A stretch of 64,000 bases of DNA from NCBI RefSeq assembly GCF_028368855.1, contig NZ_JAQNCY010000001.1, positions 434,001 through 498,000 of the forward strand. The letters run 5' to 3'. The notes beneath the pieces are model-generated. The model saw only the letters and a program-made list of their open reading frames with translations, was not told the origin of the DNA and did not search any database. Below, one piece after another: positions 1 through 64,000 of the stretch. Position 1 is the stretch's first letter. Each line of letters opens with the position of its first letter. The DNA is from Leisingera sp. SS27. Lineage in GTDB: Bacteria; Pseudomonadota; Alphaproteobacteria; Rhodobacterales; Rhodobacteraceae. The position numbers and the translations under genes were made by a program.

Positions 1-302
1 GTGTGCTGAAGGTAGCGGCATGTTTCCAGCGGCACCCAGCCTGGAAAGGGTGCCTGAGTCATATTTTGCATTCGTAACCCCCGGTCGTGAGCCAGGCTGC
101 CGGGCCAGCCGCACTCAAAGGTGCCTGCGGCTTGTCCCATTACGCCCGGCTGAAGTTGGACAAAAGCGCGGATCGGACATCATTGTTTCCAGAAAAAAAT
201 AATCATCACAAAACGGACCGTTCACCGGTCGCCCCCTTTCCGCAACACCACCTGAGGTTGTGTTATAGCAGAGCCAGATCAGAGATAGGAAAGGAGACGG
301 TC
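1..302. other. Upstream non-coding segment, no gene recognised
   Basis: I find no convincing gene, tRNA or hairpin terminator in the first 302 bases. Open frames here lack a ribosome-binding site and resemble no family I know. The last part carries AAAGGAG at about 290-296, which is the ribosome-binding site of the DUF6477 gene that follows. The stretch is presumably the leader and promoter of that gene, with the end of an unseen neighbour to the left. Confidence 0.4.
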
Positions 303-653
303 ATGCAGGATGTACTCAGCCGCGTTTCGTTGCTGCGGCGCCCGAGGATTCTGGCGCGGGCGGCCCGGTTAGGTGCCTGTAATTACTGCCGCAAACGCGA
401 CCTGCGCCGCATTCTGGGCTACGGCGAGGTGCCCAAGCCTGCCGCCGCAGTAATGCTGCTGCTGGAACTTGAGGATGGCTTGAACAAGGCTCGCAAGACT
501 GGCGAAGCCGGGTATTCAATGATCCGCCATGTAGATGTGCTGATTGCGCTGGCGGGCGAAGCCGCCTGTCTGACGGCACGGTCAAAAGTAAAAACGGCGG
601 CCCAAAGGGACCGCCGTTTTCCTGCGGCAGAGGGTGCGGCCCCCTGCCCCTGA
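303..653 (+). CDS. DUF6477 family protein
   Basis: Small cytoplasmic protein of 116 residues. The arginine-rich start (MQDVLSRVSLLRRPRIL) and the later YSMIRHVDVLIALAGEA segment match what I know of the DUF6477 family, found almost only in Rhodobacteraceae; its function is unknown. ATG 303 follows AAAGGAG at a good distance, whereas the longer frame from 87 has no such site. The last 20 or so codons are odd: they read through a perfect 10-bp hairpin (591-620) that looks like the terminator of the convergent mttB gene, and this tail is not family-like. The conserved part ends near residue 95. Confidence 0.75.
   Translation: MQDVLSRVSLLRRPRILARAARLGACNYCRKRDLRRILGYGEVPKPAAAVMLLLELEDGLNKARKTGEAGYSMIRHVDVLIALAGEAACLTARSKVKTAAQRDRRFPAAEGAAPCP
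591..620 (-). terminator. Rho-independent terminator of mttB, inside the DUF6477 3' end
   Basis: A perfect 10-bp stem AAAACGGCGG / CCGCCGTTTT surrounds a 10-nt loop. Read on the minus strand the stem runs into TTTTTACTTTT, a good U-tract, so it fits the end of the minus-strand mttB gene that stops at 669. On the plus strand only TTTT follows. It lies within the last codons of DUF6477. Confidence 0.75.
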
Positions 654-668
654 TATTCAGGCCCGCGC

Positions 669-2216
669 TTACATGAAGGCGTCGGGCATGGAGGCCTTCT
701 TCTCGGCCACATATTCGTCCAGCGCCATCTTGATGGACGGATCGAGCGCAGGCTGCTCGTAGGTGGCCAGCAGCTTCTCGACCCGGCTTTCGGCCAGCGC
801 ATAGGTGTCGCGCGCGCCTTCTTCTTCCCACTGTTCGAACGGCTTGTAATCAAGCACTTCGGATTTCCAGAACGCCGACTTGAAGTTCGCCTGAGTGTGG
901 GCGCAGCCGAGGTAGTGGCCGCCGGGGCCGACTTCGCGGATGGCGTCCATCGCCTGGCCGTTCTCGTCCACGGAAATACCCTTGGCGAGGCCGTGCAGCG
1001 TGCCCAGCTGGTCGGCGTCCATCACGAACTTCTCGAAGTCGGCAACCAGGCCGCCTTCAAGCCAGCCGCAAGAGTGCAGCATGAAGTTCACACCGGACAT
1101 CAGACCCATGTTGAGCGAGTTGGCGGTTTCATAAGCCGCCTGCGCATCCGGCAGCTTGGAGCCGCAGAAGGAGCCGGCCGAGCGGAACGGCACGCCGAGG
1201 CGGCGGGCCAGCTGGCCTGCGCCATAGGTGACCAGCGACGCTTCGGGGGTGCCGAAGGTCGGGGCGCCGGAGTTCATGTCGATCGACGACACGAAGGCGC
1301 CGAAGATCGCAGGCGCGCCGGCGCGGCACAGCTGGTTGTAGGCGATGCCGGCCAGAACCTCTGCCAGAACCTGCGTGAGGGTGCCAGCCACCGACACCGG
1401 CGCCATGGCACCGCCGACGATGAACGGCGAGATGATGCAGGCCTGCATGTTCTGGGCGTAGACTTCCAGCGAGCCCATCATCACGTCGTCGAAGGTCATC
1501 GGCGAGTTGATGTTGGTCAGCGAGGTCATCACGGTGTTGTTCTGCACGAACTCCTTGCCGAACAGGATGCCCGCCATGTCGACGGAGTCCTGCGCGCGGC
1601 TGGGTTCGGTGACGGAGCCCATGAACGGCTTGTCGCTGAGGGTCATATGCGCCATCAGCATGTCCAGGTGGCGCTTGTTCACCGGGATGTCGGTGGGTTC
1701 GCAAACGGTGCCGCCGGAGTGGTGCAGCCACTTGGACATATAGGCCAGTTTCACGAACTTGTTGAAATCGTCCATGGTCGCATAGCGGCGGCCGCCGCTG
1801 CGGGTGCGAACGAACGGCGGTCCATAGACCGGAGCCAGAACCAGGTTCTTGCCGCCGATGACCACCGATTTCTCGGGGTTGCGGGCGTGCTGGGTGAATT
1901 CCGCAGGAGCAGTGGAGCACAGCTTGCGGGCCAGGCCGCGGGGGATGCGCACGCGCTCGCCCTGGACATCGGCGCCGGCCTCGCGCCAGCGCTGCAGCGC
2001 CGCCGGGTTGTCAACGAAATTGACGCCGACCTCTTCCAGAATCGTGTCCGCGTTGTACTCGATGATCTCCAGCGCTTCCTCGTTCAGGATCTCGAAGTTC
2101 GGAATGTTGCGCTCGATGTACTTGGCGGTTTCGATCTTGACGCTGGTGCGCTCGGCGCGGCGGGCGGCACCGCCGCCGGAACCGCGGGCACGACGGCGCG
2201 GGGCTGCTTCTGTCAT
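669..2216 (-). CDS. Trimethylamine methyltransferase family protein (MttB-like, non-pyrrolysine)
   Basis: Cytoplasmic TIM-barrel methyltransferase of the MttB superfamily, 515 residues, the usual length. Members move a methyl group from a quaternary or tertiary amine to a corrinoid protein. The frame is uninterrupted, so there is no in-frame amber codon for pyrrolysine; this puts it among the non-Pyl homologues (the group containing glycine-betaine methyltransferase MtgB), whose substrates in roseobacters are mostly unknown. The N-terminus (RRRARGSGGGAARRAERTS) is basic and low-complexity, as in many roseobacter paralogues. No corrinoid protein or methyltransferase partner lies nearby, so the substrate cannot be read from context. 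It diverges from guaA across a 243-bp gap and ends at the hairpin at 591-620. Confidence 0.85.
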   Translation of the reverse strand: MTEAAPRRRARGSGGGAARRAERTSVKIETAKYIERNIPNFEILNEEALEIIEYNADTILEEVGVNFVDNPAALQRWREAGADVQGERVRIPRGLARKLCSTAPAEFTQHARNPEKSVVIGGKNLVLAPVYGPPFVRTRSGGRRYATMDDFNKFVKLAYMSKWLHHSGGTVCEPTDIPVNKRHLDMLMAHMTLSDKPFMGSVTEPSRAQDSVDMAGILFGKEFVQNNTVMTSLTNINSPMTFDDVMMGSLEVYAQNMQACIISPFIVGGAMAPVSVAGTLTQVLAEVLAGIAYNQLCRAGAPAIFGAFVSSIDMNSGAPTFGTPEASLVTYGAGQLARRLGVPFRSAGSFCGSKLPDAQAAYETANSLNMGLMSGVNFMLHSCGWLEGGLVADFEKFVMDADQLGTLHGLAKGISVDENGQAMDAIREVGPGGHYLGCAHTQANFKSAFWKSEVLDYKPFEQWEEEGARDTYALAESRVEKLLATYEQPALDPSIKMALDEYVAEKKASMPDAFM

Positions 2217-2459
2217 GGTTTATCCTCACCACAGGCATTTCATTGCGAAGGGTATTATAGCCCCCGCGCGCGCTGCCGCCGCAGGATTGCGGCCATTCAA
2301 GTTGAAAAGCGACATTGCCGAAGCATTTTCCACCGCACTGGTGGACTTTTGCATACCTTCGGCACGCGGGATGCCGATCTGCCGTGAAATCACGCACGCT
2401 GCCCGTCAAGGCAGCCAAACCCCCTTGCGGAAAACGCGTTCCTGCCCTATGGCGCGTGC

Positions 2460-4028
2460 ATGACAGAGACATCCCATGACCGCCTTCTCATCATCGACTT
2501 TGGCAGCCAGGTCACGCAGCTGATTGCGCGCCGCCTGCGCGAGCTGAACGTCTATTGCGAAATCCACCCCTATCAGAATGTCACCATGGACTTTGTGCGC
2601 GAGCTGGCGCCCAAGGCAGTGATCTTCTCGGGCGGGCCGGACAGCGTGACCCGCGAGGGCAGCCCCCGGGCGCCGCAGGAGATTTTCGACTATGGCGTGC
2701 CGATCCTGGGCATCTGCTATGGCCAGCAGGTGATGATGCACCAGCTGGGCGGCACAGTGGAAAGCGGCCATGGCACCGCAGAATTCGGCCGCGCCTATGT
2801 GACCCCAACGGTGGAAACACCGCCGCTGCTGGAGGGCTGGTTTGCCAATGACGCCGACCGCGAGCAGGTCTGGATGTCGCATGGCGACCACGTGAGCAAG
2901 ATCGCCCCGGGGTTCGAGGTCTACGGCACCTCCCCCAACGCGCCTTATGCAATCACCGCCGATGTCTCCCGCAACTTCTATGCGGTGCAGTTCCACCCGG
3001 AGGTGCACCATACCCCGAACGGCGCCAAGCTCTATGAGAACTTTGTCAAGCTGGCAGGGTTTTCAGGCGACTGGACCATGGGCGCCTACCGCGAACAGAT
3101 GATCGAAAAGATCCGCGCGCAGGTCGGCGACAAGCAGGTGATCTGCGGATTGTCCGGCGGTGTGGATTCGTCCGTCGCCGCGATCCTGATCCACGAGGCA
3201 ATCGGCGACCAGCTGACCTGCGTGTTCGTGGACCACGGCCTCTTGCGCAAGAACGAGGCGGAAGAAGTCGTCGCGATGTTCCGCGACAACTACAACATCC
3301 AGCTGATCCACGCGGATGAGAGCGATCTGTTCCTGGGCGAGCTGGACGGGCAAAGCGACCCGGAAACCAAGCGCAAGATCATCGGCAAGCTGTTCATCGA
3401 CGTGTTCCAGAAACACGCCGACACCATCGACGGCGCCGAGTTCCTGGCGCAAGGAACATTGTACCCGGATGTGATTGAATCGGTGTCCTTCTCGGGCGGG
3501 CCTTCGGTCACCATCAAGTCGCACCACAACGTCGGCGGCCTGCCGGAGAAGATGGGCCTGAAGCTGGTCGAGCCGCTGCGCGAGCTGTTCAAGGACGAAG
3601 TCCGCGCGCTCGGCCGTGAGCTGGGCCTGCCGCAGAGCTTTATCGGCCGCCACCCCTTCCCCGGACCGGGCCTGGCGATCCGCTGCCCCGGCGAGATCAC
3701 CCGCGAAAAGCTGGAGATCCTGCGCGAGGCGGATGCGATCTATATCGACCAGATCCGCAAGCACGGTCTGTATGACGAAATCTGGCAGGCCTTCGTGGCA
3801 ATCCTGCCGGTCCGCACCGTCGGCGTGATGGGCGACGGCCGCACCTATGATTATGCCTGCGCCCTGCGCGCAGTGACGTCAGTTGATGGCATGACGGCTG
3901 ATTACTACCCGTTCAGCCACGAGTTCCTGGGCGAGACCGCCACAAGGATCATCAACGAGGTGAAAGGCATCAACCGCTGCACCTATGACATCACCTCGAA
4001 GCCTCCGGGCACCATCGAGTGGGAATGA
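2460..4028 (+). CDS. guaA: GMP synthase (glutamine-hydrolysing)
   Basis: Converts XMP, glutamine and ATP to GMP in purine biosynthesis. The protein has 522 residues, the standard length. The N-terminal class I glutamine amidotransferase domain (about 1-200) shows the nucleophile motif GICYGQQ and the later FHPEVHHT. It is followed by the ATP-pyrophosphatase P-loop [12 protein letters not shown] and a C-terminal dimerisation domain ending in [11 protein letters not shown], the classic GuaA terminus. The gene stands alone, divergent from the mttB-like gene. I see no purine riboswitch in the 243-bp leader. No clear terminator follows in the 148 bases before the next gene. Confidence 0.98.
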
Positions 4029-4176
4029 TCTGGGCTTTTCACGGGCTTTGAAACAACGGTGGAAACCACGCCTGTTTTAAAGAACGTTTAAACAATTTGC
4101 GCCATCTTGAACGCAACGCTTGGCCGCCGGTTTGACCACGGGCGGCCAACTGCTTCGAGGCTAATGGAGGCGCAAA

Positions 4177-4863
4177 ATGCCCTTGATCAAATACAAAGAC
4201 GTGCTGCTGCACTTCGCGCATATTCCCAAGTGCGGCGGCACATCCATTGAGCGGTACATTCAGGGCCTGAACGGCGTCAGCCTGGCATTTCTGGATGAAC
4301 AGTATGTCGCCAATCCGCCGCAGCAGCATTGGAACATTTCGTCTCCCCAGCACATCGACGGGGAATCGATTGGGCGGCTGTTTCCCAAGGAATTTTTCAC
4401 CGGCTTTTTCACCATCGTGCGCGATCCGATTACCCGTCTTGAAAGCGCCTATAAGTTCCAGCGGCTGGTGGAGCGCCGGATCGGCAGCGATGAAACCCTG
4501 GACCAATTCGTCAAGACCCGCCTGCTGGAGAATGTGCTGAACAAGGGCTGGATGGACGGCCATTTCTACCCTCAGTCGGGCTTTTTCTATCCCGGTGCCA
4601 ATTACCAGGTATTCAAGCTTGAAGAAAACGGCGCGCAGAAGGCCAAGGCCTTCATCGATGCGGCCCTGTTCGGCAACCCGGCCAGCCATCAGATGACCCA
4701 CAGCAACCACCTGCGCACGCCAGACGGGTTTGACCTCGGTGATCTGGTGCTGAGCGATGAGGGCCTGGCCGTTGCCGAGAAGATCTACGGCATGGACTTT
4801 GACAATTTCCAGTATCAGCGGCGCTCTGCTGCCGGGCAGCTGCCCGAAGCAGCGGCAGGCTGA
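4177..4863 (+). CDS. Sulfotransferase family protein
   Basis: Probable PAPS-dependent sulfotransferase of 228 residues. The 5'-phosphosulfate-binding loop is FAHIPKCGGTSIERYI (about residues 13-28) and the 3'-phosphate-binding element is FFTIVRDPITRLESAYKFQ (about 78-96), the layout of the Sulfotransfer_2 family. The acceptor is unknown; in bacteria such enzymes often modify surface polysaccharides or glycolipids. ATG 4177 follows GGAGG (4166-4170). The stop is 17 bases before the glycosyltransferase-like gene, so the two are probably co-transcribed, which fits a shared glycan substrate, though that is inference. Confidence 0.8.
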   Translation: MPLIKYKDVLLHFAHIPKCGGTSIERYIQGLNGVSLAFLDEQYVANPPQQHWNISSPQHIDGESIGRLFPKEFFTGFFTIVRDPITRLESAYKFQRLVERRIGSDETLDQFVKTRLLENVLNKGWMDGHFYPQSGFFYPGANYQVFKLEENGAQKAKAFIDAALFGNPASHQMTHSNHLRTPDGFDLGDLVLSDEGLAVAEKIYGMDFDNFQYQRRSAAGQLPEAAAG

Positions 4864-4880
4864 GGTCCGATTGGCATCCC

Positions 4881-5720
4881 ATGACACAAAGATACAATAT
4901 CTGCTTGGCAGAACCCCAGAACTACATTCACTCCGGTGCGTTTTACGAGATCGCCGACCTGCTGCTGTTTGCGCTGCGCGAACTCGGCCATGAGGCGGCT
5001 TTGAAGAAGAACGGGATAGACCCAACTGCCCGCAACATCCTGATCGGCGTGCATCTGCTAAGCCCAGCCCTTGCTTCGCAGATGCCGCCGGGAACGATTA
5101 TTTTGAACACCGAACAGCTGGGCGGAACGTTCGGCGAATGGAACAAGAAGATATTGGAGTGGTTCTCGCACGACTTCACCCTGTGGGACTACAGCGACGT
5201 GAACGTTGGCTACCTCAGGGAATTTGGCGTCAAGCGCGTGGAAAAACTCCAACTCGGTTTTCAACAGGAGCTTTGCCGTATTACGTCGCAGGAAGAGCGC
5301 GATGTCGAAGTGTTGTTCTACGGCTGTATCAATCAGCGGCGCAAACTGGTGCTTGATGATCTAATCTCCCGTGGTCTGCGGGTCAAAGTGCTGAGCGGCG
5401 TCTTCGGCGCTGAGCGCGACGCTTGGATTGCGCGCTCACGGCTCGTGCTGAACCTTCACTATTATGAAACGCAGATCTTCGAGATTGTGCGCGCCTTTTA
5501 CCTGATGACCAATGGCATCCCCACGGCAGCAGAGGTGAACCCGACTACCCGGATCGACGACTGCTACCGTGACGGGCTGTTGTCTCTTCCTTATGACGGG
5601 CTGGCAGCGGGCATTGAAGAAGCGCTGCAGGACGAGACCGGGCTCGAACAGCTTGGCGCGAGGGGCCAAGAGACGATTGCGCGGCACCCACAGGCCCAAT
5701 TGCTGCACGAGATCCTCTAG
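4881..5720 (+). CDS. Glycosyltransferase-like protein
   Basis: Soluble protein of 279 residues with no signal peptide. It resembles the CgeB/group 1 glycosyltransferase-like proteins of proteobacteria. The C-terminal half has a Rossmann-type pattern: VEVLFYGCINQRRK, then RVKVLSGVFGAERDAWIARS, then a segment with LNLHYYETQIFEIVRAF, the usual nucleotide-sugar-side region of GT-B folds. The acidic E-x7-E pair expected there (in ETQIFEIVRAFYLMTN) is only partly conserved, so activity is uncertain. It lies between two sulfotransferase-like genes, suggesting a role in a sulfated glycan. A strong terminator follows at 5817-5850. Confidence 0.6.
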   Translation: MTQRYNICLAEPQNYIHSGAFYEIADLLLFALRELGHEAALKKNGIDPTARNILIGVHLLSPALASQMPPGTIILNTEQLGGTFGEWNKKILEWFSHDFTLWDYSDVNVGYLREFGVKRVEKLQLGFQQELCRITSQEERDVEVLFYGCINQRRKLVLDDLISRGLRVKVLSGVFGAERDAWIARSRLVLNLHYYETQIFEIVRAFYLMTNGIPTAAEVNPTTRIDDCYRDGLLSLPYDGLAAGIEEALQDETGLEQLGARGQETIARHPQAQLLHEIL

Positions 5721-5816
5721 CAGCCACAAATCCCACTGCTTCTGCGAGCCCCGCAGCGTCCTGCTAGGCGCACAACTCTAGCCCGCCCCCTTCCCAATGA
5801 AATCATACGCAAATTC

Positions 5817-5850
5817 AGGCGGCCTGGGTTTGCAAACCGGGCCGCCTTTT
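5817..5850 (+). terminator. Rho-independent terminator after the glycosyltransferase-like gene
   Basis: Stem GGCGGCC / GGCCGCC (5818-5824 with 5840-5846) encloses an inner palindrome GGTTTGCAAACC and is followed by TTTTGTTG. It lies 97 bases after the glycosyltransferase stop and inside the longest possible frame of the next gene. This argues that the next gene starts downstream at 5977 and not at 5797. Confidence 0.8.
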
Positions 5851-5976
5851 GTTGCCGCGGTCACCTTTTCCAACCGTTCACCCGGTCCGCCGCTGAAATC
5901 TCTGCGTCGTCCGGTTAACCAATTTGTCAGGCGATTTTGGGATAGTCTCCAGGACGCCGACGGCCTGGAGAACCCA

Positions 5977-7482
5977 ATGATTATTTGCCACCCGCTGAAA
6001 CTCATCTTCATCAAGACCAAAAAGGTGGGCGGCACCTCGTTTGAAATCGCTTTATCCAGCTTTTGCGACGGGACCAGTATCATCACTCCGATTTCTCCTG
6101 ATGATGAAAACATCCGCGCAGAACTGGGTTATCCCGGTGCGCAAAACTATCAGCACCAAATCTGGCCTGATGGCACAGAGACGGAAGCAGAGTTCTTTAA
6201 CCACATTCCGGCTTCCCAAGCCAAGCCCCTCATCCCGCAAGAGATCTGGGGCAGCTACACAAAGGTCACCATATGGCGGGACCCCTATGACGCGATCATC
6301 TCACGTTACTATTGGGAAAAGGCGGACGCGGCAGGCATTCCGTTCGGGCAATTTGTCCGCCAGTTGCCCGGCCTGCTGGCAGAAAACAGCCAGATCGCGC
6401 CGCTGGAAGGACCGGCTGCACCAGACGTTTTCCTGCGTTACGAGCACCTGGAAGAGGACATCGCGGCGCTTGGCATCGACGGGCTGTGGGAGCGGTTTAC
6501 AAGCCTGCGTGCCAAAGGGAACATCAGTCCGCGCACCGGAGCTGATCCCGAAACACTCTATGCCCGGCATCCGGAGGCGGCAGAGGTCGTGGCGGAGCAA
6601 TGCGCGGTGGAGATCCGCAAATTCGGCTATACGCGCCCTGGCATGGCACCTGCGGCGCCCAAGCCGGCGCAGGCCCAGAAAAGCGACTTTTTCTTCACTC
6701 TTTCTGCAGGGCGCACCGGTACGGCCTGGCTGGCGCAGTTCCTGGGTGACAATCTTCGGATCAAATCCATACATGAGCCGCTGAACATTGATGACTTCGG
6801 CACACAAATGCCGGAAATCAGGCACATGCGGACCTTCAACACTTACGGCATGAATACCCGGATGCAGAAGTTCTGGAAGGACAAGCTGGCGTCACTGCAA
6901 GCGCCTTACGCCGAATCCAACCACACTTTGGGCAAATGCGGGCTTATCGAAGCGCTGGCGGGAAGCCCCATCCGCAGCCGCACCACCGTTATCCTCCTGC
7001 GCCGCGACCTGGCCAAGCAATGCGCGAGCTATGTCAGCCGCAATGACTTCATGAATATCACCATCCGGTGGCAGTGGTACTTGGACATGGGCTACAGCAA
7101 TTTGATCGTAGACCCTGCCGGTTTACTGTCGCTTGGCCAGGTCGGCTGCGCCATCTGGTACGCGCTGGAGATGGAGGCGCGCTATGCCTATTACCTGCTG
7201 AAATACGGCCAGCAGGTCAATTTTGTAGAAGCTAAGCTGGAAGAAGCAACAAAGCCCGAAGGCGCTGCAAGGCTGCTGGCCGATCTGGGCTTTAACGGCG
7301 TGCCGAAGCTCCCGGAAAAGAAGAACGCGACCCGCAATCCCTCCGATGTGACCGAAGCGCTGACCCTCGAAATTCGGACACTGCTGAACCGGCTGAACTT
7401 TGACCCGGTGGCCTCCGCGGCTGCTTATATCAAATCGGGCCGCTCCCTGGATTCACCAACCCTGCGCAGGGCAGCGGCCTGA
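5977..7482 (+). CDS. Two-domain sulfotransferase-like protein
   Basis: Protein of 501 residues with two sulfotransferase-type P-loop domains. Domain 1 (about 1-210) has FIKTKKVGGTSFEIAL near the N-terminus and VTIWRDPYDAIISRYYWEKA. Domain 2 (about 235-480) has FTLSAGRTGTAWLAQFL and TTVILLRRDLAKQCASYVSRN. Both pairs match the phosphosulfate and 3'-phosphate binding elements of PAPS enzymes. Domain 1 resembles the first gene of this block and domain 2 the Sulfotransfer_3-like group; the two are too different for a recent tandem duplication. ATG 5977 is preceded by GGAG at 5967-5970, and a terminator inside the longer frame excludes the start at 5797. The acceptor is unknown. Confidence 0.7.
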   Translation: MIICHPLKLIFIKTKKVGGTSFEIALSSFCDGTSIITPISPDDENIRAELGYPGAQNYQHQIWPDGTETEAEFFNHIPASQAKPLIPQEIWGSYTKVTIWRDPYDAIISRYYWEKADAAGIPFGQFVRQLPGLLAENSQIAPLEGPAAPDVFLRYEHLEEDIAALGIDGLWERFTSLRAKGNISPRTGADPETLYARHPEAAEVVAEQCAVEIRKFGYTRPGMAPAAPKPAQAQKSDFFFTLSAGRTGTAWLAQFLGDNLRIKSIHEPLNIDDFGTQMPEIRHMRTFNTYGMNTRMQKFWKDKLASLQAPYAESNHTLGKCGLIEALAGSPIRSRTTVILLRRDLAKQCASYVSRNDFMNITIRWQWYLDMGYSNLIVDPAGLLSLGQVGCAIWYALEMEARYAYYLLKYGQQVNFVEAKLEEATKPEGAARLLADLGFNGVPKLPEKKNATRNPSDVTEALTLEIRTLLNRLNFDPVASAAAYIKSGRSLDSPTLRRAAA

Positions 7483-7628
7483 GAGCCGGCAGGCTTCAGG
7501 CAGCCGCAGCAGCAGCCAAGCGATGAATTTCACACCCCGGCCCTGCAATCTGCGGCGCTGGGGCCTAAGGCCTTGACCCGCGGAGAGCTTTCCGCCTCTG
7601 TTCTCCCCAGTTGAACAAGGGGGCAGGC

Positions 7629-8513
7629 ATGGCAGAGGGCGAGACACGCGCGGGACTGGCAGCGCTGTGGATGGTTGGGGCCATTGTGTCCTTCTCTGCC
7701 ATGGCGATTGCCGGGCGCGAGGCCGGGCTAACGCTGGACACCTTTGAAATCATGGCCTACCGCAGCCTGGTGGGGGTGGTGATCGTGGTTGCCGTGCTGA
7801 GCGCCGCAGGCCGCTGGCATCAGGTGCGGCGGCAGCGGCTGGGCGTGCATCTGCTGCGAAACCTGTTCCACTTCACCGGCCAGAACCTGTGGTTTCTGGC
7901 GGTGACGCTGATTCCGCTGGCCCAGGTCTTTGCGCTGGAGTTCACCTCGCCGCTGTGGGTGATCATCCTGTCGCCGCTCTTGCTGGGCGAGGCGCTGACC
8001 CGACGGCGGATGCTGGCGGCAGCACTGGGTTTTGCCGGTATTCTGATTGTCGCGCGGCCCAGCCCGGAGACGCTGAGCCTTGGCCTGGCGGCAGCAGCCA
8101 GCTGTGCCATCTTCTTTGCTCTCACGGCGATCCTGACCAAACGGCTGACCCGGCATGAGCATACCGCCTCGATCCTGTTCTGGCTGACGTCCATGCAGCT
8201 GGCCATGGGGCTGCTGGCGGCCGGGTGGGATGGTGACATGGTGCTGCCCAATGCAAGCACCCTGCCCTGGCTGGTGCTGATCGGCATTGCCGGGCTGACT
8301 GCGCATTTCTGCCTGACCACGGCCTTGTCGCTGGCCCCCGCCAGCGTGGTTGTGCCGGTGGATTTTGCCCGCCTGCCTGCCATCGCCATTCTCGGCATGC
8401 TGATCTACGGAGAGGCGTTGGATGCCTGGGTGCTGGGCGGCGCTGCCATCATCTGCATTGCAAATTATCTTAATATAGTTGCAGGCCAGCCGCGCAGAAC
8501 TCCGCAAAGCTGA
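7629..8513 (+). CDS. EamA/DMT family transporter
   Basis: Inner-membrane protein of 294 residues with about ten hydrophobic segments in two EamA repeats (about 10-140 and 150-285), the drug/metabolite transporter layout of RhaT and YdcZ-type exporters. The substrate is not predictable. ATG 7629 has AAGGGGG (7617-7623) at the right distance, while the in-frame TTG at 7611 does not. It stands as a single gene between the sulfotransferase block and the porin gene. The 146 bases upstream hold no clear terminator. Confidence 0.85.
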   Translation: MAEGETRAGLAALWMVGAIVSFSAMAIAGREAGLTLDTFEIMAYRSLVGVVIVVAVLSAAGRWHQVRRQRLGVHLLRNLFHFTGQNLWFLAVTLIPLAQVFALEFTSPLWVIILSPLLLGEALTRRRMLAAALGFAGILIVARPSPETLSLGLAAAASCAIFFALTAILTKRLTRHEHTASILFWLTSMQLAMGLLAAGWDGDMVLPNASTLPWLVLIGIAGLTAHFCLTTALSLAPASVVVPVDFARLPAIAILGMLIYGEALDAWVLGGAAIICIANYLNIVAGQPRRTPQS

Positions 8514-8616
8514 TTGAATCGGTCTAGTTGCCGTGCGGTTAATGTTGATTTGCCGAAATCCGCCCGATTACGTTTGCGTAAAGCGGCTTCCACTGGCCGC
8601 AACTCAGGGAGGAACA

Positions 8617-9741
8617 ATGAAACGCTATCTTGCAACTTCGGCGGCTTTGGCGCTGGCATCCGGCTCTGCCATGGCAAGCGGTCTGGACCGCACCGGCCAG
8701 CCGATCGGGATCATCTTTGAAGAAGGCAACTATGCCGAATTTTCGTTCGCGACGACATCCGTGGACTTGTCGGGCAACGACCGCACCTCGCTGAACCCGT
8801 TCGGCTCCGCCACTGGCGATGTCGGTGAGCGGTTCAACATGTTTGGCGCCGGCTACAAGCGCGACATCAATGAACAGCTGTCGTTCGCTCTGATCTTTGA
8901 CCAGCCGTGGGGCGTGGATGTGAACTACCCGACCACCGGGTCCCTGTTGCTTGGCGGAACGACCGCACAAGCGGATTCGAACTCGATCACCGCCCTGCTG
9001 CGCTACAAGTTCAATGAGCGCTTCAGTGTCCATGGCGGCCTGCGCTACCAGGAGCTTGACGGCGAAATCAATCTGCAAGGCGGGGCCTACACCTCCATCG
9101 GCGGCCGATACAACGTGAAGGTGGACAAGGACGGCGCCTTTGGCTGGGTGGCAGGCGTGGCCTATGAAATTCCTGATATCGCCCTGCGGGTTGCACTGAC
9201 CTACAGCTCTGAGATCGAGCATGATTTCAACCTGAACGAGACCTTTGCCACCAGCGCCACCGCAAGCACCACAACAAAAACCAAAACTCCGCAATCGGTG
9301 AACCTGGACTTCCAGACCGGCATCGCCCAGGACACGCTGCTGTTTGGCGGCATCCGCTGGGCTGAGCACAGCGTAACAGATCTGGTGGTTCCGGGCCTGA
9401 GCACCCTGGCCGGCCGCTCCGTCGATCTGATTGATCTGGACGACTCGATTACTTACACCTTGGGTGTTGGACGCGCCTTCAATGACAAGTGGTCCGGTTC
9501 GGTGGCGCTGATCTATTCGGATTCGGACGGCGACAACCTGGTCTCTCCGCTGGCACCGACGCATGGCTATGAAGCGATCCGGGTCGGCGTGCAATACAAG
9601 CAGGACAACATGACCGTCTCTGCCGGCGTCCGCTATACCCAGCTGGGCGATGCGGTGGCCTCCCCTGGCGGCAGCCCGGTCACCAACTTTCAGGACAACG
9701 ACGCGGTCAGCTTTGGCTTGAAGGTCGGCTTCCACTTCTAA
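8617..9741 (+). CDS. FadL/OmpP1-type outer membrane protein
   Basis: Predicted 14-stranded outer-membrane β-barrel of the FadL/TodX family, which takes up long-chain fatty acids and other hydrophobic compounds by lateral diffusion. The precursor has 374 residues with a clear signal peptide (MKRYLATSAALALASGSAMA, cut after AMA) and ends in a barrel-type aromatic residue (KVGFHF). Alternating hydrophobic strands and N-terminal features after cleavage fit the family. ATG 8617 follows GGGAGG; the longer frame from 8533 would bury the signal peptide. It is single-gene, with its own terminator. Confidence 0.85.
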   Translation: MKRYLATSAALALASGSAMASGLDRTGQPIGIIFEEGNYAEFSFATTSVDLSGNDRTSLNPFGSATGDVGERFNMFGAGYKRDINEQLSFALIFDQPWGVDVNYPTTGSLLLGGTTAQADSNSITALLRYKFNERFSVHGGLRYQELDGEINLQGGAYTSIGGRYNVKVDKDGAFGWVAGVAYEIPDIALRVALTYSSEIEHDFNLNETFATSATASTTTKTKTPQSVNLDFQTGIAQDTLLFGGIRWAEHSVTDLVVPGLSTLAGRSVDLIDLDDSITYTLGVGRAFNDKWSGSVALIYSDSDGDNLVSPLAPTHGYEAIRVGVQYKQDNMTVSAGVRYTQLGDAVASPGGSPVTNFQDNDAVSFGLKVGFHF

Positions 9742-9765
9742 ACCAGAAACCTGCCGGGCAGTTTG

Positions 9766-9798
9766 CCCCGTCCCTTCCGAGGGGCGGGGTTTTCTTTT
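9766..9798 (+). terminator. Rho-independent terminator of the FadL-type gene
   Basis: Stem CCCCGTCCC / GGGGCGGGG (9 bp with one G-U pair), loop TTCCGA, followed by TTTTCTTTT. It lies 25 bases after the stop codon. Confidence 0.85.
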
Positions 9799-9882
9799 GG
9801 CGCGGCTGAAGCGCGCATGGAATTGACCCGGCCCCTACGGGTAGCTAGCAAGGCGTGACACCTTCAGGGACTTGAAATTTCC

Positions 9883-10746
9883 ATGCTCTACTCTTCCGCA
9901 CAGGACTGGCGCGACGCGCCGAACAAACGGGTGCTGTTCTTTGGCATGTCCGGGCTTGGCAAAACCTATGTCAGCAACGTTCTGCGCGGCGCCGGCAGCT
10001 GGTTCCACTATTCCATCGATTACCGCATCGGCACCCGTTATATGGGTGAATACATTGCCGACAACGCCAAGGCCGAGGCAATGAAGGTGCCCTTTCTGCG
10101 CGAACTCTTGCTGACGGATTCGATCTTCATCGGCTCCAACATCACTTTCGAGAACCTGCGCCCGGTCTCTGCCTATCTGGGCAAGCCCGGCGACACCGCC
10201 AAGGGCGGTCTGCCGATTGCCGAGTACAAGCGCCGCCAGGAGCAGTTCCGTGTCGCCGAAATCCGCGCCCTGCTGGACACCGAGTATTTCGCGGACCGGG
10301 CGCAGCAGCTTTATGGCTATCCGAATTTCATCTGCGACACCGGCGGGTCGATCTGTGAGTGGGTCGATGCCAATGACCCGAACGACCAGATCCTGTCCGA
10401 GCTGAGCAAGCACACGCTGATGGTCTGGATTAAGGGAAGCGAGGAACACACCGCCGAGCTGGTCCGCCGCTTTGACAGGGCCCCCAAGCCGATGTCCTAC
10501 CAGCCGGAGTTCCTGAACCGGGTCTGGCAGGAATACCTTAAGGAAAACAAGATATCTGAGGCGGATGTGGACCCCGATGCCTTTATCCGCTGGACCTATG
10601 CCCAGGCGCTGGCGCACCGCCAGCCGCGCTATCAGGCGATGGCGGACAATTGGGGCGTCACGGTGACTGCCAGCCAGATCTCCGCCGTGAAGGATGAGGC
10701 TGGTTTCGTGGATTTGATCGCCAAGGCCCTTGAGGACCGCGGCTAA
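9883..10746 (+). CDS. P-loop ATPase/kinase-like protein of unknown role
   Basis: Soluble protein of 287 residues. The only recognisable motif is an N-terminal Walker [19 protein letters not shown] (about residues 17-34), followed by a small-kinase-like start to the fold. A possible substrate segment, [12 protein letters not shown], lies near the middle. Rhodobacteraceae genomes carry this as an ATPase of unknown function; I cannot assign a substrate. It lies 59 bases upstream of metA on the same strand and may be co-transcribed with it, but no methionine link is evident. No strong ribosome-binding site precedes the ATG. Confidence 0.65.
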
Positions 10747-10805
10747 CCCGCTTATCTGACAACCTCCGCTATATCGTACAACTTTCCGCAAATCAGGATA
10801 CTGAC

Positions 10806-11723
10806 ATGCCCATCAAGATCCCCGCTGACCTGCCCGCCTATGACGTTCTGACGAACGAAGGCGTGATGGTCATGTCGCCGGATCAGGCGGCGCGTCAGGA
10901 CATCCGGGCGCTGCGCATCGGGCTGCTGAACCTGATGCCCAAGAAGATCCAGACCGAGAACCAGTTTGCCCGGCTGATCGGGGCGACGCCCTTGCAGATC
11001 GAGCTGAGCCTGATCCGGATGACCGAGCATCAGACCAAGAACACCGCTGCCGCGCATATGGAGGAGTTCTATCACTCCTTTCAGGAAGTGAAGCACGAGA
11101 AGTTCGACGGGCTGATCATCACCGGCGCGCCGATCGAGCATCTGGACTTTCCCGAGGTCACCTATTGGGACGAGATGCGCGAGGTGTTCGAGTGGACCCA
11201 GACCAATGTGCATTCGACCTTTGGCGTCTGCTGGGGCGGCATGGCGATGATCAACCACTTCCATGGCGTGAAGAAGCACATGCTGGACCACAAGGCGTTC
11301 GGCTGCTTCCGGCACCAGAACCTGGCGCCGGCCTCGCCGTACCTGCGCGGGTTCTCGGATGATTTCGTGATCCCGGTCAGCCGCTGGACGGAGATGAAGC
11401 AAGCGGAGGTCGATACCGCCGAGGGGCTGAAGACACTTTTAGGCAGTGACGAGGTCGGCCCCTGCCTGATCGAGGACAAGGCGCACCGCGCGCTCTATAT
11501 CTTCAACCATTTTGAGTACGACAGCGATACGCTGAAGCAGGAATACGACCGCGACGTGGCCAACGGCACCCCGATCAACGTGCCGGGCAACTACTATCCG
11601 GACGATGACCCCAGCCGCCAGCCGCAGAACCGCTGGCGCAGCCACGCGCATCTTCTCTATGGCAACTGGATCAATGAGATTTACCAGACAACGCCTTATG
11701 ACATGGATGAGATCGGCCGCTAG
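10806..11723 (+). CDS. metA: Homoserine O-acyltransferase (predicted acetyl-CoA specific)
   Basis: Activates homoserine for methionine synthesis. The 305-residue protein is full length for MetA. The nucleophile is Cys142 in [10 protein letters not shown] and the catalytic histidine lies in IFNHFEYD. Residue 111 is Glu (in [10 protein letters not shown]). In characterised MetA enzymes Glu at this position selects acetyl-CoA and Gly, as in E. coli, selects succinyl-CoA, so O-acetylhomoserine is the predicted product. Only 59 bases separate it from the upstream ATPase gene and I cannot fit a SAM-II riboswitch there, although metA genes of other alphaproteobacteria often have one. A hydrolase gene starts one base after the stop. 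Confidence 0.95.
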
Positions 11724-11724
11724 G

Positions 11725-12678
11725 ATGCTGATCTGGACAGGCCTTGCTGTGGCAGCGGGGACTGCCCTCACGCTCTGGCAGGCAGGCCGGCGCGAGGCTG
11801 CGGCTGAGACCCGCCATCCGCCGCAGGGCCAGGTTCTGGTGGTGGGCAGCCACCGGGTGCATGTGGTGGAAATGGGCCGGCCCAAGGGCAGCGCACCGGA
11901 TCTGGTGCTGCTGCATGGCTCCAGCGGCAACACCCGCGACATGACGTTCCGGCTGGCACCAGCGCTGGCTGATGAGTTCCGCATCCTGATCTTCGACCGG
12001 CCTGGCCTGGGGTATTCCAGCCCGTTGAACGGCACGGGCGCAACCATTCGCCAGCAGGCAGATGTGATGCGCCAGGCCGCGGCGCAGATGGGCGCCGAGA
12101 AACCCTTGGTTCTTGGCCAGAGCTATGGCGGCGCCGTGGCGCTGGCTTGGGCAGTAGATCACCCTGAAAGCCTATCTGCCTTGGTGTCGGTGTCTGGCGT
12201 GGCCTACCCCTGGACCTCGCCGCTGGATCCGCTCTACCGCCTCACCTCCTCGCGCTTTGGCAGTGCGGTGGCGGTGCCGCTGCTGACGGCCTATGTGCCA
12301 GATGCCGTGGTCAGCCGCTCTCTGCAGGAGATCTTTGCCCCGCAAGCGGTGCCGAAGGGATACGCGGAACACTTTGGCACCCGCCTGTCGCTGCGGCGCA
12401 GCTCGCTCAGGGCCAACGCCCGGCAGCGGGCGAACCTGCTGGAGGAAGTGACAGAGCTTTCGCAGCACTATGGCAGCATCACGGTCCCGCTGGAGGTGAT
12501 CCACGGCACTGAGGATGATCTGGTGAACCTCAATCTCCATGCCGAAGGGCTGGCCCGGGACGTGGACAGCGCGCGCCTGACCCTGCTGGAGGGCATTGGC
12601 CACATGCCGCAGCACGTCGCAACGGACGATGTTGCTGATGCGGTCCGCCGCGCTGCTGAGCGCGCAAATTTGCGTTAA
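11725..12678 (+). CDS. Alpha/beta hydrolase, membrane-anchored
   Basis: Serine hydrolase of 318 residues. An N-terminal hydrophobic segment (about 2-18) looks like a signal anchor. The fold shows LLHGSSGNTRD (oxyanion loop), nucleophile Ser133 in LGQSYGGAVA, the acid in IHGTEDDLV and His in GIGHMPQH. This is a complete catalytic triad. The substrate is unknown. I chose ATG 11725, one base after the metA stop, implying translational coupling; ATGs at 11698 and 11707 overlapping metA are alternatives. The final codons overlap a 20-base sequence repeated at 13368 (see repeats). Confidence 0.8.
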   Translation: MLIWTGLAVAAGTALTLWQAGRREAAAETRHPPQGQVLVVGSHRVHVVEMGRPKGSAPDLVLLHGSSGNTRDMTFRLAPALADEFRILIFDRPGLGYSSPLNGTGATIRQQADVMRQAAAQMGAEKPLVLGQSYGGAVALAWAVDHPESLSALVSVSGVAYPWTSPLDPLYRLTSSRFGSAVAVPLLTAYVPDAVVSRSLQEIFAPQAVPKGYAEHFGTRLSLRRSSLRANARQRANLLEEVTELSQHYGSITVPLEVIHGTEDDLVNLNLHAEGLARDVDSARLTLLEGIGHMPQHVATDDVADAVRRAAERANLR

Positions 12679-12683
12679 AGCGA
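12664..12683 (+). repeat. 20-bp direct repeat, copy 1
   Basis: GCAAATTTGCGTTAAAGCGA occurs here, across the stop codon of the hydrolase gene, and again at 13368-13387. The first ten bases form a perfect palindrome (GCAAATTTGC). The two copies bracket the DUF995 gene in the same orientation. Confidence 0.8.
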
Positions 12684-12773
12684 AGTAACCGCGGCCAATG
12701 GCGGCCCAAATACAACCTCCGCAACCCACTACACAAATCGTGCTATACTATACCTCTGGTAATGGAGGGCACC

Positions 12774-13259
12774 ATGAAATCATCTCATCTCGCCGTCTTG
12801 GTAACGATTCTCAGCGCGGCTTTTTCAACGACACAGGCCACGGCTGACCCCAAACCGCAAAATGCGGCAGTCCCCGCGGCACAAGAACTTGCCAACTTGT
12901 ACGGCGGCAATACGCAAATTTGGAAGAAATGCCAGGGCGGTGTCTACTACGGGCCGCGCTGGGAGGCGCAAGGCTACTGCGCGCAGCACCCCAACAGCGT
13001 CGGTGTCGGAAAATGGCACATCGACGGCAGAGGCCGCGTTTGCCAGAAAATGACCTGGTATCATTCCAAAGACGGTGCACTTGTCGCAAAGGAAGGCGAG
13101 GAAGAATGCATCTCTCATCTGCAGGCAGCAGACGGCATTGTCTGGCGCAGCTGGCCGAAGGACCGGGAGTGGTGGAAGGCGACCAACAGCGTGAGCCTGG
13201 AGAAGGGTTTTAAGTTTAAATCCAAAATCCGGCGGCTGCGCAAAAAACTCAAAGTCTGA
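12774..13259 (+). CDS. DUF995 family exported protein
   Basis: Precursor of 161 residues with a Sec signal peptide (MKSSHLAVLVTILSAAFSTTQA, cut about residue 24). The body has four cysteines, a WKKCQGGVYYGPRWEAQGYC segment and a GKWHIDGRGRVCQKMTW segment, a pattern I associate with DUF995, a periplasmic family of unknown function found in alphaproteobacteria. ATG 12774 is preceded by GGAGGG. A possible -10 hexamer TATACT lies at about 12742. The gene is a single unit flanked by two copies of a 20-bp direct repeat, suggesting it may have been inserted between the hydrolase and ppk2 genes. Confidence 0.7.
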   Translation: MKSSHLAVLVTILSAAFSTTQATADPKPQNAAVPAAQELANLYGGNTQIWKKCQGGVYYGPRWEAQGYCAQHPNSVGVGKWHIDGRGRVCQKMTWYHSKDGALVAKEGEEECISHLQAADGIVWRSWPKDREWWKATNSVSLEKGFKFKSKIRRLRKKLKV

Positions 13260-13367
13260 GACTGCGGCAACTGATCCCTGGCGCAACATATGAATCGCTG
13301 GCGCCCGCCCGCGGCGGCCAGGTGCGGCGTTCACAGACCTGCCCCGCAGCTTCCTGCTGCGGCCTGT

Positions 13368-13387
13368 GCAAATTTGCGTTAAAGCGA
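13368..13387 (+). repeat. 20-bp direct repeat, copy 2
   Basis: Identical to 12664-12683 over 20 bases. It lies 56 bases upstream of the ppk2 start codon, so it could also act as a promoter element there. Confidence 0.8.
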
Positions 13388-13443
13388 TTCACATTCCATA
13401 CTCCTTTCCCATATAAAGGATTGAGGACAGGAGGGTTTTGCAC

Positions 13444-14313
13444 ATGCCGCTGCCGTTTGACGGGGCCATCAGCCGCTATTTCCAGAGCGGCGCACCGGAG
13501 GAGATCCGTAAGGCCATCAAGGGCGCGGACAAGGATGAAATCCTCAGCCCCAGCTATCCGCACAGGAAGCTGATGAAGCGCAAGGCCTATGACAAAGAGC
13601 TTGAGGCGCTGCAGATTGAACTGGTCAAGCTGCAGTCCTGGGTCAAGGCCACGGGCCAGCGGATCGCCATCGTCTTTGAGGGCCGCGATGCGGCCGGCAA
13701 GGGCGGCACAATCAAGCGGTTCCGCGAAAACCTGAACCCGCGCGGAGCGCGCATCGTGGCACTGCCCAAACCAACTGAAGCCGAGCAGAGCCAATGGTAT
13801 TTTCAGCGCTATGTGCAGCAGCTGCCGTCGGGCGGCGAAATCGTGTTCTTTGACCGCAGCTGGTACAACCGCGGTGTTGTCGAAAAGGTGTTCGGATTCT
13901 GCTCGGATGCGCAGCGGGAGCGGTTCTTTGACCAGGTTCCCGACTTTGAAAAGGCGCTGGCAGAGGACGGCATCCACCTGTTCAAGTTCTGGCTGAATGT
14001 GGGCCGGGCAGAGCAGCTGCAACGGTTCCTGTCGCGGGAATCCGACCCTCTAAAAAAATGGAAGCTGAGCTCCATCGACGTGAAAGGGCTGGAGAAATGG
14101 GATGACTACAGCGCCGCCATTTCAGAAACCTTTGCGCGCAGCCACAGCCCTGAGGCCCCCTGGACAATCATCCGGTCCGATGACAAACGGCGGGCGCGGC
14201 TGGCGGCGATGCGCAGCGTACTGCACGCGATTGATTACACCAGCAAGGACGCCAAGGCGATTGGTTCTCTGGACACGGAAATAAGCGGAGGCCCGGATAT
14301 CTGGGATGCCTAA
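13444..14313 (+). CDS. ppk2: Polyphosphate kinase 2
   Basis: Transfers phosphate between polyphosphate and nucleotides, normally favouring NDP phosphorylation. The single-domain enzyme has 289 residues, as in class I PPK2. Walker A is GRDAAGKGG (80-88), Walker B is FFDRSWYNR (about 135-143), and the lid region is [13 protein letters not shown] (about 195-207). ATG 13444 has AGGAGGG eight bases upstream; the in-frame TTG at 13438 is too close to it. The last eight bases overlap the TetR-family gene, so the two are translationally coupled. Confidence 0.93.
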
Positions 14314-14923
14314 ACGCGGTTATCATCACGGCAACCTGCGCCAGGCGCTGGTCGAGGCCGCCCTGCAGCTGATCGAAGCCAAGGGGCCGACCGGCTTTAC
14401 CCTGTCGGAAGCCGCCAAGCAGGCGGGCGTTACACCGGCTGCGGTCTACCGCCATTTCGAGGGGCGCGAGGACCTGATCGCGGAAGCCTCGCGCCAGGGC
14501 TATGTGATGTTCGCCGACCTGATGCAGCACGCCTATGACAAGTATCAGCCCTCGGCGCTGGCTGCGTTTGAGGCAACCGGGCGGGCCTATCTGGCATTTG
14601 CACGCAAACATCCCGGCCACTACATCGCCATGTTCGAAAGCGGTATTTCGGTGAACCGGACACCCGAACTGGCCGACGCCGCCGCCCGGGCACGCGCAAT
14701 TCTGGAACGCGCAGCAGCGGACCTGAGCCAGCACATCCCGGCAGAAAAACGCCCGCCGGCCTCGATGTTCTCTGCCCATGTGCTGGCGATGAGCCACGGG
14801 GTAGTGGAGCTTTATGCGCGCAACTCTCCCGGTGCCGCCTCGCCGTTTCCGCCGGAGGATCTGCTGGAAAGCGGCATCGGCATCTACCTGCGCGGACTGG
14901 GGCTGATCGGGCCGGACAACTAA
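14306..14923 (+). CDS. TetR/AcrR family transcriptional regulator
   Basis: DNA-binding repressor type, 205 residues. The N-terminal HTH covers about 8-55 with [29 protein letters not shown]. The C-terminal part is a ligand/dimerisation domain of the TetR_C_33-like type ([18 protein letters not shown]). It overlaps the ppk2 stop by eight bases, so it may regulate ppk2 or respond to a related metabolite; no operator is obvious. Confidence 0.9.
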
Positions 14924-14931
14924 TCCGGCAG

Positions 14932-15990
14932 CTAGAACCGGCCGCTGGGCTGCGGTGCGCTCAATTCATCGCCGACGTTCACGAGGTTCACCTCGCCGAT
15001 GCCCTTGATGTCTTCGGGGCCGATGTCAGTGACGTGGAATTCCTCGGACAGGGCATCCTTCATTTCGTCTGGCGCGACGATTTTCATCGGGTTGGCAAAG
15101 ACCTGCAGCCGCGAGGCGAGATTCACTGCGGGGCCGAAGACGTCATAGACGTACTTCTGAATACCCACCACGGACCCCACGGCAGAGCCGGTGCCAAGAC
15201 CTATCCGCGCCTGCCATTTGTGCTGATGGCTTTGGTTGCGGCGGTCCAGGTAGCGCAGGAAGCGGGTGGCGCAATGGGCCACGGCGGTGGCGTGGTCCGG
15301 CGTCGGCTCCGGCATGCCTGCAACCGCCAGATAGGCATCGCCGATGGTCTTGATCCGCTCGCAGCCGTATTGCTCGACGATGCGGTCGAACGCGGTGAAA
15401 ATGTCGTTCAGCTCTCCCAGCGTCACCGTCGGATCGGTGCGGGAGGCGAAATCGGTGAAGTTCACAAAATCCAGCATCACCACCGAAACCTTGGGATAGA
15501 GCTGCGGAGTAACAACACCGAAGGTCTTGAACTCCTCATAGACCGAGCGCGGCATCAGATTGAGCAGCAGCCTCTCCACCCGTTCCTTCTCACGCTCCAG
15601 CTCGCGGGTATTGCGCTCCACCATGGTGGAGTAGCTGTCGATCATGCTCTCCAGTTCGCGGATGCGGGTAATGTTCTGGCATTCCACCACCAGAAGCGCC
15701 TCGTCCAGATGGCTGGCCTGGGAGATGTTGATCGCAAAGACCAGCGTGCGGCGCTTGCGCTTGATCTTCAGCTCCGCGGAATAGCGCAGCCCCTCGTCGC
15801 AGAGCGGCCCCAAGTCTTCGGGCTGCAGGCCATCGATGGCATCGGTCAGCGCCGCGCCCTCGCCCGGTGTGCCGAACCACTCTGCAAAGGGCTGGTTGTG
15901 AAAGACAAATCCCAGATCAGAGGCCCGGACCACGGCCACGCCAACGCCGATCGCTCGCAACAGCTGTTCATTGATGGCGGCAATGCTCAT
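14932..15990 (-). CDS. PAS-linked class III adenylate cyclase
   Basis: Predicted cAMP-forming signalling enzyme of 352 residues. An N-terminal PAS-like domain (about 8-110) is followed by a coiled coil (about 110-145) and the catalytic domain (about 165-320). The metal ligands are Asp174 (VMLDFVNFTD) and Asp218 (TIGDAYLAV). Lys214 and Asp283 are the adenine-selecting pair and Asn290/Arg294 (NLASR) stabilise the transition state. All essential residues are present. The start overlaps the stop of a truncated haemoglobin gene by four bases (ATGA), so the two are translationally coupled; a haem-based gas signal feeding the cyclase is inference. Confidence 0.88.
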   Translation of the reverse strand: MSIAAINEQLLRAIGVGVAVVRASDLGFVFHNQPFAEWFGTPGEGAALTDAIDGLQPEDLGPLCDEGLRYSAELKIKRKRRTLVFAINISQASHLDEALLVVECQNITRIRELESMIDSYSTMVERNTRELEREKERVERLLLNLMPRSVYEEFKTFGVVTPQLYPKVSVVMLDFVNFTDFASRTDPTVTLGELNDIFTAFDRIVEQYGCERIKTIGDAYLAVAGMPEPTPDHATAVAHCATRFLRYLDRRNQSHQHKWQARIGLGTGSAVGSVVGIQKYVYDVFGPAVNLASRLQVFANPMKIVAPDEMKDALSEEFHVTDIGPEDIKGIGEVNLVNVGDELSAPQPSGRF

Positions 15991-16355
15991 GCCGCGTCCC
16001 GGGTGACGATAATGCTGCGCTTGCCCTCAATGGCGCTGAGCGTGGTGCGGATGTCCGGCTCCGACAGCCCATGCTGCTCCAGCGCGTCCTGCAGCAGTGC
16101 GCCCATCTCATCGAAATCTTCGTGGGTAATGCCGAGGGCCCTATGCACCGCCTCAAGCCTGTCGTCACTGAAAGACGCAGGGCCGCCAAGAAGCGAGGAA
16201 ATGAACTTGGTCTGGTGATCAATCAGCCGTGCCATGTCGACATCGGCGAAGTAGTCGCCGATCTGGTCGGAGTCGAGCGCCAGTTCGTAAAAGGTCATCA
16301 CGACCCGGCTGATGGCGCTGAACCCGCCGTATTTCTCGTAGATCGTTTGCGGCAT
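15987..16355 (-). CDS. Group I truncated haemoglobin
   Basis: Small haem protein of 122 residues. It shows the group I pattern: YEKYGGFSAISRVVMTFYEL (A/B helices with the FY pair), DHQTKFISSLLGGP (E helix) and a proximal histidine in VHRALGITHEDF (F/G helices). Family members bind O2 or NO. It is the first gene of a two-gene operon with the adenylate cyclase, overlapping by four bases. A C-terminal extension of about 20 residues beyond the globin core is unusual but short. The upstream 136 bases contain its promoter and the end of the acetyltransferase unit. Confidence 0.85.
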   Translation of the reverse strand: MPQTIYEKYGGFSAISRVVMTFYELALDSDQIGDYFADVDMARLIDHQTKFISSLLGGPASFSDDRLEAVHRALGITHEDFDEMGALLQDALEQHGLSEPDIRTTLSAIEGKRSIIVTRDAA

Positions 16356-16491
16356 GACAGCTGTCCCCCATCAGGAAGCGGTCCGCCTATGTTACGCTAA
16401 TTTTGCGAAAATGTTAACGCCTGGAAGCCACAAGGGCAGCCCGGGCTGGAGTCCGGACTGGAAACCAGAGGTTTTTCAGCCTGTTGCGCGG

Positions 16492-17103
16492 TCAAGCCGC
16501 GCTTTCATCGGTGAAGGTCACCAGATCGCTCACGATGCATTGCAACCCCTCGATCAGGTCCAGCGTGGGCTGTGTGGACAGCAGCGGTGCCATTTCCTGG
16601 ATCAGCGGCAGCGGCAGGTCCCACCAGCGCAGCGCCAGAAGTTTTTCGCAAACCGCCCTATCGAAGCGCTCGCGCACCAGCTGCGCCGGATTTCCGGCCC
16701 AGACCTCATAGGCGCCGACGTCGCAGGTTACGGTCGCATTGGGGCTGATCACAGCGCCATCACCGATCGTCACCCCCCCCAGCAAGGTTGCATTGGCACC
16801 GATCCAGACGTCATTGCCAACCACCACATCCTGGCAGCCCGGCCGGGGAGCATGGGTTTCGGACCCGCCCAGGTGATCTGTAAAGATTTCGCCGAAGGGA
16901 AAGGCCGTTATCCGCTCCAGCGCCGGAGACTGGTCCAGCATCACCCGAACACCGCGTCCGATCGAGCAGAAAGAGCCCACCGCCACATTTGCACCACCAC
17001 CCTGCCCTTCGATCTCCATGTCCTCATATCCATGGGTGAAGCGGCCGATTTCCAGTTTGCCGTTGCCGATTGGGGCAGTCTTGAATTGCTCTGGTGATGT
17101 CAT
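16492..17103 (-). CDS. CatB-related O-acetyltransferase (xenobiotic acetyltransferase type)
   Basis: Acetyl-CoA-dependent acetyltransferase of 203 residues with left-handed β-helix hexapeptide repeats (for example DVWIGANATLLGGVTIGDGAVISPNATV) and the VWAGNPAQLVRERF segment typical of the CatB/VatD group. The family has members that acetylate chloramphenicol or streptogramins, but many are housekeeping sugar or unknown acetyltransferases, so resistance should not be assumed. It stands alone between the haemoglobin operon and the ribosomal operon. Confidence 0.85.
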   Translation of the reverse strand: MTSPEQFKTAPIGNGKLEIGRFTHGYEDMEIEGQGGGANVAVGSFCSIGRGVRVMLDQSPALERITAFPFGEIFTDHLGGSETHAPRPGCQDVVVGNDVWIGANATLLGGVTIGDGAVISPNATVTCDVGAYEVWAGNPAQLVRERFDRAVCEKLLALRWWDLPLPLIQEMAPLLSTQPTLDLIEGLQCIVSDLVTFTDESAA

Positions 17104-17207
17104 GTTGTTCTGCCTTCCGGTTCCCGTCCCAGGATTTCCAGGCCACCCTAGGAAATCTTTCTAAAGGAACCCTGAAGGCAGCCGGAATTCCGCAGCACCG
17201 GAAATGC

Positions 17208-17234
17208 AGAAGGGCCCGCCAGCGGCGAGCCCCT
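17208..17234 (-). terminator. Possible terminator of rplM-rpsI
   Basis: A GGGCCCGCC / GGCGAGCCC stem with one mismatch lies about 25 bases past the rpsI stop. The U-tract on the minus strand is weak, so confidence is low. Confidence 0.4.
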
Positions 17235-17256
17235 CCAAAACCATATGGTTCCCAGC

Positions 17257-17742
17257 TTAGCGCTTGGAGAACTGGAACGAACGGCGGGCTTTGGCCTTAC
17301 CGTATTTCTTACGTTCCACAACGCGGCTGTCGCGGGTCAGGAAGCCTGCTGCTTTCAGCGCGCCGCGCAGCGACGGATCGTACAACTGCAGTGCTTTGGA
17401 GATGCCGTGCTTGACCGCGCCGGCCTGACCGGACAGGCCGCCGCCTTTGACGGTGGCGTAGACGTCAAACTCGCCTTCGACGCCGGCAACCTGAAACGGC
17501 TGGCGCAGGATCATCTGCAGCACCGGACGGGCGAAGTACTTGTTGATTTCCTTGCCGTTCACCTCGACCTTGCCGGAGCCCGGCTTGATCCAGACGCGGG
17601 CAACAGCGTCTTTACGCTTGCCGGTGGCATAGGAGCGGCCCAGTTCGTCACGAACCGGCTCACGCGCGATGGTTTCTTCAGCCACTGCTTCCACACCGGT
17701 TGCAGCTGCGAGCTCTTCGAGAGTGTTGATCTGATCAGCCAT
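17257..17742 (-). CDS. rpsI: 30S ribosomal protein S9
   Basis: Ribosomal protein uS9, 161 residues. The conserved C-terminus [17 protein letters not shown], whose last residues reach the P-site tRNA, is complete. The N-terminus carries the extra 25-30 acidic residues ([19 protein letters not shown]) usual for Rhodobacterales. The [14 protein letters not shown] motif marks the conserved core. It follows rplM by five bases, the normal operon. Confidence 0.98.
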
Positions 17743-17747
17743 CGGTA

Positions 17748-18206
17748 TCAGCTCCGGGTGTTTTTCTTGTTCATGGATTTGACGTCCAGAACTTCAGGGG
17801 CCTGGGCTTCGTGCGGGTGCTCGGCACCGGCGTAAACGCGCAGGTTGGTCATTTGCTGACGCGACAGGCGGTTGCCCGGCAGCATGCGCTTGACCGCTTG
17901 GGTCACAACGCGCTCCGGGTGTGCACCTTCCAGGATTTCCTGCTTGGTGCGCGACTTGATGCCGCCCGGGTGGCCAGTGTGCCAGTAGAAGTGCTCATCG
18001 CGCTTCTTGCCGGTCATCTGCACCTTTTCGGCGTTGATGATGATGACGTTGTCGCCCATGTCCATATGCGGAGTGAAGGACGCTTTGTGCTTGCCGCGCA
18101 GGCGCATGGCAACGATCGAGGCAAGACGGCCCAGCACCACGCCCTCGGCGTCGATGATGATCCACTTCTTCTCGATATCTGCCGGAGTAGCAGAGAAGGT
18201 TTTCAT
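17748..18206 (-). CDS. rplM: 50S ribosomal protein L13
   Basis: Ribosomal protein uL13, 152 residues, with [16 protein letters not shown] near the N-terminus and [11 protein letters not shown] in the core. It is the first gene of the rplM-rpsI operon. The upstream 166 bases to the MocR gene hold its promoter; the AT-rich stretch at 18300-18372 stands out in this GC-rich window. Confidence 0.98.
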
Positions 18207-18299
18207 GGCAGGTCAATCCTGTTTGTCGTGAAGGCAGAATCCCAGAGGTCTTCGGCCTGAATTCGATGGACGGGGTTTACGGGTATCCGCAGCCTCAGT

Positions 18300-18372
18300 C
18301 AACACCAGCAAACAAGAATAAACCGTTACAAAACAATGTGTTAAAAATTAGGTATTATAATACCCCACGAAT
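18300..18372. other. AT-rich intergenic patch with palindrome
   Basis: This stretch between rplM and the end of the MocR gene is markedly AT-rich. It contains GGTATTATAATACC (about 18350-18363), a perfect 14-bp palindrome, followed on the minus strand by TAATTTTT. It could be the terminator of the MocR gene or a regulator site for rplM. Confidence 0.4.
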
Positions 18373-19776
18373 TCACACGCTGATCTGCTCCGGCGGGTTG
18401 TCCAGCAGGGCGCGCAGGCGCAGCATTGCCTCCTCGAACTGTTTCAGCGGCACATGCGCGTTGATGGCAATGCGCACCGCATGAGGCGCGCGGCCGTCGC
18501 GCAGAGCGAATTCATCTGCCGAGCGGATCTGCACGCCGTTGGCCTCTGCCGCACGGGTAAAGGCGGCGGCGCGCCAGCCGGACGGCAGTTTCAGCCAGAG
18601 GAACGGAACCTCAGGGTTCCAGGTCAAGTCGAAACCGCCAAGCGCGTTGACCGCCACCCGCACATAGCGGGCCATTTCGTTGTTCACGGCCTTCACCAAG
18701 CCAGGCAGCCGCGGATCGCTGAGCAGGATCCGCACAAGTTCCGCCAGAGGCTGCGCCAGGCCGAAATAGCCGTATTCCGCCACCCGCCGCAGGTCTGCCG
18801 CTTTCCCCTCCGGCGCCAGCGCAAAGCCCACGCGCAGGGCCGGGGTCAGGATCTTGGAGATCGAGGAGACATGCCATGCCAGTTCCGGCGCCAGCGCCCG
18901 GTAGCTGGGCGCGCGCGATTCCCCCAGCCGGTAACAGTCGTCCTCGACAATCTGCACACCATGGCGGCGGGCGATGCGGACGATCTCCTTGCGCCGTTCC
19001 AGAGGTGTGAACAGCCCGGTGGGATTGTGCACTTCCGGGCTGGTGCAGATGACGGAGGCGCCGGACTTGCGGATTGCCAGCTCCATCGCATCCGGGCGGA
19101 TGCCGTGCTCATCCATGGCGACTTCAACCACCTGCGCCCTGAGCAGCTCCGCCGCGCGGCGGAAACCTGCATAGGTCAGATCCTCGACCATGATCACCGG
19201 CTGCGGGCCTTGCAGTATCGCCTGCAGCGCTACCATGATGGCGTTTTGGCCGCCATGGGTCAGCACCACGTCCTTTTCACTGACCGGGCCAACCGGCGCT
19301 TTGGCAATCCAATCCGCAGCGGCTTGGCGCACTGGCTGATAGGCGTCGCGTGTCGGGTAGTTCAGAAAGTTGCGCGCCTCGCCTTCAGCGACCTTGTGCA
19401 GCGCTTCGCGCACCGCCGCCACCTGGCCCATGTCGGCAATCCGCGGGCTGAACAGGCTGACATGGCCGGGATCGCGCGCCTCCAGAAGATGCAGCTCCCG
19501 CGACCATACGTCATCGGGCACCGGCTTCTTCTTTTCGGCTACGAAAGTGCCGCGCCCGACTTCGGCTTCCAGCACACCCTCATCGGTCAGGATACTGTAA
19601 GCGCGGGCGACAGTGCCGGGCGTTATACTCAACTGATACGCGAGGTCACGCACCGGCGGCAGCTTTGTACCAATTTTTAAACTGCCCATTTCGACAGCAG
19701 AGCGGATTGTATCTGCGACCTTTTTGTACTTGGGACCTTTTGTCTCACCCAGCGTTTGCGGCCAAATTGTACCCAT
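18373..19776 (-). CDS. MocR-type GntR/aminotransferase fusion regulator
   Basis: Transcription factor of 467 residues. A GntR winged helix (about 15-80, with LPPVRDLAYQLSITPGTVARAYSIL) is fused to a type I PLP aminotransferase-like domain. The Schiff-base lysine is Lys308 in SSISKILTP, and the other PLP residues (THGGQNAI, EVHNPTG) are present. Family members such as PdxR, TauR, GabR and DdlR control amino-compound or vitamin metabolism using PLP as sensor. It is divergent from a DUF1127 gene over 96 bases; repeats of TTGTAT type in between are likely its operator. The target effector is not predictable. Confidence 0.9.
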   Translation of the reverse strand: MGTIWPQTLGETKGPKYKKVADTIRSAVEMGSLKIGTKLPPVRDLAYQLSITPGTVARAYSILTDEGVLEAEVGRGTFVAEKKKPVPDDVWSRELHLLEARDPGHVSLFSPRIADMGQVAAVREALHKVAEGEARNFLNYPTRDAYQPVRQAAADWIAKAPVGPVSEKDVVLTHGGQNAIMVALQAILQGPQPVIMVEDLTYAGFRRAAELLRAQVVEVAMDEHGIRPDAMELAIRKSGASVICTSPEVHNPTGLFTPLERRKEIVRIARRHGVQIVEDDCYRLGESRAPSYRALAPELAWHVSSISKILTPALRVGFALAPEGKAADLRRVAEYGYFGLAQPLAELVRILLSDPRLPGLVKAVNNEMARYVRVAVNALGGFDLTWNPEVPFLWLKLPSGWRAAAFTRAAEANGVQIRSADEFALRDGRAPHAVRIAINAHVPLKQFEEAMLRLRALLDNPPEQISV

Positions 19777-19860
19777 TACAATCCATCCTTGGACAACCTC
19801 TCACCCCCTTTGTATCAAAACACTACGACAAATCAACAGGATTGTATCAACACAATACGA
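19766..19860. promoter_or_regulatory. Probable MocR operator: TTGTAT repeats in the divergent promoter
   Basis: ATTGTA-n5-TACAAT (19766-19782) overlaps the MocR start codon. Two similar 19-base elements, TTGTATCAAAACACTACGA (19810) and TTGTATCAACACAATACGA (19842), repeat in the same direction at a 32-base interval, about three helical turns. MocR proteins usually bind paired direct repeats, so autoregulation and control of the DUF1127 gene is likely. Confidence 0.55.
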
Positions 19861-19872
19861 AGGAAGCCTCCC

Positions 19873-20106
19873 ATGGCACAGCATATGCAAATGGCACAAT
19901 CGAACATGTCCTATCTGAACAGCCGCCCGGCCCTGCCGGTGCTGGCGCAATGGGCCGTCTCTTTTGCCGTGCTGGTGACCAAGTGGAGCCTGCGCCATCG
20001 CACACGAACCCATTTGAAACATCTGAGCGACACGCAGCTGAAAGACATCGGGCTGACCCGTGAGGACGCCCATTATGAAGCCACTCTTCCGTTCTGGCGC
20101 CCGTGA
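19873..20106 (+). CDS. DUF1127 domain protein
   Basis: Small basic protein of 77 residues. The C-terminal HLSDTQLKDIGLTRED motif is the DUF1127 core, a short arginine-rich module that in alphaproteobacteria takes part in RNA and phosphate or carbon metabolism control. An N-terminal hydrophobic stretch (PVLAQWAVSFAVLVT) may associate with the membrane. ATG 19873 follows AGGAAG; the longer frame upstream runs through the operator region and is unlikely. Terminator follows. Confidence 0.8.
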   Translation: MAQHMQMAQSNMSYLNSRPALPVLAQWAVSFAVLVTKWSLRHRTRTHLKHLSDTQLKDIGLTREDAHYEATLPFWRP

Positions 20107-20132
20107 TCCCCTGGGCAAAGGAACAACCTGAC

Positions 20133-20158
20133 GGCCGGGGTTCGCCCCGGCCTTTTTT
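20133..20158 (+). terminator. Rho-independent terminator of the DUF1127 gene
   Basis: Perfect 8-bp stem GGCCGGGG / CCCCGGCC with loop TTCG, followed by TTTTTT. Confidence 0.92.
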
Positions 20159-20278
20159 ATTTGCGCCCTGGCGCCTGCGGAGGTGAGCCTGGCAGCCGCC
20201 GCATTAAACATCCGCTCTTGGCCCCGCCCGCGCGCTTTGCTAGGCGCAGCGGGACGAAAACCAGATTTGGCAGATTAG

Positions 20279-21169
20279 ATGCAGCGCGACCCCATTCTTG
20301 TTGTAGACCGCGAGACCGGCGAAACCTTTGAAGAGGCGGTGCTGGGTGAAAAATGGATCCGCTGGGCCTATCAGAACGCCAGTGCACGGCCGGTGGAAAA
20401 GCTGCTGTTCCGATCCAGCCTGATCAGCCGCCTGATGGGCGCCTGGTTCAACTCGCGGTTTTCCAAGGGCAAGATCGCGGCAGTGGTCGACGAACTGTCC
20501 ATCGACATGAGCGAGGCCACCGCACCGGCAGACAGCTACGGCTGTTTCAACGACTTCTTTGTCCGCAATCTGAGACCCGAAGCCCGCCCCTTCAGCACGG
20601 ACCCGAAGCAAGTTGTCTCGCCCGCCGATGGCCGGGTACTGGTGTTTCCGGAGCTGGCCGGGGACGTGTTTGTCCCCGTGAAGGGCTACCCGATGTCGGT
20701 GCACACCATGCTGCCCGGCATTGCCGATCGGTTCATCGGCGGTGCGCTGGCGATTGTTCGGCTGTGCCCGGCGGACTACCACCGCTACCATTTCCCAGCC
20801 GCAGGCCGCATCACAGCGTCGAAGGACATTCCCGGCGCGCTGCATTCGGTCAACCCGATTGCGCTTGGCGCCGGGCCGGATGTGTTCGGCGAGAACAAGC
20901 GGACCTGGACACTGATCGAAACTGAAAACCTGGGCAGCTACTGCTTTGTAGAGGTCGGCGCCTTCGGCGTCGGCTCCATCGTCAACACCCGCACCTCTGG
21001 CGCTGTGCAGAAGATGGACGAGAAGGGCTATTTCAAGTTCGGCGGCTCTACTGTGGTGGTGGTGTTCGAGCCGGTTAAAGTGCGGTTCGCCGATGATCTG
21101 GTGGCAAACAGCGCCAAGGGCCGCGAAACACTGGTCAAGGTGGGCCAGTCTTTCGCCACCGCTCTTTAG
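20279..21169 (+). CDS. psd: Phosphatidylserine decarboxylase proenzyme
   Basis: Makes phosphatidylethanolamine from phosphatidylserine at the inner membrane. The 296-residue proenzyme has the self-cleavage motif GGST, with cleavage expected between Gly256 and Ser257, giving the pyruvoyl cofactor. The charge-relay residues Asp117 (SPADG) and His171 (YHRYHFP) are present. The motif is GGST in place of the common LGST. Its stop overlaps the stop of the convergent thioesterase by four bases. No pssA gene is nearby. Confidence 0.93.
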   Translation: MQRDPILVVDRETGETFEEAVLGEKWIRWAYQNASARPVEKLLFRSSLISRLMGAWFNSRFSKGKIAAVVDELSIDMSEATAPADSYGCFNDFFVRNLRPEARPFSTDPKQVVSPADGRVLVFPELAGDVFVPVKGYPMSVHTMLPGIADRFIGGALAIVRLCPADYHRYHFPAAGRITASKDIPGALHSVNPIALGAGPDVFGENKRTWTLIETENLGSYCFVEVGAFGVGSIVNTRTSGAVQKMDEKGYFKFGGSTVVVVFEPVKVRFADDLVANSAKGRETLVKVGQSFATAL

Positions 21170-21588
21170 CGTTTCGGCGGGATCGAATAGGTCATCGAGG
21201 CGCGCGCCACCGGCTCTGCCATGCCTTCGGAATAGATCAGCACATCTGCCACAGCCAGCACACGGCCCAGCTTGAGCAGCCGCGCCTCGCCGATCAGGTC
21301 GGCACCGGCCGCGGGCTTGCGCATAAAATCGAGCGAGCAGTTGGTTGTGACCGCCAGCGCCTCTTGCCCCAGATGGGCCAGGATCAGCGCGTAGACCGCG
21401 CAATCGGCCAGCGCGAACATCGACGGGCCGGAGACAGTGCCGCCGGGGCGCAGGTGCCGCTCCGCCGTCAACAGCCGCATCCTCAGGTGGCTTTCCTCCA
21501 TCGCGTCGATGACAAAGTCATCCCGCACCTGCGGAAAAATCTCATGCAGGTATGCTGTCAGACCTGCGACATCAAATGCCAGCGCCAT
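21166..21588 (-). CDS. PaaI family thioesterase (hotdog fold)
   Basis: Acyl-CoA thioesterase of 140 residues. The motif LRPGGTVSGPSMFALADCAVYALIL (central hotdog helix, shown here as about residues 46-70) and the SLDFMRKPAAG strand are typical of PaaI/YigI-type hotdog enzymes. ATG 21588 follows an AAAGGGA site; the in-frame start at 21645 would overlap the promoter of the divergent enoyl-CoA hydratase. The pairing with an enoyl-CoA hydratase suggests acyl-CoA metabolism. Confidence 0.8.
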   Translation of the reverse strand: MALAFDVAGLTAYLHEIFPQVRDDFVIDAMEESHLRMRLLTAERHLRPGGTVSGPSMFALADCAVYALILAHLGQEALAVTTNCSLDFMRKPAAGADLIGEARLLKLGRVLAVADVLIYSEGMAEPVARASMTYSIPPKR

Positions 21589-21646
21589 GCTTTCCCTTTC
21601 TGTCCGCCCCGCATAGAGTTGCCCCCGGATTTGCGAGGAGGGCAAG

Positions 21647-22432
21647 ATGGCAATTCTGGAACGTCACGACACGGGCGCGATTGCACGGCTTACGATGAAC
21701 ATGCCGGAAAAGCTGAACGCGCTGTCGGATGAGATGCTGGCCGCACTTCAGGAGCAGATCGGCGCCTTGCGCGAAGACAGCCGCGTCAAGGTTGTGATTC
21801 TGTCCGGCGCAGGCAAGGCATTCTGTGCAGGCCATGACATCAAGCAGATGACCGCAGGCCGCGCAGGCGAAGATGGCGGCAAAGCCTATTTCCAGGATCT
21901 GTTTGCCCGCTGCACCAGCGTGATGACGGGGCTGCAATCCCTGCCCCAGCCAGTCATTGCCCAAGTACACGGCATTGCCACCGCGGCGGGCTGCCAGCTG
22001 GTTGCCTCCTGCGATCTTGCAGTGGCGGCGGAAGGCACCCGGTTCGGCGTCAACGGCGTGAACATCGGCTTGTTCTGCTCTACCCCGATGGTGGCGCTGT
22101 CGCGCAATATCCCCCGCAAACAGGCGTTTGAGCTGCTGACCACCGGCGAATTCGTGGACGCGGCCCGGGCTGTTGAGCTGGGGCTCGCCAACCGTGCTGT
22201 GCCGCTGGAGGACTTGGAGGCGGAGACCACGCGGCTGGCGGAAACCATCGCATCCAAACTGGGGGCGGCGGTCAAGATCGGCAAGCAGGCGTTCTATGAG
22301 CAGCTGCAGATGCCGCTGGACCAGGCCTATGCCTATACCAGCGGCGTGATTGTCGAGAACCTGATGCACCGCGACACCATCGAAGGCATGGCCGCCTTTA
22401 TCGAAAAACGCGCCCCCGACTGGCAGGAGTGA
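21647..22432 (+). CDS. Enoyl-CoA hydratase/isomerase family protein (lacking catalytic Glu)
   Basis: Crotonase-fold protein of 261 residues. The CoA-binding oxyanion segments GAGKAFCAGHDIKQM (about 45-59) and GIATAAGCQLVASCDLA are present. Where classical enoyl-CoA hydratase has two catalytic glutamates, this protein has Gln in AGCQLV and no Glu in FGVNGVNIGLFC, so it is closest to the ECHDC3-like group. It may bind acyl-CoA without being a hydratase. It lies divergent from the PaaI-type thioesterase across 58 bases, so the two probably share a promoter region. Confidence 0.8.
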   Translation: MAILERHDTGAIARLTMNMPEKLNALSDEMLAALQEQIGALREDSRVKVVILSGAGKAFCAGHDIKQMTAGRAGEDGGKAYFQDLFARCTSVMTGLQSLPQPVIAQVHGIATAAGCQLVASCDLAVAAEGTRFGVNGVNIGLFCSTPMVALSRNIPRKQAFELLTTGEFVDAARAVELGLANRAVPLEDLEAETTRLAETIASKLGAAVKIGKQAFYEQLQMPLDQAYAYTSGVIVENLMHRDTIEGMAAFIEKRAPDWQE

Positions 22433-22732
22433 AATTTTCCGAAAATTAACGGAAAGCTTTAGCCTTTGTTTACCAATCGGAACGTAATGTTTCCGTAATA
22501 AGCCAAATGCCCGGCTTTCAATTCGGGCAGAAAGATGGCAGAGATTGGGCAAGGTCGCAGACCGGCACAATTTGGGCTGCTGCTGCAGAAGGGTCCCTCC
22601 AACCGGTTCTCTCACCCCGGTGATCCATTCCTGCAGCGGCGGCCCCAAATCTCCCCCCCCTCCCGCATCGAACGGCGTCCGGCCCGCCCCAAGCCTGTTG
22701 CACGCGCCCGCCCCCTGCCCTATGTGGCGGGC
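22433..22732. promoter_or_regulatory. 300-bp leader of trmFO with short inverted repeats
   Basis: No gene is seen. Near its left end TTTCCG-n8-CGGAAA (about 22437-22456) and then CGGAA-n7-TTCCG-like half sites recur, and GCCCG-n10-CGGGC (22509-22530) could form a hairpin. The first may be a symmetric regulator site. The rest is GC-rich leader of trmFO, whose possible upstream starts lack family-like sequence. Confidence 0.4.
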
Positions 22733-24088
22733 ATGACAGATCATTCGGCACAGACATTGCATATCGTGGGCGGCGGCATGGCCGGCTCGGAAGCGGCCTG
22801 GCAGGCGGCAAACATGGGCGTTGAGGTGGTGATCCACGAAATGCGCCCGAAGGTAGAGACCTTTGCCCACCAGACCGGCAATCTGGGCGAGATGGTGTGC
22901 TCGAACTCCTTCCGTTCGGATGATGATGAGCAGAACGCCGTGGGTCTGTTGCATTGGGAGATGCGCGCGGCAAACGGGCTGATCATGACCACCGCGGATG
23001 AGCACCGGCTGCCCGCAGGCGGCGCCCTGGCTGTGGACCGCGACCCCTTTGCCGAAACGGTGACCGCCAAGCTGAAGGCGCATCCGAATGTTACTGTTTC
23101 TTATGAAGAAATCACCGAACTGCCGAGCGATGGCCACTGGATTTTTGCCACCGGCCCGCTGACCTCGCCGGAGCTGGGCAAGGCCATTCAAGCGGAAACC
23201 GGGGCCGAGGCCCTGGCCTTCTTCGATGCCATTGCGCCGATTGTCTATGCCGAATCCATCGATATGTCGCAGGCCTGGATGCAATCGCGCTATGACAAGG
23301 GCGAGACCGAGGAGGAGCGCACCGCCTACCTCAACTGCCCGATGGACAAGGACCAGTATGAGGCCTTCATCGACGCACTTCTGGCTGCCGACAAAACCGA
23401 GTTTCACGAGGGCGAGACCGCTGGCTATTTCGACGGCTGCCTGCCGATCGAGGTGATGGCCGAACGCGGCCGCGAGACCCTGCGCCACGGGCCGATGAAG
23501 CCGGTGGGATTGACCAACCCGCACCAGCCGGAGGTCAAGGCCCATGCGGTGGTGCAGCTGCGCCGCGACAACGCCCTGGGGACGCTGTTCAATATCGTGG
23601 GCTTTCAGACCAAGATGAAATACGGCGCCCAGACAGAAGTCTTCAAGATGATCCCCGGGCTGGAAAACGCCAGCTTTGCCCGGCTCGGCGGCATCCACCG
23701 CAACACTTTCCTGAACTCGCCCACGCTGCTGGACAGCCAGATGCGGCTGAAGTCCCGGCCCCACATTCGCTTTGCCGGTCAGATCACCGGGGTTGAGGGT
23801 TATGTGGAAAGCGCGGCCATGGGACTGCTGGCAGGCCGCCTGGCTGCGGCAGAGATCCTGGGCCAAGAGCTGCCCGTTGTTCCGCAGGACAGCGCCATGG
23901 GCGCTCTGATCCATCACATCACCGGTGGCGCTGAAGCCAAGACCTTTCAGCCGATGAACGTGAACTTCGGCTTGTTCCGCCCGGTTGACGGCCTCAAGGG
24001 CGGCCGCCGCGGCCGCAAGGACCGCTACAAGGCCTATACCGACCGCGCCAAGGATGTCTGGCAGGAGTGGCTGAAAAACTTTTCCTAG
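22733..24088 (+). CDS. trmFO: tRNA (uracil-54-C5)-methyltransferase, folate/FAD dependent
   Basis: Forms ribothymidine at position 54 of tRNA using methylene-tetrahydrofolate and FAD. The 451-residue protein begins with the FAD-binding [15 protein letters not shown] motif and shows [16 protein letters not shown] and the C-terminal [16 protein letters not shown]. This length fits the family. The longer frame from 22535 adds 66 residues of low-complexity arginine/proline sequence and is rejected. A methyltransferase gene follows 33 bases downstream. Confidence 0.95.
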
Positions 24089-24121
24089 ACGAAAAGCCCT
24101 GCCCGCGCCTAAACTTTTCCC

Positions 24122-24736
24122 ATGAGCGAAAAGTTTCTGGACAAGGCGTACGGCCTTGAAACACCGGAAGCGACCCTGGAGCACTATGACCAATGGGCCG
24201 CTTCCTATGACGCGGAGATTGCCGAAAACGGTTACGCGACACCGGGGCGGATTGCCCGGGCTTTGGCAAAATACCAAACGGACATGAGCGACCCCGTGCT
24301 GGATTTCGGCTGCGGAACCGGCTTGGCGGGCCTGGCCCTGCGGCTGCAAGGGTTTGAAACCGTGGACGGTATGGAGCCATCGGAGGAAATGCTGGCCCAG
24401 GCCCGCAGCAAAGGCGCCTACCGCACGCTGACGCGGATCGATCCCGCAGAAAAACAGCCGATCCCGCGCGGCGCCTACCGGCTGATCACCGGCTGCGGCG
24501 TTCTGGGCACGGGCGCAGCCCCGCCTGCGGTGTTCGACACAATCATGCACGCCTTGCCGCGCGGCGGATTGTTTGCCTTTTCCTATAACGACCACGCGCT
24601 GGCCGACCATGCCTATACCGGCAAGCTTAATGAATGGCTGGACTGTTCAGCAGCACGGCTGCTATTCCGGGAACACGGGGATCACCTCCCCGGAATCGAC
24701 CTGAAGTCCACCGTTTATGTAATTGAGAAAGCGTGA
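24122..24736 (+). CDS. Class I SAM-dependent methyltransferase
   Basis: Protein of 204 residues with SAM motif I VLDFGCGTGLAGLAL (about 59-73) and a GMEPSEEMLAQA motif II. It resembles WBSCR27/METTL27-type methyltransferases; substrate unknown. The last bases overlap the gluQRS start by four (GTGA), so translation is coupled and it may act on RNA, but this is inference. Confidence 0.8.
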   Translation: MSEKFLDKAYGLETPEATLEHYDQWAASYDAEIAENGYATPGRIARALAKYQTDMSDPVLDFGCGTGLAGLALRLQGFETVDGMEPSEEMLAQARSKGAYRTLTRIDPAEKQPIPRGAYRLITGCGVLGTGAAPPAVFDTIMHALPRGGLFAFSYNDHALADHAYTGKLNEWLDCSAARLLFREHGDHLPGIDLKSTVYVIEKA

Positions 24737-25593
24737 CATTCACCACACGTTTCGCGCCGTCGCCAACCGGACCACTGCATCTGGGCCATGCCTATTCTGC
24801 CATGCTGGCGCATGACATGGCAGTGGCCGAAGGCGGCACCTTCCTGCTGCGCATCGAAGACATTGACCAATCCCGCACCCGCCCTGAATGGGAGGCGCAG
24901 ATCTACGAGGACCTGCGCTGGCTCGGCCTCGGCTGGCCCGAACCGGTGATGCGCCAGTCAGAGCGGCTGCCCCGCTATCAGGAAGCACTGGGCCAGCTGA
25001 CCGCAATGGGTCTCACCTATCCTTGCCGCTGCAACCGCGCCGACATAGAGGCCGCTGCTGGCGCCCCGCAGGAAGGTGTGCCGCAATTCGGCCCGGATGG
25101 GCGCATCTACCCCGGCACTTGCCGCGGCCGGCAGCCGACGGACACGACGGGCCCGGACGTGATCCGCCTGAATATGGAAAAAGCGGTTCGCGCCGCGGAC
25201 TTGCGAAGTTTCACGGAGACGGGGCCGGATTTTCAGGGCACGCATGCCTTGAACCCTGACGCGCTGATCGCAGCTGTCGGCGACATCATTCTGGTGCGCC
25301 GCAATATGGGCAGCTCCTACCACCTGTCGGTGGTTGTGGACGATGCGGACCAGCAAATCACACACGCCGTGCGCGGTGCCGACCTGTTCGAAGCCACCCA
25401 GATCCACGTTCTGCTTCAGTGCCTGCTGGGCCTGCCCACACCTGCCTACCACCACCACCGCCTGATCCGCGACGATCAAGGCAAGCGGCTGGCCAAGCGC
25501 GACGACGCCCGCGCCATCGCCAAATACCGCGCCGAGGGCGTCACCCCGCAGGACATCCGGGACATGGTGGGCCTGCTCGCTTCTTCTGGCTGA
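24733..25593 (+). CDS. gluQRS: Glutamyl-Q tRNA(Asp) synthetase
   Basis: Attaches glutamate to queuosine at position 34 of tRNA-Asp. The 286-residue enzyme has the GluRS catalytic core without the anticodon-binding domain. The HIGH motif is HLGH (in APSPTGPLHLGHAYS) and the KMSKS-like motif is KRLAKR. Zinc cysteines lie in YPCRCNRAD and GTCRGR. GTG 24733 is the start and overlaps the upstream methyltransferase stop by four bases. The last codons (LLASSG) lie in a repeated element at 25581-25630. Confidence 0.95.
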   Translation: MTFTTRFAPSPTGPLHLGHAYSAMLAHDMAVAEGGTFLLRIEDIDQSRTRPEWEAQIYEDLRWLGLGWPEPVMRQSERLPRYQEALGQLTAMGLTYPCRCNRADIEAAAGAPQEGVPQFGPDGRIYPGTCRGRQPTDTTGPDVIRLNMEKAVRAADLRSFTETGPDFQGTHALNPDALIAAVGDIILVRRNMGSSYHLSVVVDDADQQITHAVRGADLFEATQIHVLLQCLLGLPTPAYHHHRLIRDDQGKRLAKRDDARAIAKYRAEGVTPQDIRDMVGLLASSG

Positions 25594-25630
25594 AAATATC
25601 CCCGCCGGAGGCACGGCCCGCCAGGGCCGT
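25581..25630 (-). repeat. Hairpin-plus-tail repetitive element, copy 1
   Basis: Read on the minus strand it is a perfect hairpin ACGGCCC-n4-GGGCCGT followed by CCTCCGGCGGGGATATTTTC and then AGCCAGAAGAA. The element at 52935-52988 has the same architecture (hairpin, CCCCCGGGATACTTGAG, GCCAGATGAAAG). Similar elements are widespread after genes in Rhodobacterales. Here its end encodes the last residues and stop codon of gluQRS. Confidence 0.6.
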
Positions 25631-25642
25631 ACACGAATCGGA

Positions 25643-26014
25643 TCAGCTCATCGGCTTCATAAGCTCAACCTCTTCCCCGTCCCGCACGGCGGTATAGAAA
25701 CACGTCCGGCGGTTGGTGTGGCAGGCCGCCCCGGTCTGGCGCACCAGCGCCAACAGGCAATCCTGGTCGCAATCAATCCGCAGATCCACCAGTTCCTGTA
25801 CATGGCCGGAGGTTTCACCCTTGATCCAGAATGATTGCCGCGAGCGCGACCAATAGGTGACCTTGCCGGTCTCCAGCGTCTTCGCCACCGCATCGGCATT
25901 CATCCAGGCCATCATCAGCACTTCGCCGGAGGTTTCATCCTGCGCAATGCAAGGGATCAGACCGGCATCGTTATAGGTCAGGCTGGAGGGGTCAAAGGAC
26001 TTGGGCGAAGACAT
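25643..26014 (-). CDS. hisI: Phosphoribosyl-AMP cyclohydrolase
   Basis: Third step of histidine biosynthesis. The 123-residue enzyme has no fused HisE domain. The zinc and magnesium ligands are in RIDCDQDCLL and ACHTNRRTCFY. ATG 26014 begins MSSPKSFDPS, while longer frames extend into the divergent neighbour. It lies outside any his operon and diverges from the scaffold gene over 78 bases. Confidence 0.95.
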   Translation of the reverse strand: MSSPKSFDPSSLTYNDAGLIPCIAQDETSGEVLMMAWMNADAVAKTLETGKVTYWSRSRQSFWIKGETSGHVQELVDLRIDCDQDCLLALVRQTGAACHTNRRTCFYTAVRDGEEVELMKPMS

Positions 26015-26092
26015 GGGGCAAAAACCTTTTGCATCTGCTGTTCGGCTCCCTATGTATGGGGAACCTGCAAAATGGGAAAGACCGGGAAAGCG

Positions 26093-26545
26093 ATGTCTGG
26101 CGATAGTGATCTGATCAAGCTGTATTCCTCGCGCATCTTGGCGCTGGCCGCCGACATTCCGCATCTGGACCGGCTGCAGGCACCGGATGCCACGGTCAAG
26201 AAGCGCTCGCCGCTGTGCGGCTCTGCCGTGACGGTCGACATCAAGGTAGGGGACGGCCGGATCACGGATTTCGGCCAGGACGTGAAGGCCTGTGCCCTGG
26301 GTCAGGCCTCTGCCGCGGTGACTGGTGCCAACGTGATCGGACGGACGCTGCAGGAAGTGGAAACCGCCCGCGATCAGTTGAAGGCCATGCTGACCCAAGA
26401 CGGACCGGTCCCTGATGCGCCGTTTGACGGGCTGGAAGTTCTGCAGCCTGCAAAGGAATTCAAGAACCGCCATGCCTCGATCATGCTCGCGCTGGAGGCA
26501 ACGCTGGAAGCCATGCAGGCCGCAGCCAAGGAGCAGTGCGCCTAA
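26093..26545 (+). CDS. IscU/NifU-N-like iron-sulfur scaffold protein
   Basis: Protein of 150 residues resembling the NifU N-terminal/IscU fold, which binds transient Fe-S clusters. The three potential cluster cysteines are in KKRSPLCGSAV, DVKACALGQA and the C-terminal KEQCA, though the spacing differs from classic IscU. I chose ATG 26093 because family members begin with a short MSG.. sequence; ATG 26072 seven codons upstream is possible. It is divergent from hisI, with no isc/suf genes nearby. Confidence 0.75.
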   Translation: MSGDSDLIKLYSSRILALAADIPHLDRLQAPDATVKKRSPLCGSAVTVDIKVGDGRITDFGQDVKACALGQASAAVTGANVIGRTLQEVETARDQLKAMLTQDGPVPDAPFDGLEVLQPAKEFKNRHASIMLALEATLEAMQAAAKEQCA

Positions 26546-26841
26546 GGGCGCCGCCCGTTACCATTGCACAATTACCAATGTGTGCTGCCCGTTGCTTGAG
26601 CGGGCGATGCGTGCTTCTCCCTCCTTCTGACATGAAAAAACCGCCGCACATCCGGGCAGATGGCGGCGGCAGTCATGCTCTGCGGTGCGGGACCCGGGCG
26701 GGCCAGGCAGGATCTTGAGGCAATTCAGTCAAAGATCGGGCCGAGGGGGATCGGGACAGGCGGTTGATCCCCAAAAAACAGTCCGGGACAGGAAAGGGCC
26801 GGCCCGGCACAGCAGTGGCATTCAGGAAAACGGTAAGGGGA
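26546..26841. other. Intergenic stretch with minus-strand terminator
   Basis: I see no gene. The right part is the 3' untranslated region of the 40-residue protein at 26842-26964. The terminator at 26635-26669 would leave a transcript tail of about 170 bases after that protein's stop codon, long enough to hold regulatory RNA, but no conserved structure can be named. Confidence 0.5.
26635..26669 (-). terminator. Rho-independent terminator of the SOS-linked small gene
   Basis: On the minus strand the stem CCGCCGCC..ATC / GAT..GCGGCGG with loop TGCCCG runs into TTTTTT. It is the first good terminator after ligA-recG and the small gene. Confidence 0.75.
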
Positions 26842-26964
26842 TCAGAACAGCCCCGGCAGGTGCAGCGCCGCCACAAGCATCACCATCAGCGAGGCCGCGC
26901 CGATGGCGTCCTGCAGCAGGGTCGAATGGGCATTTTGAATGGTGGTCTTGATCTGTGCAATCAT
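26842..26964 (-). CDS. 40-residue membrane miniprotein downstream of recG
   Basis: Short open frame of 40 residues, start MIAQIKTTIQNAHSTL and end AALHLPGLF. The first 17 residues are polar and can form an amphipathic helix; residues about 18-38 (DAIGAASLMVMLVAAL) make one membrane helix. A strong AGGAGG ribosome-binding site sits at the correct distance before the ATG, which supports it as real. It lies 149 bases after recG on the same strand. A LexA-type box lies about 85 bases upstream (27048-27062). This combination, a single-helix small membrane protein after an SOS box, resembles the Caulobacter division inhibitor SidA, but there is no obvious sequence identity. Confidence 0.65.
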   Translation of the reverse strand: MIAQIKTTIQNAHSTLLQDAIGAASLMVMLVAALHLPGLF

Positions 26965-27047
26965 GGCTCGGGCCTCCTCCAGTCTGTGATGCTGCTCTCT
27001 GGCAATCTTGTTGCCTCTTTGTTCTCATTTTCAGGCGCGCCTGTAAA

Positions 27048-27082
27048 GAACTTTTTGAGAACATTTGCGAACATAGGGGAAC
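27048..27082 (-). promoter_or_regulatory. LexA-type SOS box in a phased GAAC series
   Basis: GAAC-n7-GAAC (27048-27062) is the reverse form of the GTTC-n7-GTTC LexA box established for alphaproteobacteria. Two further GAACs follow at 27069 and 27079, at 10-base steps, with another at 27092. This lies between recG and the small protein gene, whose start codon is 84 bases away on the minus strand. Confidence 0.6.
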
Positions 27083-27112
27083 ACTAAGGCGGAACAGACG
27101 CCTAACGGCTGC

Positions 27113-31611
<4,499 letters not shown>

Positions 31612-31619
31612 TCATCCTT

Positions 31620-32339
31620 TCAGGCGCCGACAGCCATCCGCTGACCGCCAGACATATGATCCTCCTGCGGATCGCGCAGCACATAGCCGCGGCCCCAGAC
31701 GGTTTCGATATAGTTCTCGCCATCCGTCGCGTTACTGAGTTTCTTACGCAACTTGCAGATGAAAACATCGATGATCTTCAGTTCCGGCTCATCCATGCCG
31801 CCATAAAGATGGTTCAGGAACATCTCTTTGGTCAGCGTGGTGCCCTTGCGCAGGGACAGAAGCTCCAGCATCTGGTATTCCTTGCCGGTCAGATGCACGG
31901 CCTTGCCGCCGGCTTCCACCGTCTTGGCGTCCAGGTTGACCGCGATCTTGCCGGTCTTGATAATCGACTGCGAATGGCCCTTGGAGCGCCGGATGATCGC
32001 ATGGATCCGCGCCACCAGTTCCTCGCGGTGGAAAGGTTTAGTCAGATAGTCGTCCGCACCAAAGCCGAAGCCCTTGATCTTGTTCTCAGTATCGTCGGCA
32101 CCGGACAGGATCAGAATGGGGGTTTCGATGCGGGACATGCGCAGCTGGCGCAGCACCTCGTGGCCGTTCATATCCGGCAGCCCCAGATCCAAAAGGATCA
32201 GGTCATAGTCGTAAAGTTTGGCCAGATCGATCCCTTCTTCCCCCAGATCCGTCGTATAAACGTTCAGGTTGGCATGGGTCAGCATCAGCTCGATGCTTTT
32301 TGCCGTGGTCGGATCATCCTCAACCAGCAGAATGCGCAT
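31620..32339 (-). CDS. ctrA: Cell-cycle response regulator CtrA
   Basis: OmpR-type master regulator, 239 residues. The receiver domain carries the phospho-acceptor Asp51 with acidic pocket Glu7/Asp8/Asp9 and Lys in [10 protein letters not shown]. The winged-helix DNA-binding domain ends with GRGYVLRDP. CtrA controls motility, cell cycle and, in Rhodobacterales, gene transfer agent and c-di-GMP functions. A CtrA-like site at 32400-32414, about 61 bases upstream of the start codon, suggests autoregulation. The sciP gene lies directly upstream on the same strand. Confidence 0.97.
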
Positions 32340-32399
32340 ATTATTTTCTCCGCCTGTACACTGTTTCCCTCAGGTCGCGTTAACCTTGGTGGAAAAAAG

Positions 32400-32414
32400 T
32401 TAATGCCTCGTTAC
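32400..32414 (-). promoter_or_regulatory. CtrA-like site upstream of ctrA
   Basis: On the minus strand the sequence is GTAACGAGGCATTAA, matching TTAA-n7-TTAA at all but one base. It lies 61 bases upstream of the ctrA ATG. Confidence 0.5.
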
Positions 32415-32456
32415 CATGATGGTTAATTTAGAATTTCAACTCAAGGGCGGCCTGAT

Positions 32457-32744
32457 TTATTTTGCGTCCTGATCACGGAATTTCTTGAGACGTGTGGTTT
32501 TCAGGGCCTCTTCGCCATGATCGGCAACGGCCGCGACCCAGCTGCGGAACTCTTCCTCGCTCAGCCCATAGCGGCGCATCGCTTCCTTTTGCGGCAGCAG
32601 CCCGTAGAGAACACCGCGCACCACAGCCGCCTTGCGCGAGGCCACCCAGCGCTTGGTGGTTTCCGGCGGCAGATCCGCCCGGGTCATGATGGTTCCGTCC
32701 GGCAGGGTGACTGCCCGCGGCCCGTCGACTTTCTTCAAAAACAT
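32457..32744 (-). CDS. sciP: CtrA inhibitor protein SciP (DUF1153)
   Basis: Small helical HTH protein of 95 residues, matching the Caulobacter SciP in DUF1153: LPDGTIMTRADLPPETTKRWV, VVRGVLYGLL and SEEEFRSWVAAV. In Caulobacter SciP binds CtrA and blocks its recruitment of RNA polymerase. ATG 32744 follows GAGGGAAG. The gene lies just upstream of ctrA (117-base gap), so regulator and its inhibitor are adjacent. A weak CtrA-like site is at 32803-32817, about 60 bases before its start. Confidence 0.88.
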   Translation of the reverse strand: MFLKKVDGPRAVTLPDGTIMTRADLPPETTKRWVASRKAAVVRGVLYGLLPQKEAMRRYGLSEEEFRSWVAAVADHGEEALKTTRLKKFRDQDAK

Positions 32745-32802
32745 CTTTCTTCCCTCTGAAGATCTTGCTCGTTGGGTCTGGCACCAGAATTTCCCATCAG
32801 GC

Positions 32803-32817
32803 TTAACGCTGCATGAA
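32803..32817 (-). promoter_or_regulatory. Weak CtrA-like site upstream of sciP
   Basis: TTAACGCTGCATGAA on the plus strand differs by one base from TTAA-n7-TTAA. It lies 59 bases upstream of the sciP start and in the promoter region shared with divergent mnmA. Confidence 0.4.
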
Positions 32818-32891
32818 CCACGCCCCTTGAGAGTCCTTAGGATTTTCATATATTCTGCGGCGCCTGCCCCCTTGCCTTTAGGAGCTGCCCC

Positions 32892-34037
32892 ATGGCGCTG
32901 GACCAAGACCTGGAACTGAACTCGCTCGGCTTTGCCAAACCGCCCTCGGAAACCCGGGTGGTGGTGGCCATGTCCGGCGGCGTCGACAGCTCTGTTGTTG
33001 CTGCATATTTGGCCGATCAGGGCTATGACGTGGTGGGCGTCACGCTTCAGCTTTACGATCACGGCGCGGCGCTGGCCAAAAAGGGCGCCTGCTGCGCGGG
33101 CATCGATATCCACGACGCACGCCGCGTGGCAGAGGAGCGCGGCTTCCCGCATTACGTTCTGGATTATGAGAACATTTTTAAAGATGCGGTGATTGACGAG
33201 TTCGCCGACAGCTATCTGGCAGGTGCTACCCCGGTGCCCTGCATCCGCTGCAACGAGCGGGTGAAGTTCAAAGACCTTCTGGAAACCGCCAAGGATCTGG
33301 AGGCCGACTGCATGGCAACCGGCCATTACATCCAGCGCAAGATGGGCGAGCACGGGCCGGAACTGCATTCGGCAGAGGACGCCAACCGCGACCAAAGCTA
33401 TTTCCTGTTCTCCACCACGCCGGAGCAGCTGGATTACCTGCGCTTTCCGCTGGGTCACCTGCCCTCGAAGGACGCCACCCGCGAGATGGCAGCACAATAC
33501 GGCCTTGCGGTAGCGGACAAGCCCGACAGCCAGGACATCTGCTTTGTTCCGGACGGCAATTACGCCAGCGTGATCGAAAAACTGCGCCCCGGTGCGGCAG
33601 AACCGGGCGAAATCGTGCACTCGGACGGCCGGGTACTGGGCAGCCATGAGGGCGTCATCCACTACACAATCGGCCAGCGCCGCGGTCTCGGCATCGGCGG
33701 CCTGTCAGAGCCGCTTTATGTTGTGAAGCTGGACGTTGACAAGAAACAGGTGGTTGTCGGCCCCAAGGAGCTGCTGGCGACCCGCACCATCCCGGTGCGC
33801 GAGATCAACTGGCTGGGCGATGAACCCTTTACCTCCCGCGAAGAATGGCATCTGAAGGTCAAGGTCCGCTCCACCCGCCCGCCGCGCGAGGCAATCATCC
33901 GGCCGCTGACCGATACCACCGCCGAGGTGGAGCTGCTGACGCCGGAGGAAGGTGTCTCCCCCGGTCAGGCATGTGTGTTTTACGCCAGTGAAGGCAGCCG
34001 CATCTTCGGCGGAGGCTGGATCTGGCGCGGCTACTGA
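32892..34037 (+). CDS. mnmA: tRNA-specific 2-thiouridylase MnmA
   Basis: Inserts sulfur at U34 of tRNA-Lys, -Glu and -Gln. The 381-residue enzyme has the PP-loop [17 protein letters not shown] (about 23-39), the catalytic cysteines in [14 protein letters not shown] and [12 protein letters not shown], and the C-terminal β-barrel with GGGWIWR. ATG 32892 follows AGGAG at about 32878. It diverges from sciP and ends before a structured intergenic region. Confidence 0.97.
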
Positions 34038-34057
34038 TCCCCTGCCCGCAACTCCGG

Positions 34058-34105
34058 GTCAAGGAAGGCGCAGCCTCCGCGCGGCACGCGCGGCTTGTCC
34101 TTGAC
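34058..34105 (+). other. Branched inverted-repeat structure after mnmA
   Basis: GTCAAGGA and TCCTTGAC pair as an 8-bp outer stem. Inside, AGGC-GCA-GCCT and CCGCGCG-GCA-CGCGCGG form two side-by-side hairpins, so the whole can fold as a three-way junction. It begins 21 bases after the mnmA stop. Confidence 0.55.
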
Positions 34106-34133
34106 GCGGCACCTTAAAACCATACTCGGATTG

Positions 34134-34163
34134 GCGCCTGAGGGCAGATCTGCCCTCAGGCGC
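34134..34163. repeat. Perfect 30-bp palindrome
   Basis: GCGCCTGAGGGCAGA pairs with TCTGCCCTCAGGCGC with no loop. It is followed by TTCTCAG on the plus strand, a poor U-tract. It may terminate mnmA transcription or belong to a structured RNA. Confidence 0.65.
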
Positions 34164-34211
34164 TTCTCAGCAAAACCAGCAAATTTTTCGGCTTTCGCAG
34201 CGGTGTTTTTT

Positions 34212-34260
34212 CCGCAGCAGCCCTGCGGTAAGCGCCGCGCGGATGCCCAAGCATCCGCGC
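34212..34260. repeat. Two further hairpins in the mnmA-lpxB gap
   Basis: CCGCAG-n5-CTGCGG (34212-34228) and GCGCGGATGC-CCAA-GCATCCGCGC (34237-34260, a perfect 10-bp stem). Together with the two elements to the left they fill a 270-base convergent intergenic region with no recognisable gene. Confidence 0.6.
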
Positions 34261-34307
34261 CACCGGAAGACACGCGGCGGAGGCTCTGCATCCGCTGCGC
34301 CGTGGCC

Positions 34308-35474
34308 TCAGCCAGCTGGCAGCCGGCTAAGAACCGCCCGCGCGGCACGCAGACCCGGAGCCTCTCCACCCTGCCCCAGGCGCGCCATGGTCAATTCCAT
34401 CGCGTCCATTTGGTCGCTTGGGTTCTCTGCCAGCGCTTCCAGCCTGGCGGAGATGTTCTCTGGCGTGCAATCGGGCCCCAGGCATTCCGGCACCACGCGG
34501 GTATCGCTCACCAGATTGACCAGCGTCACCGTGTCGATCAGTGCCATGCGTTTCATGATCTGCCAGGTGAGCCATTGAAACTTATAAGCGATCACCATCG
34601 GTGTACGGGCTGCGGCCAGTTCCAGCGACACCGTGCCGGACGCGGCCAGCGCCAGGCTGGCAGAGGCAAAGGCTGCACGTTTGTGCGCCTTGGCCGAAGC
34701 GGCGTCATATTTGTTCGGATCGACCAGCACCGTTCCGCCCGGCCAGTTCTGCAAGGCGTCCTGCACAAAGCCCGCAACAGGTCCAGCTGCAGGAACCACA
34801 ATCCGGTAGTCTGGATGCCTTGCACAGAACTTAAGCAGCGCCTTGCCGAACTCCGGTGCCAGCCGCGAGACTTCAGACCGGCGCGAGCCGGGCAGCGCCA
34901 GCACAAAAGGCGCGCCGTTCAGGCTGAATTCACTGCGGAATGCGGCAATCTCTGCGTCCGTGGCCTGCGGCTCCGCCACCACCGGGTGGCCGACAAAGTC
35001 GCAGTCCATCCCAGCCGCTTCCATATAGGGGGGCTCAAACGGCAACAGCGCCAGCACATGGTCGATGACTTCCGCCATCTTCTGCGCCCGCTTGGGCCGC
35101 CACGCCCAGACCGAAGGTGCAACGTAGTGCACGGTTCGGATATTACTGCGCTCCTTGACCAGCCGCGCCACGCGCAGGGAAAAATCCGGGCTGTCGATCG
35201 TGATCAGCACATCCGGCTTGCTCTCGATGACAGCCTCTGCCGTCTCGCGGATCCGGCGCTTGAGGTGGCGGTACTTGGGCAGCACTTCTGCAAGCCCCAT
35301 CACCGACAGCTCATCCATGGGGAAAAGGGAGGTCAGCCCCTGCTCCGCCATCAGCGTCCCGCCGACACCATCGAATTGAACGCCGGGTGACAGTTGTTTC
35401 AGGCCTGCCATAAGCGCGCCGCCCAGCCGGTCGCCCGAAGGCTCGCCAGCCAGGACGAAGACCCGCAGGCTCAT
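34308..35474 (-). CDS. lpxB: Lipid-A-disaccharide synthase
   Basis: Joins UDP-2,3-diacylglucosamine and lipid X in lipid A synthesis at the inner membrane, 388 residues. It is a GT-B enzyme with FVLAGEPSGDRLGG near the start, VWAWRPKRAQKMAEVIDHVLALLPFE (visible around residues 115-140) and the C-terminal GTVSLELAAARTPMVIAYKF nucleotide-sugar site. It is the last gene of the lipid A operon and overlaps lpxI by four bases. Confidence 0.96.
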   Translation of the reverse strand: MSLRVFVLAGEPSGDRLGGALMAGLKQLSPGVQFDGVGGTLMAEQGLTSLFPMDELSVMGLAEVLPKYRHLKRRIRETAEAVIESKPDVLITIDSPDFSLRVARLVKERSNIRTVHYVAPSVWAWRPKRAQKMAEVIDHVLALLPFEPPYMEAAGMDCDFVGHPVVAEPQATDAEIAAFRSEFSLNGAPFVLALPGSRRSEVSRLAPEFGKALLKFCARHPDYRIVVPAAGPVAGFVQDALQNWPGGTVLVDPNKYDAASAKAHKRAAFASASLALAASGTVSLELAAARTPMVIAYKFQWLTWQIMKRMALIDTVTLVNLVSDTRVVPECLGPDCTPENISARLEALAENPSDQMDAMELTMARLGQGGEAPGLRAARAVLSRLPAG

Positions 35475-36259
35475 GCCTCGCGCAGCCAGAGGAACAGACC
35501 GAGCCGGTCACAGGCCGCAACCACGGCATCCTGATCCAGAACGATGACACCGCCCGCTTCCAGCACCATACCGGAAAGGCCGGCCTTGGCCGCAGCTTCA
35601 ACCGTTTCCACCCCGATCGCGGGCAGGTCTGCGCGGCGGTCCTGACCGGGTTTCGGCGCCTTGAACAGCAACCCGCCCTGACCGTCCGGCCGCTGCTGCA
35701 GGGCGGCCAGCATCCAATCCGTTCCAAACAGGTTCTCAACCGCAATTGCCTGCTGCTTGCGCACGGCGCAGGACTGCCCGATGTCAGCCGCCGACATTGC
35801 CGCGACGATCTCTGCGCCGCGTTCCGCATCCGCCTTGTCCAGCTCGCCCGGCTGCACTTTGGTCGGCACGCCAGCATCCATCAGCAGGTCCGGCGCCACC
35901 TCATGGGCGGCGCGCACGGCAAAACCGGCCTGCTCAAAAATGCCCATGATGGCCCGCAAGGCGCCATCGTCACCGGCCGCCAGCGCCGCTTGCAGCACCG
36001 GTACCAGCGGCATCGTGGCCGCATCAATGGCAGAGGGGTCAATCTGAGGTCGGCGCACGGCACCTGCCAGGCAAATCTCGGTCACCTCTGCCGCCTGCAG
36101 CCGCTCCAGAAAGCTGCCAAGCTGTTCAAACCGGAAGGTGATCTCAGGATCGACCATATCCGGCTCGGCCCCTGCCATCGCGCAAATCAGCGGACGGCCC
36201 GGTGCATGCGCGGCCACTTCAGCCGGCAGCGCGCCGGTCCCTGCAATCACTGCCAGCAT
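35471..36259 (-). CDS. lpxI: UDP-2,3-diacylglucosamine pyrophosphatase LpxI
   Basis: Hydrolyses UDP-2,3-diacylglucosamine to lipid X, 262 residues. It replaces LpxH in alphaproteobacteria. LAVIIAGTGALPAEVA-type N-terminus, MGIFEQAGF and the C-terminal AGGVIVLDQDAVVAACDRLG are family features. It lies between lpxA and lpxB, overlapping lpxB by four bases and four bases after lpxA. Confidence 0.93.
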   Translation of the reverse strand: MLAVIAGTGALPAEVAAHAPGRPLICAMAGAEPDMVDPEITFRFEQLGSFLERLQAAEVTEICLAGAVRRPQIDPSAIDAATMPLVPVLQAALAAGDDGALRAIMGIFEQAGFAVRAAHEVAPDLLMDAGVPTKVQPGELDKADAERGAEIVAAMSAADIGQSCAVRKQQAIAVENLFGTDWMLAALQQRPDGQGGLLFKAPKPGQDRRADLPAIGVETVEAAAKAGLSGMVLEAGGVIVLDQDAVVAACDRLGLFLWLREA

Positions 36260-36263
36260 CGCG

Positions 36264-37049
36264 TCAGCCCCCCGGTGTCAGGAAAGAGCGGTCGCTCTCG
36301 CCGGTGATGAAAGAGACGATTTCCTGCACGTACTGGCTCTCGGTTTCATCACCCAGCCGCTTGGCACGCTCCTGGAAGGTGCCCTCGCCCTGGGCCAGCA
36401 TCTGGAAGGCTGCACGCAAGGCAGTAATGTCGCTGCGGGCGACACCTCGGCGCTTGAGGCCCACCAAGTTGAGCCCGTCCAGTTCGCCGCGCTGCGCCTG
36501 AACCAGACCATAGGGAATCACGTCATTGGTCACCATTGTGACCGCACCGATGATGGCACCGCGTCCGATCCGCACCCATTGATGGATACCGGACAACCCG
36601 CCGATGATCACATCATCCTCCAGCACGCAATGGCCCGCCACCGCGGCAGAGTTCACCACGATCACCCGGTCGCCGACCTGGGCGTCATGGGCGATGTGGC
36701 AGCCTGCCATGAACAATCCGTCATCACCGATCTTGGTCACACCGCCGCCACCCTCTGTTCCGGCATTCACCGTCACATGCTCGCGGATGCGGTTGCGCTT
36801 GCCGATCACGGTCTTGCACTTCTCGCCCTTGAACTTCAGATCCTGCGGGATCTCACCCAGCACCGCAAAGGGGAAAACCACTGTCTCGTCACCGATTTCG
36901 GTATCGCCGGTAACAACGACATGGGATTTCAGAACAACCCGGTCCCCCAGAACCGCTTCAGCGCCAACCACGCAGAACGGGCCGATCTCGCAGTCCCTTC
37001 CAAGCTTGGCGCCCTCTTCTATCACGGCACTGGGGTGAATCTTGCTCAT
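36264..37049 (-). CDS. lpxA: Acyl-ACP--UDP-GlcNAc O-acyltransferase
   Basis: First step of lipid A synthesis, 261 residues. Hexapeptide-repeat left-handed β-helix with the catalytic His in MAGCHIAHDAQV and the GLNLVGLKRRG region. ATG 37049 begins MSKIHPSAVI, one base after the fabZ stop. The longer frame from 37181 is the fabZ coding region read in another frame. Confidence 0.97.
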   Translation of the reverse strand: MSKIHPSAVIEEGAKLGRDCEIGPFCVVGAEAVLGDRVVLKSHVVVTGDTEIGDETVVFPFAVLGEIPQDLKFKGEKCKTVIGKRNRIREHVTVNAGTEGGGGVTKIGDDGLFMAGCHIAHDAQVGDRVIVVNSAAVAGHCVLEDDVIIGGLSGIHQWVRIGRGAIIGAVTMVTNDVIPYGLVQAQRGELDGLNLVGLKRRGVARSDITALRAAFQMLAQGEGTFQERAKRLGDETESQYVQEIVSFITGESDRSFLTPGG

Positions 37050-37050
37050 C

Positions 37051-37521
37051 TCAGCTGCCCTCGGCCTGGCGGTCGACCATTGCGGTGAACTCAGCCTCTG
37101 CGGCCACTTCCCCCTCAACCGTTGCCCGGCCCAGGAACTTGAAGATCTTGCCGCCCGGCTTGCCGCGCAGAGTTTCCACATGCATTTCCAGCACGTCGCC
37201 CGGCACCACCTTGCGGCGGAATTTGCACTTGTCGATGTTCATGAAGTAGATCAGCAGATCGGTGTCGACCATATCCATGCCAACACCCAGCATCACACCC
37301 GCGGTCTGCGCCATCGCCTCGACGATAGTGACACCCGGCATGATCGGCGTGCCCGGGAAATGACCCTGGAAATGCGGTTCGTTCATGGTGACATTCTTGA
37401 TGCCCCGGGCCGATTTATAGCTGTCGATGTCGACCACCTTGTCGACCAGCAGGAACGGGTAGCGGTGCGGCAGGATCCGCTGGATCAGTTGAATGTCAGC
37501 GCTTTGCAGCTCGGTGGTCAT
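37051..37521 (-). CDS. fabZ: 3-hydroxyacyl-ACP dehydratase FabZ
   Basis: Dehydrates 3-hydroxyacyl-ACP in fatty acid synthesis, 156 residues, hotdog fold. The active-site segment [21 protein letters not shown] holds the catalytic His (about residue 57) and Glu (about 71); I give it as positions 50-75. It supplies the acyl-ACP pool in competition with LpxA downstream. It lies 75 bases after ompH. Confidence 0.97.
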
Positions 37522-37596
37522 GCGTGGTTTCCCGTCTACGTGAAAAATACTGCGCTGTCCCTAGCAAGCGAACAGCCGTTGGGCAAGTTCGCACGC

Positions 37597-38202
37597 TCAG
37601 TGTTCGCCAGCCTCGTCCGCGGCACCATCCCCCAAAACAGCATCAATCCGCGCAATTGCCAATGACGTGATATCGGCGGCATCGGCACTCAGAAACACCG
37701 AGGAGTGGTCGAGGATCGCGCCTGCACCGGTTTCGCGCATAATCTGCTGAAGCACTGGCAGCGACGCCGCTATGAACTCACGCCTGGCATCCTCACCCAT
37801 CTGGGAGATCTCCCGCAGTTTCTGATCCTGGCGGAGGCGGGTTTCCTGCACTTTCTCGTCAAAGGAATCCGCCAAGGCACGAAAGGCTTCCGGCTCCATC
37901 CCATTGCGCCGTTCGGTCAGTTCCAGTTCTTCTTGGCGCAGTTCCGCTTCTATCCGGCGGTTTTCGGCAGTCAGAACCGCGCCTTCGGCCTCAATCTCTC
38001 GCTCCACCCGTTTGCCAAAGGCGCTTTCGGAAAACAGGCGGTCCGGCTGGATTGTGAGGATACCGCTTTGCGGCAGCCCCAGCTGGAACTCAGTTCCTCC
38101 GTTTGCATTGGCGTCCTGGGCGTGTCCGAATGGCGCCGAAAACCAATTCAGCGCAAGGGCAAGGCCAAACGCTGCCCAGTTTCCGGGCGCAAACCGCGGC
38201 AC
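37597..38202 (-). CDS. OmpH/Skp family periplasmic chaperone
   Basis: Exported chaperone for unfolded outer-membrane proteins, 201 residues including a signal peptide (about 1-28, ending FGHAQ). The middle (about 60-140) is a long charged coiled coil (IEAEGAVLTAENRRIEAELR), as in Skp tentacles. It starts four bases after bamA stops, the standard pairing of BamA with Skp. Confidence 0.85.
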   Translation of the reverse strand: MPRFAPGNWAAFGLALALNWFSAPFGHAQDANANGGTEFQLGLPQSGILTIQPDRLFSESAFGKRVEREIEAEGAVLTAENRRIEAELRQEELELTERRNGMEPEAFRALADSFDEKVQETRLRQDQKLREISQMGEDARREFIAASLPVLQQIMRETGAGAILDHSSVFLSADAADITSLAIARIDAVLGDGAADEAGEH

Positions 38203-38206
38203 CAGA

Positions 38207-40597
38207 TCAGAACCTCGCCTGCAAGGTCAGGTCAAAGGTCTGCTCTTCGTCGAAGTCCTCTTTCTGGAGAGCTTTGGAGAAGTTGAACCGCAGCGGGCCA
38301 AACCCTGTGGTCCACAGCAGCGATACGCCAACCACATGGCGGAAAGACCTGTTGCGGCCGACAATGGTGGCGCCTGTTGTGTCAACATCCTGAAGGCCCC
38401 AAAGCCCGCCGACATCGTAGAACAAGCCGCCGCGCATCCCCAGTTCCTCAGGCAGGCCGAGCGGGAACTCTGCGTCGAAACGCGCAACAGCGTAATAGTT
38501 GCCGCCAAGGAAGTCGTTGTAATTGCCGCCGCCCGGATTGCCGGGGCTTTGGTCCCGCGGACCAATACCGCCGGGTTCAAAACCGCGCATGACAGACGGC
38601 GTCAGAACAAATCGGTCGATAGAGCGGCTGCTGCCGCTGCCTTCCCACTGGAAGGCTCCAGCCTCAAGGGTCGCGCGGATCGTCACTTCCTCGTTGAAGA
38701 TCTGCTTCTGTGCAATCAGCTTGGTTGTTGCCTTGATGTACTCGGAATCCCCGCCGATACCGGCATAGTCCGCACCGATTTCAACCAGGAAGCCTGCGGT
38801 CGGATCCAGCCCGGTCAGGCGGCTGTCATAGCGGTAGGTAAACCCGATCGCACTGGCGTTGCGCTCGCCCTGCGCGATCTCGTTCCGCACCACTGGTCCT
38901 GCCAGATTCTGGTTGGTATCGTCATCATCAAACAGCATCTCATCCGCATCCCACGTATAGCGGACTTGTAGAGAAGTATCCTCCCCGGTGTCGAATGTCA
39001 GTGCCGGTCGGAAGAATACACGCTTGGTTCGATACTCCGAGAAACTGGAATCCGTTTCATTCAAACCGAGATCAAGATCGAAACGCAGCTTCCGTCCCAG
39101 CAGATAGGGTTCGGTGAAGCCCAGAACATACGAATCTGACTCGGTTGCGGTTGCAATATTGAAAGACAGACGCTGCCCGCGGCCCAGGAAATTGTTTTCC
39201 GTCAGGCCGATACTAAGGCCAAAACCATCGGTCACCGAGTATGCACCACCCAGGTTCAGCGAGCCGGTTGGCTGCTCTTCGACATCCACATCGACGATCA
39301 CCTGATCGGCAGAACTGCCTTCGCGGGTTTCAACATCCGCATTTGCAAAGAATCCAAGCGCCCGGATCCGTTCCGCGCTGTTGCGGATGGAACGCGGATT
39401 GAAGGGGTCGCCCTCGACAGAGGCAAACTGCTGGCGGACAACCCGGTCCAGCGTGGTGGTGTTGCCCTCAATGTCGATCCGTTCGACAAAGACGCGCGGG
39501 CCTCGGGTCAGAACAAATTCGATGTCCAGCGTCAGGTCGCGGTCATTGCGGGTGACCCGCGGTTCGACCCGCAGGAAGTCGATTTCCTTGCGGACGGCCA
39601 GACCTTCCATCCGGTCGATTGCATTTTCGACCAGCGTCGGCGTGTAGGTAACACCCGGCTTGATCCTCAGGGTCGATGCGAACTCGTCCGCATCCGCCTC
39701 AGCCATTTCACTGCTGACAGTGATATTGCCGAATTTGAACTGCTGCCCCTCTGTCACGTCAACGACCAGGAACACTGCATCGCGTTCTTCGGTCACTTCG
39801 GCGTTGGTGCTGTTCACGCGGAAATCAACATAGCCGCGCGACAGGTAGAAGTCCCGCAGCACCTGCTTGTCAAACTCCAGCCGGTCCTCAATCAGCGTAT
39901 CAGAGCGGATGAAGCCGCGCAGCAGGCCGGCTTGCTTGGTTTCCAGGACCCGGCGCAGGCGGCGGTCGGAATAGACGCGGTTGCCGGTGAAGGAAACGCG
40001 CTCCACTTCGATGGTATCGCCTTCGGAGATCTCGAAGACCAGGTCAACGCGGTTGTTGCTGCGGCGGATAATCCGCGGGGTCACGCGTGAGGCTAGGCGC
40101 CCTTGCACACTGTAGGCTTCGGCGATTGAAGCGGCGTCACGCTCTGCCTGGCTGGGGTTGAACACCCGGCGCGGAGCAGATTCGATGATCTGGGTGAGCG
40201 CGTCGTCTTTCAGGCGTTTGTTGCCCTCAAAACTGATTTGATTGATGGTCGGGAATTCAGTGACCTTGATCACCAGAGTGCTGCCGCGCGGCACGATTTC
40301 CACTGTTTCAAATACGCCACTGTCAAGAATGCGCTGGTAGGCATCGTTCAGCTCGCCCGCGCTGACAGTCTGGCCGCGCTCGATGCCGGTATAGGCCACA
40401 ACCGTGGACGTCTGGATGCGCTGGTTGCCTTCGACCTGCACCGAATTGAAACGGTAGCTTTGCGCCTCAGCCGACAGCGGTGCCAGCGCGTAACCCAGCG
40501 CAACTGCCAGAGAAATAGCAGAAACTTTCCGGTACAAGATATTGATGCCCGACTTGCGCTCGACACAGGACTTGCCTGCGATTTTCCCCCAAACCAT
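38207..40597 (-). CDS. bamA: Outer membrane protein assembly factor BamA
   Basis: Inserts β-barrel proteins into the outer membrane, 796 residues. A signal region (about 22-45) precedes five POTRA domains (about 47-420) and a 16-stranded barrel ending in QARF. The IGPRDQSPGNPGGGNYNDFLGG loop (about 685-705) is a surface loop, and GLFYDVGGLWG and RFNFSKAL mark the C-terminal barrel. The start is uncertain: ATG 40597 lacks a good ribosome-binding site and puts about 20 residues before the signal peptide. It is in the envelope operon, 127 bases after a small membrane protein gene. Confidence 0.95.
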   Translation of the reverse strand: MVWGKIAGKSCVERKSGINILYRKVSAISLAVALGYALAPLSAEAQSYRFNSVQVEGNQRIQTSTVVAYTGIERGQTVSAGELNDAYQRILDSGVFETVEIVPRGSTLVIKVTEFPTINQISFEGNKRLKDDALTQIIESAPRRVFNPSQAERDAASIAEAYSVQGRLASRVTPRIIRRSNNRVDLVFEISEGDTIEVERVSFTGNRVYSDRRLRRVLETKQAGLLRGFIRSDTLIEDRLEFDKQVLRDFYLSRGYVDFRVNSTNAEVTEERDAVFLVVDVTEGQQFKFGNITVSSEMAEADADEFASTLRIKPGVTYTPTLVENAIDRMEGLAVRKEIDFLRVEPRVTRNDRDLTLDIEFVLTRGPRVFVERIDIEGNTTTLDRVVRQQFASVEGDPFNPRSIRNSAERIRALGFFANADVETREGSSADQVIVDVDVEEQPTGSLNLGGAYSVTDGFGLSIGLTENNFLGRGQRLSFNIATATESDSYVLGFTEPYLLGRKLRFDLDLGLNETDSSFSEYRTKRVFFRPALTFDTGEDTSLQVRYTWDADEMLFDDDDTNQNLAGPVVRNEIAQGERNASAIGFTYRYDSRLTGLDPTAGFLVEIGADYAGIGGDSEYIKATTKLIAQKQIFNEEVTIRATLEAGAFQWEGSGSSRSIDRFVLTPSVMRGFEPGGIGPRDQSPGNPGGGNYNDFLGGNYYAVARFDAEFPLGLPEELGMRGGLFYDVGGLWGLQDVDTTGATIVGRNRSFRHVVGVSLLWTTGFGPLRFNFSKALQKEDFDEEQTFDLTLQARF

Positions 40598-40724
40598 TTT
40601 TCAGAACCCGATTATTATAGCAGCTTTGGGATGTGCGTACCGGGTTTGAAAGCGCTTGTCAAAACCAACTAAGGCGCTTCATCGGGGTAAGGCGCGCAGC
40701 GGGCTGCCGCGCCGGTTGCGGGAA

Positions 40725-40850
40725 TCACAAAGAGGCGAGCCAGGCGCCTGCAGCAAGCGCACCAAAGATCGCGAAACCGGTCAGTGCCCGGTCCCAATTC
40801 AGCCGGACCAGAAGGCCAAGGCCGTGATATGATTGCGAGAGTACGTGCAT
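40725..40850 (-). CDS. 41-residue membrane protein between rseP and bamA
   Basis: Short open frame of 41 residues beginning MHVLSQSYHGLGLLVRLNWD and ending AGAWLASL. It contains a C-terminal membrane helix (about 23-39) after a basic amphipathic region. A GGGGAAAG site precedes ATG 40850. It lies in the 396-base gap between rseP and bamA, so probably shares the envelope operon transcript. I recall similar small proteins near LNWDR motifs in Rhodobacterales, but have no function to offer. Confidence 0.55.
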   Translation of the reverse strand: MHVLSQSYHGLGLLVRLNWDRALTGFAIFGALAAGAWLASL

Positions 40851-40993
40851 CACTTTCCCCAGTTCTTCACCCAGCCGCCGGCAAGCAGCAGAAGGTCCTG
40901 CCAGCGGGTTGAAGAAAAGTTAATGCGGGATTGTGGCAGCACTTGGGCGGCACTGTGGCCGCCCTTGGCCGGGAACTTTAAACCGGTGCCCGT

Positions 40994-42343
40994 TCAGCAG
41001 AACAAGTCGTTACCCAACGCAAACAGCATCAGCGACAACACCACCGCGATGCCAAAGGTCATCAGAACCCGAACCGCCCTGTCGCTGGGCGGACGGCCTG
41101 CAACGGCCTCATAAGCGTAGAACATCAGATGTCCGCCATCGAGCGCAGGCACAGGGAACAGGTTCAACAACCCTACGGCCGTCGACAGAACCGCGATAAA
41201 CCGGATGAAGCTTTCTGCCCCCTGGCTGGCCATCGCACCAGAGGTTTCGGCAATTCCGATCGGGCCGGACAGATTACAGGTGCTGATCGCGCCGGTGATC
41301 ATGTGCTTCAGGCCCGACAAAGAGGTCTCTACCACCGCCCAGACCTGATAAGTGCCCGCCGCCAGCGCTTCGCCGAACCCTGCGGATTCGGTTGCCGGCG
41401 AAAACGCCAGACCGCCGACAATTCCGATCCGCCAGCGGGTGGCAAAACCGCCATCCGGCTGCGGTTCGTCCGTGCGCCGCGGTGCGAGCGCCATCTCGAC
41501 GGTTTCGCCGCCGCGCCACACATCCAGCACCAGCACCCGGCCGTCGGCTGTCTCAACCAGTTCCTTCAACTGATCGAAAGACACCAAGGGCGCGCCATCG
41601 ACCGAAACGATCACATCACCCGGCTCCAGCCCCGCGTCAGCGGCGGCGCTGCGCGGAACAACGCCCCGCACAAAAGGCGGGTAAAGATACGGCCCGCTGA
41701 CCGTCAGCTCCTCGCCCTTCCGGCGCACGGTATAGTCCAGCGGCTGTTCCTGGGGCAGTTCCTCCCGGAACGCCTCCCAGGCGTCTGAATCCAGGTAGTC
41801 GGGCACTGCCAATCCACCCGCTGCAATCAGCTCATCCCCCGGCTGAAGCCCGTTTGCAGCTCCGGGCAGCGTCTCAAGGGAGCCGATCGTTAGAGGATCG
41901 CGCATGGTTCCCTGCGAGAACGCGATGGCCGTGAAGATCAGCGCGGACATCACGAAGTTGAACACCGGGCCTGCCGCAACTGTTGCCCCCCGTGCCCACA
42001 GGGGCGCGCCATGCATGGTGCGCCGCAAGGCTGCCGGGTCAGCCGCAGCGGCCTCCATAGCCTGTGCATCCTTGCCCGAGGCCGCATCGGCATCACCCAG
42101 GAACTTCACAAAGCCGCCAAACGGCAGCGCAGCCACCTGCCAGCGGGTGCCGTGCTTGTCCACCCGGCTCCACAGAACAGGGCCGAAGCCCAGAGAGAAC
42201 ACCTCTGCATGGATGCCTGACCAGCGGCCGACGATGTAATGGCCGTACTCATGCACCGCCACGATCACCGACAAGGCAATGACAAAGCTGGCGATGGTAT
42301 AGAGAAAACCGCCAAACTGCGGGACAAAAGAAAGTACGTCCAA
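40994..42343 (-). CDS. rseP: Site-2 zinc metalloprotease RseP
   Basis: Intramembrane protease of the envelope-stress pathway, 449 residues. HEYGH (residues about 30-34, in VAVHEYGHYIVGRW) and the C-terminal NLFPVPALDGGHL supply the zinc site. Two PDZ-like domains (about 145-330) with PRSAAADAGLEPGDVIVSVDG lie between. It is immediately after dxr (four bases). Confidence 0.95.
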   Translation of the reverse strand: MDVLSFVPQFGGFLYTIASFVIALSVIVAVHEYGHYIVGRWSGIHAEVFSLGFGPVLWSRVDKHGTRWQVAALPFGGFVKFLGDADAASGKDAQAMEAAAADPAALRRTMHGAPLWARGATVAAGPVFNFVMSALIFTAIAFSQGTMRDPLTIGSLETLPGAANGLQPGDELIAAGGLAVPDYLDSDAWEAFREELPQEQPLDYTVRRKGEELTVSGPYLYPPFVRGVVPRSAAADAGLEPGDVIVSVDGAPLVSFDQLKELVETADGRVLVLDVWRGGETVEMALAPRRTDEPQPDGGFATRWRIGIVGGLAFSPATESAGFGEALAAGTYQVWAVVETSLSGLKHMITGAISTCNLSGPIGIAETSGAMASQGAESFIRFIAVLSTAVGLLNLFPVPALDGGHLMFYAYEAVAGRPPSDRAVRVLMTFGIAVVLSLMLFALGNDLFC

Positions 42344-42347
42344 AGAT

Positions 42348-43520
42348 CTACCCTATGCGTTCTTCGGCGGCCTGAGCCGCCTGTTTCCTGGCGACATGGT
42401 CAACCCGGGTCACGTTATCAAGTGTCATTGCGGCATCAATGAGGTCGCTTTCCGCCTCAATCCGCTCCAGAACTGCCGCCGTCACCGCTGCCATGTCAGT
42501 GAACCGGATGCGCCCGGCGATGAATTCATCCAGCGCCTGTTCCTTGGCTGCGTTGAAGGCCGCCCCCATCAGGCCGCCCCGCTCCATCACCTCATATGCC
42601 TGCCGAAGCGCCGGATAGCGCGCCGGATCGGGGGCGCGGAAATTCAGCTGACCGATGCGGGCAAGGTCCAGCCGCTCCACCGGCAGGGCCTGCCGCGCGG
42701 GCCAATGCAGCGCATAGCCGATAGCATGGCGCATATCAGCAGCGCCCAGATGCGCCATCAGCGCGCCATCGTTGAAGCCGACCAGCGCATGGACCAGCGA
42801 TTCCGGGTGCACCAGCACCTCGATTTGCTCAGGTCGAACGCCAAAGTATTCACGGGTTTCAATGACTTCCAGCGCCTTGTTGAACATCGACGCACTGTCG
42901 ATGGTGATCCTTTGACCCATGTCCCAATTGGGATGCGAGGACGCCTGCGCCAGGCTTGCCTTGGGCAGATCCTCCAGCGGCCAGTCACGGAAAGCGCCGC
43001 CCGACGCGGTGATGACAATCCGTTCAACCGCGTTCATGTCCTCGCCTGCAAGGCCCTGAAACACCGCCGAATGTTCACTGTCCACTGGCAGAAGCCGGGC
43101 CCCGTGCCTTTCCGCGGTTTCCAGCAGCAGCTTGCCTGCGCAAACCAAGGATTCCTTGTTGGCAAGCGCCAGCGTGGTGCCGTGTTTCAACGCCTCCAGC
43201 CCCGGCGCCAGCCCGGCAGCGCCAACAATCGCGGACATGATCCAATCCGCGGGCCGCCCCGCGGCCTCGACCAGAGCCGCCTGCCCGGCAGCAGCCTCCA
43301 CGCCAGACCCCTCCAGCGCCGCCCGCAGATCCGGCAGCCGGTCCGCAAAAGCGGTCACGGCCACATCTGCGCGCAAGGCAATGGCGTCTTCGGCCAGCTG
43401 GGCAATATTGGCACCGCCAGTCAGTGCCACGACGTCGTAGGCTTCGGGCGCGCGGCGGATCAGATCGATGGTGTTCTGGCCAATCGATCCGGTGGCACCG
43501 AAGATGGAGATTTTCCGCAT
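42348..43520 (-). CDS. dxr: 1-Deoxy-D-xylulose 5-phosphate reductoisomerase
   Basis: Second enzyme of the MEP isoprenoid pathway, 390 residues. NADPH-binding GATGSIGQNTIDLIR at the N-terminus and the metal/substrate motif LPVDSEHSAVFQ are intact, followed by ASGGAFRDWP and SSHPNWDMGQRITIDSASMFNK. It sits between cdsA and rseP in the envelope operon. Confidence 0.97.
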   Translation of the reverse strand: MRKISIFGATGSIGQNTIDLIRRAPEAYDVVALTGGANIAQLAEDAIALRADVAVTAFADRLPDLRAALEGSGVEAAAGQAALVEAAGRPADWIMSAIVGAAGLAPGLEALKHGTTLALANKESLVCAGKLLLETAERHGARLLPVDSEHSAVFQGLAGEDMNAVERIVITASGGAFRDWPLEDLPKASLAQASSHPNWDMGQRITIDSASMFNKALEVIETREYFGVRPEQIEVLVHPESLVHALVGFNDGALMAHLGAADMRHAIGYALHWPARQALPVERLDLARIGQLNFRAPDPARYPALRQAYEVMERGGLMGAAFNAAKEQALDEFIAGRIRFTDMAAVTAAVLERIEAESDLIDAAMTLDNVTRVDHVARKQAAQAAEERIG

Positions 43521-43536
43521 GGTCTTTCCTGACTGG

Positions 43537-44313
43537 TTATCCCCAGAAGGCGGCTACGGCCAAGAACATGGCCGCCGCGCCCAGCATACCGTCGAACCGG
43601 TCGAACAGGCCGCCATGGCCGGGAATCAGCGCGCTGGAATCCTTGACGCCCATTTTGCGCTTCAGGGCGCTCTCGGCAACGTCGCCGGCCTGACTGGCCA
43701 TCGACAAAAGAACCGACAGGATCACAAAGCCAAACCCCTGCCCCATCTGTCCTGCAAAAACTGCGCCGACGATGGCGGCCGCAATCCAGCCAGACGCTGT
43801 GCCGCTCCAGGTTTTCTTGGGGCTGACACGGGGCCAGAACTTGGGTCCGCCAATGGCCTTGCCTGCAAAGTACCCGGCCACATCCGTCACCACCACAATG
43901 CAGACCAGCCACAGCATCCAGGCCATGCCCATCTGTCCGCGCAGCCAGATAAAGCCGAAACCCGCCAGCAGCACCCACAGGGCAAAACCAGTGAAGTACT
44001 GCCGACGTTCGCTGATCTGACTGAAACCGGCTGCCACCGGCGCCGCCAGAACCGGCAGCACCCACAAGGCAGGCAGCAGGGACGCCAGCAGGACCGCGGC
44101 GGCCGAAATCGCACCGAGCTGCAGCGCCGTGCCGCTGCGCGACGGCATTAGCATCCGGACCAATTCCCACACCATGCCGCCGCAGCACAGCGCGATCATT
44201 GCATTGAAGATCAGCCCGCCTGACCAGACGGCAACGCCGCCCGCAGCGATCATCACCACGGCGGACAAAGCCCGCGGCAAGAGATCCGCCCAGCGGTCCT
44301 TGGCACCGCTCAT
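43537..44313 (-). CDS. cdsA: Phosphatidate cytidylyltransferase
   Basis: Makes CDP-diacylglycerol for phospholipid synthesis, 258 residues with six or more membrane helices. The signature S-x-(L/V)-K-R-K-x-x-K-D-x-x is GDVAESALKRKMGVKDSSALIPGHGG (about 210-235). It overlaps the upstream uppS stop by four bases. Confidence 0.95.
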   Translation of the reverse strand: MSGAKDRWADLLPRALSAVVMIAAGGVAVWSGGLIFNAMIALCCGGMVWELVRMLMPSRSGTALQLGAISAAAVLLASLLPALWVLPVLAAPVAAGFSQISERRQYFTGFALWVLLAGFGFIWLRGQMGMAWMLWLVCIVVVTDVAGYFAGKAIGGPKFWPRVSPKKTWSGTASGWIAAAIVGAVFAGQMGQGFGFVILSVLLSMASQAGDVAESALKRKMGVKDSSALIPGHGGLFDRFDGMLGAAAMFLAVAAFWG

Positions 44314-45068
44314 GTCTTAACAGCCCCGAACCGGCGGTCGCGGCGGCCATAGCTGCTGCACAGCCGCGCCAGTTCCTCAGCCGTGAAGTCCGGCCAAAGA
44401 GTGTCGATGAATTCGTATTCTGCATAGGCCGACTGCCACAGCAGGAAGTTTGAGATCCGCGCCTCGCCGCTGGTGCGGATCACCAGATCCGGATCTGGCA
44501 GCACATGGGTGTCCAGGTAGCGCGGCAGGGTTTCCTCATCGACGTCATCAGGGTTCAGCCGGCCCTCGGCCACGTCCCGCGCCAGCCGCTTGGTGGCCCG
44601 GGCCACCTCGTCGCGGCCGCCATAGTTCAGTGCGATGGTCAGCTGGGTGCCGCTGTTGCCCTCGGTCTTGCGCTCCAGCTTGTCCATGAGACCGGTCAGC
44701 TTGGCATCCAGCCGCACCCGGTCGCCGATGAACCGCACCCGCACATTCTTCTCAGCCAAGGCATTCATTTCCTTGGAGATATAGCGGCGGAACAGGCTCA
44801 TCAAACCGGTGACTTCGGTTTGTGTGCGCTTCCAGTTCTCTGTCGAGAAGGCAAAAATGGTCAGGTATTCCACGCCCAGACCCGGGCAGCACTCGACAAC
44901 TTCACGGACCCGGCGCGCGCCGGCATGGTGGCCGAACAGCCGCGGCCGGCCCCGGGCCTGCGCCCAGCGGCCATTGCCATCCATGATGATGGCCACATGG
45001 CGCGGGCCGGAACGCACCGCCGGAGCTTCTCCGGCAGCGCGCACTTGCGGGTTTGCGTCTCCTGGCAT
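44310..45068 (-). CDS. uppS: Isoprenyl (undecaprenyl) diphosphate synthase
   Basis: Makes the C55 lipid carrier for peptidoglycan and O-antigen, 252 residues. IIMDGNGRWAQARG near the N-terminus holds the catalytic Asp, and RTSGEARISNFLLWQ and the AELARLCSSYGRRDRRFG C-terminus are conserved. A short extra N-terminus of about 20 residues precedes the core. Start codon 10 bases after the frr stop. Confidence 0.95.
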   Translation of the reverse strand: MPGDANPQVRAAGEAPAVRSGPRHVAIIMDGNGRWAQARGRPRLFGHHAGARRVREVVECCPGLGVEYLTIFAFSTENWKRTQTEVTGLMSLFRRYISKEMNALAEKNVRVRFIGDRVRLDAKLTGLMDKLERKTEGNSGTQLTIALNYGGRDEVARATKRLARDVAEGRLNPDDVDEETLPRYLDTHVLPDPDLVIRTSGEARISNFLLWQSAYAEYEFIDTLWPDFTAEELARLCSSYGRRDRRFGAVKT

Positions 45069-45077
45069 TACAGCCCG

Positions 45078-45641
45078 TCAGACCTGCATGATCTCGGCTT
45101 GCTTGGTCTCAAGCGCCTCGTCCACATGCTTGATCATGGCGTCGGTCAGGTCCTGAACCTCGGCTTCCCAGAACTTCTGGTCGTCTTCCGACATGCCGTC
45201 GGCCTTGGCCTTCTTGATCTGGTCCATGCCGTCGCGGCGCACGTTGCGGATCGACACCCGGGCGTGCTCGGCGTACTGGCCGGCAACCTTGCCCAGCTCG
45301 CGGCGGCGCTCCTCGTTCAGTTCCGGGATCGGCAGCATGATGATGGTGCCGTTCAGCTGCGGATTAATGCCCAGGCCGGATTCGCGGATCGCCTTTTCCA
45401 CCTTGCCAACCAGGCCCTTGTCCCAGACGTTGATGGTTACCATGCGCGGCTCCGGCACGTTCACGGTGCCAACCTGGTTGATCGGCGTCATTGAGCCATA
45501 GGCATCCACCATCACCGGCTCCAGCATCGAAGCCGAGGCGCGGCCGGTGCGCAGCGAGGCGAACTCGGTGCGCAGGTTGGCCATGGCGCCTTCCATGCGG
45601 CGTTTCAGATCGTCGGTATCCAGTTCAAAATCATCAGACAT
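45078..45641 (-). CDS. frr: Ribosome recycling factor
   Basis: Releases ribosomes after termination with EF-G, 187 residues. [23 protein letters not shown] (about 26-48) and the C-terminal [21 protein letters not shown] are characteristic. It follows pyrH by 230 bases on the same strand. Confidence 0.98.
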
Positions 45642-45871
45642 GCTGCTCTCTCCCCTTATCTGAGGCGGTCTTCCATTGGCTCATAAGCCATTGGAAGGCT
45701 GATGTATAGCGATCAAGCGGAGGATTCGCCGCCGCCGGTGCTGCAAGATCTAGCCTGCCCGCAGCCGAATTCACGGAATTGATCAAGCCGCTCTGACCCA
45801 GGCTTCGGCCTGACAAGCAAGACCGCCAGCGCTCAGAGCGCCAGCGGTTTTTCCTGTGGCGTCTCAGAAGC
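45642..45871. other. pyrH-frr intergenic region with hairpins
   Basis: No gene is seen. TTCCATTGGCT-n4-AGCCATTGGAA (45671-45697) pairs with one mismatch, just upstream of frr and may be its leader structure. An imperfect hairpin GCGCT-CAG-AGCGC with flanking CCGC/GCGG (about 45824-45849) lies near the end of pyrH and is followed on the plus strand by TTTTT. Confidence 0.4.
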
Positions 45872-46621
45872 TCAGCCCTGCACCTTGGTGTAGGTACCTT
45901 CACCCGACAGGATGCCGCGGAAACCGCCCGGCTCATCCAGCGGGAAGACGATCAGCGGCAGGTTGTTGTCACGCGCCAGTGCGATGGCAGAAGCGTCCAT
46001 CACCTTAAGGCGTTTAGCAAAGACATCGTCATAGCTGATCTCGTCGTAGCGGACCGCATCAGCGTGCTCCTTGGGATCTTTGTCGTAGATCCCGTCCACG
46101 CCGTTCTTGCCCATGAAGATGGCCTCGCAGGCCATCTCGTTGGCGCGCAGCGTGGCTGCAGTGTCGGTGGTGAAATAGGGATTGCCGGTGCCCGCAGCAA
46201 AGATGCAGACCCGCTTTTTCTCCAGGTGGCGCACGGCACGGCGGCGGATGTAGGGCTCCGCGACTTCATCCATGCGGATAGCGGAGATCACCCGGGTGAA
46301 CACCCCCAGACCTTCCAGCGCCGACTGCATTGCCAGCGCGTTCATCACCGTGGCCAGCATCCCCATGTAGTCGGCGGTGGTGCGCTCCATCCCCTGGGCA
46401 GAGCCGGACAGTCCACGGAAAATGTTCCCGCCGCCGATCACCATGCAGATTTCCACCCCCATTTCGTGCACGGTTTTCACTTCGCGGGCGATGCGCTGCA
46501 CGGTCGGCGGATGCAGGCCGAACCCCTGGTCGCCCATCAATGCCTCGCCCGAAATTTTCAGCATGACGCGTTTATAGGCGGCGGCCGGATCCAGTTCCGG
46601 CTTTTCTTGCGGTTGAGGCAT
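45872..46621 (-). CDS. pyrH: UMP kinase
   Basis: Phosphorylates UMP to UDP, 249 residues, amino-acid-kinase fold. [17 protein letters not shown] at the N-terminus, [12 protein letters not shown] and [19 protein letters not shown] are the diagnostic segments. It heads the long envelope operon and is divergent from miaA, so 46622-46750 holds promoters for both directions. Confidence 0.98.
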
Positions 46622-46750
46622 GTTGCGCTCCAGAAGATGTGAGGGTTAATTTGCGCGGCAAAATGAAGTAAATCGCTGACGGTTTCAATCCGCGCAGCGC
46701 AGTTTCCGCGCATATTTGCGGAACACGCCCAAGAGACGGACTGAACCCGG

Positions 46751-47611
46751 ATGAACCTGCCCGACATTGACCCTGGCAAGCCTGTGCTGATTGCTGGCCC
46801 CACCGCCTCAGGAAAATCAGCGCTGGCGCTGGATATTGCGGCCCGCCAAGGCGGCGTCATCGTCAATGCCGACGCCAGCCAGGTCTATGACTGCTGGCGG
46901 GTGATCACCGCCCGCCCTTCGGCAGAGGAAGAGGCGCAGGCGCCGCATGCGCTTTACGGCCATGTGGCTTTTGACGCGGAGTATTCGGCCGGCCATTGGC
47001 TGCGTGAGGTGCTGCCCCTGCTCAATGGCCCGGAGCGTCTGATCATCGTCGGCGGCACCGGCCTCTACTTCACTGCTCTGACAGAAGGCATGGCCGAGAT
47101 TCCCGCCACTCCGCCCGCAGTGCGGGCCGAAGCTGACAGCCTGCCGCTGGAGGCATTGCGTGCAGAACTGGATCCGGAAACCGCCAGCCGCATCGACCTG
47201 ATGAACCGCGCCCGGGTGCAGCGCGCTTGGGAAGTGCTGAAGGCCACCGGGCGCCCCTTGGCAAGCTGGCAGGACGACACCCCAGCCCCGGCCCTGCCGC
47301 TCAAAAACTGCACGGCGATGGTCCTCAACTCGGACAAAACCTGGCTGGAGGACCGCATCCGCCGGCGCTTTGGCCTGATGCTGGATCAGGGCGCCATGGC
47401 GGAAATCGAAGCCATGCGCAGCCGGTATGATCCGGTCCTGCCATCCTGCAAGGCCATTGGCGTGCCGGAACTGATGGGCTACGCCGAAGGCCGCCTGACA
47501 CTGGAGGACGCGGAAGAGCGTGCGGCGGTTGCCACCCGGCAGTTTGCCAAACGTCAGCGCAGCTGGTTCCGCGCCAGGATGAAAAACTGGCACCAAGTCT
47601 CAATGACCTGA
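46751..47611 (+). CDS. miaA: tRNA dimethylallyltransferase
   Basis: Adds an isopentenyl group to A37 of tRNA, 286 residues. The P-loop is [17 protein letters not shown] (about 14-30), with [18 protein letters not shown] in the form [24 protein letters not shown] and the C-terminal [14 protein letters not shown]. Divergent from pyrH; no hfq follows. Confidence 0.97.
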
Positions 47612-47741
47612 GCAGCGGATGCCGGCCGCAAGCCCTTCAAATTTTCAGCATCTTCCAGGCTGATAAGCGAAAACTTGCCAGAATCAGCAATTCATGAGCA
47701 GTTTCAGCCACTGACTCCGGATCCTCTGCCAAAAATTGCTT

Positions 47742-48545
47742 ATGCCATTCGATTCAGACTTCCCCAGAGATATCCATGCTGCTCCGCTGGTGCGGCTGGC
47801 TCCGGACGGCAGCTGGCAAACCCGTCTGGCACACAGCCGCTGCGACCATCTTCTGATCTGGATCACCCGCGGACAGGGCCGCCTCCTGCTGAACGGCGAA
47901 CAGCGCGGCTTTGGGCTGCATAGCGTCATCTTCATTCCCGCAGGCACGTTATGGTCCGCGGATTTCGGCCGCCAGTGCCTGGGCCAGGTACTGACGATGT
48001 CGGGCCCCTTGCTGCCGCCGTTCCCCGAAGAGCCCGTGCACAAGAGGTTCGCCAGCCTGCAGGAGCAGACCAGCCTGGCCGGGCACTTTGAGGCCATCAG
48101 CCGCGAACAGTCCGCACGCGAGCCGCACTGGAACCAGGCTGTTCAGGCCCGGTGCGAGCTGGCCGCAGTCGCCCTTCGGCGCCAGCCGGCATCAACAGGC
48201 AAGCAAACCGCAGCGCAGCGCCTCTGCCGGGCCTATTGCCAGCGTATCACCAGCCTCCAAGCCGGACAGCTCAGCATGGCAGACCACGCGGCGGCCCTAA
48301 ACGTGACACCGACGCATCTGACCCGGGTGTGCAAGACCGCAACCGGCAAGACCGCAGCAGCCTTGCTCACAGAGCGCCAGTTGCACGCCGCACGGACACT
48401 GCTCATCACTTCAGACCTTCCCATTCGCGACATCGCGTCCCGGCTGGGCTTTGGCAGTGCAGCCTATTTCACCCGCTTCATCTCGCAGCACACCGGCCAG
48501 CCCCCTCGCGGATTGCGGGAACCCGCCCGCAGGCAGCCGCAATAG
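47742..48545 (+). CDS. AraC family transcriptional regulator
   Basis: DNA-binding protein of 267 residues. An N-terminal cupin-like sensor domain (about 10-115) precedes the two-HTH AraC domain (about 165-262) with TPTHLTRVCKTATGKTAAALLTERQLHAAR and RDIASRLGFGSAAYFTRFI (within about 205-250). ATG 47742 was taken; TTG 47736 is in frame. It lies upstream of and on the same strand as the peptide-type ABC importer and may regulate it. Confidence 0.88.
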   Translation: MPFDSDFPRDIHAAPLVRLAPDGSWQTRLAHSRCDHLLIWITRGQGRLLLNGEQRGFGLHSVIFIPAGTLWSADFGRQCLGQVLTMSGPLLPPFPEEPVHKRFASLQEQTSLAGHFEAISREQSAREPHWNQAVQARCELAAVALRRQPASTGKQTAAQRLCRAYCQRITSLQAGQLSMADHAAALNVTPTHLTRVCKTATGKTAAALLTERQLHAARTLLITSDLPIRDIASRLGFGSAAYFTRFISQHTGQPPRGLREPARRQPQ

Positions 48546-48856
48546 CCTGATCCCTCAACAGTTTCCCGGCACAGGCCGGATGGGCCGCAATTTTGCACAC
48601 TTGCCCGCCCCAACTACTGGGCAGTTTTGAACAGTATGCGGATGTATGCCGTCCGTATTAATAAAACCGACGCCAGAAATGTCGTATTTTTACACGGAAA
48701 CGACGAAACTGTGCATTGACGAAACGCCGTATCTCTGCCGGAATGCAGGCATGGGGAAACTTTAATCCAAAACCTGAACCAAAAACGCCCGGCACACAGC
48801 CGGGCCAATATCCGTTTTGCACATAAATGACCGAACGGAATGACAGGGAGACCTAA
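48546..48856. promoter_or_regulatory. Promoter and leader of the ABC importer
   Basis: No gene is seen. Near 48640-48665 ATGCGGA..TCCGTAT is an inverted pair that could bind the AraC regulator. A perfect hairpin GCCCGGC-n5-GCCGGGC (48789-48807) lies in the leader about 50 bases before the start codon of the binding protein. Confidence 0.45.
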
Positions 48857-50521
48857 ATGACCAAAGACACCATCAACGGAGCCCCGATCCATTGGGCCGC
48901 CAAGATGCACGCCAAGGAAGTGCTGGACGGCAAGCTGGACCGCCGTGAGTTTCTGACCCGCGCCACTTCGCTGGGCGTTACCGCGGCAGCGGCCTATGGC
49001 ATGATCGGCCTGGCCGCCCCGGTTAAGGCGGCTGAAGAGAAAAAGCAGGGCGGCACCCTGCGCGTGCAGACCGAAGTCCGCCCGCTGAAGGACCCGCGCA
49101 CCTTTGACTGGTCGCAGATGGCCAACAAGACCCGCGGCACCATCGAATACCTGGTGGAATACAACAACGACGGCTCCTTCACCGGCATGCTGCTGGAGAG
49201 CTGGGAAATCAACGAGGACGCAACTGTCTACACGCTGAACGTCCGCAAAGGCGTGAAGTGGAACAACGGTGACGACTTCACCGCCGAAGATGTTGCCCGC
49301 AACATCGCCGGCTGGTGCGATAAGGGCCTGGAAGGCAACTCGATGGCCGGCCGTTTCGCAACCCTGGTCGACGGCGACACCGGCCAGGCGGTTGAAGGCA
49401 GCATTGAGGTTGTGGACAGCCACACCGTCAAACTGAACCTGCCGGCGTCCGACATCTCGCTGATTGCAGGCATGGCCGACTACCCGGCGGCCATCGTGCA
49501 CTCTTCCTTCCAGACCAACGACTTCACCCAGAACGTCGGCACCGGCCCGTTCCTGCTGACAGAGCTGGAAGTCGGCGTGCGCTCAGTTCTGGAACGCAAC
49601 GACGACCACACCTGGTGGGGCGAGGCAATTTACGGCAAGCCGGCGCTGGATCGCATCGAATACGTGGATTTCGGCACTGATCCGTCGTCTTGGCTGGCGG
49701 CACTGGAATCTGACGAAGTGGACATGCTCTATGAGTCGGTTGGTGAATTCATCGACGTGATGGACGGCCTCGGCTACAAGAAGTCCGAAGTTGTGACCAT
49801 GTCCTCGATCGTGATCCGCACCAACCAGCTGGCGGAAATCGACGGCAAGAAACCCTATGCAGACAAGCGCGTCCGCAAGGCGATCCAGATGGCCGTCGAC
49901 AACTCTGTCTGCCTGGAACTGGGTTATGGCGGCCGCGGCGAGCCTGCAGAAAACCACCACGTTGGCCCGATCCATCCGGAATATGCCGAACTGCCGCCGC
50001 AGGCGGTTGACCCCGCCGGCGCCAAGGCGCTGATGGAAGAAGCCGGCATGATGGACTTCGAGCATGAAATCCTGTCGATTGACGACGACTGGCGCCGGAA
50101 CACCACCGACGCGGTGGCGGCACAGCTGCGCGACGCGGGCTTCAAGGTGAAGCGGACTGTTCTGCCCGGCTCGACCTTCTGGAATGACTGGGCCAAGTAC
50201 CCGTTCTCCTCGACCAACTGGAACCACCGCCCGCTGGGCGTGCAGATCTGGGCGCTGGCTTATAAGTCGGGCGAAGCCTGGAACGAGTTCGGCTGGTCCA
50301 ACCCTGAGTTCGACGCCCTGCTGGAGCAGGCCCTTTCGATTGCCGACGCTGACAAGCGCCGTGAAATCTCGGCCAAGGGCCAGGCCCTGATCCAGGAAGA
50401 AGGCGTGACCATCCAGCCCTACTGGCGTTCGCTGTACCGCCACATGCGCGAGGGTGTTGTCGGTGCCGACATGCACGTCTCCTTCGAACACCACCACTAC
50501 AAGTGGGGCTGGGCAGCCTAA
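48857..50521 (+). CDS. ABC transporter substrate-binding protein (peptide/nickel family 5)
   Basis: Periplasmic binding protein of 554 residues, SBP_bac_5 type, for peptides, opines or similar ligands. The N-terminus carries a Tat signal: twin Arg29-Arg30 in [20 protein letters not shown], cleaved after about residue 58, so it is probably exported folded. The mature protein begins with a lysine/glutamate-rich stretch, followed by [32 protein letters not shown] (about 115-145), a family hallmark. It is followed by a hairpin at 50544-50569 and two permeases and a double ATPase in one operon. Confidence 0.93.
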
Positions 50522-50543
50522 GCCCGACCGGCTCCTGACCTTT

Positions 50544-50569
50544 GCACCGCCCCTTCTCAGGGGCGGTGC
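50544..50569 (+). terminator. Stem-loop between binding protein and permease genes
   Basis: Perfect 10-bp stem GCACCGCCCC / GGGGCGGTGC, loop TTCTCA, followed only by TTTCC. The weak U-tract suggests partial termination or mRNA stabilisation, which gives excess binding protein, as in many importer operons. Confidence 0.75.
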
Positions 50570-50640
50570 TTTCCAGCTCAAAAGATAAGAGACCCGCACC
50601 GCGAGCCGGGTCCGATCCGCCAGACTGACAGGGGACCCAA

Positions 50641-51693
50641 ATGGGACTTTTCATTCTCCGCCGTTCGGGCGTGATGCTGCTGACGGCCCTGTGCCTGACG
50701 TTCATCGTGTTCTTCCTGACGAACCTCTACCCCAACCTCGAAAAACTCGCCAAAACCCAGGGCAACTTCCGCATGACGGATGAGGCCGTGGCCAGCTGGC
50801 TCGACAAAAACGGCCACAGCGGCTGGATGATCAGCCGTTACGGCGAATGGCTTGGCGTGCTGCCAGGCTGGACCCGCGAGAACGAGGAAGGTGTCACCGG
50901 CCGCTGCATCACCGGTGCCGTGAGTGCAGAGGAGGCTGCAAATGCGCCCACCTTCTGCGGTATCCTGCAAGGGGACTGGGGATACTCAAGCGTTTTCAAG
51001 AAAGATGTGGCCAGCATTATCTCGGAGCGCTTGCAGAACACGCTGCGCCTGATGGGCTGGGTTCTGCTGCTGATGGTTCCTTCTGCCCTGATCATCGGCG
51101 TGCTGGCCGGGATGAGAGAAGGCTCCGCAACGGATCGCGGCCTATCGACCGTCTCCATCCTGACGACGGCGACGCCCGAATACGTCTCTGGTGTTATCTT
51201 CATTGCGGTCTTCACCTCGTCCACCGTCGGTCTGAAGTGGTTCAAGGGCACCGCAACTGCGGCCACCGATAACCCCACGTTTGAAAACTTCTTCCTGCCG
51301 GTGCTGACCATCGCGCTTTACGGCATGGGATATATCGCCCGGATGACCCGCGCCTCGATGACCGAGGTGATGACCGCGCAATACATCCGTACCGCCCGTC
51401 TCAAAGGTGTGAGCTTCCACAATATCGTCATCAAACACGCGCTGCGGAACGCGCTGATCGCCCCCTTCACGGTCATCATGCTGCAGTTCCCCTGGCTCTT
51501 GAACGGTGTGGTGATCGTGGAAACCCTGTTCAACTACAAAGGCTTCGGCTTCATCCTGGTGCAAGCTGCCGGAAACAACGACATCGACCTGCTGCTGGCT
51601 GTGTCCGTGGTGTCCGTCTTCGTTGTTCTGATCACCCAGATGATTTCCGACATAGGCTACGTGTACCTCAACCCGCGTATCCGGATCTCCTAA
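50641..51693 (+). CDS. ABC transporter permease (DppB/OppB type)
   Basis: Inner-membrane permease of 350 residues. The first helix is MGLFILRRSGVMLLTALCL, followed by a large periplasmic loop (about 35-125) and a C-terminal binding-protein-dependent transport domain with six helices. The cytoplasmic EAA-type loop is HNIVIKHALRNALIAPFTVI. It pairs with the permease starting 15 bases after its stop. Confidence 0.92.
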   Translation: MGLFILRRSGVMLLTALCLTFIVFFLTNLYPNLEKLAKTQGNFRMTDEAVASWLDKNGHSGWMISRYGEWLGVLPGWTRENEEGVTGRCITGAVSAEEAANAPTFCGILQGDWGYSSVFKKDVASIISERLQNTLRLMGWVLLLMVPSALIIGVLAGMREGSATDRGLSTVSILTTATPEYVSGVIFIAVFTSSTVGLKWFKGTATAATDNPTFENFFLPVLTIALYGMGYIARMTRASMTEVMTAQYIRTARLKGVSFHNIVIKHALRNALIAPFTVIMLQFPWLLNGVVIVETLFNYKGFGFILVQAAGNNDIDLLLAVSVVSVFVVLITQMISDIGYVYLNPRIRIS

Positions 51694-51708
51694 GGAAGGC
51701 AGCAAAGC

Positions 51709-52926
51709 ATGGAACCTCTTAGCGCACTCGATATCACCGCGCGGATTCTCTACCAGCTGTCGCCGGTCTGGATTTCGCTCCTCATCCTCTTTGCCCTCTC
51801 TGCGGCCTTCAAACGCCGCCTCGGGCTGTATGGCAAACTGTTTGACAGCCCCATCGGCATGATCGGCTTTGCCCTGGTTATGTTCTGGGTCTTCACCGGC
51901 ATCTACGGTGCGATGGACATGATTGTGACGCATGATCCGCTGTCTCAAGTCTCCGGCATGAAGAACAAGGTGCCCGGCACCCCGGTCCGCGGCCTCGGCG
52001 AGGAAGAATACCAATGGTACCTCCTGGGCGGCGATAACCTGGCCCGCGACGTGTTCAGCCGCCTGATCAAGGGCGCCTGGGTGGTCGTTCAGATCGCCCC
52101 GCTGGCCACATTGTTTGCCTTCATGGTCGGCATCACCCTGGGCCTGCCTGCCGGCTATTACGGCGGACGGCTGGACACCATCCTGTCATTCCTGGCAAAC
52201 CTGATCCTGGCCTTCCCGGTGATCCTTCTGTTCTACCTGCTGGTCACGCCCGAGATCGTCGCAACCGGCGTGCCGAATTATATGGCGATCGTCCTGTTCA
52301 TGTTCCCCATTGTCTTCATCGGGGTGCTGCTGAACTCGCGCTATTACACCCGTCCCAAGCTGCGCAACCCGCTGCTGGCCGGTGTTCTTGGCATCGCCAT
52401 ATGGCTGTATCTGCAGCTGGTCTCCAGCGGCGGCTACCTGATCAACACCAGCACCGGCTTCAAGATCCCGGGGCTGCCCAAGGTTTTGGACTTCTTCGAT
52501 ATCCCCGGCGGTATCCTGGTGGTGTTCGTGTCGGTGGTCTTCGTCAACTCGCCCACGGTGTTCCGTATCGTGCGCGGCCTGACGCTCGACATCAAAACCC
52601 GCGACTATGTGGCTGCGGCCCAGACCCGCGGCGAAGGCCCCTGGTACATCATGCTGTGGGAGATTCTGCCCAACGCCCGCGGGCCGCTGATCGTCGATTT
52701 CTGCCTGCGCATCGGCTACACGACCATCCTGCTGGGCACCCTGGGCTTCTTCGGCCTTGGCCTGCCGCCGGAAAGCCCGGACTGGGGCTCAACGATCAAT
52801 GACGGCCGCAAGCTGTTGTCGATCTACCTGCACCCGGCGCTGCCGCCCGCCTTTGCGCTGCTGACGCTGGTTCTGGGCCTGAACCTGCTGGCCGACGGCC
52901 TGCGCGAGGAAAGCCTGAAGGATTGA
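51709..52926 (+). CDS. ABC transporter permease (DppC/OppC type)
   Basis: Second permease of the pair, 405 residues. Compared with standard DppC it has about 80 additional residues in the middle (about 190-275) between membrane segments. The EAA loop is in GEGPWYIMLWEILPNARGPLIV, followed by LGFFGLGLPPESPDWG, the typical end of this family. Confidence 0.92.
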   Translation: MEPLSALDITARILYQLSPVWISLLILFALSAAFKRRLGLYGKLFDSPIGMIGFALVMFWVFTGIYGAMDMIVTHDPLSQVSGMKNKVPGTPVRGLGEEEYQWYLLGGDNLARDVFSRLIKGAWVVVQIAPLATLFAFMVGITLGLPAGYYGGRLDTILSFLANLILAFPVILLFYLLVTPEIVATGVPNYMAIVLFMFPIVFIGVLLNSRYYTRPKLRNPLLAGVLGIAIWLYLQLVSSGGYLINTSTGFKIPGLPKVLDFFDIPGGILVVFVSVVFVNSPTVFRIVRGLTLDIKTRDYVAAAQTRGEGPWYIMLWEILPNARGPLIVDFCLRIGYTTILLGTLGFFGLGLPPESPDWGSTINDGRKLLSIYLHPALPPAFALLTLVLGLNLLADGLREESLKD

Positions 52927-52934
52927 TCCAAACC

Positions 52935-52988
52935 GGCGGGACCGGGGGCCAGCCCCCGGACCCCCGGGATACTTGAGGCCAGATGAAA
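52935..52988 (+). repeat. Hairpin-plus-tail repetitive element, copy 2
   Basis: Perfect hairpin CCGGGGG-CCAG-CCCCCGG (52942-52959) followed by CCCCCGGGATACTTGAGGCC and AGATGAAAG. Same layout as the element at 25581-25630 in the opposite orientation. It lies between the second permease and the double ATPase gene within the importer operon. Confidence 0.65.
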
Positions 52989-53028
52989 GGGATCCTGTCT
53001 CTTCCAGCCTCAACAGGGAGAAAAGAAT

Positions 53029-55119
53029 ATGAACAAACTGGCAGACTACGACGGCCCGATCCTCGAGATTAACAAGCTGTCGATCTCCTTCTTCACCCGG
53101 CTGCGCGAAATTCCGGCGGTGATGGATTTCTCGGTCACCGTGCAGCCTGGCGAAGCGGTCGGCCTGGTCGGCGAGTCCGGCTGCGGCAAATCCACCGTGG
53201 CGCTTGGCGTTATGCAGGACCTTGGCAAGAACGGCCGTGTCGTCGGCGGCACCATCAAGTTCAAGGGCCGCGATCTGGCGGAGATGAGCGCCGAGGAGCT
53301 GCGCGACATCCGCGGCAACGAGATCGCGATGATCTATCAGGAACCGATGGCTTCGCTCAATCCGGCGATGAAGATCGGAAAGCAGCTGATGGAAGTGCCG
53401 ATGATCCACGAGGGCGTCAGCGAGAAGGTAGCCTATCAGCGCGCGCTGGAAGTGGTGACCGACGTGCGCCTGCCCGACCCGGAACGGATGCTGAACTCCT
53501 TCCCGCACCAGCTGTCGGGCGGCCAGCAACAGCGGATCGTGATTGCGATGGCGCTGATGTCGAAGCCATCACTCCTGATCCTCGATGAACCCACTACCGC
53601 GCTGGACGTGACGGTGGAGGCCGCGGTGGTCGAGCTGGTCAAGGATCTGGGCAAGAAATACGGCACCTCGATGCTGTTCATCTCGCACAACCTCGGCCTG
53701 GTTCTGGAAACCTGCGACCGGCTCTGTGTGATGTATTCCGGCGAGGCGGTGGAGCGCGGATCCATCCACGACGTGTTTGACGAGATGCAGCACCCCTATA
53801 CCCAGGCGCTGTTCCGCTCAATCCCGCTGCCGGGTGCCGACAAGAACTCGCGCCCGCTGGTGGCGATCCCCGGCAACTTCCCGCTGCCCCACGAACGCCC
53901 GCCCGGCTGCAACTTCGGCCCGCGCTGCGATTACTTCGAGGAAGGCCGCTGCGATCAGGACATGGTCATCCCGATGTCGCCGGTGCATGGCAACGACCGC
54001 CACGAAACCCGCTGCCTCAAGTTCCAGGAAATCGATTGGAATGCGCCGATCACGGTCGGCGAGCAGAAGGAAAAGACCGCGCCCGGCAAGGTCGTCCTCA
54101 AGATGGACAACCTCAAGAAATACTACGAGGTGGCTGCCAACGCCCTGTTCGGCGGCGGCGATACAAAGGTGGTGAAAGCCAACGAGACGCTGAGCTTCGA
54201 GGCCCGCGAGTCCGAAACCCTTGCCATCGTCGGCGAGTCCGGCTGCGGCAAGTCCACCTTTGCCAAGGTGCTGATGGGGCTGGAGACCGCTACCGAGGGC
54301 CAGATCCTGCTCGACAACCGCAACATCGAGCAGATCCCGATCGAGGAGCGCGACACCAAAACCGTTTCCGACGTGCAGATGGTATTCCAGAACCCGTTTG
54401 ACACGCTGAACCCGTCGATGACCGTAGGCCGCCAGATCATGCGGGCGCTGGAAATCTTCGGTATCGGCAATTCCGAGGCCGAACGCCGCAAGCGGATGCT
54501 GGAGCTCTTGGACCTGGTGAAGCTGCCCCGCGCCTTTGCCGACCGGATGCCGCGGCAGCTGTCGGGCGGCCAGAAGCAGCGTGTGGGCATCGCCCGCGCC
54601 TTTGCCGGCGGCGCCCGGATCGTGGTGGCGGACGAACCCGTCTCAGCGCTGGACGTTTCGGTGCAGGCCGCGGTCACCGACCTCCTGATGGAGATCCAGA
54701 GGAACGAGAAGACGACACTCCTGTTCATCTCCCACGACCTGTCGATTGTGCGTTATCTCAGCGACCGGGTGATGGTGATGTACCTCGGCCATGTGGTCGA
54801 ACTGGGCGACACTGATCAGGTGTTTGCACCGCCCTACCACCCCTATACCGAGGCGCTGCTCAGCGCGGTGCCGATCGCCGACACCTCCGTGGAGAAAGAG
54901 CACATCGTTCTGGAGGGCGACATCCCCTCGGCGATGAACCCGCCGCCGGGCTGCCCGTTCCAGACCCGCTGCCGCTGGAAGTCCGAAGTGCCGGGTGGAT
55001 TGTGCGAGAAGGACGTTCCGCCGGTGCGCACATTGGACGGCGGCCACCAGATCAAATGCCACCTCAGCGACGACGTGCTGGAGCGCATGACGCCGGTGAT
55101 CAAGGTCGCAGCCGAGTAA
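53029..55119 (+). CDS. ABC transporter ATP-binding protein with two fused ATPase domains
   Basis: Cytoplasmic subunit of 696 residues that powers import. Domain 1 (about 10-320) has Walker A GESGCGKSTVA, signature LSGGQQQRI and Walker B LLILDEPTTAL. Domain 2 (about 360-650) has GESGCGKSTFA, LSGGQKQRV and IVVADEPVSALD. Each carries the C-terminal oligopeptide-transport cysteine motif (CNFGPRCDYFEEGRC; CPFQTRCRWKSE), which may bind an Fe-S cluster in the DppD/OppD family. This is equivalent to DppD and DppF fused. Confidence 0.95.
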   Translation: MNKLADYDGPILEINKLSISFFTRLREIPAVMDFSVTVQPGEAVGLVGESGCGKSTVALGVMQDLGKNGRVVGGTIKFKGRDLAEMSAEELRDIRGNEIAMIYQEPMASLNPAMKIGKQLMEVPMIHEGVSEKVAYQRALEVVTDVRLPDPERMLNSFPHQLSGGQQQRIVIAMALMSKPSLLILDEPTTALDVTVEAAVVELVKDLGKKYGTSMLFISHNLGLVLETCDRLCVMYSGEAVERGSIHDVFDEMQHPYTQALFRSIPLPGADKNSRPLVAIPGNFPLPHERPPGCNFGPRCDYFEEGRCDQDMVIPMSPVHGNDRHETRCLKFQEIDWNAPITVGEQKEKTAPGKVVLKMDNLKKYYEVAANALFGGGDTKVVKANETLSFEARESETLAIVGESGCGKSTFAKVLMGLETATEGQILLDNRNIEQIPIEERDTKTVSDVQMVFQNPFDTLNPSMTVGRQIMRALEIFGIGNSEAERRKRMLELLDLVKLPRAFADRMPRQLSGGQKQRVGIARAFAGGARIVVADEPVSALDVSVQAAVTDLLMEIQRNEKTTLLFISHDLSIVRYLSDRVMVMYLGHVVELGDTDQVFAPPYHPYTEALLSAVPIADTSVEKEHIVLEGDIPSAMNPPPGCPFQTRCRWKSEVPGGLCEKDVPPVRTLDGGHQIKCHLSDDVLERMTPVIKVAAE

Positions 55120-55140
55120 GGCGCCGGAACAACACGCCGC

Positions 55141-55173
55141 AAAAAAGCCGGGGTTCTAACACCCCGGCTTTTT
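55141..55173. terminator. Bidirectional terminator after the ABC importer
   Basis: AAAAAAGCCGGGG / CCCCGGCTTTTT with loop TTCTAACA; A-run before and T-run after, so it works in both directions and separates the importer from the minus-strand membrane protein gene. Confidence 0.92.
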
Positions 55174-55217
55174 CATGCGCAGCATCGCAGCAATGCCCCA
55201 CTCCCACGGGGGCGGTC

Positions 55218-55592
55218 TCAGCTCAGCAGCAGCACCGAAATCATCAGAAGGTTGATTGAGGCGAATTGCATCAGCCGCGGCGCCTTGCTGCCCTTGGCTG
55301 CCGCAATCAGAGCCGCAGCAACTGAAACCGCAAGTCCGGCCAGGGTCAGGCCGCTGCCTGCCAGTCCGGCCAAGCCGCTGTCCGGCCCCCAAGGCGCGTC
55401 CGGAACCGCCATGCCCTTCAGCCCGACGCCAATCAGGATACCTGTCACCGCGCCCGCCAGGCTGAGCATCGCACTGCGCGGCTGCACCGGCAGGCGGCTT
55501 GCCAGAACGCTGTCGATCATATGCCGGGTCGGCACCGCGCTTGGCTGCCAGTCAATGCGGTCAAGACGCTCGTCAAAGCTGTTGATATACAA
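55218..55592 (-). CDS. Small inner-membrane protein of unknown function (possible CtrA/DnaA target)
   Basis: Protein of 124 residues with a short soluble N-terminus followed by three hydrophobic segments (about 40-60, 74-100, 108-123). No family is recognised. I chose TTG 55592 as start: it has a perfect GGAGGG ribosome-binding site six bases upstream and begins YINSFDERLDRIDWQP, whereas the in-frame GTG 55625 lacks one. A perfect TTAA-n7-TTAA CtrA site (55662-55676) and a perfect DnaA box (55683-55691) lie 70-100 bases upstream. Confidence 0.65.
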   Translation of the reverse strand: MYINSFDERLDRIDWQPSAVPTRHMIDSVLASRLPVQPRSAMLSLAGAVTGILIGVGLKGMAVPDAPWGPDSGLAGLAGSGLTLAGLAVSVAAALIAAAKGSKAPRLMQFASINLLMISVLLLS

Positions 55593-55661
55593 GGCATTCC
55601 CTCCAGAACCTGCGCACAGATTCACGAAAAATTAAGGCAAATGCTTGACACTCCGGCGGAG

Positions 55662-55676
55662 TTAACGCGGCATTAA
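55662..55676 (-). promoter_or_regulatory. Perfect CtrA-type site (TTAA-n7-TTAA)
   Basis: TTAACGCGGCATTAA matches the CtrA full-site consensus exactly. It lies 70 bases upstream of the TTG start of the membrane protein gene and resembles sites near ctrA and sciP. Confidence 0.6.
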
Positions 55677-55682
55677 GGAAAG

Positions 55683-55691
55683 TTATCCACA
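55683..55691 (+). promoter_or_regulatory. Perfect DnaA box
   Basis: TTATCCACA, the strong DnaA consensus, lies six bases after the CtrA site and 20 bases beyond the end of the lytic transglycosylase gene. Single perfect boxes can occur by chance, but not often next to a CtrA site. Confidence 0.5.
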
Positions 55692-55710
55692 GGTTAACGC
55701 CTGCGCCGCC

Positions 55711-56295
55711 TCAGCTGCCCCAGATCTTGCGGACGTAGTTCTGGGTTTCCTTGTAGGGCGGCACGCCGCCGTATTTCTTCACCGCATCAGGCCCCGCGTT
55801 ATAGGCCGCCAGCGCCAGCCGCCAGGAGCCGAACTTGCGGAACTGGCGCGCCAGATAACGGGCGCCGCCTTCCAGGTTCTGCTGCGGAACCGCCGGGTTC
55901 ACACCCAGGGCCCGCGCTGTGGCCGGCATCAGCTGCGCCAGCCCCAGGGCACCCTTGTGCGACTTGGCATTGGGGTTCCAGTTGCTCTCCTGCTGGACCA
56001 GACGCAGGAACAGATCCTCAGGCACGCCATGCTGGCGCGCCGCACTGCGCGCCATTTCCAGATACTGGCCGCGGTACTTGCCGCTGTAAGGCAGCGTGCC
56101 GCCAGCGGAAGGGATACTGAAGGTCTGGGGCTGAAGCCGGACAGAGTTTTTGTACTGGGTCGCGGCGCGTCCATCCAGCACCCTGGTGTGCGCAGCGAAC
56201 AGATCCCGCCGGTTCTTTGTTCCCAGCATATCGGCAGACGCAGGCTGCCCTGCCCCAACCATGGCAATTACCAAACCCGCAACGGTCTTGCGCAT
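55711..56295 (-). CDS. Lytic transglycosylase, SLT domain
   Basis: Exported peptidoglycan-cleaving enzyme, 194 residues. ATG 56295 begins a Sec signal peptide ([16 protein letters not shown], cut near PASA). The catalytic Glu is in [14 protein letters not shown], followed by [18 protein letters not shown] and [15 protein letters not shown], the classic SLT motifs. Longer frames upstream put residues before the signal peptide and are rejected. Confidence 0.92.
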
Positions 56296-56528
56296 TTCCG
56301 CTGTCCCGACACTGTCCCACTTTGCGCAAATATAACTAATGCGGAGCAAATTTAAAGCAACACAGGCGCAAGAACCCGGGTTTGGCGCTGAAACAAGCGC
56401 AAAACCATCCCCAGAGAGCTGCTTTCCTCACCCTGCCGGGGTCTATAGTGTGCTGACAAAACAGCCCGGACGGATTCGCACCGGTCCGGTCAATGACAGG
56501 ATATTCAGGAAATAAAGGACGGAACCCT

Positions 56529-57044
56529 ATGGCCGGCTCACTCAACAAAGTCATGCTCATCGGCAACCTGGGCCGCGACCCGGAGGTGCGCAGCTTCCAG
56601 AACGGCGGCAAGGTCTGCAACCTGCGGATTGCCACCTCGGAAACCTGGAAGGACCGCAACACCGGCGAGCGCCGTGAGAAGACTGAATGGCACTCCGTCG
56701 CTGTCTTCAGCGAGGGCCTGGTGCGCGTGTGCGAGCAGTACCTGCGCAAGGGCTCCAAGGTCTACGTCGAAGGCCAGCTGCAGACCCGCAAATGGCAGGA
56801 CCAGAGCGGCCAGGACCGGTACTCGACCGAAATCGTGCTGCAGGGTTTCGGCGGCACGCTGACCATGCTGGACGGCCGCGGCGAAGGCGGCGGTGGCGGC
56901 GGCCAGGGCGGTGGCGGCTATGGCGGCGGCAATCAAGGCGGCGGCTACGGCGGCGGCTATGACAGCGGCTCCCAGGGCGGCGGCGGCGGCAACTTTGGCG
57001 GCGGCGCCTCCCACAACATCGACGACGACGAAATCCCGTTCTGA
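56529..57044 (+). CDS. ssb: Single-stranded DNA-binding protein
   Basis: Tetrameric ssDNA-binding protein, 171 residues. The OB fold (about 1-110, [18 protein letters not shown]) is followed by a very glycine-rich linker (about 120-163) and the conserved acidic tip DDDEIPF that recruits repair proteins. ATG 56529 begins MAGSLNKV; the upstream frame start at 56493 adds 12 non-family residues. No LexA-type box is seen in the 233-base gap. Divergent from the transglycosylase. Confidence 0.97.
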
Positions 57045-57084
57045 GCCCAGCCGGGCCTCTCAGGAAACCGGGCAGCTTCTGCTT

Positions 57085-57123
57085 AAGCCCTCCGTCCCAA
57101 CCGGGCCGGAGGGCTTTTCTTTT
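57085..57123 (+). terminator. Rho-independent terminator of ssb
   Basis: Perfect 10-bp stem AAGCCCTCCG / CGGAGGGCTT with a 12-base loop, followed by TTCTTTT. Confidence 0.9.
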
Positions 57124-57136
57124 AACGCTGCCTTAC
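57122..57136 (+). promoter_or_regulatory. Weak CtrA-like site after ssb
   Basis: TTAACGCTGCCTTAC has one mismatch to TTAA-n7-TTAA and resembles the sites at 32803 and 55662. It is 300 bases upstream of the chemoreceptor gene, so its role is doubtful. Confidence 0.3.
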
Positions 57137-57434
57137 CCGTGCCTTTACGAAGCTTCCAAGTCCCCGCGCAATAACGGCGCTAAAGAGTTCCGTTTGCACT
57201 CTTCCAGAAGGTTCCGCCCCACCCGCCCTGCTTGATTGCGGCGGCATATACGGCCAATCTTTCAGCGCTTTACCAGTTGCACACCCCAGCACCGGAAACC
57301 GGAGCGGAACACCCGCCTTCCATAGCTGCCCCAGCCCCTATTAACCGCCCGCACAGCAAGGCTAGGCAAAAATTAAGACATATCACGGATGGTGAATGGA
57401 TATGTCGTGAAAAGGTACATCAAGGATTCGGAAT
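57137..57434. promoter_or_regulatory. Promoter region of the chemoreceptor
   Basis: No gene is seen. About 60 bases before the start, GACATAT-n16-ATATGTC is an inverted repeat that could bind a regulator. The short open frames here lack ribosome-binding sites and family resemblance. Confidence 0.4.
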
Positions 57435-59633
57435 ATGGGTATGCGTTTTCTGCAGCATCTCTCGATCAGCACCAAGATCGGAATGCTTCTGGCGGCTCCT
57501 CTGCTGCTCAGCCTTTGGTTCATCGGGCAAACGCTGCTCGATCTGCAGCGCAAGGCACAGGCCGACACGGTTTTTGCCGGTCAGGTGATGGAACATATGA
57601 GCAGTCTGGTCCACAATCTGCAGCTGGAACGCGGTTTGAGCGCAAGCTATCTCGAAAGCGCCGCCAGCGCACCGCCGGAGAAACTGGTCAAGGTGCGCCA
57701 GGAAAATGACGCCAAAATGGCCGCCTATCTTGAGGAGATCAGCCACGTCGACCCGGCGTCGCTGCCATCCGAGTCCGCAGAGGCAATCGCCTTTGCCAAG
57801 TCGGAACTGGCCCGCAAGAAGGACATCCGCCAGAAGATTGACACCCATTCCTTGAAACTGAAGGCATTGATTTCCTATTACACGGACCTGAACGAGGCCC
57901 TCATCCAGACCGGCCTGGCACTGGCCAAGGGCATTGACGACCCCGTGATCTCTCAGGAAGCCGTGGCACTGCCCTTCTTCATGCGCGCAATCGACGCCGC
58001 GGGCCTGGAACGTGCCGCCGGCGCCGTTGGGTTCAATCATGGCTGGAAACCTGAAGACCGCGAAGCGTTCGTTGCCGATCATGAACTGTTCAAGGAACGC
58101 CTGAGCACGTTCAAGAATTTCGCAACCGCTGAGGACCGCGACGCCGTCAAAGGCCTGTTCAGCGATCCTGCCATGAAGAAATTCGATGAAATGCGCGAAT
58201 CAATTCTGCACGGCACAGACGGTGAAGGCGTTACGGCTGAGCAATGGTTCGCAGCCGCAACCAAGGCCATCGAGGTGCTGCAAAAGAAGGAAATGCTGCT
58301 GATCGAGCATCTGGAGCGCGACATGGCGGCCTTTGACGCACACAACAAGCTGATGCTGACAGAGATGGCCATTTTCGCCGTTGTCATGCTGGGGCTCGTT
58401 CTGCTGCTCAGCCTGGTGATCGCCCGCGACATGACCCGGAACCTGTCGGTCCTGAATGTGGCGCTGAAAAAACTTGGCTCCGGCGAAACCGAAGTTGAGG
58501 TTCCAGGCGCGACCCGCCGTGACGAGATCGGCGCGGTTGCCCGCAATGTGGTGGACCTGCGCACCGTCACCCAGCGCAAGCAGGAAGAGCGCGTGCAGGA
58601 GGAGAAGGACCGCCGCGAGGAGATCCTGACCGTCGCCCGCAGCATCGGCAGCGCCCTTGCGGACCTGCAGCACAAGCGGCTGGACAACCCGATCCAGGAA
58701 TTCTTTCCGGAGGAGTTCAAATCGATCCGTATGGACTTCAACGACTCGCTGACGTCGCTCAGTGCAGCAGTTTCCGTGATTGCCGAACTGACCAGCAGCG
58801 TCGATGAAAGCACCAAGTCGATTGCCGAGGCCTCCATGGACCTGGCCCACCGCACCGAGGCGGAATCGGCGACGCTGGAAAAAACCACCCAGGCAATGGG
58901 CGAATTGACCGGCAACGTGAAGCGGACTGCGGAAAATGCCGGCCGCGCCGAAATGCTGGCGGACAGCGCCCAGCACGGGGTCAAATCCTGTGACGAGGTG
59001 GTAAAGAACACGATCTCTGCCATGGACAAGCTTCAGGAATCCTCTCAAGAGATTTCCCAGATCACCAAGGTGATCCAGGACATCGCCTTCCAGACCAACC
59101 TGCTGGCCTTGAACGCCGGGGTCGAGGCCGCCCGCGCTGGCGAAGCAGGCCGCGGTTTTGCAGTGGTCGCCTCCGAGGTGCGGATGCTGGCACAGCGCTG
59201 CGCCGATGCCGTGCAGCAGATCGACGAACTGACTGCCCGCAGTTCCGACCAGGTCAAAAACGGCGCCGCGCTGGTGGATCAGGCCGGCCAGGCGATGGCC
59301 ACCGTGAATGAGCAGGTCGGTGAGATTTCCTCATTGGTGGTCGAAATCGCCGGCAGCATGAAGGACCAGTCGGCGCAGATGAACGACGTCAACACTGCCG
59401 TCGGCGAGCTGGAGATGATGGCCCAGCAAAACGCCGCCATGGCCGAGCAAACCACCGCGGCGACGACATCGCTGTCCGATCAGGCGCAGGAACTGCGGGA
59501 GCAGGTCACACAATTCACGCTGGGATCGACGGCAAGCGCCGCTCCCGCGCCCGCGGCGCATCCACCGCTGGCCATCGACTTTGATGACAGCGACGACGGC
59601 TGGGACCAGGATCTGAACAGCAGCGCCGCTTGA
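57435..59633 (+). CDS. Methyl-accepting chemotaxis protein with NIT sensor domain
   Basis: Chemoreceptor of 732 residues. A membrane helix (about 12-35) precedes a periplasmic nitrate/nitrite-sensing (NIT)-like helical domain (about 45-300), a second helix (about 311-332), HAMP (about 333-385), and the signalling domain with the hairpin tip [35 protein letters not shown] (about 548-580). The C-terminus is acidic and has no CheR-binding pentapeptide. No che genes lie nearby, so it is an orphan receptor. Start 57435 has AAGGA upstream. Confidence 0.92.
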
Positions 59634-59656
59634 CCCCGGCACCGCCGGCAAAACAG

Positions 59657-59683
59657 AAAGGGCAGCCTCTGCGGCTGCCCTTT
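59657..59683. terminator. Terminator between chemoreceptor and aroB
   Basis: AAAGGGCAGCC / GGCTGCCCTTT, an 11-bp perfect stem with loop TCTGC. It lies between convergent genes and can serve both. Confidence 0.88.
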
Positions 59684-59710
59684 GACTGTCTGCGTTCTGT
59701 GCACCGCGGT

Positions 59711-60826
59711 TCAGGCACCTGCGCTGCTCAGCACCTCCAGGACCTTCTCCGGCGGCACGTCGCCAGTCACGAACGCCTCGCCGATGCCGCGCGCCAGAAT
59801 GAACCGCAGCTGGCCGGCAACCACTTTCTTGTCCTGCCCCATCAGATCCAGCAGCGCCCCGGCTCCGGGCAGATCACCCGGAATATCGGCCAGATCGGTC
59901 TTCATGCCCATCGCCTTCAGATGCGCGCGCACCCGGCTGGGGTCTTCCTGCGAACACAGGCCCAGCTTCGACGAAAGTTCAAACGCCAGCGCGCAGCCGA
60001 TCGCCACGCCCTCGCCATGCAGCAGCCGGTCCGAATACCCGGTGGCCGCCTCCAGCGCGTGGCAGAAGGTATGGCCCAGATTGAGCAGGGCCCGGTCGCC
60101 CTGTTCGGTCTCGTCGCGCACCACGATATCGGCCTTCATCTGCACCGACCGCGCCACCGCCTCGACCCGCGCAGCCACATCGCCCTCGGCAAGCGCAGGG
60201 CCGTTCTGCTCAAGCCAGGCAAAGAACTCCGAATCGCCCAACAGGCCGTATTTCACCACTTCGCCATAGCCGGACAGGAAATCCCGGGCGGTCAGGGTTT
60301 CCAGCACCGATGTGTCTGCCAGCACCAGAGACGGCTGGTGGAAAGCGCCGATCAGGTTCTTTCCCTGGGGGGCATTGATGCCGGTCTTGCCGCCCACGGA
60401 ACTGTCGACCTGCGCCAGGAGCGAGGTCGGGATCTGCACAAACCGCACGCCGCGGCGCAGCACGGCAGCGGCAAAGCCCGCCAGGTCGCCGATTACCCCG
60501 CCGCCAAAGGCCACAACCACGTCGCCGCGCTCCACCTTCTGCTCCAGCAGCCATTCGACTGAGCGGGTGAACTGCGGCCAGCCCTTGGTCGCCTCACCCG
60601 GCGGCAGCGCCAGCGCAGTCATCTCCACACCCGCAGCGGCCAGCCCGGCACGCAGGGCGTCCAGGTGCTTCTCCGCCACGGTCTCATCCGTCAGCACCGC
60701 CACCTGCGGGCGGCTCAAGAACGGCTTGATCCGCTCCCCCGCCTGCGCCAGCAGGCCGGGGCCGATCACCACATCATAGGCGCGTTCGCCCAGGGGCACA
60801 TGAACCGTGCGCTCCATCAGTTCCAC
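59711..60826 (-). CDS. aroB: 3-Dehydroquinate synthase
   Basis: Second step of the shikimate pathway, 371 residues. NAD-binding VVAFGGGVIGDLAGFAA and the metal-binding region with GYGEVVKYG and LLNLGHTFCHALEA, GEGVAIGCALA are intact. It overlaps aroK by ten bases, so the two are translated together. Confidence 0.97.
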   Translation of the reverse strand: MELMERTVHVPLGERAYDVVIGPGLLAQAGERIKPFLSRPQVAVLTDETVAEKHLDALRAGLAAAGVEMTALALPPGEATKGWPQFTRSVEWLLEQKVERGDVVVAFGGGVIGDLAGFAAAVLRRGVRFVQIPTSLLAQVDSSVGGKTGINAPQGKNLIGAFHQPSLVLADTSVLETLTARDFLSGYGEVVKYGLLGDSEFFAWLEQNGPALAEGDVAARVEAVARSVQMKADIVVRDETEQGDRALLNLGHTFCHALEAATGYSDRLLHGEGVAIGCALAFELSSKLGLCSQEDPSRVRAHLKAMGMKTDLADIPGDLPGAGALLDLMGQDKKVVAGQLRFILARGIGEAFVTGDVPPEKVLEVLSSAGA

Positions 60827-61407
60827 TCCAATACATCGGGGCGTGCCTTCAAGGCATCCAGCACGCGGTCCACCATGGTTTCAATCGAGGCCTGCCCGTC
60901 CGAGACCACCGCCACATCCGCCTTGGCATAAAGCGGCACCCGCTGGTGATACAGGTTGCTGAGTGTCGCACGCGGGTCGGCCGTGCGCAGCAGCGGGCGG
61001 GTGTCGCGATGGCGCACCCGGTTCCACAGCACCTCAAGGTCGGCATTCAGCCAGACCGAGACACCCTTGGCGGTGATCACCTGCCGGTTCTCCTCTGCCA
61101 GGAAGGCCCCGCCGCCGGTGGACAGCACACCGCGCTCCTCTTCCAGCAGCCGCGCGATCACCTGGCGCTCCTTCTGGCGGAAGAACGGCTCGCCGTCGCG
61201 GGCGAAGATCTCCGGAATGGTCATGTTGGCGGCGGCTTCGATCTCGTGATCGCTGTCCAGAAACGGCGCGTTCAGCCGGGCCGCCAGCGCCCGTCCCACG
61301 GCGGTCTTGCCCGCCCCCATCATGCCCACCATCACGATGGTCTTCTTCAATTTCCCCGGCACCGGCGCTGCTGCCTTCTGGCCGCTGATTTGCTCTTTTT
61401 CGCTCAT
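60817..61407 (-). CDS. aroK: Shikimate kinase
   Basis: Phosphorylates shikimate, 196 residues. P-loop VGMMGAGKTAVGRALA (about 27-42), substrate-binding DSDHEIE and GGGAFL, and an RPLL motif near the end. A short hydrophilic N-terminal extension precedes the core. Divergent from the small membrane protein gene. Confidence 0.96.
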   Translation of the reverse strand: MSEKEQISGQKAAAPVPGKLKKTIVMVGMMGAGKTAVGRALAARLNAPFLDSDHEIEAAANMTIPEIFARDGEPFFRQKERQVIARLLEEERGVLSTGGGAFLAEENRQVITAKGVSVWLNADLEVLWNRVRHRDTRPLLRTADPRATLSNLYHQRVPLYAKADVAVVSDGQASIETMVDRVLDALKARPDVLEWN

Positions 61408-61488
61408 TCTTCAGTGAATGACGTGATCTTGCCGAAAAGGGAATATATAACTTGGGCAAAAGAGCAGGAAACAGGCATTGGATGCACT

Positions 61489-61638
61489 ATGGGGCGATTG
61501 ATTAAGTATTTGGTCTACTTGCTGGTTCTGGCTGCAATCGGGCTGGTGGGATATGCCTATGTCGGCCCCTGGTTCGGTGCCGATTTCAGCGCGCCCAGCA
61601 GCGAAGTGCGCAAACCGGTGGTGCTGAATGCGGATTAA
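61489..61638 (+). CDS. 49-residue membrane protein upstream of the exported protein
   Basis: Short open frame of 49 residues beginning MGRLIKYLVYLLVLAAIGLV, with one membrane helix (about 5-26) and a proline-rich tail ending VVLNAD. It overlaps the next gene by 11 bases. The three-gene series small membrane protein, 505-residue protein and xerD, opposite aroK-aroB, is common in Rhodobacterales. Function unknown. Confidence 0.65.
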   Translation: MGRLIKYLVYLLVLAAIGLVGYAYVGPWFGADFSAPSSEVRKPVVLNAD

Positions 61639-63145
61639 GGCGGCTGCCGCCGGAGTGATGCTGGCAGGCAGCGCGCTTGCCAACGAACCGCTGGCGGCAA
61701 TTGACTGGCTGAACCAGCCGGCACCCAGGGTCGGGCTGCCGGGCACGGTGCTGCTGGAACCGCCCGTCGCGGGAACCGCTGCTTTGCCCCAAATATCCGT
61801 CACGCCGCTGGAAACCTTGCTGCCTCCGGTCGGGCTGGTGCCTGCTGCCGCAACCGGCCTGCCTGCCGACCTTTGGCGCGGCAGTTCCGCCGATGACATT
61901 ACCCATCTGATCGAAACCGTGCCGGTGCGCGGCAGCCCGGCGATGCAGGCGCTGCTGTTCACCCTCTTGTTGTCGGAAACCCGCCCGCCCGCCGCCACCG
62001 GCGACCGGATCCTGCTGGCCCGGCTCGACCGGCTGCTGGCACTGGGGGCCACCGATCCCTCGCAGGCACTGGTGGAGCACGCAGGCCCGGCAGACAGCAA
62101 AGACCGCTTTGCGCGCTGGTTCGACGCCACCCTGCTCACCGGCAGCGAGGATGCCTCCTGCGCGGCCCTCACCGCGTCGCCGCATCTGTCGGACAGCTAC
62201 GCCGTGCGGATTTTCTGCGCAGCCCGGCGCGGCGACTGGCCGACCGCGGCGCTGATGCTGGAAACGGCCCACGCGCTGGAGCTGCTGCCGAAGGACCAAA
62301 TGGATCTGCTCGACAGGTTCCTGAATCCGGACCTGTTCGAACTGGCCCCGCCGCTGCGCCGCCCGGCGCATCCTGACCCGCTGACCTTCCGGCTGTTTGA
62401 AACCATTGGCGAGAGCATGCCGACCGCCCCGCTGCCGCCGGCATTTGCCGCCGCCGACCTGCGCGACATTGCCGGCTGGAAGGCGCAGCTGGAAGCGGCA
62501 GAGCGGCTGGCCCGCGCCGGCGCGCTCAACCCGAACCAGTATCTGGGCTTGTTCAGCGCCCGCAGGCCGGCCGCCTCCGGCGGCATCTGGGATCGGGTTT
62601 CGGCGGTTCAGAAACTCGAAGACGACTTGAGTTCCGGCAGCCCTGACGCCATAGCCAGATCCCTGCCCCGCGCCTGGAAGGCCATGCAGGAAGCCGGCAC
62701 CGAAACCGTCTTTGCAGATCTCTTTGCCGAGCCGCTGGCGCGCGCAGAGCTTACAGGCCCGTCTGCCCAGCTTGCCTGGCGGATCCGCCTGCTGTCACCG
62801 GCTTACGAAACCGCTGCCCATGACGCTCAGGCTTCTGGCGCGGCAGACCATTTCCTGGCGGCCCTTGCCCAGGGCCGGCCCGGCGATGCGGCTGCGCCAT
62901 CACCGCTGGCAGACGCCATTTCGCTGGGGTTTGCTGCGGAGGCTTCCGCGCCACCCGCCATCCGCCGGCTGCTCGACAACGGCCAGCTTGGCGAGGCGAT
63001 CCTGCGCAGCATGGTGCTCTTTGCCCAAGGGGCCGACGGCAATCTTGGCGATCTGACCGCTGCCCTCTCCGCCTTCCGCGCCGTCGGGCTGGAGGACACC
63101 GCCCGCCGCGCCGCCCTCCAGCTGATGCTGCTGGAGCACGGCTGA
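61628..63145 (+). CDS. Exported protein of unknown function, 505 residues
   Basis: Large protein with a signal peptide (MRIKAAAAGVMLAGSALA, cut before NEP) and no other known domain. The mature part is mostly helical, alanine and leucine rich, with repeated pairs such as LARLDRLLALGATD and LLDNGQLGEAILRSM, suggesting a TPR-like or HEAT-like solenoid. It starts inside the preceding small gene and ends one base before xerD. Function cannot be inferred. Confidence 0.7.
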   Translation: MRIKAAAAGVMLAGSALANEPLAAIDWLNQPAPRVGLPGTVLLEPPVAGTAALPQISVTPLETLLPPVGLVPAAATGLPADLWRGSSADDITHLIETVPVRGSPAMQALLFTLLLSETRPPAATGDRILLARLDRLLALGATDPSQALVEHAGPADSKDRFARWFDATLLTGSEDASCAALTASPHLSDSYAVRIFCAARRGDWPTAALMLETAHALELLPKDQMDLLDRFLNPDLFELAPPLRRPAHPDPLTFRLFETIGESMPTAPLPPAFAAADLRDIAGWKAQLEAAERLARAGALNPNQYLGLFSARRPAASGGIWDRVSAVQKLEDDLSSGSPDAIARSLPRAWKAMQEAGTETVFADLFAEPLARAELTGPSAQLAWRIRLLSPAYETAAHDAQASGAADHFLAALAQGRPGDAAAPSPLADAISLGFAAEASAPPAIRRLLDNGQLGEAILRSMVLFAQGADGNLGDLTAALSAFRAVGLEDTARRAALQLMLLEHG

Positions 63146-63146
63146 C

Positions 63147-64000
63147 ATGGCAGCCCCGCGCGACAACTTGCAATGGATTTCCACCTTCCTGGATGCCCAG
63201 GCGGCGGAAACCGGGGCCTCGCAGAACACACTGCTGGCCTATGGCCGCGACCTCAAGGATCTGACCGCCTGGCTGGAACACCGCAAACTCAGCTTCCTGA
63301 CCGCCACTCAAGACAATATCGAGGCTTATCTGATCAGCTGCGACGCTCAGGGACTGGCGCGTGCCACCCGCGCCCGGCGGCTGTCGGCGGCCAAGCAGAT
63401 CTACCGTTTCGCATTTGAGGAAGGCTGGCGCGAGGACAACCCCGCAATCCAGATCCGGGGCCCCGGACGGGAAAAGCGGCTGCCCAAAACCCTTGAAGTG
63501 ATCGAGGTCGACCGCCTGCTGGACGCCGCCCGCCAGACCGGCCGGACAGAGGCCGACCGGCTGCGCAACACCTGCCTGATGGAGCTGCTCTATGCTACCG
63601 GCATGCGGGTCACCGAGCTGGTCTCGCTGCCGGTCTCCGCCGCCCGCGGCGACCCGCGGATGCTGCTGATCCTGGGCAAGGGCGGCAAGGAACGCATGGT
63701 GCCGCTGTCGCCGCCGGCCCGCGAAGCATTGGCGCAATGGCTGCTGGTGCGGGACGAGACGGAAGCTGAGCGCGAAGCCAAGAGCCACCCGCCCTCGCGC
63801 TTCCTGTTCCCGTCCCGCGGCAAATCCGGCCACCTGACCCGCCACCGGTTCTATCTGCTGATCAAGGAACTGGCAGTGATCGGCGGCATCTCCCCGGACA
63901 AGGTGACGCCGCACACCCTGCGCCATGCCTTTGCCACCCACCTGTTGGCAAACGGCGCCGATCTGCGTGCGATCCAGGCGCTTTTGGGCCATGCCGACAT
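63147..64000 (+). CDS. xerD: Tyrosine recombinase XerD (runs off the window)
   Basis: Site-specific recombinase that resolves chromosome dimers at dif with XerC. About 284 residues are visible. The SAM-like DNA-binding domain (about 1-95) is followed by the catalytic domain with the first Arg in YATGMRVTELVSL, Lys in LGKGGKERMV, and HTLRHAFATHLL holding His-x-x-Arg. The frame continues past 64000, so the C-terminal His/Trp and catalytic Tyr lie outside. ATG 63147 is one base after the preceding stop. Confidence 0.93.
   Translation, partial: MAAPRDNLQWISTFLDAQAAETGASQNTLLAYGRDLKDLTAWLEHRKLSFLTATQDNIEAYLISCDAQGLARATRARRLSAAKQIYRFAFEEGWREDNPAIQIRGPGREKRLPKTLEVIEVDRLLDAARQTGRTEADRLRNTCLMELLYATGMRVTELVSLPVSAARGDPRMLLILGKGGKERMVPLSPPAREALAQWLLVRDETEAEREAKSHPPSRFLFPSRGKSGHLTRHRFYLLIKELAVIGGISPDKVTPHTLRHAFATHLLANGADLRAIQALLGHAD

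Follow-up and report, generated by a model that had tools for sequence, protein, structure and literature searches.

The window analysed here, a stretch of 64,000 nucleotides from Leisingera sp. SS27, contains a 40-codon gene beside recG that is conserved across the Rhodobacteraceae together with a LexA-like operator. By analogy, the best reading of the encoded miniprotein, to which we assign a probability of roughly 0.4, is an SOS division checkpoint similar to SidA of Caulobacter. The features of the locus are listed below, with the evidence for each in brackets.

26842..26964, minus strand: gene of 40 codons whose product is predicted to be a membrane protein with one helix (dN/dS, family presence, AlphaFold2 model)
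26973..26978, minus strand: AGGAGG ribosome-binding site, 8 nt 5' of the ATG (direct sequence reading)
27010..27024, minus strand: box B, GAACAAAGAGGCAAC, LexA-like at 7 of the 8 bases of its half-sites and in inverted orientation with respect to box A (relatives, LexA matrix)
27042..27047, minus strand: strongly conserved TTTACA, 17 bp ahead of box B, a possible -35 element (relatives)
27048..27062, minus strand: box A, GTTCTCAAAAAGTTC, the box of an earlier sequence-only reading (sequence and relatives)
27069..27072, minus strand: GTTC half-site, third of the phased series, at 10 bp from the outer half of box A (93/104 genomes)
27079..27082, minus strand: fourth phased GTTC half-site, less conserved (46/104 genomes)
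27113..29203, minus strand: recG, upstream on the same strand, named in the earlier reading and used here as a synteny marker

A small gene conserved beside recG

The sequence-only reading had described a 40-codon frame at 26842-26964 on the minus strand, 84 bases from a LexA-type box, with an AGGAGG, and all of these are present, the AGGAGG at 26973-26978. Across 20 Leisingera loci, 31 of the 45 variable sites of this frame fall on third codon positions and dN/dS is approximately 0.07, which rules out a non-coding frame. Judged by these substitution patterns, the frame is a real protein-coding gene under purifying selection. Its position is equally stable. Upstream on the same strand, recG was found in 49 of 50 loci; the lone exception is a fragment at the end of a contig. 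In a further set of 60 loci, 58 had the RecG C-terminus. The gap between the two genes had a median of 108 bases in the 52 loci where it was measured.

At the genus level, the miniprotein gene was present in all 21 genomes, as a single copy in 20 of them, while G016 had two matches located at contig ends. Five Leisingera records encode the identical 40-residue protein. In the family as a whole, a search with the single sequence (E up to 1) matched 339 of 394 Rhodobacteraceae genomes and a 66-sequence profile (E up to 0.01) matched 343, counts that, like those for the operator, are not independent since the genomes of a family share kinship. The sequence-only reading had proposed a search for recG-adjacent homologues with the box conserved, and had allowed that the frame might be missing from relatives; the 343 profile matches speak for its conservation, and gene, box and spacing are kept across the Rhodobacteraceae. 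One record titled Nocardioides marinus (JAHVJD010000001.1, L298) carries this Rhodobacteraceae locus at 85% protein identity, and its title looks mislabelled.

In a draw of 385 genomes at the level of the class, a 27-sequence profile (A1) matched eight, of which five belong to the same family and three are weak matches (E 0.001-0.006); this profile and draw would overlook strongly diverged members. As far as the profile sees, the miniprotein is specific to Rhodobacteraceae. No match for it was found in NCBIfam, PHROGs or PDB sequences, and Pfam had none for the window's own miniprotein. Among the 66 family members, Pfam returned two weak helix-turn-helix families, which we attribute to chance as they concerned two and one members at E 0.024 or worse. 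The gene is a conserved small gene outside the coverage of the protein family libraries searched.

Architecture of the operator

The GAAC-n7-GAAC at 27048-27062 and the further GAACs at 27069, 27079 and 27092 noted earlier from the sequence all lie where they had been placed. The second, inverted box at 27010-27024 was absent from that description. In 49 upstream regions, read in the direction of the gene, the phased GTTC half-sites are followed by TTTACA, then by a stretch that varies in sequence but not in length, and then by TGAGAACAAANNNGCAACA. Relative to an anchor set by a GTTCTT-like pattern, GTTC occurs at the anchor itself in 103 of 104 genomes (largely by construction) and at distances of 11, 21 and 31 bases ahead of it in 102, 93 and 46 genomes, respectively. 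Three half-sites are phased at 10/11 bp, and GTTC-n6-GTTC-n7-GTTC is present in 94 of the 104 genomes. The outermost of the GTTCs noted earlier, at 27092-27095, is kept in just 14 of 102 genomes. In one genome (L030), the half-sites are spaced at 10/10 and an n7 pair is absent from this position.

The start of box B lies exactly 27 bases past the anchor in 100 of 104 genomes, and an exact n7 GTTC pair lies at most 140 bp upstream of the miniprotein gene in 102 of 104. When one mismatch at most was allowed, the combination GTTCTTTAC-N16-GAGAACAAA was found in 244 of 394 family genomes, against four of 394 for a reversed control pattern, and a reading of the rows gave one occurrence per positive genome. 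Box A was exact in 41 of 42 further loci selected by their operator. Among 146 genomes, the second half of box B reads CAAC in 128, and is conserved as such, and GAAC in seven (L240, L271, L282, L374, L380, L387 and L394), where box B is an exact GAAC-n7-GAAC. A consensus sigma-70 promoter was looked for at the miniprotein gene and none was found. The operator also contains an inverted repeat (TGTTCTCA/TGAGAACA) that was considered as a sign of a structured RNA, but which two inverted LexA-like boxes produce anyway. No Rfam RNA matched in 26500-27400, an absence that is weak evidence.

The operator reaches beyond the genomes in which the protein is recognised. Neither protein search matched G076 or G399, yet both of these, the two examined, have the operator and, behind it, a diverged hydrophobic frame of 38-40 residues. 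A diverged hydrophobic frame is also found in G171, which was missed by the single sequence and weakly matched by the profile (E 0.003). In each of the 42 operator-selected loci, a frame of 38-45 residues began at 55-94 bases past the anchor, in a search restricted to 34-50 residues and offsets from 55. These loci suggest that the operator can outlast recognisable protein similarity.

The GAAC-n7-GAAC pattern by itself is not significant. Three copies were observed in the window where 1.55 were expected, a number reached by 17 of 100 shuffles, and the genome-wide count was 145 versus 114 for the reversed control pattern. What raises the box above chance is the conservation of box, spacing and frame beside recG across the family, which rules out a chance box. 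In a search for three phased GTTCs in 10 genomes, four of the stretches outside the miniprotein locus were viewed; the G132 lexA promoter was among them, and the remaining three share no gene. A stretch of four GTTC half-sites phased at 11/11/10 bp was seen at L205:3215-3250 (G000:C12:302214-302249), some 550 bp before a 919-codon frame; its phasing is similar, but it is not the miniprotein operator.

Similarity of the operator to LexA sites

We compared the operator to a LexA matrix built from 60 recA/lexA boxes of 30 genomes, none of them from the miniprotein locus. The promoters of recA and lexA served as a positive control, and each had a GAAC-n7-GAAC box in 30 of 30 genomes. Scores of at least 10 bits were reached in 94 of 104 miniprotein upstream regions, compared to 10 of 963 windows taken at random from the same Leisingera genome, which included parts of the miniprotein locus, and 12 of 886 random windows from which the miniprotein, recA and lexA loci were left out. 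None of 48 windows downstream of the miniprotein gene reached this score. A harder control than random windows came from dinucleotide shuffles of the 104 regions taken together, which reached 10 bits in about 3% and 14 bits in 0.4%, versus 58% of the real regions at 14. The best score of the analysed stretch itself, 10.8, was equalled by seven of the 963 and 10 of the 886 random windows, so taken singly its evidence is modest.

The best match was box B in 71 of the 104 genomes and box A in 19. With a matrix from lexA boxes only, box B had a median of 4.1 bits versus 17.1 for recA boxes, and with a matrix from recA boxes only, 12.5 versus 18.3 for lexA boxes. The operator boxes thus score far above random windows yet below true recA/lexA boxes. 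A full LexA-type n7 pair was present in just seven of 104 upstream regions, and box A does not have the A after the first GAAC that is found in 58 of the 60 recA/lexA boxes. The recA promoters have a similar two-part layout, in which the GAACAAGAGGYGAACA box is preceded by an inverted element resembling ATGTTCTC-n5-GATC. A third phased half-site occurs in three of 30 lexA promoters (L134, L137 and L139) and is absent from the other 27 and from all 30 recA promoters. The LexA-type operator of the sequence-only reading is thus supported by the matrix statistics and the likeness to recA promoters, while the box it had named, box A, is a poorer match than box B. Considering these patterns, we regard LexA control of the miniprotein gene as probable.

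A regulator other than LexA, so far without a name, might instead read the GTTC repeats phased at 10 bp, in which case the gene would answer another signal, for example the state of the envelope. The phased half-sites, including the 10/10 spacing of L030, the single occurrence of the operator combination per positive genome and the conservation of box B as CAAC are all consistent with this. The enrichment for the LexA matrix, the recA-like promoter layout, the exact LexA-type boxes of several genomes and the third half-site in some lexA promoters argue against it, and we consider it doubtful. Two named regulators were rejected as readers of the repeats. No n6 or n7 pair of GTTC or GAAC was found in the 420 bases before mraZ in 14 of 14 located loci, which speaks against MraZ; at a fifteenth mraZ locus (L222), one n7 pair is visible by eye. 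The motif of CenR, TGA-N8-TGA, differs (PMC9275681).

Several LexA-like sites were seen elsewhere. Most of the 30 recA promoters (L102-L131), inspected by eye, carry an inverted element resembling ATGTTCTC-n5-GATC, possibly a second LexA element. In the Leisingera genome itself, LexA-like boxes of 19.3 and 13.5 bits lie just before frames that by eye are mmcB-like (L168:1534) and imuB-like (L167:1502). Boxes of 15.5 bits at L162:1587 (G000:C30:10386) and 18.8 bits at L069:1501 (C1:546722) are followed by frames that by eye are ferredoxin-like and corrinoid-protein-like, respectively, and these may be further SOS genes.

A predicted single membrane helix with a conserved face

The single membrane helix proposed earlier was recovered by AlphaFold2 as one helix of residues 2-39 (mean pLDDT 88.2, pTM 0.47; five models from 76.7 to 88.2), a confident model that does not amount to a function, and hydropathy has its maximum of 2.39 at residues 20-34. 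The mean net charge is +1.2 before D19 (0 or -1 in 17 of 66 sequences) and 0 after it in all 66. Because of this charge distribution, an N-in topology is likely. The 66 aligned sequences all have D19, G22, L34 and P37, while some diverged members do not have D19 or P37. Conservation along the helix is periodic, with a best angle of 100 degrees and a column-permutation p of 0.005 for residues 3-37; of the five stretches tried, the others gave 0.010 (15-37), 0.012 (13-35), 0.039 (18-37) and 0.063 (3-17). One face of the helix is more conserved, which suggests contact with a specific membrane protein partner rather than a generic pore.

TisB and DinQ of Escherichia coli are SOS-induced short hydrophobic peptides, toxins with antisense RNAs. 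A membrane-active peptide of this kind, induced by the SOS response, would lower the membrane potential and slow growth with no block of the divisome. The miniprotein is alike in size class, in its one hydrophobic helix and in its LexA-like operator. TisB and DinQ are not known as family-wide core genes, whereas the miniprotein gene is present family-wide at a fixed place beside recG, with one match per genome in nearly all of the genus (20/21). The four residues invariant in the alignment (not in all diverged members) and the conserved face suggest a specific partner, and the missing Rfam match is weak evidence against an antisense RNA. We therefore find a TisB- or DinQ-like role unlikely.

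Comparison with known division inhibitors

In Caulobacter, LexA recognises GTTC-n7-GTTC, and SidA is an SOS-induced inner-membrane protein of 29 residues that inhibits division through FtsW (PMC4211646); a Caulobacter lexA mutant filaments through SidA (PMC13384398). Like SidA, the miniprotein is a very small alphaproteobacterial protein, predicted to lie in the membrane, and the LexA site of Caulobacter, GTTC-n7-GTTC, is also present before its gene. By description, it differs in having 40 rather than 29 residues and in lying beside recG. DidA, also of Caulobacter, likewise is a small single-pass membrane protein with a damage setting, but it has 71 residues and is induced by DriD independently of SOS (PMC4211646), whereas the miniprotein operator looks LexA-like. 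SOS-induced division inhibitors of another phylum, again compared by description, are YneA of Bacillus subtilis and SosA of Staphylococcus aureus (PMC13396833, PMC6851548).

It is possible that the miniprotein works like SidA, as the sequence-only reading had proposed. Its gene would then be a one-gene unit of the Rhodobacteraceae SOS regulon, held off by LexA dimers bound to boxes A and B around the promoter. Upon DNA damage, RecA would trigger the self-cleavage of LexA and the 40-residue protein would be made. The protein would insert as one membrane helix, with its short, mostly positive N-terminus in the cytoplasm. Its conserved face would pair with another protein in the membrane, most probably a component of the septal machinery (FtsW/FtsI/FtsN class). 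Division would be delayed until repair is finished. Provided that LexA binds the operator, we judge inhibition of division by the miniprotein to be slightly favoured.

The miniprotein might instead be under LexA control but serve the SOS response in a different way, for instance by aiding repair at the membrane or in connection with gene transfer agents. This would fit recG as the constant neighbour and the part that LexA has in controlling the gene transfer agent of R. capsulatus (PMC6363796), but we think it quite improbable, since the miniprotein has its own conserved operator after recG, suggesting regulation separate from recG, and a neighbourhood by itself tells little about mechanism. 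The predicted LexA sites of Dinoroseobacter shibae, as far as the available text goes, name other genes (PMC6473078). Among the matches listed in an open-licence literature search, there was no SOS division inhibitor in Rhodobacterales. In work by Kuchinski from 2016, a lexA mutant of Rhodobacter capsulatus was reportedly filamentous, which would fit a so far unnamed division inhibitor.

Implications for the Rhodobacteraceae

We tentatively propose an SOS division checkpoint common to the Rhodobacteraceae, formed by an unnamed miniprotein family with an operator able to outlast protein similarity; this wider claim may well not hold. If it is true, two inverted LexA boxes with phased half-sites would represent a cooperative type of LexA promoter, of which recA and some lexA promoters have a part as well. 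Should LexA not bind, this operator would point to an unnamed regulator. Present across the family, mostly in one copy, and preceded by a defined operator, the miniprotein gene is a testable candidate for the arrest of division after DNA damage in Rhodobacterales.
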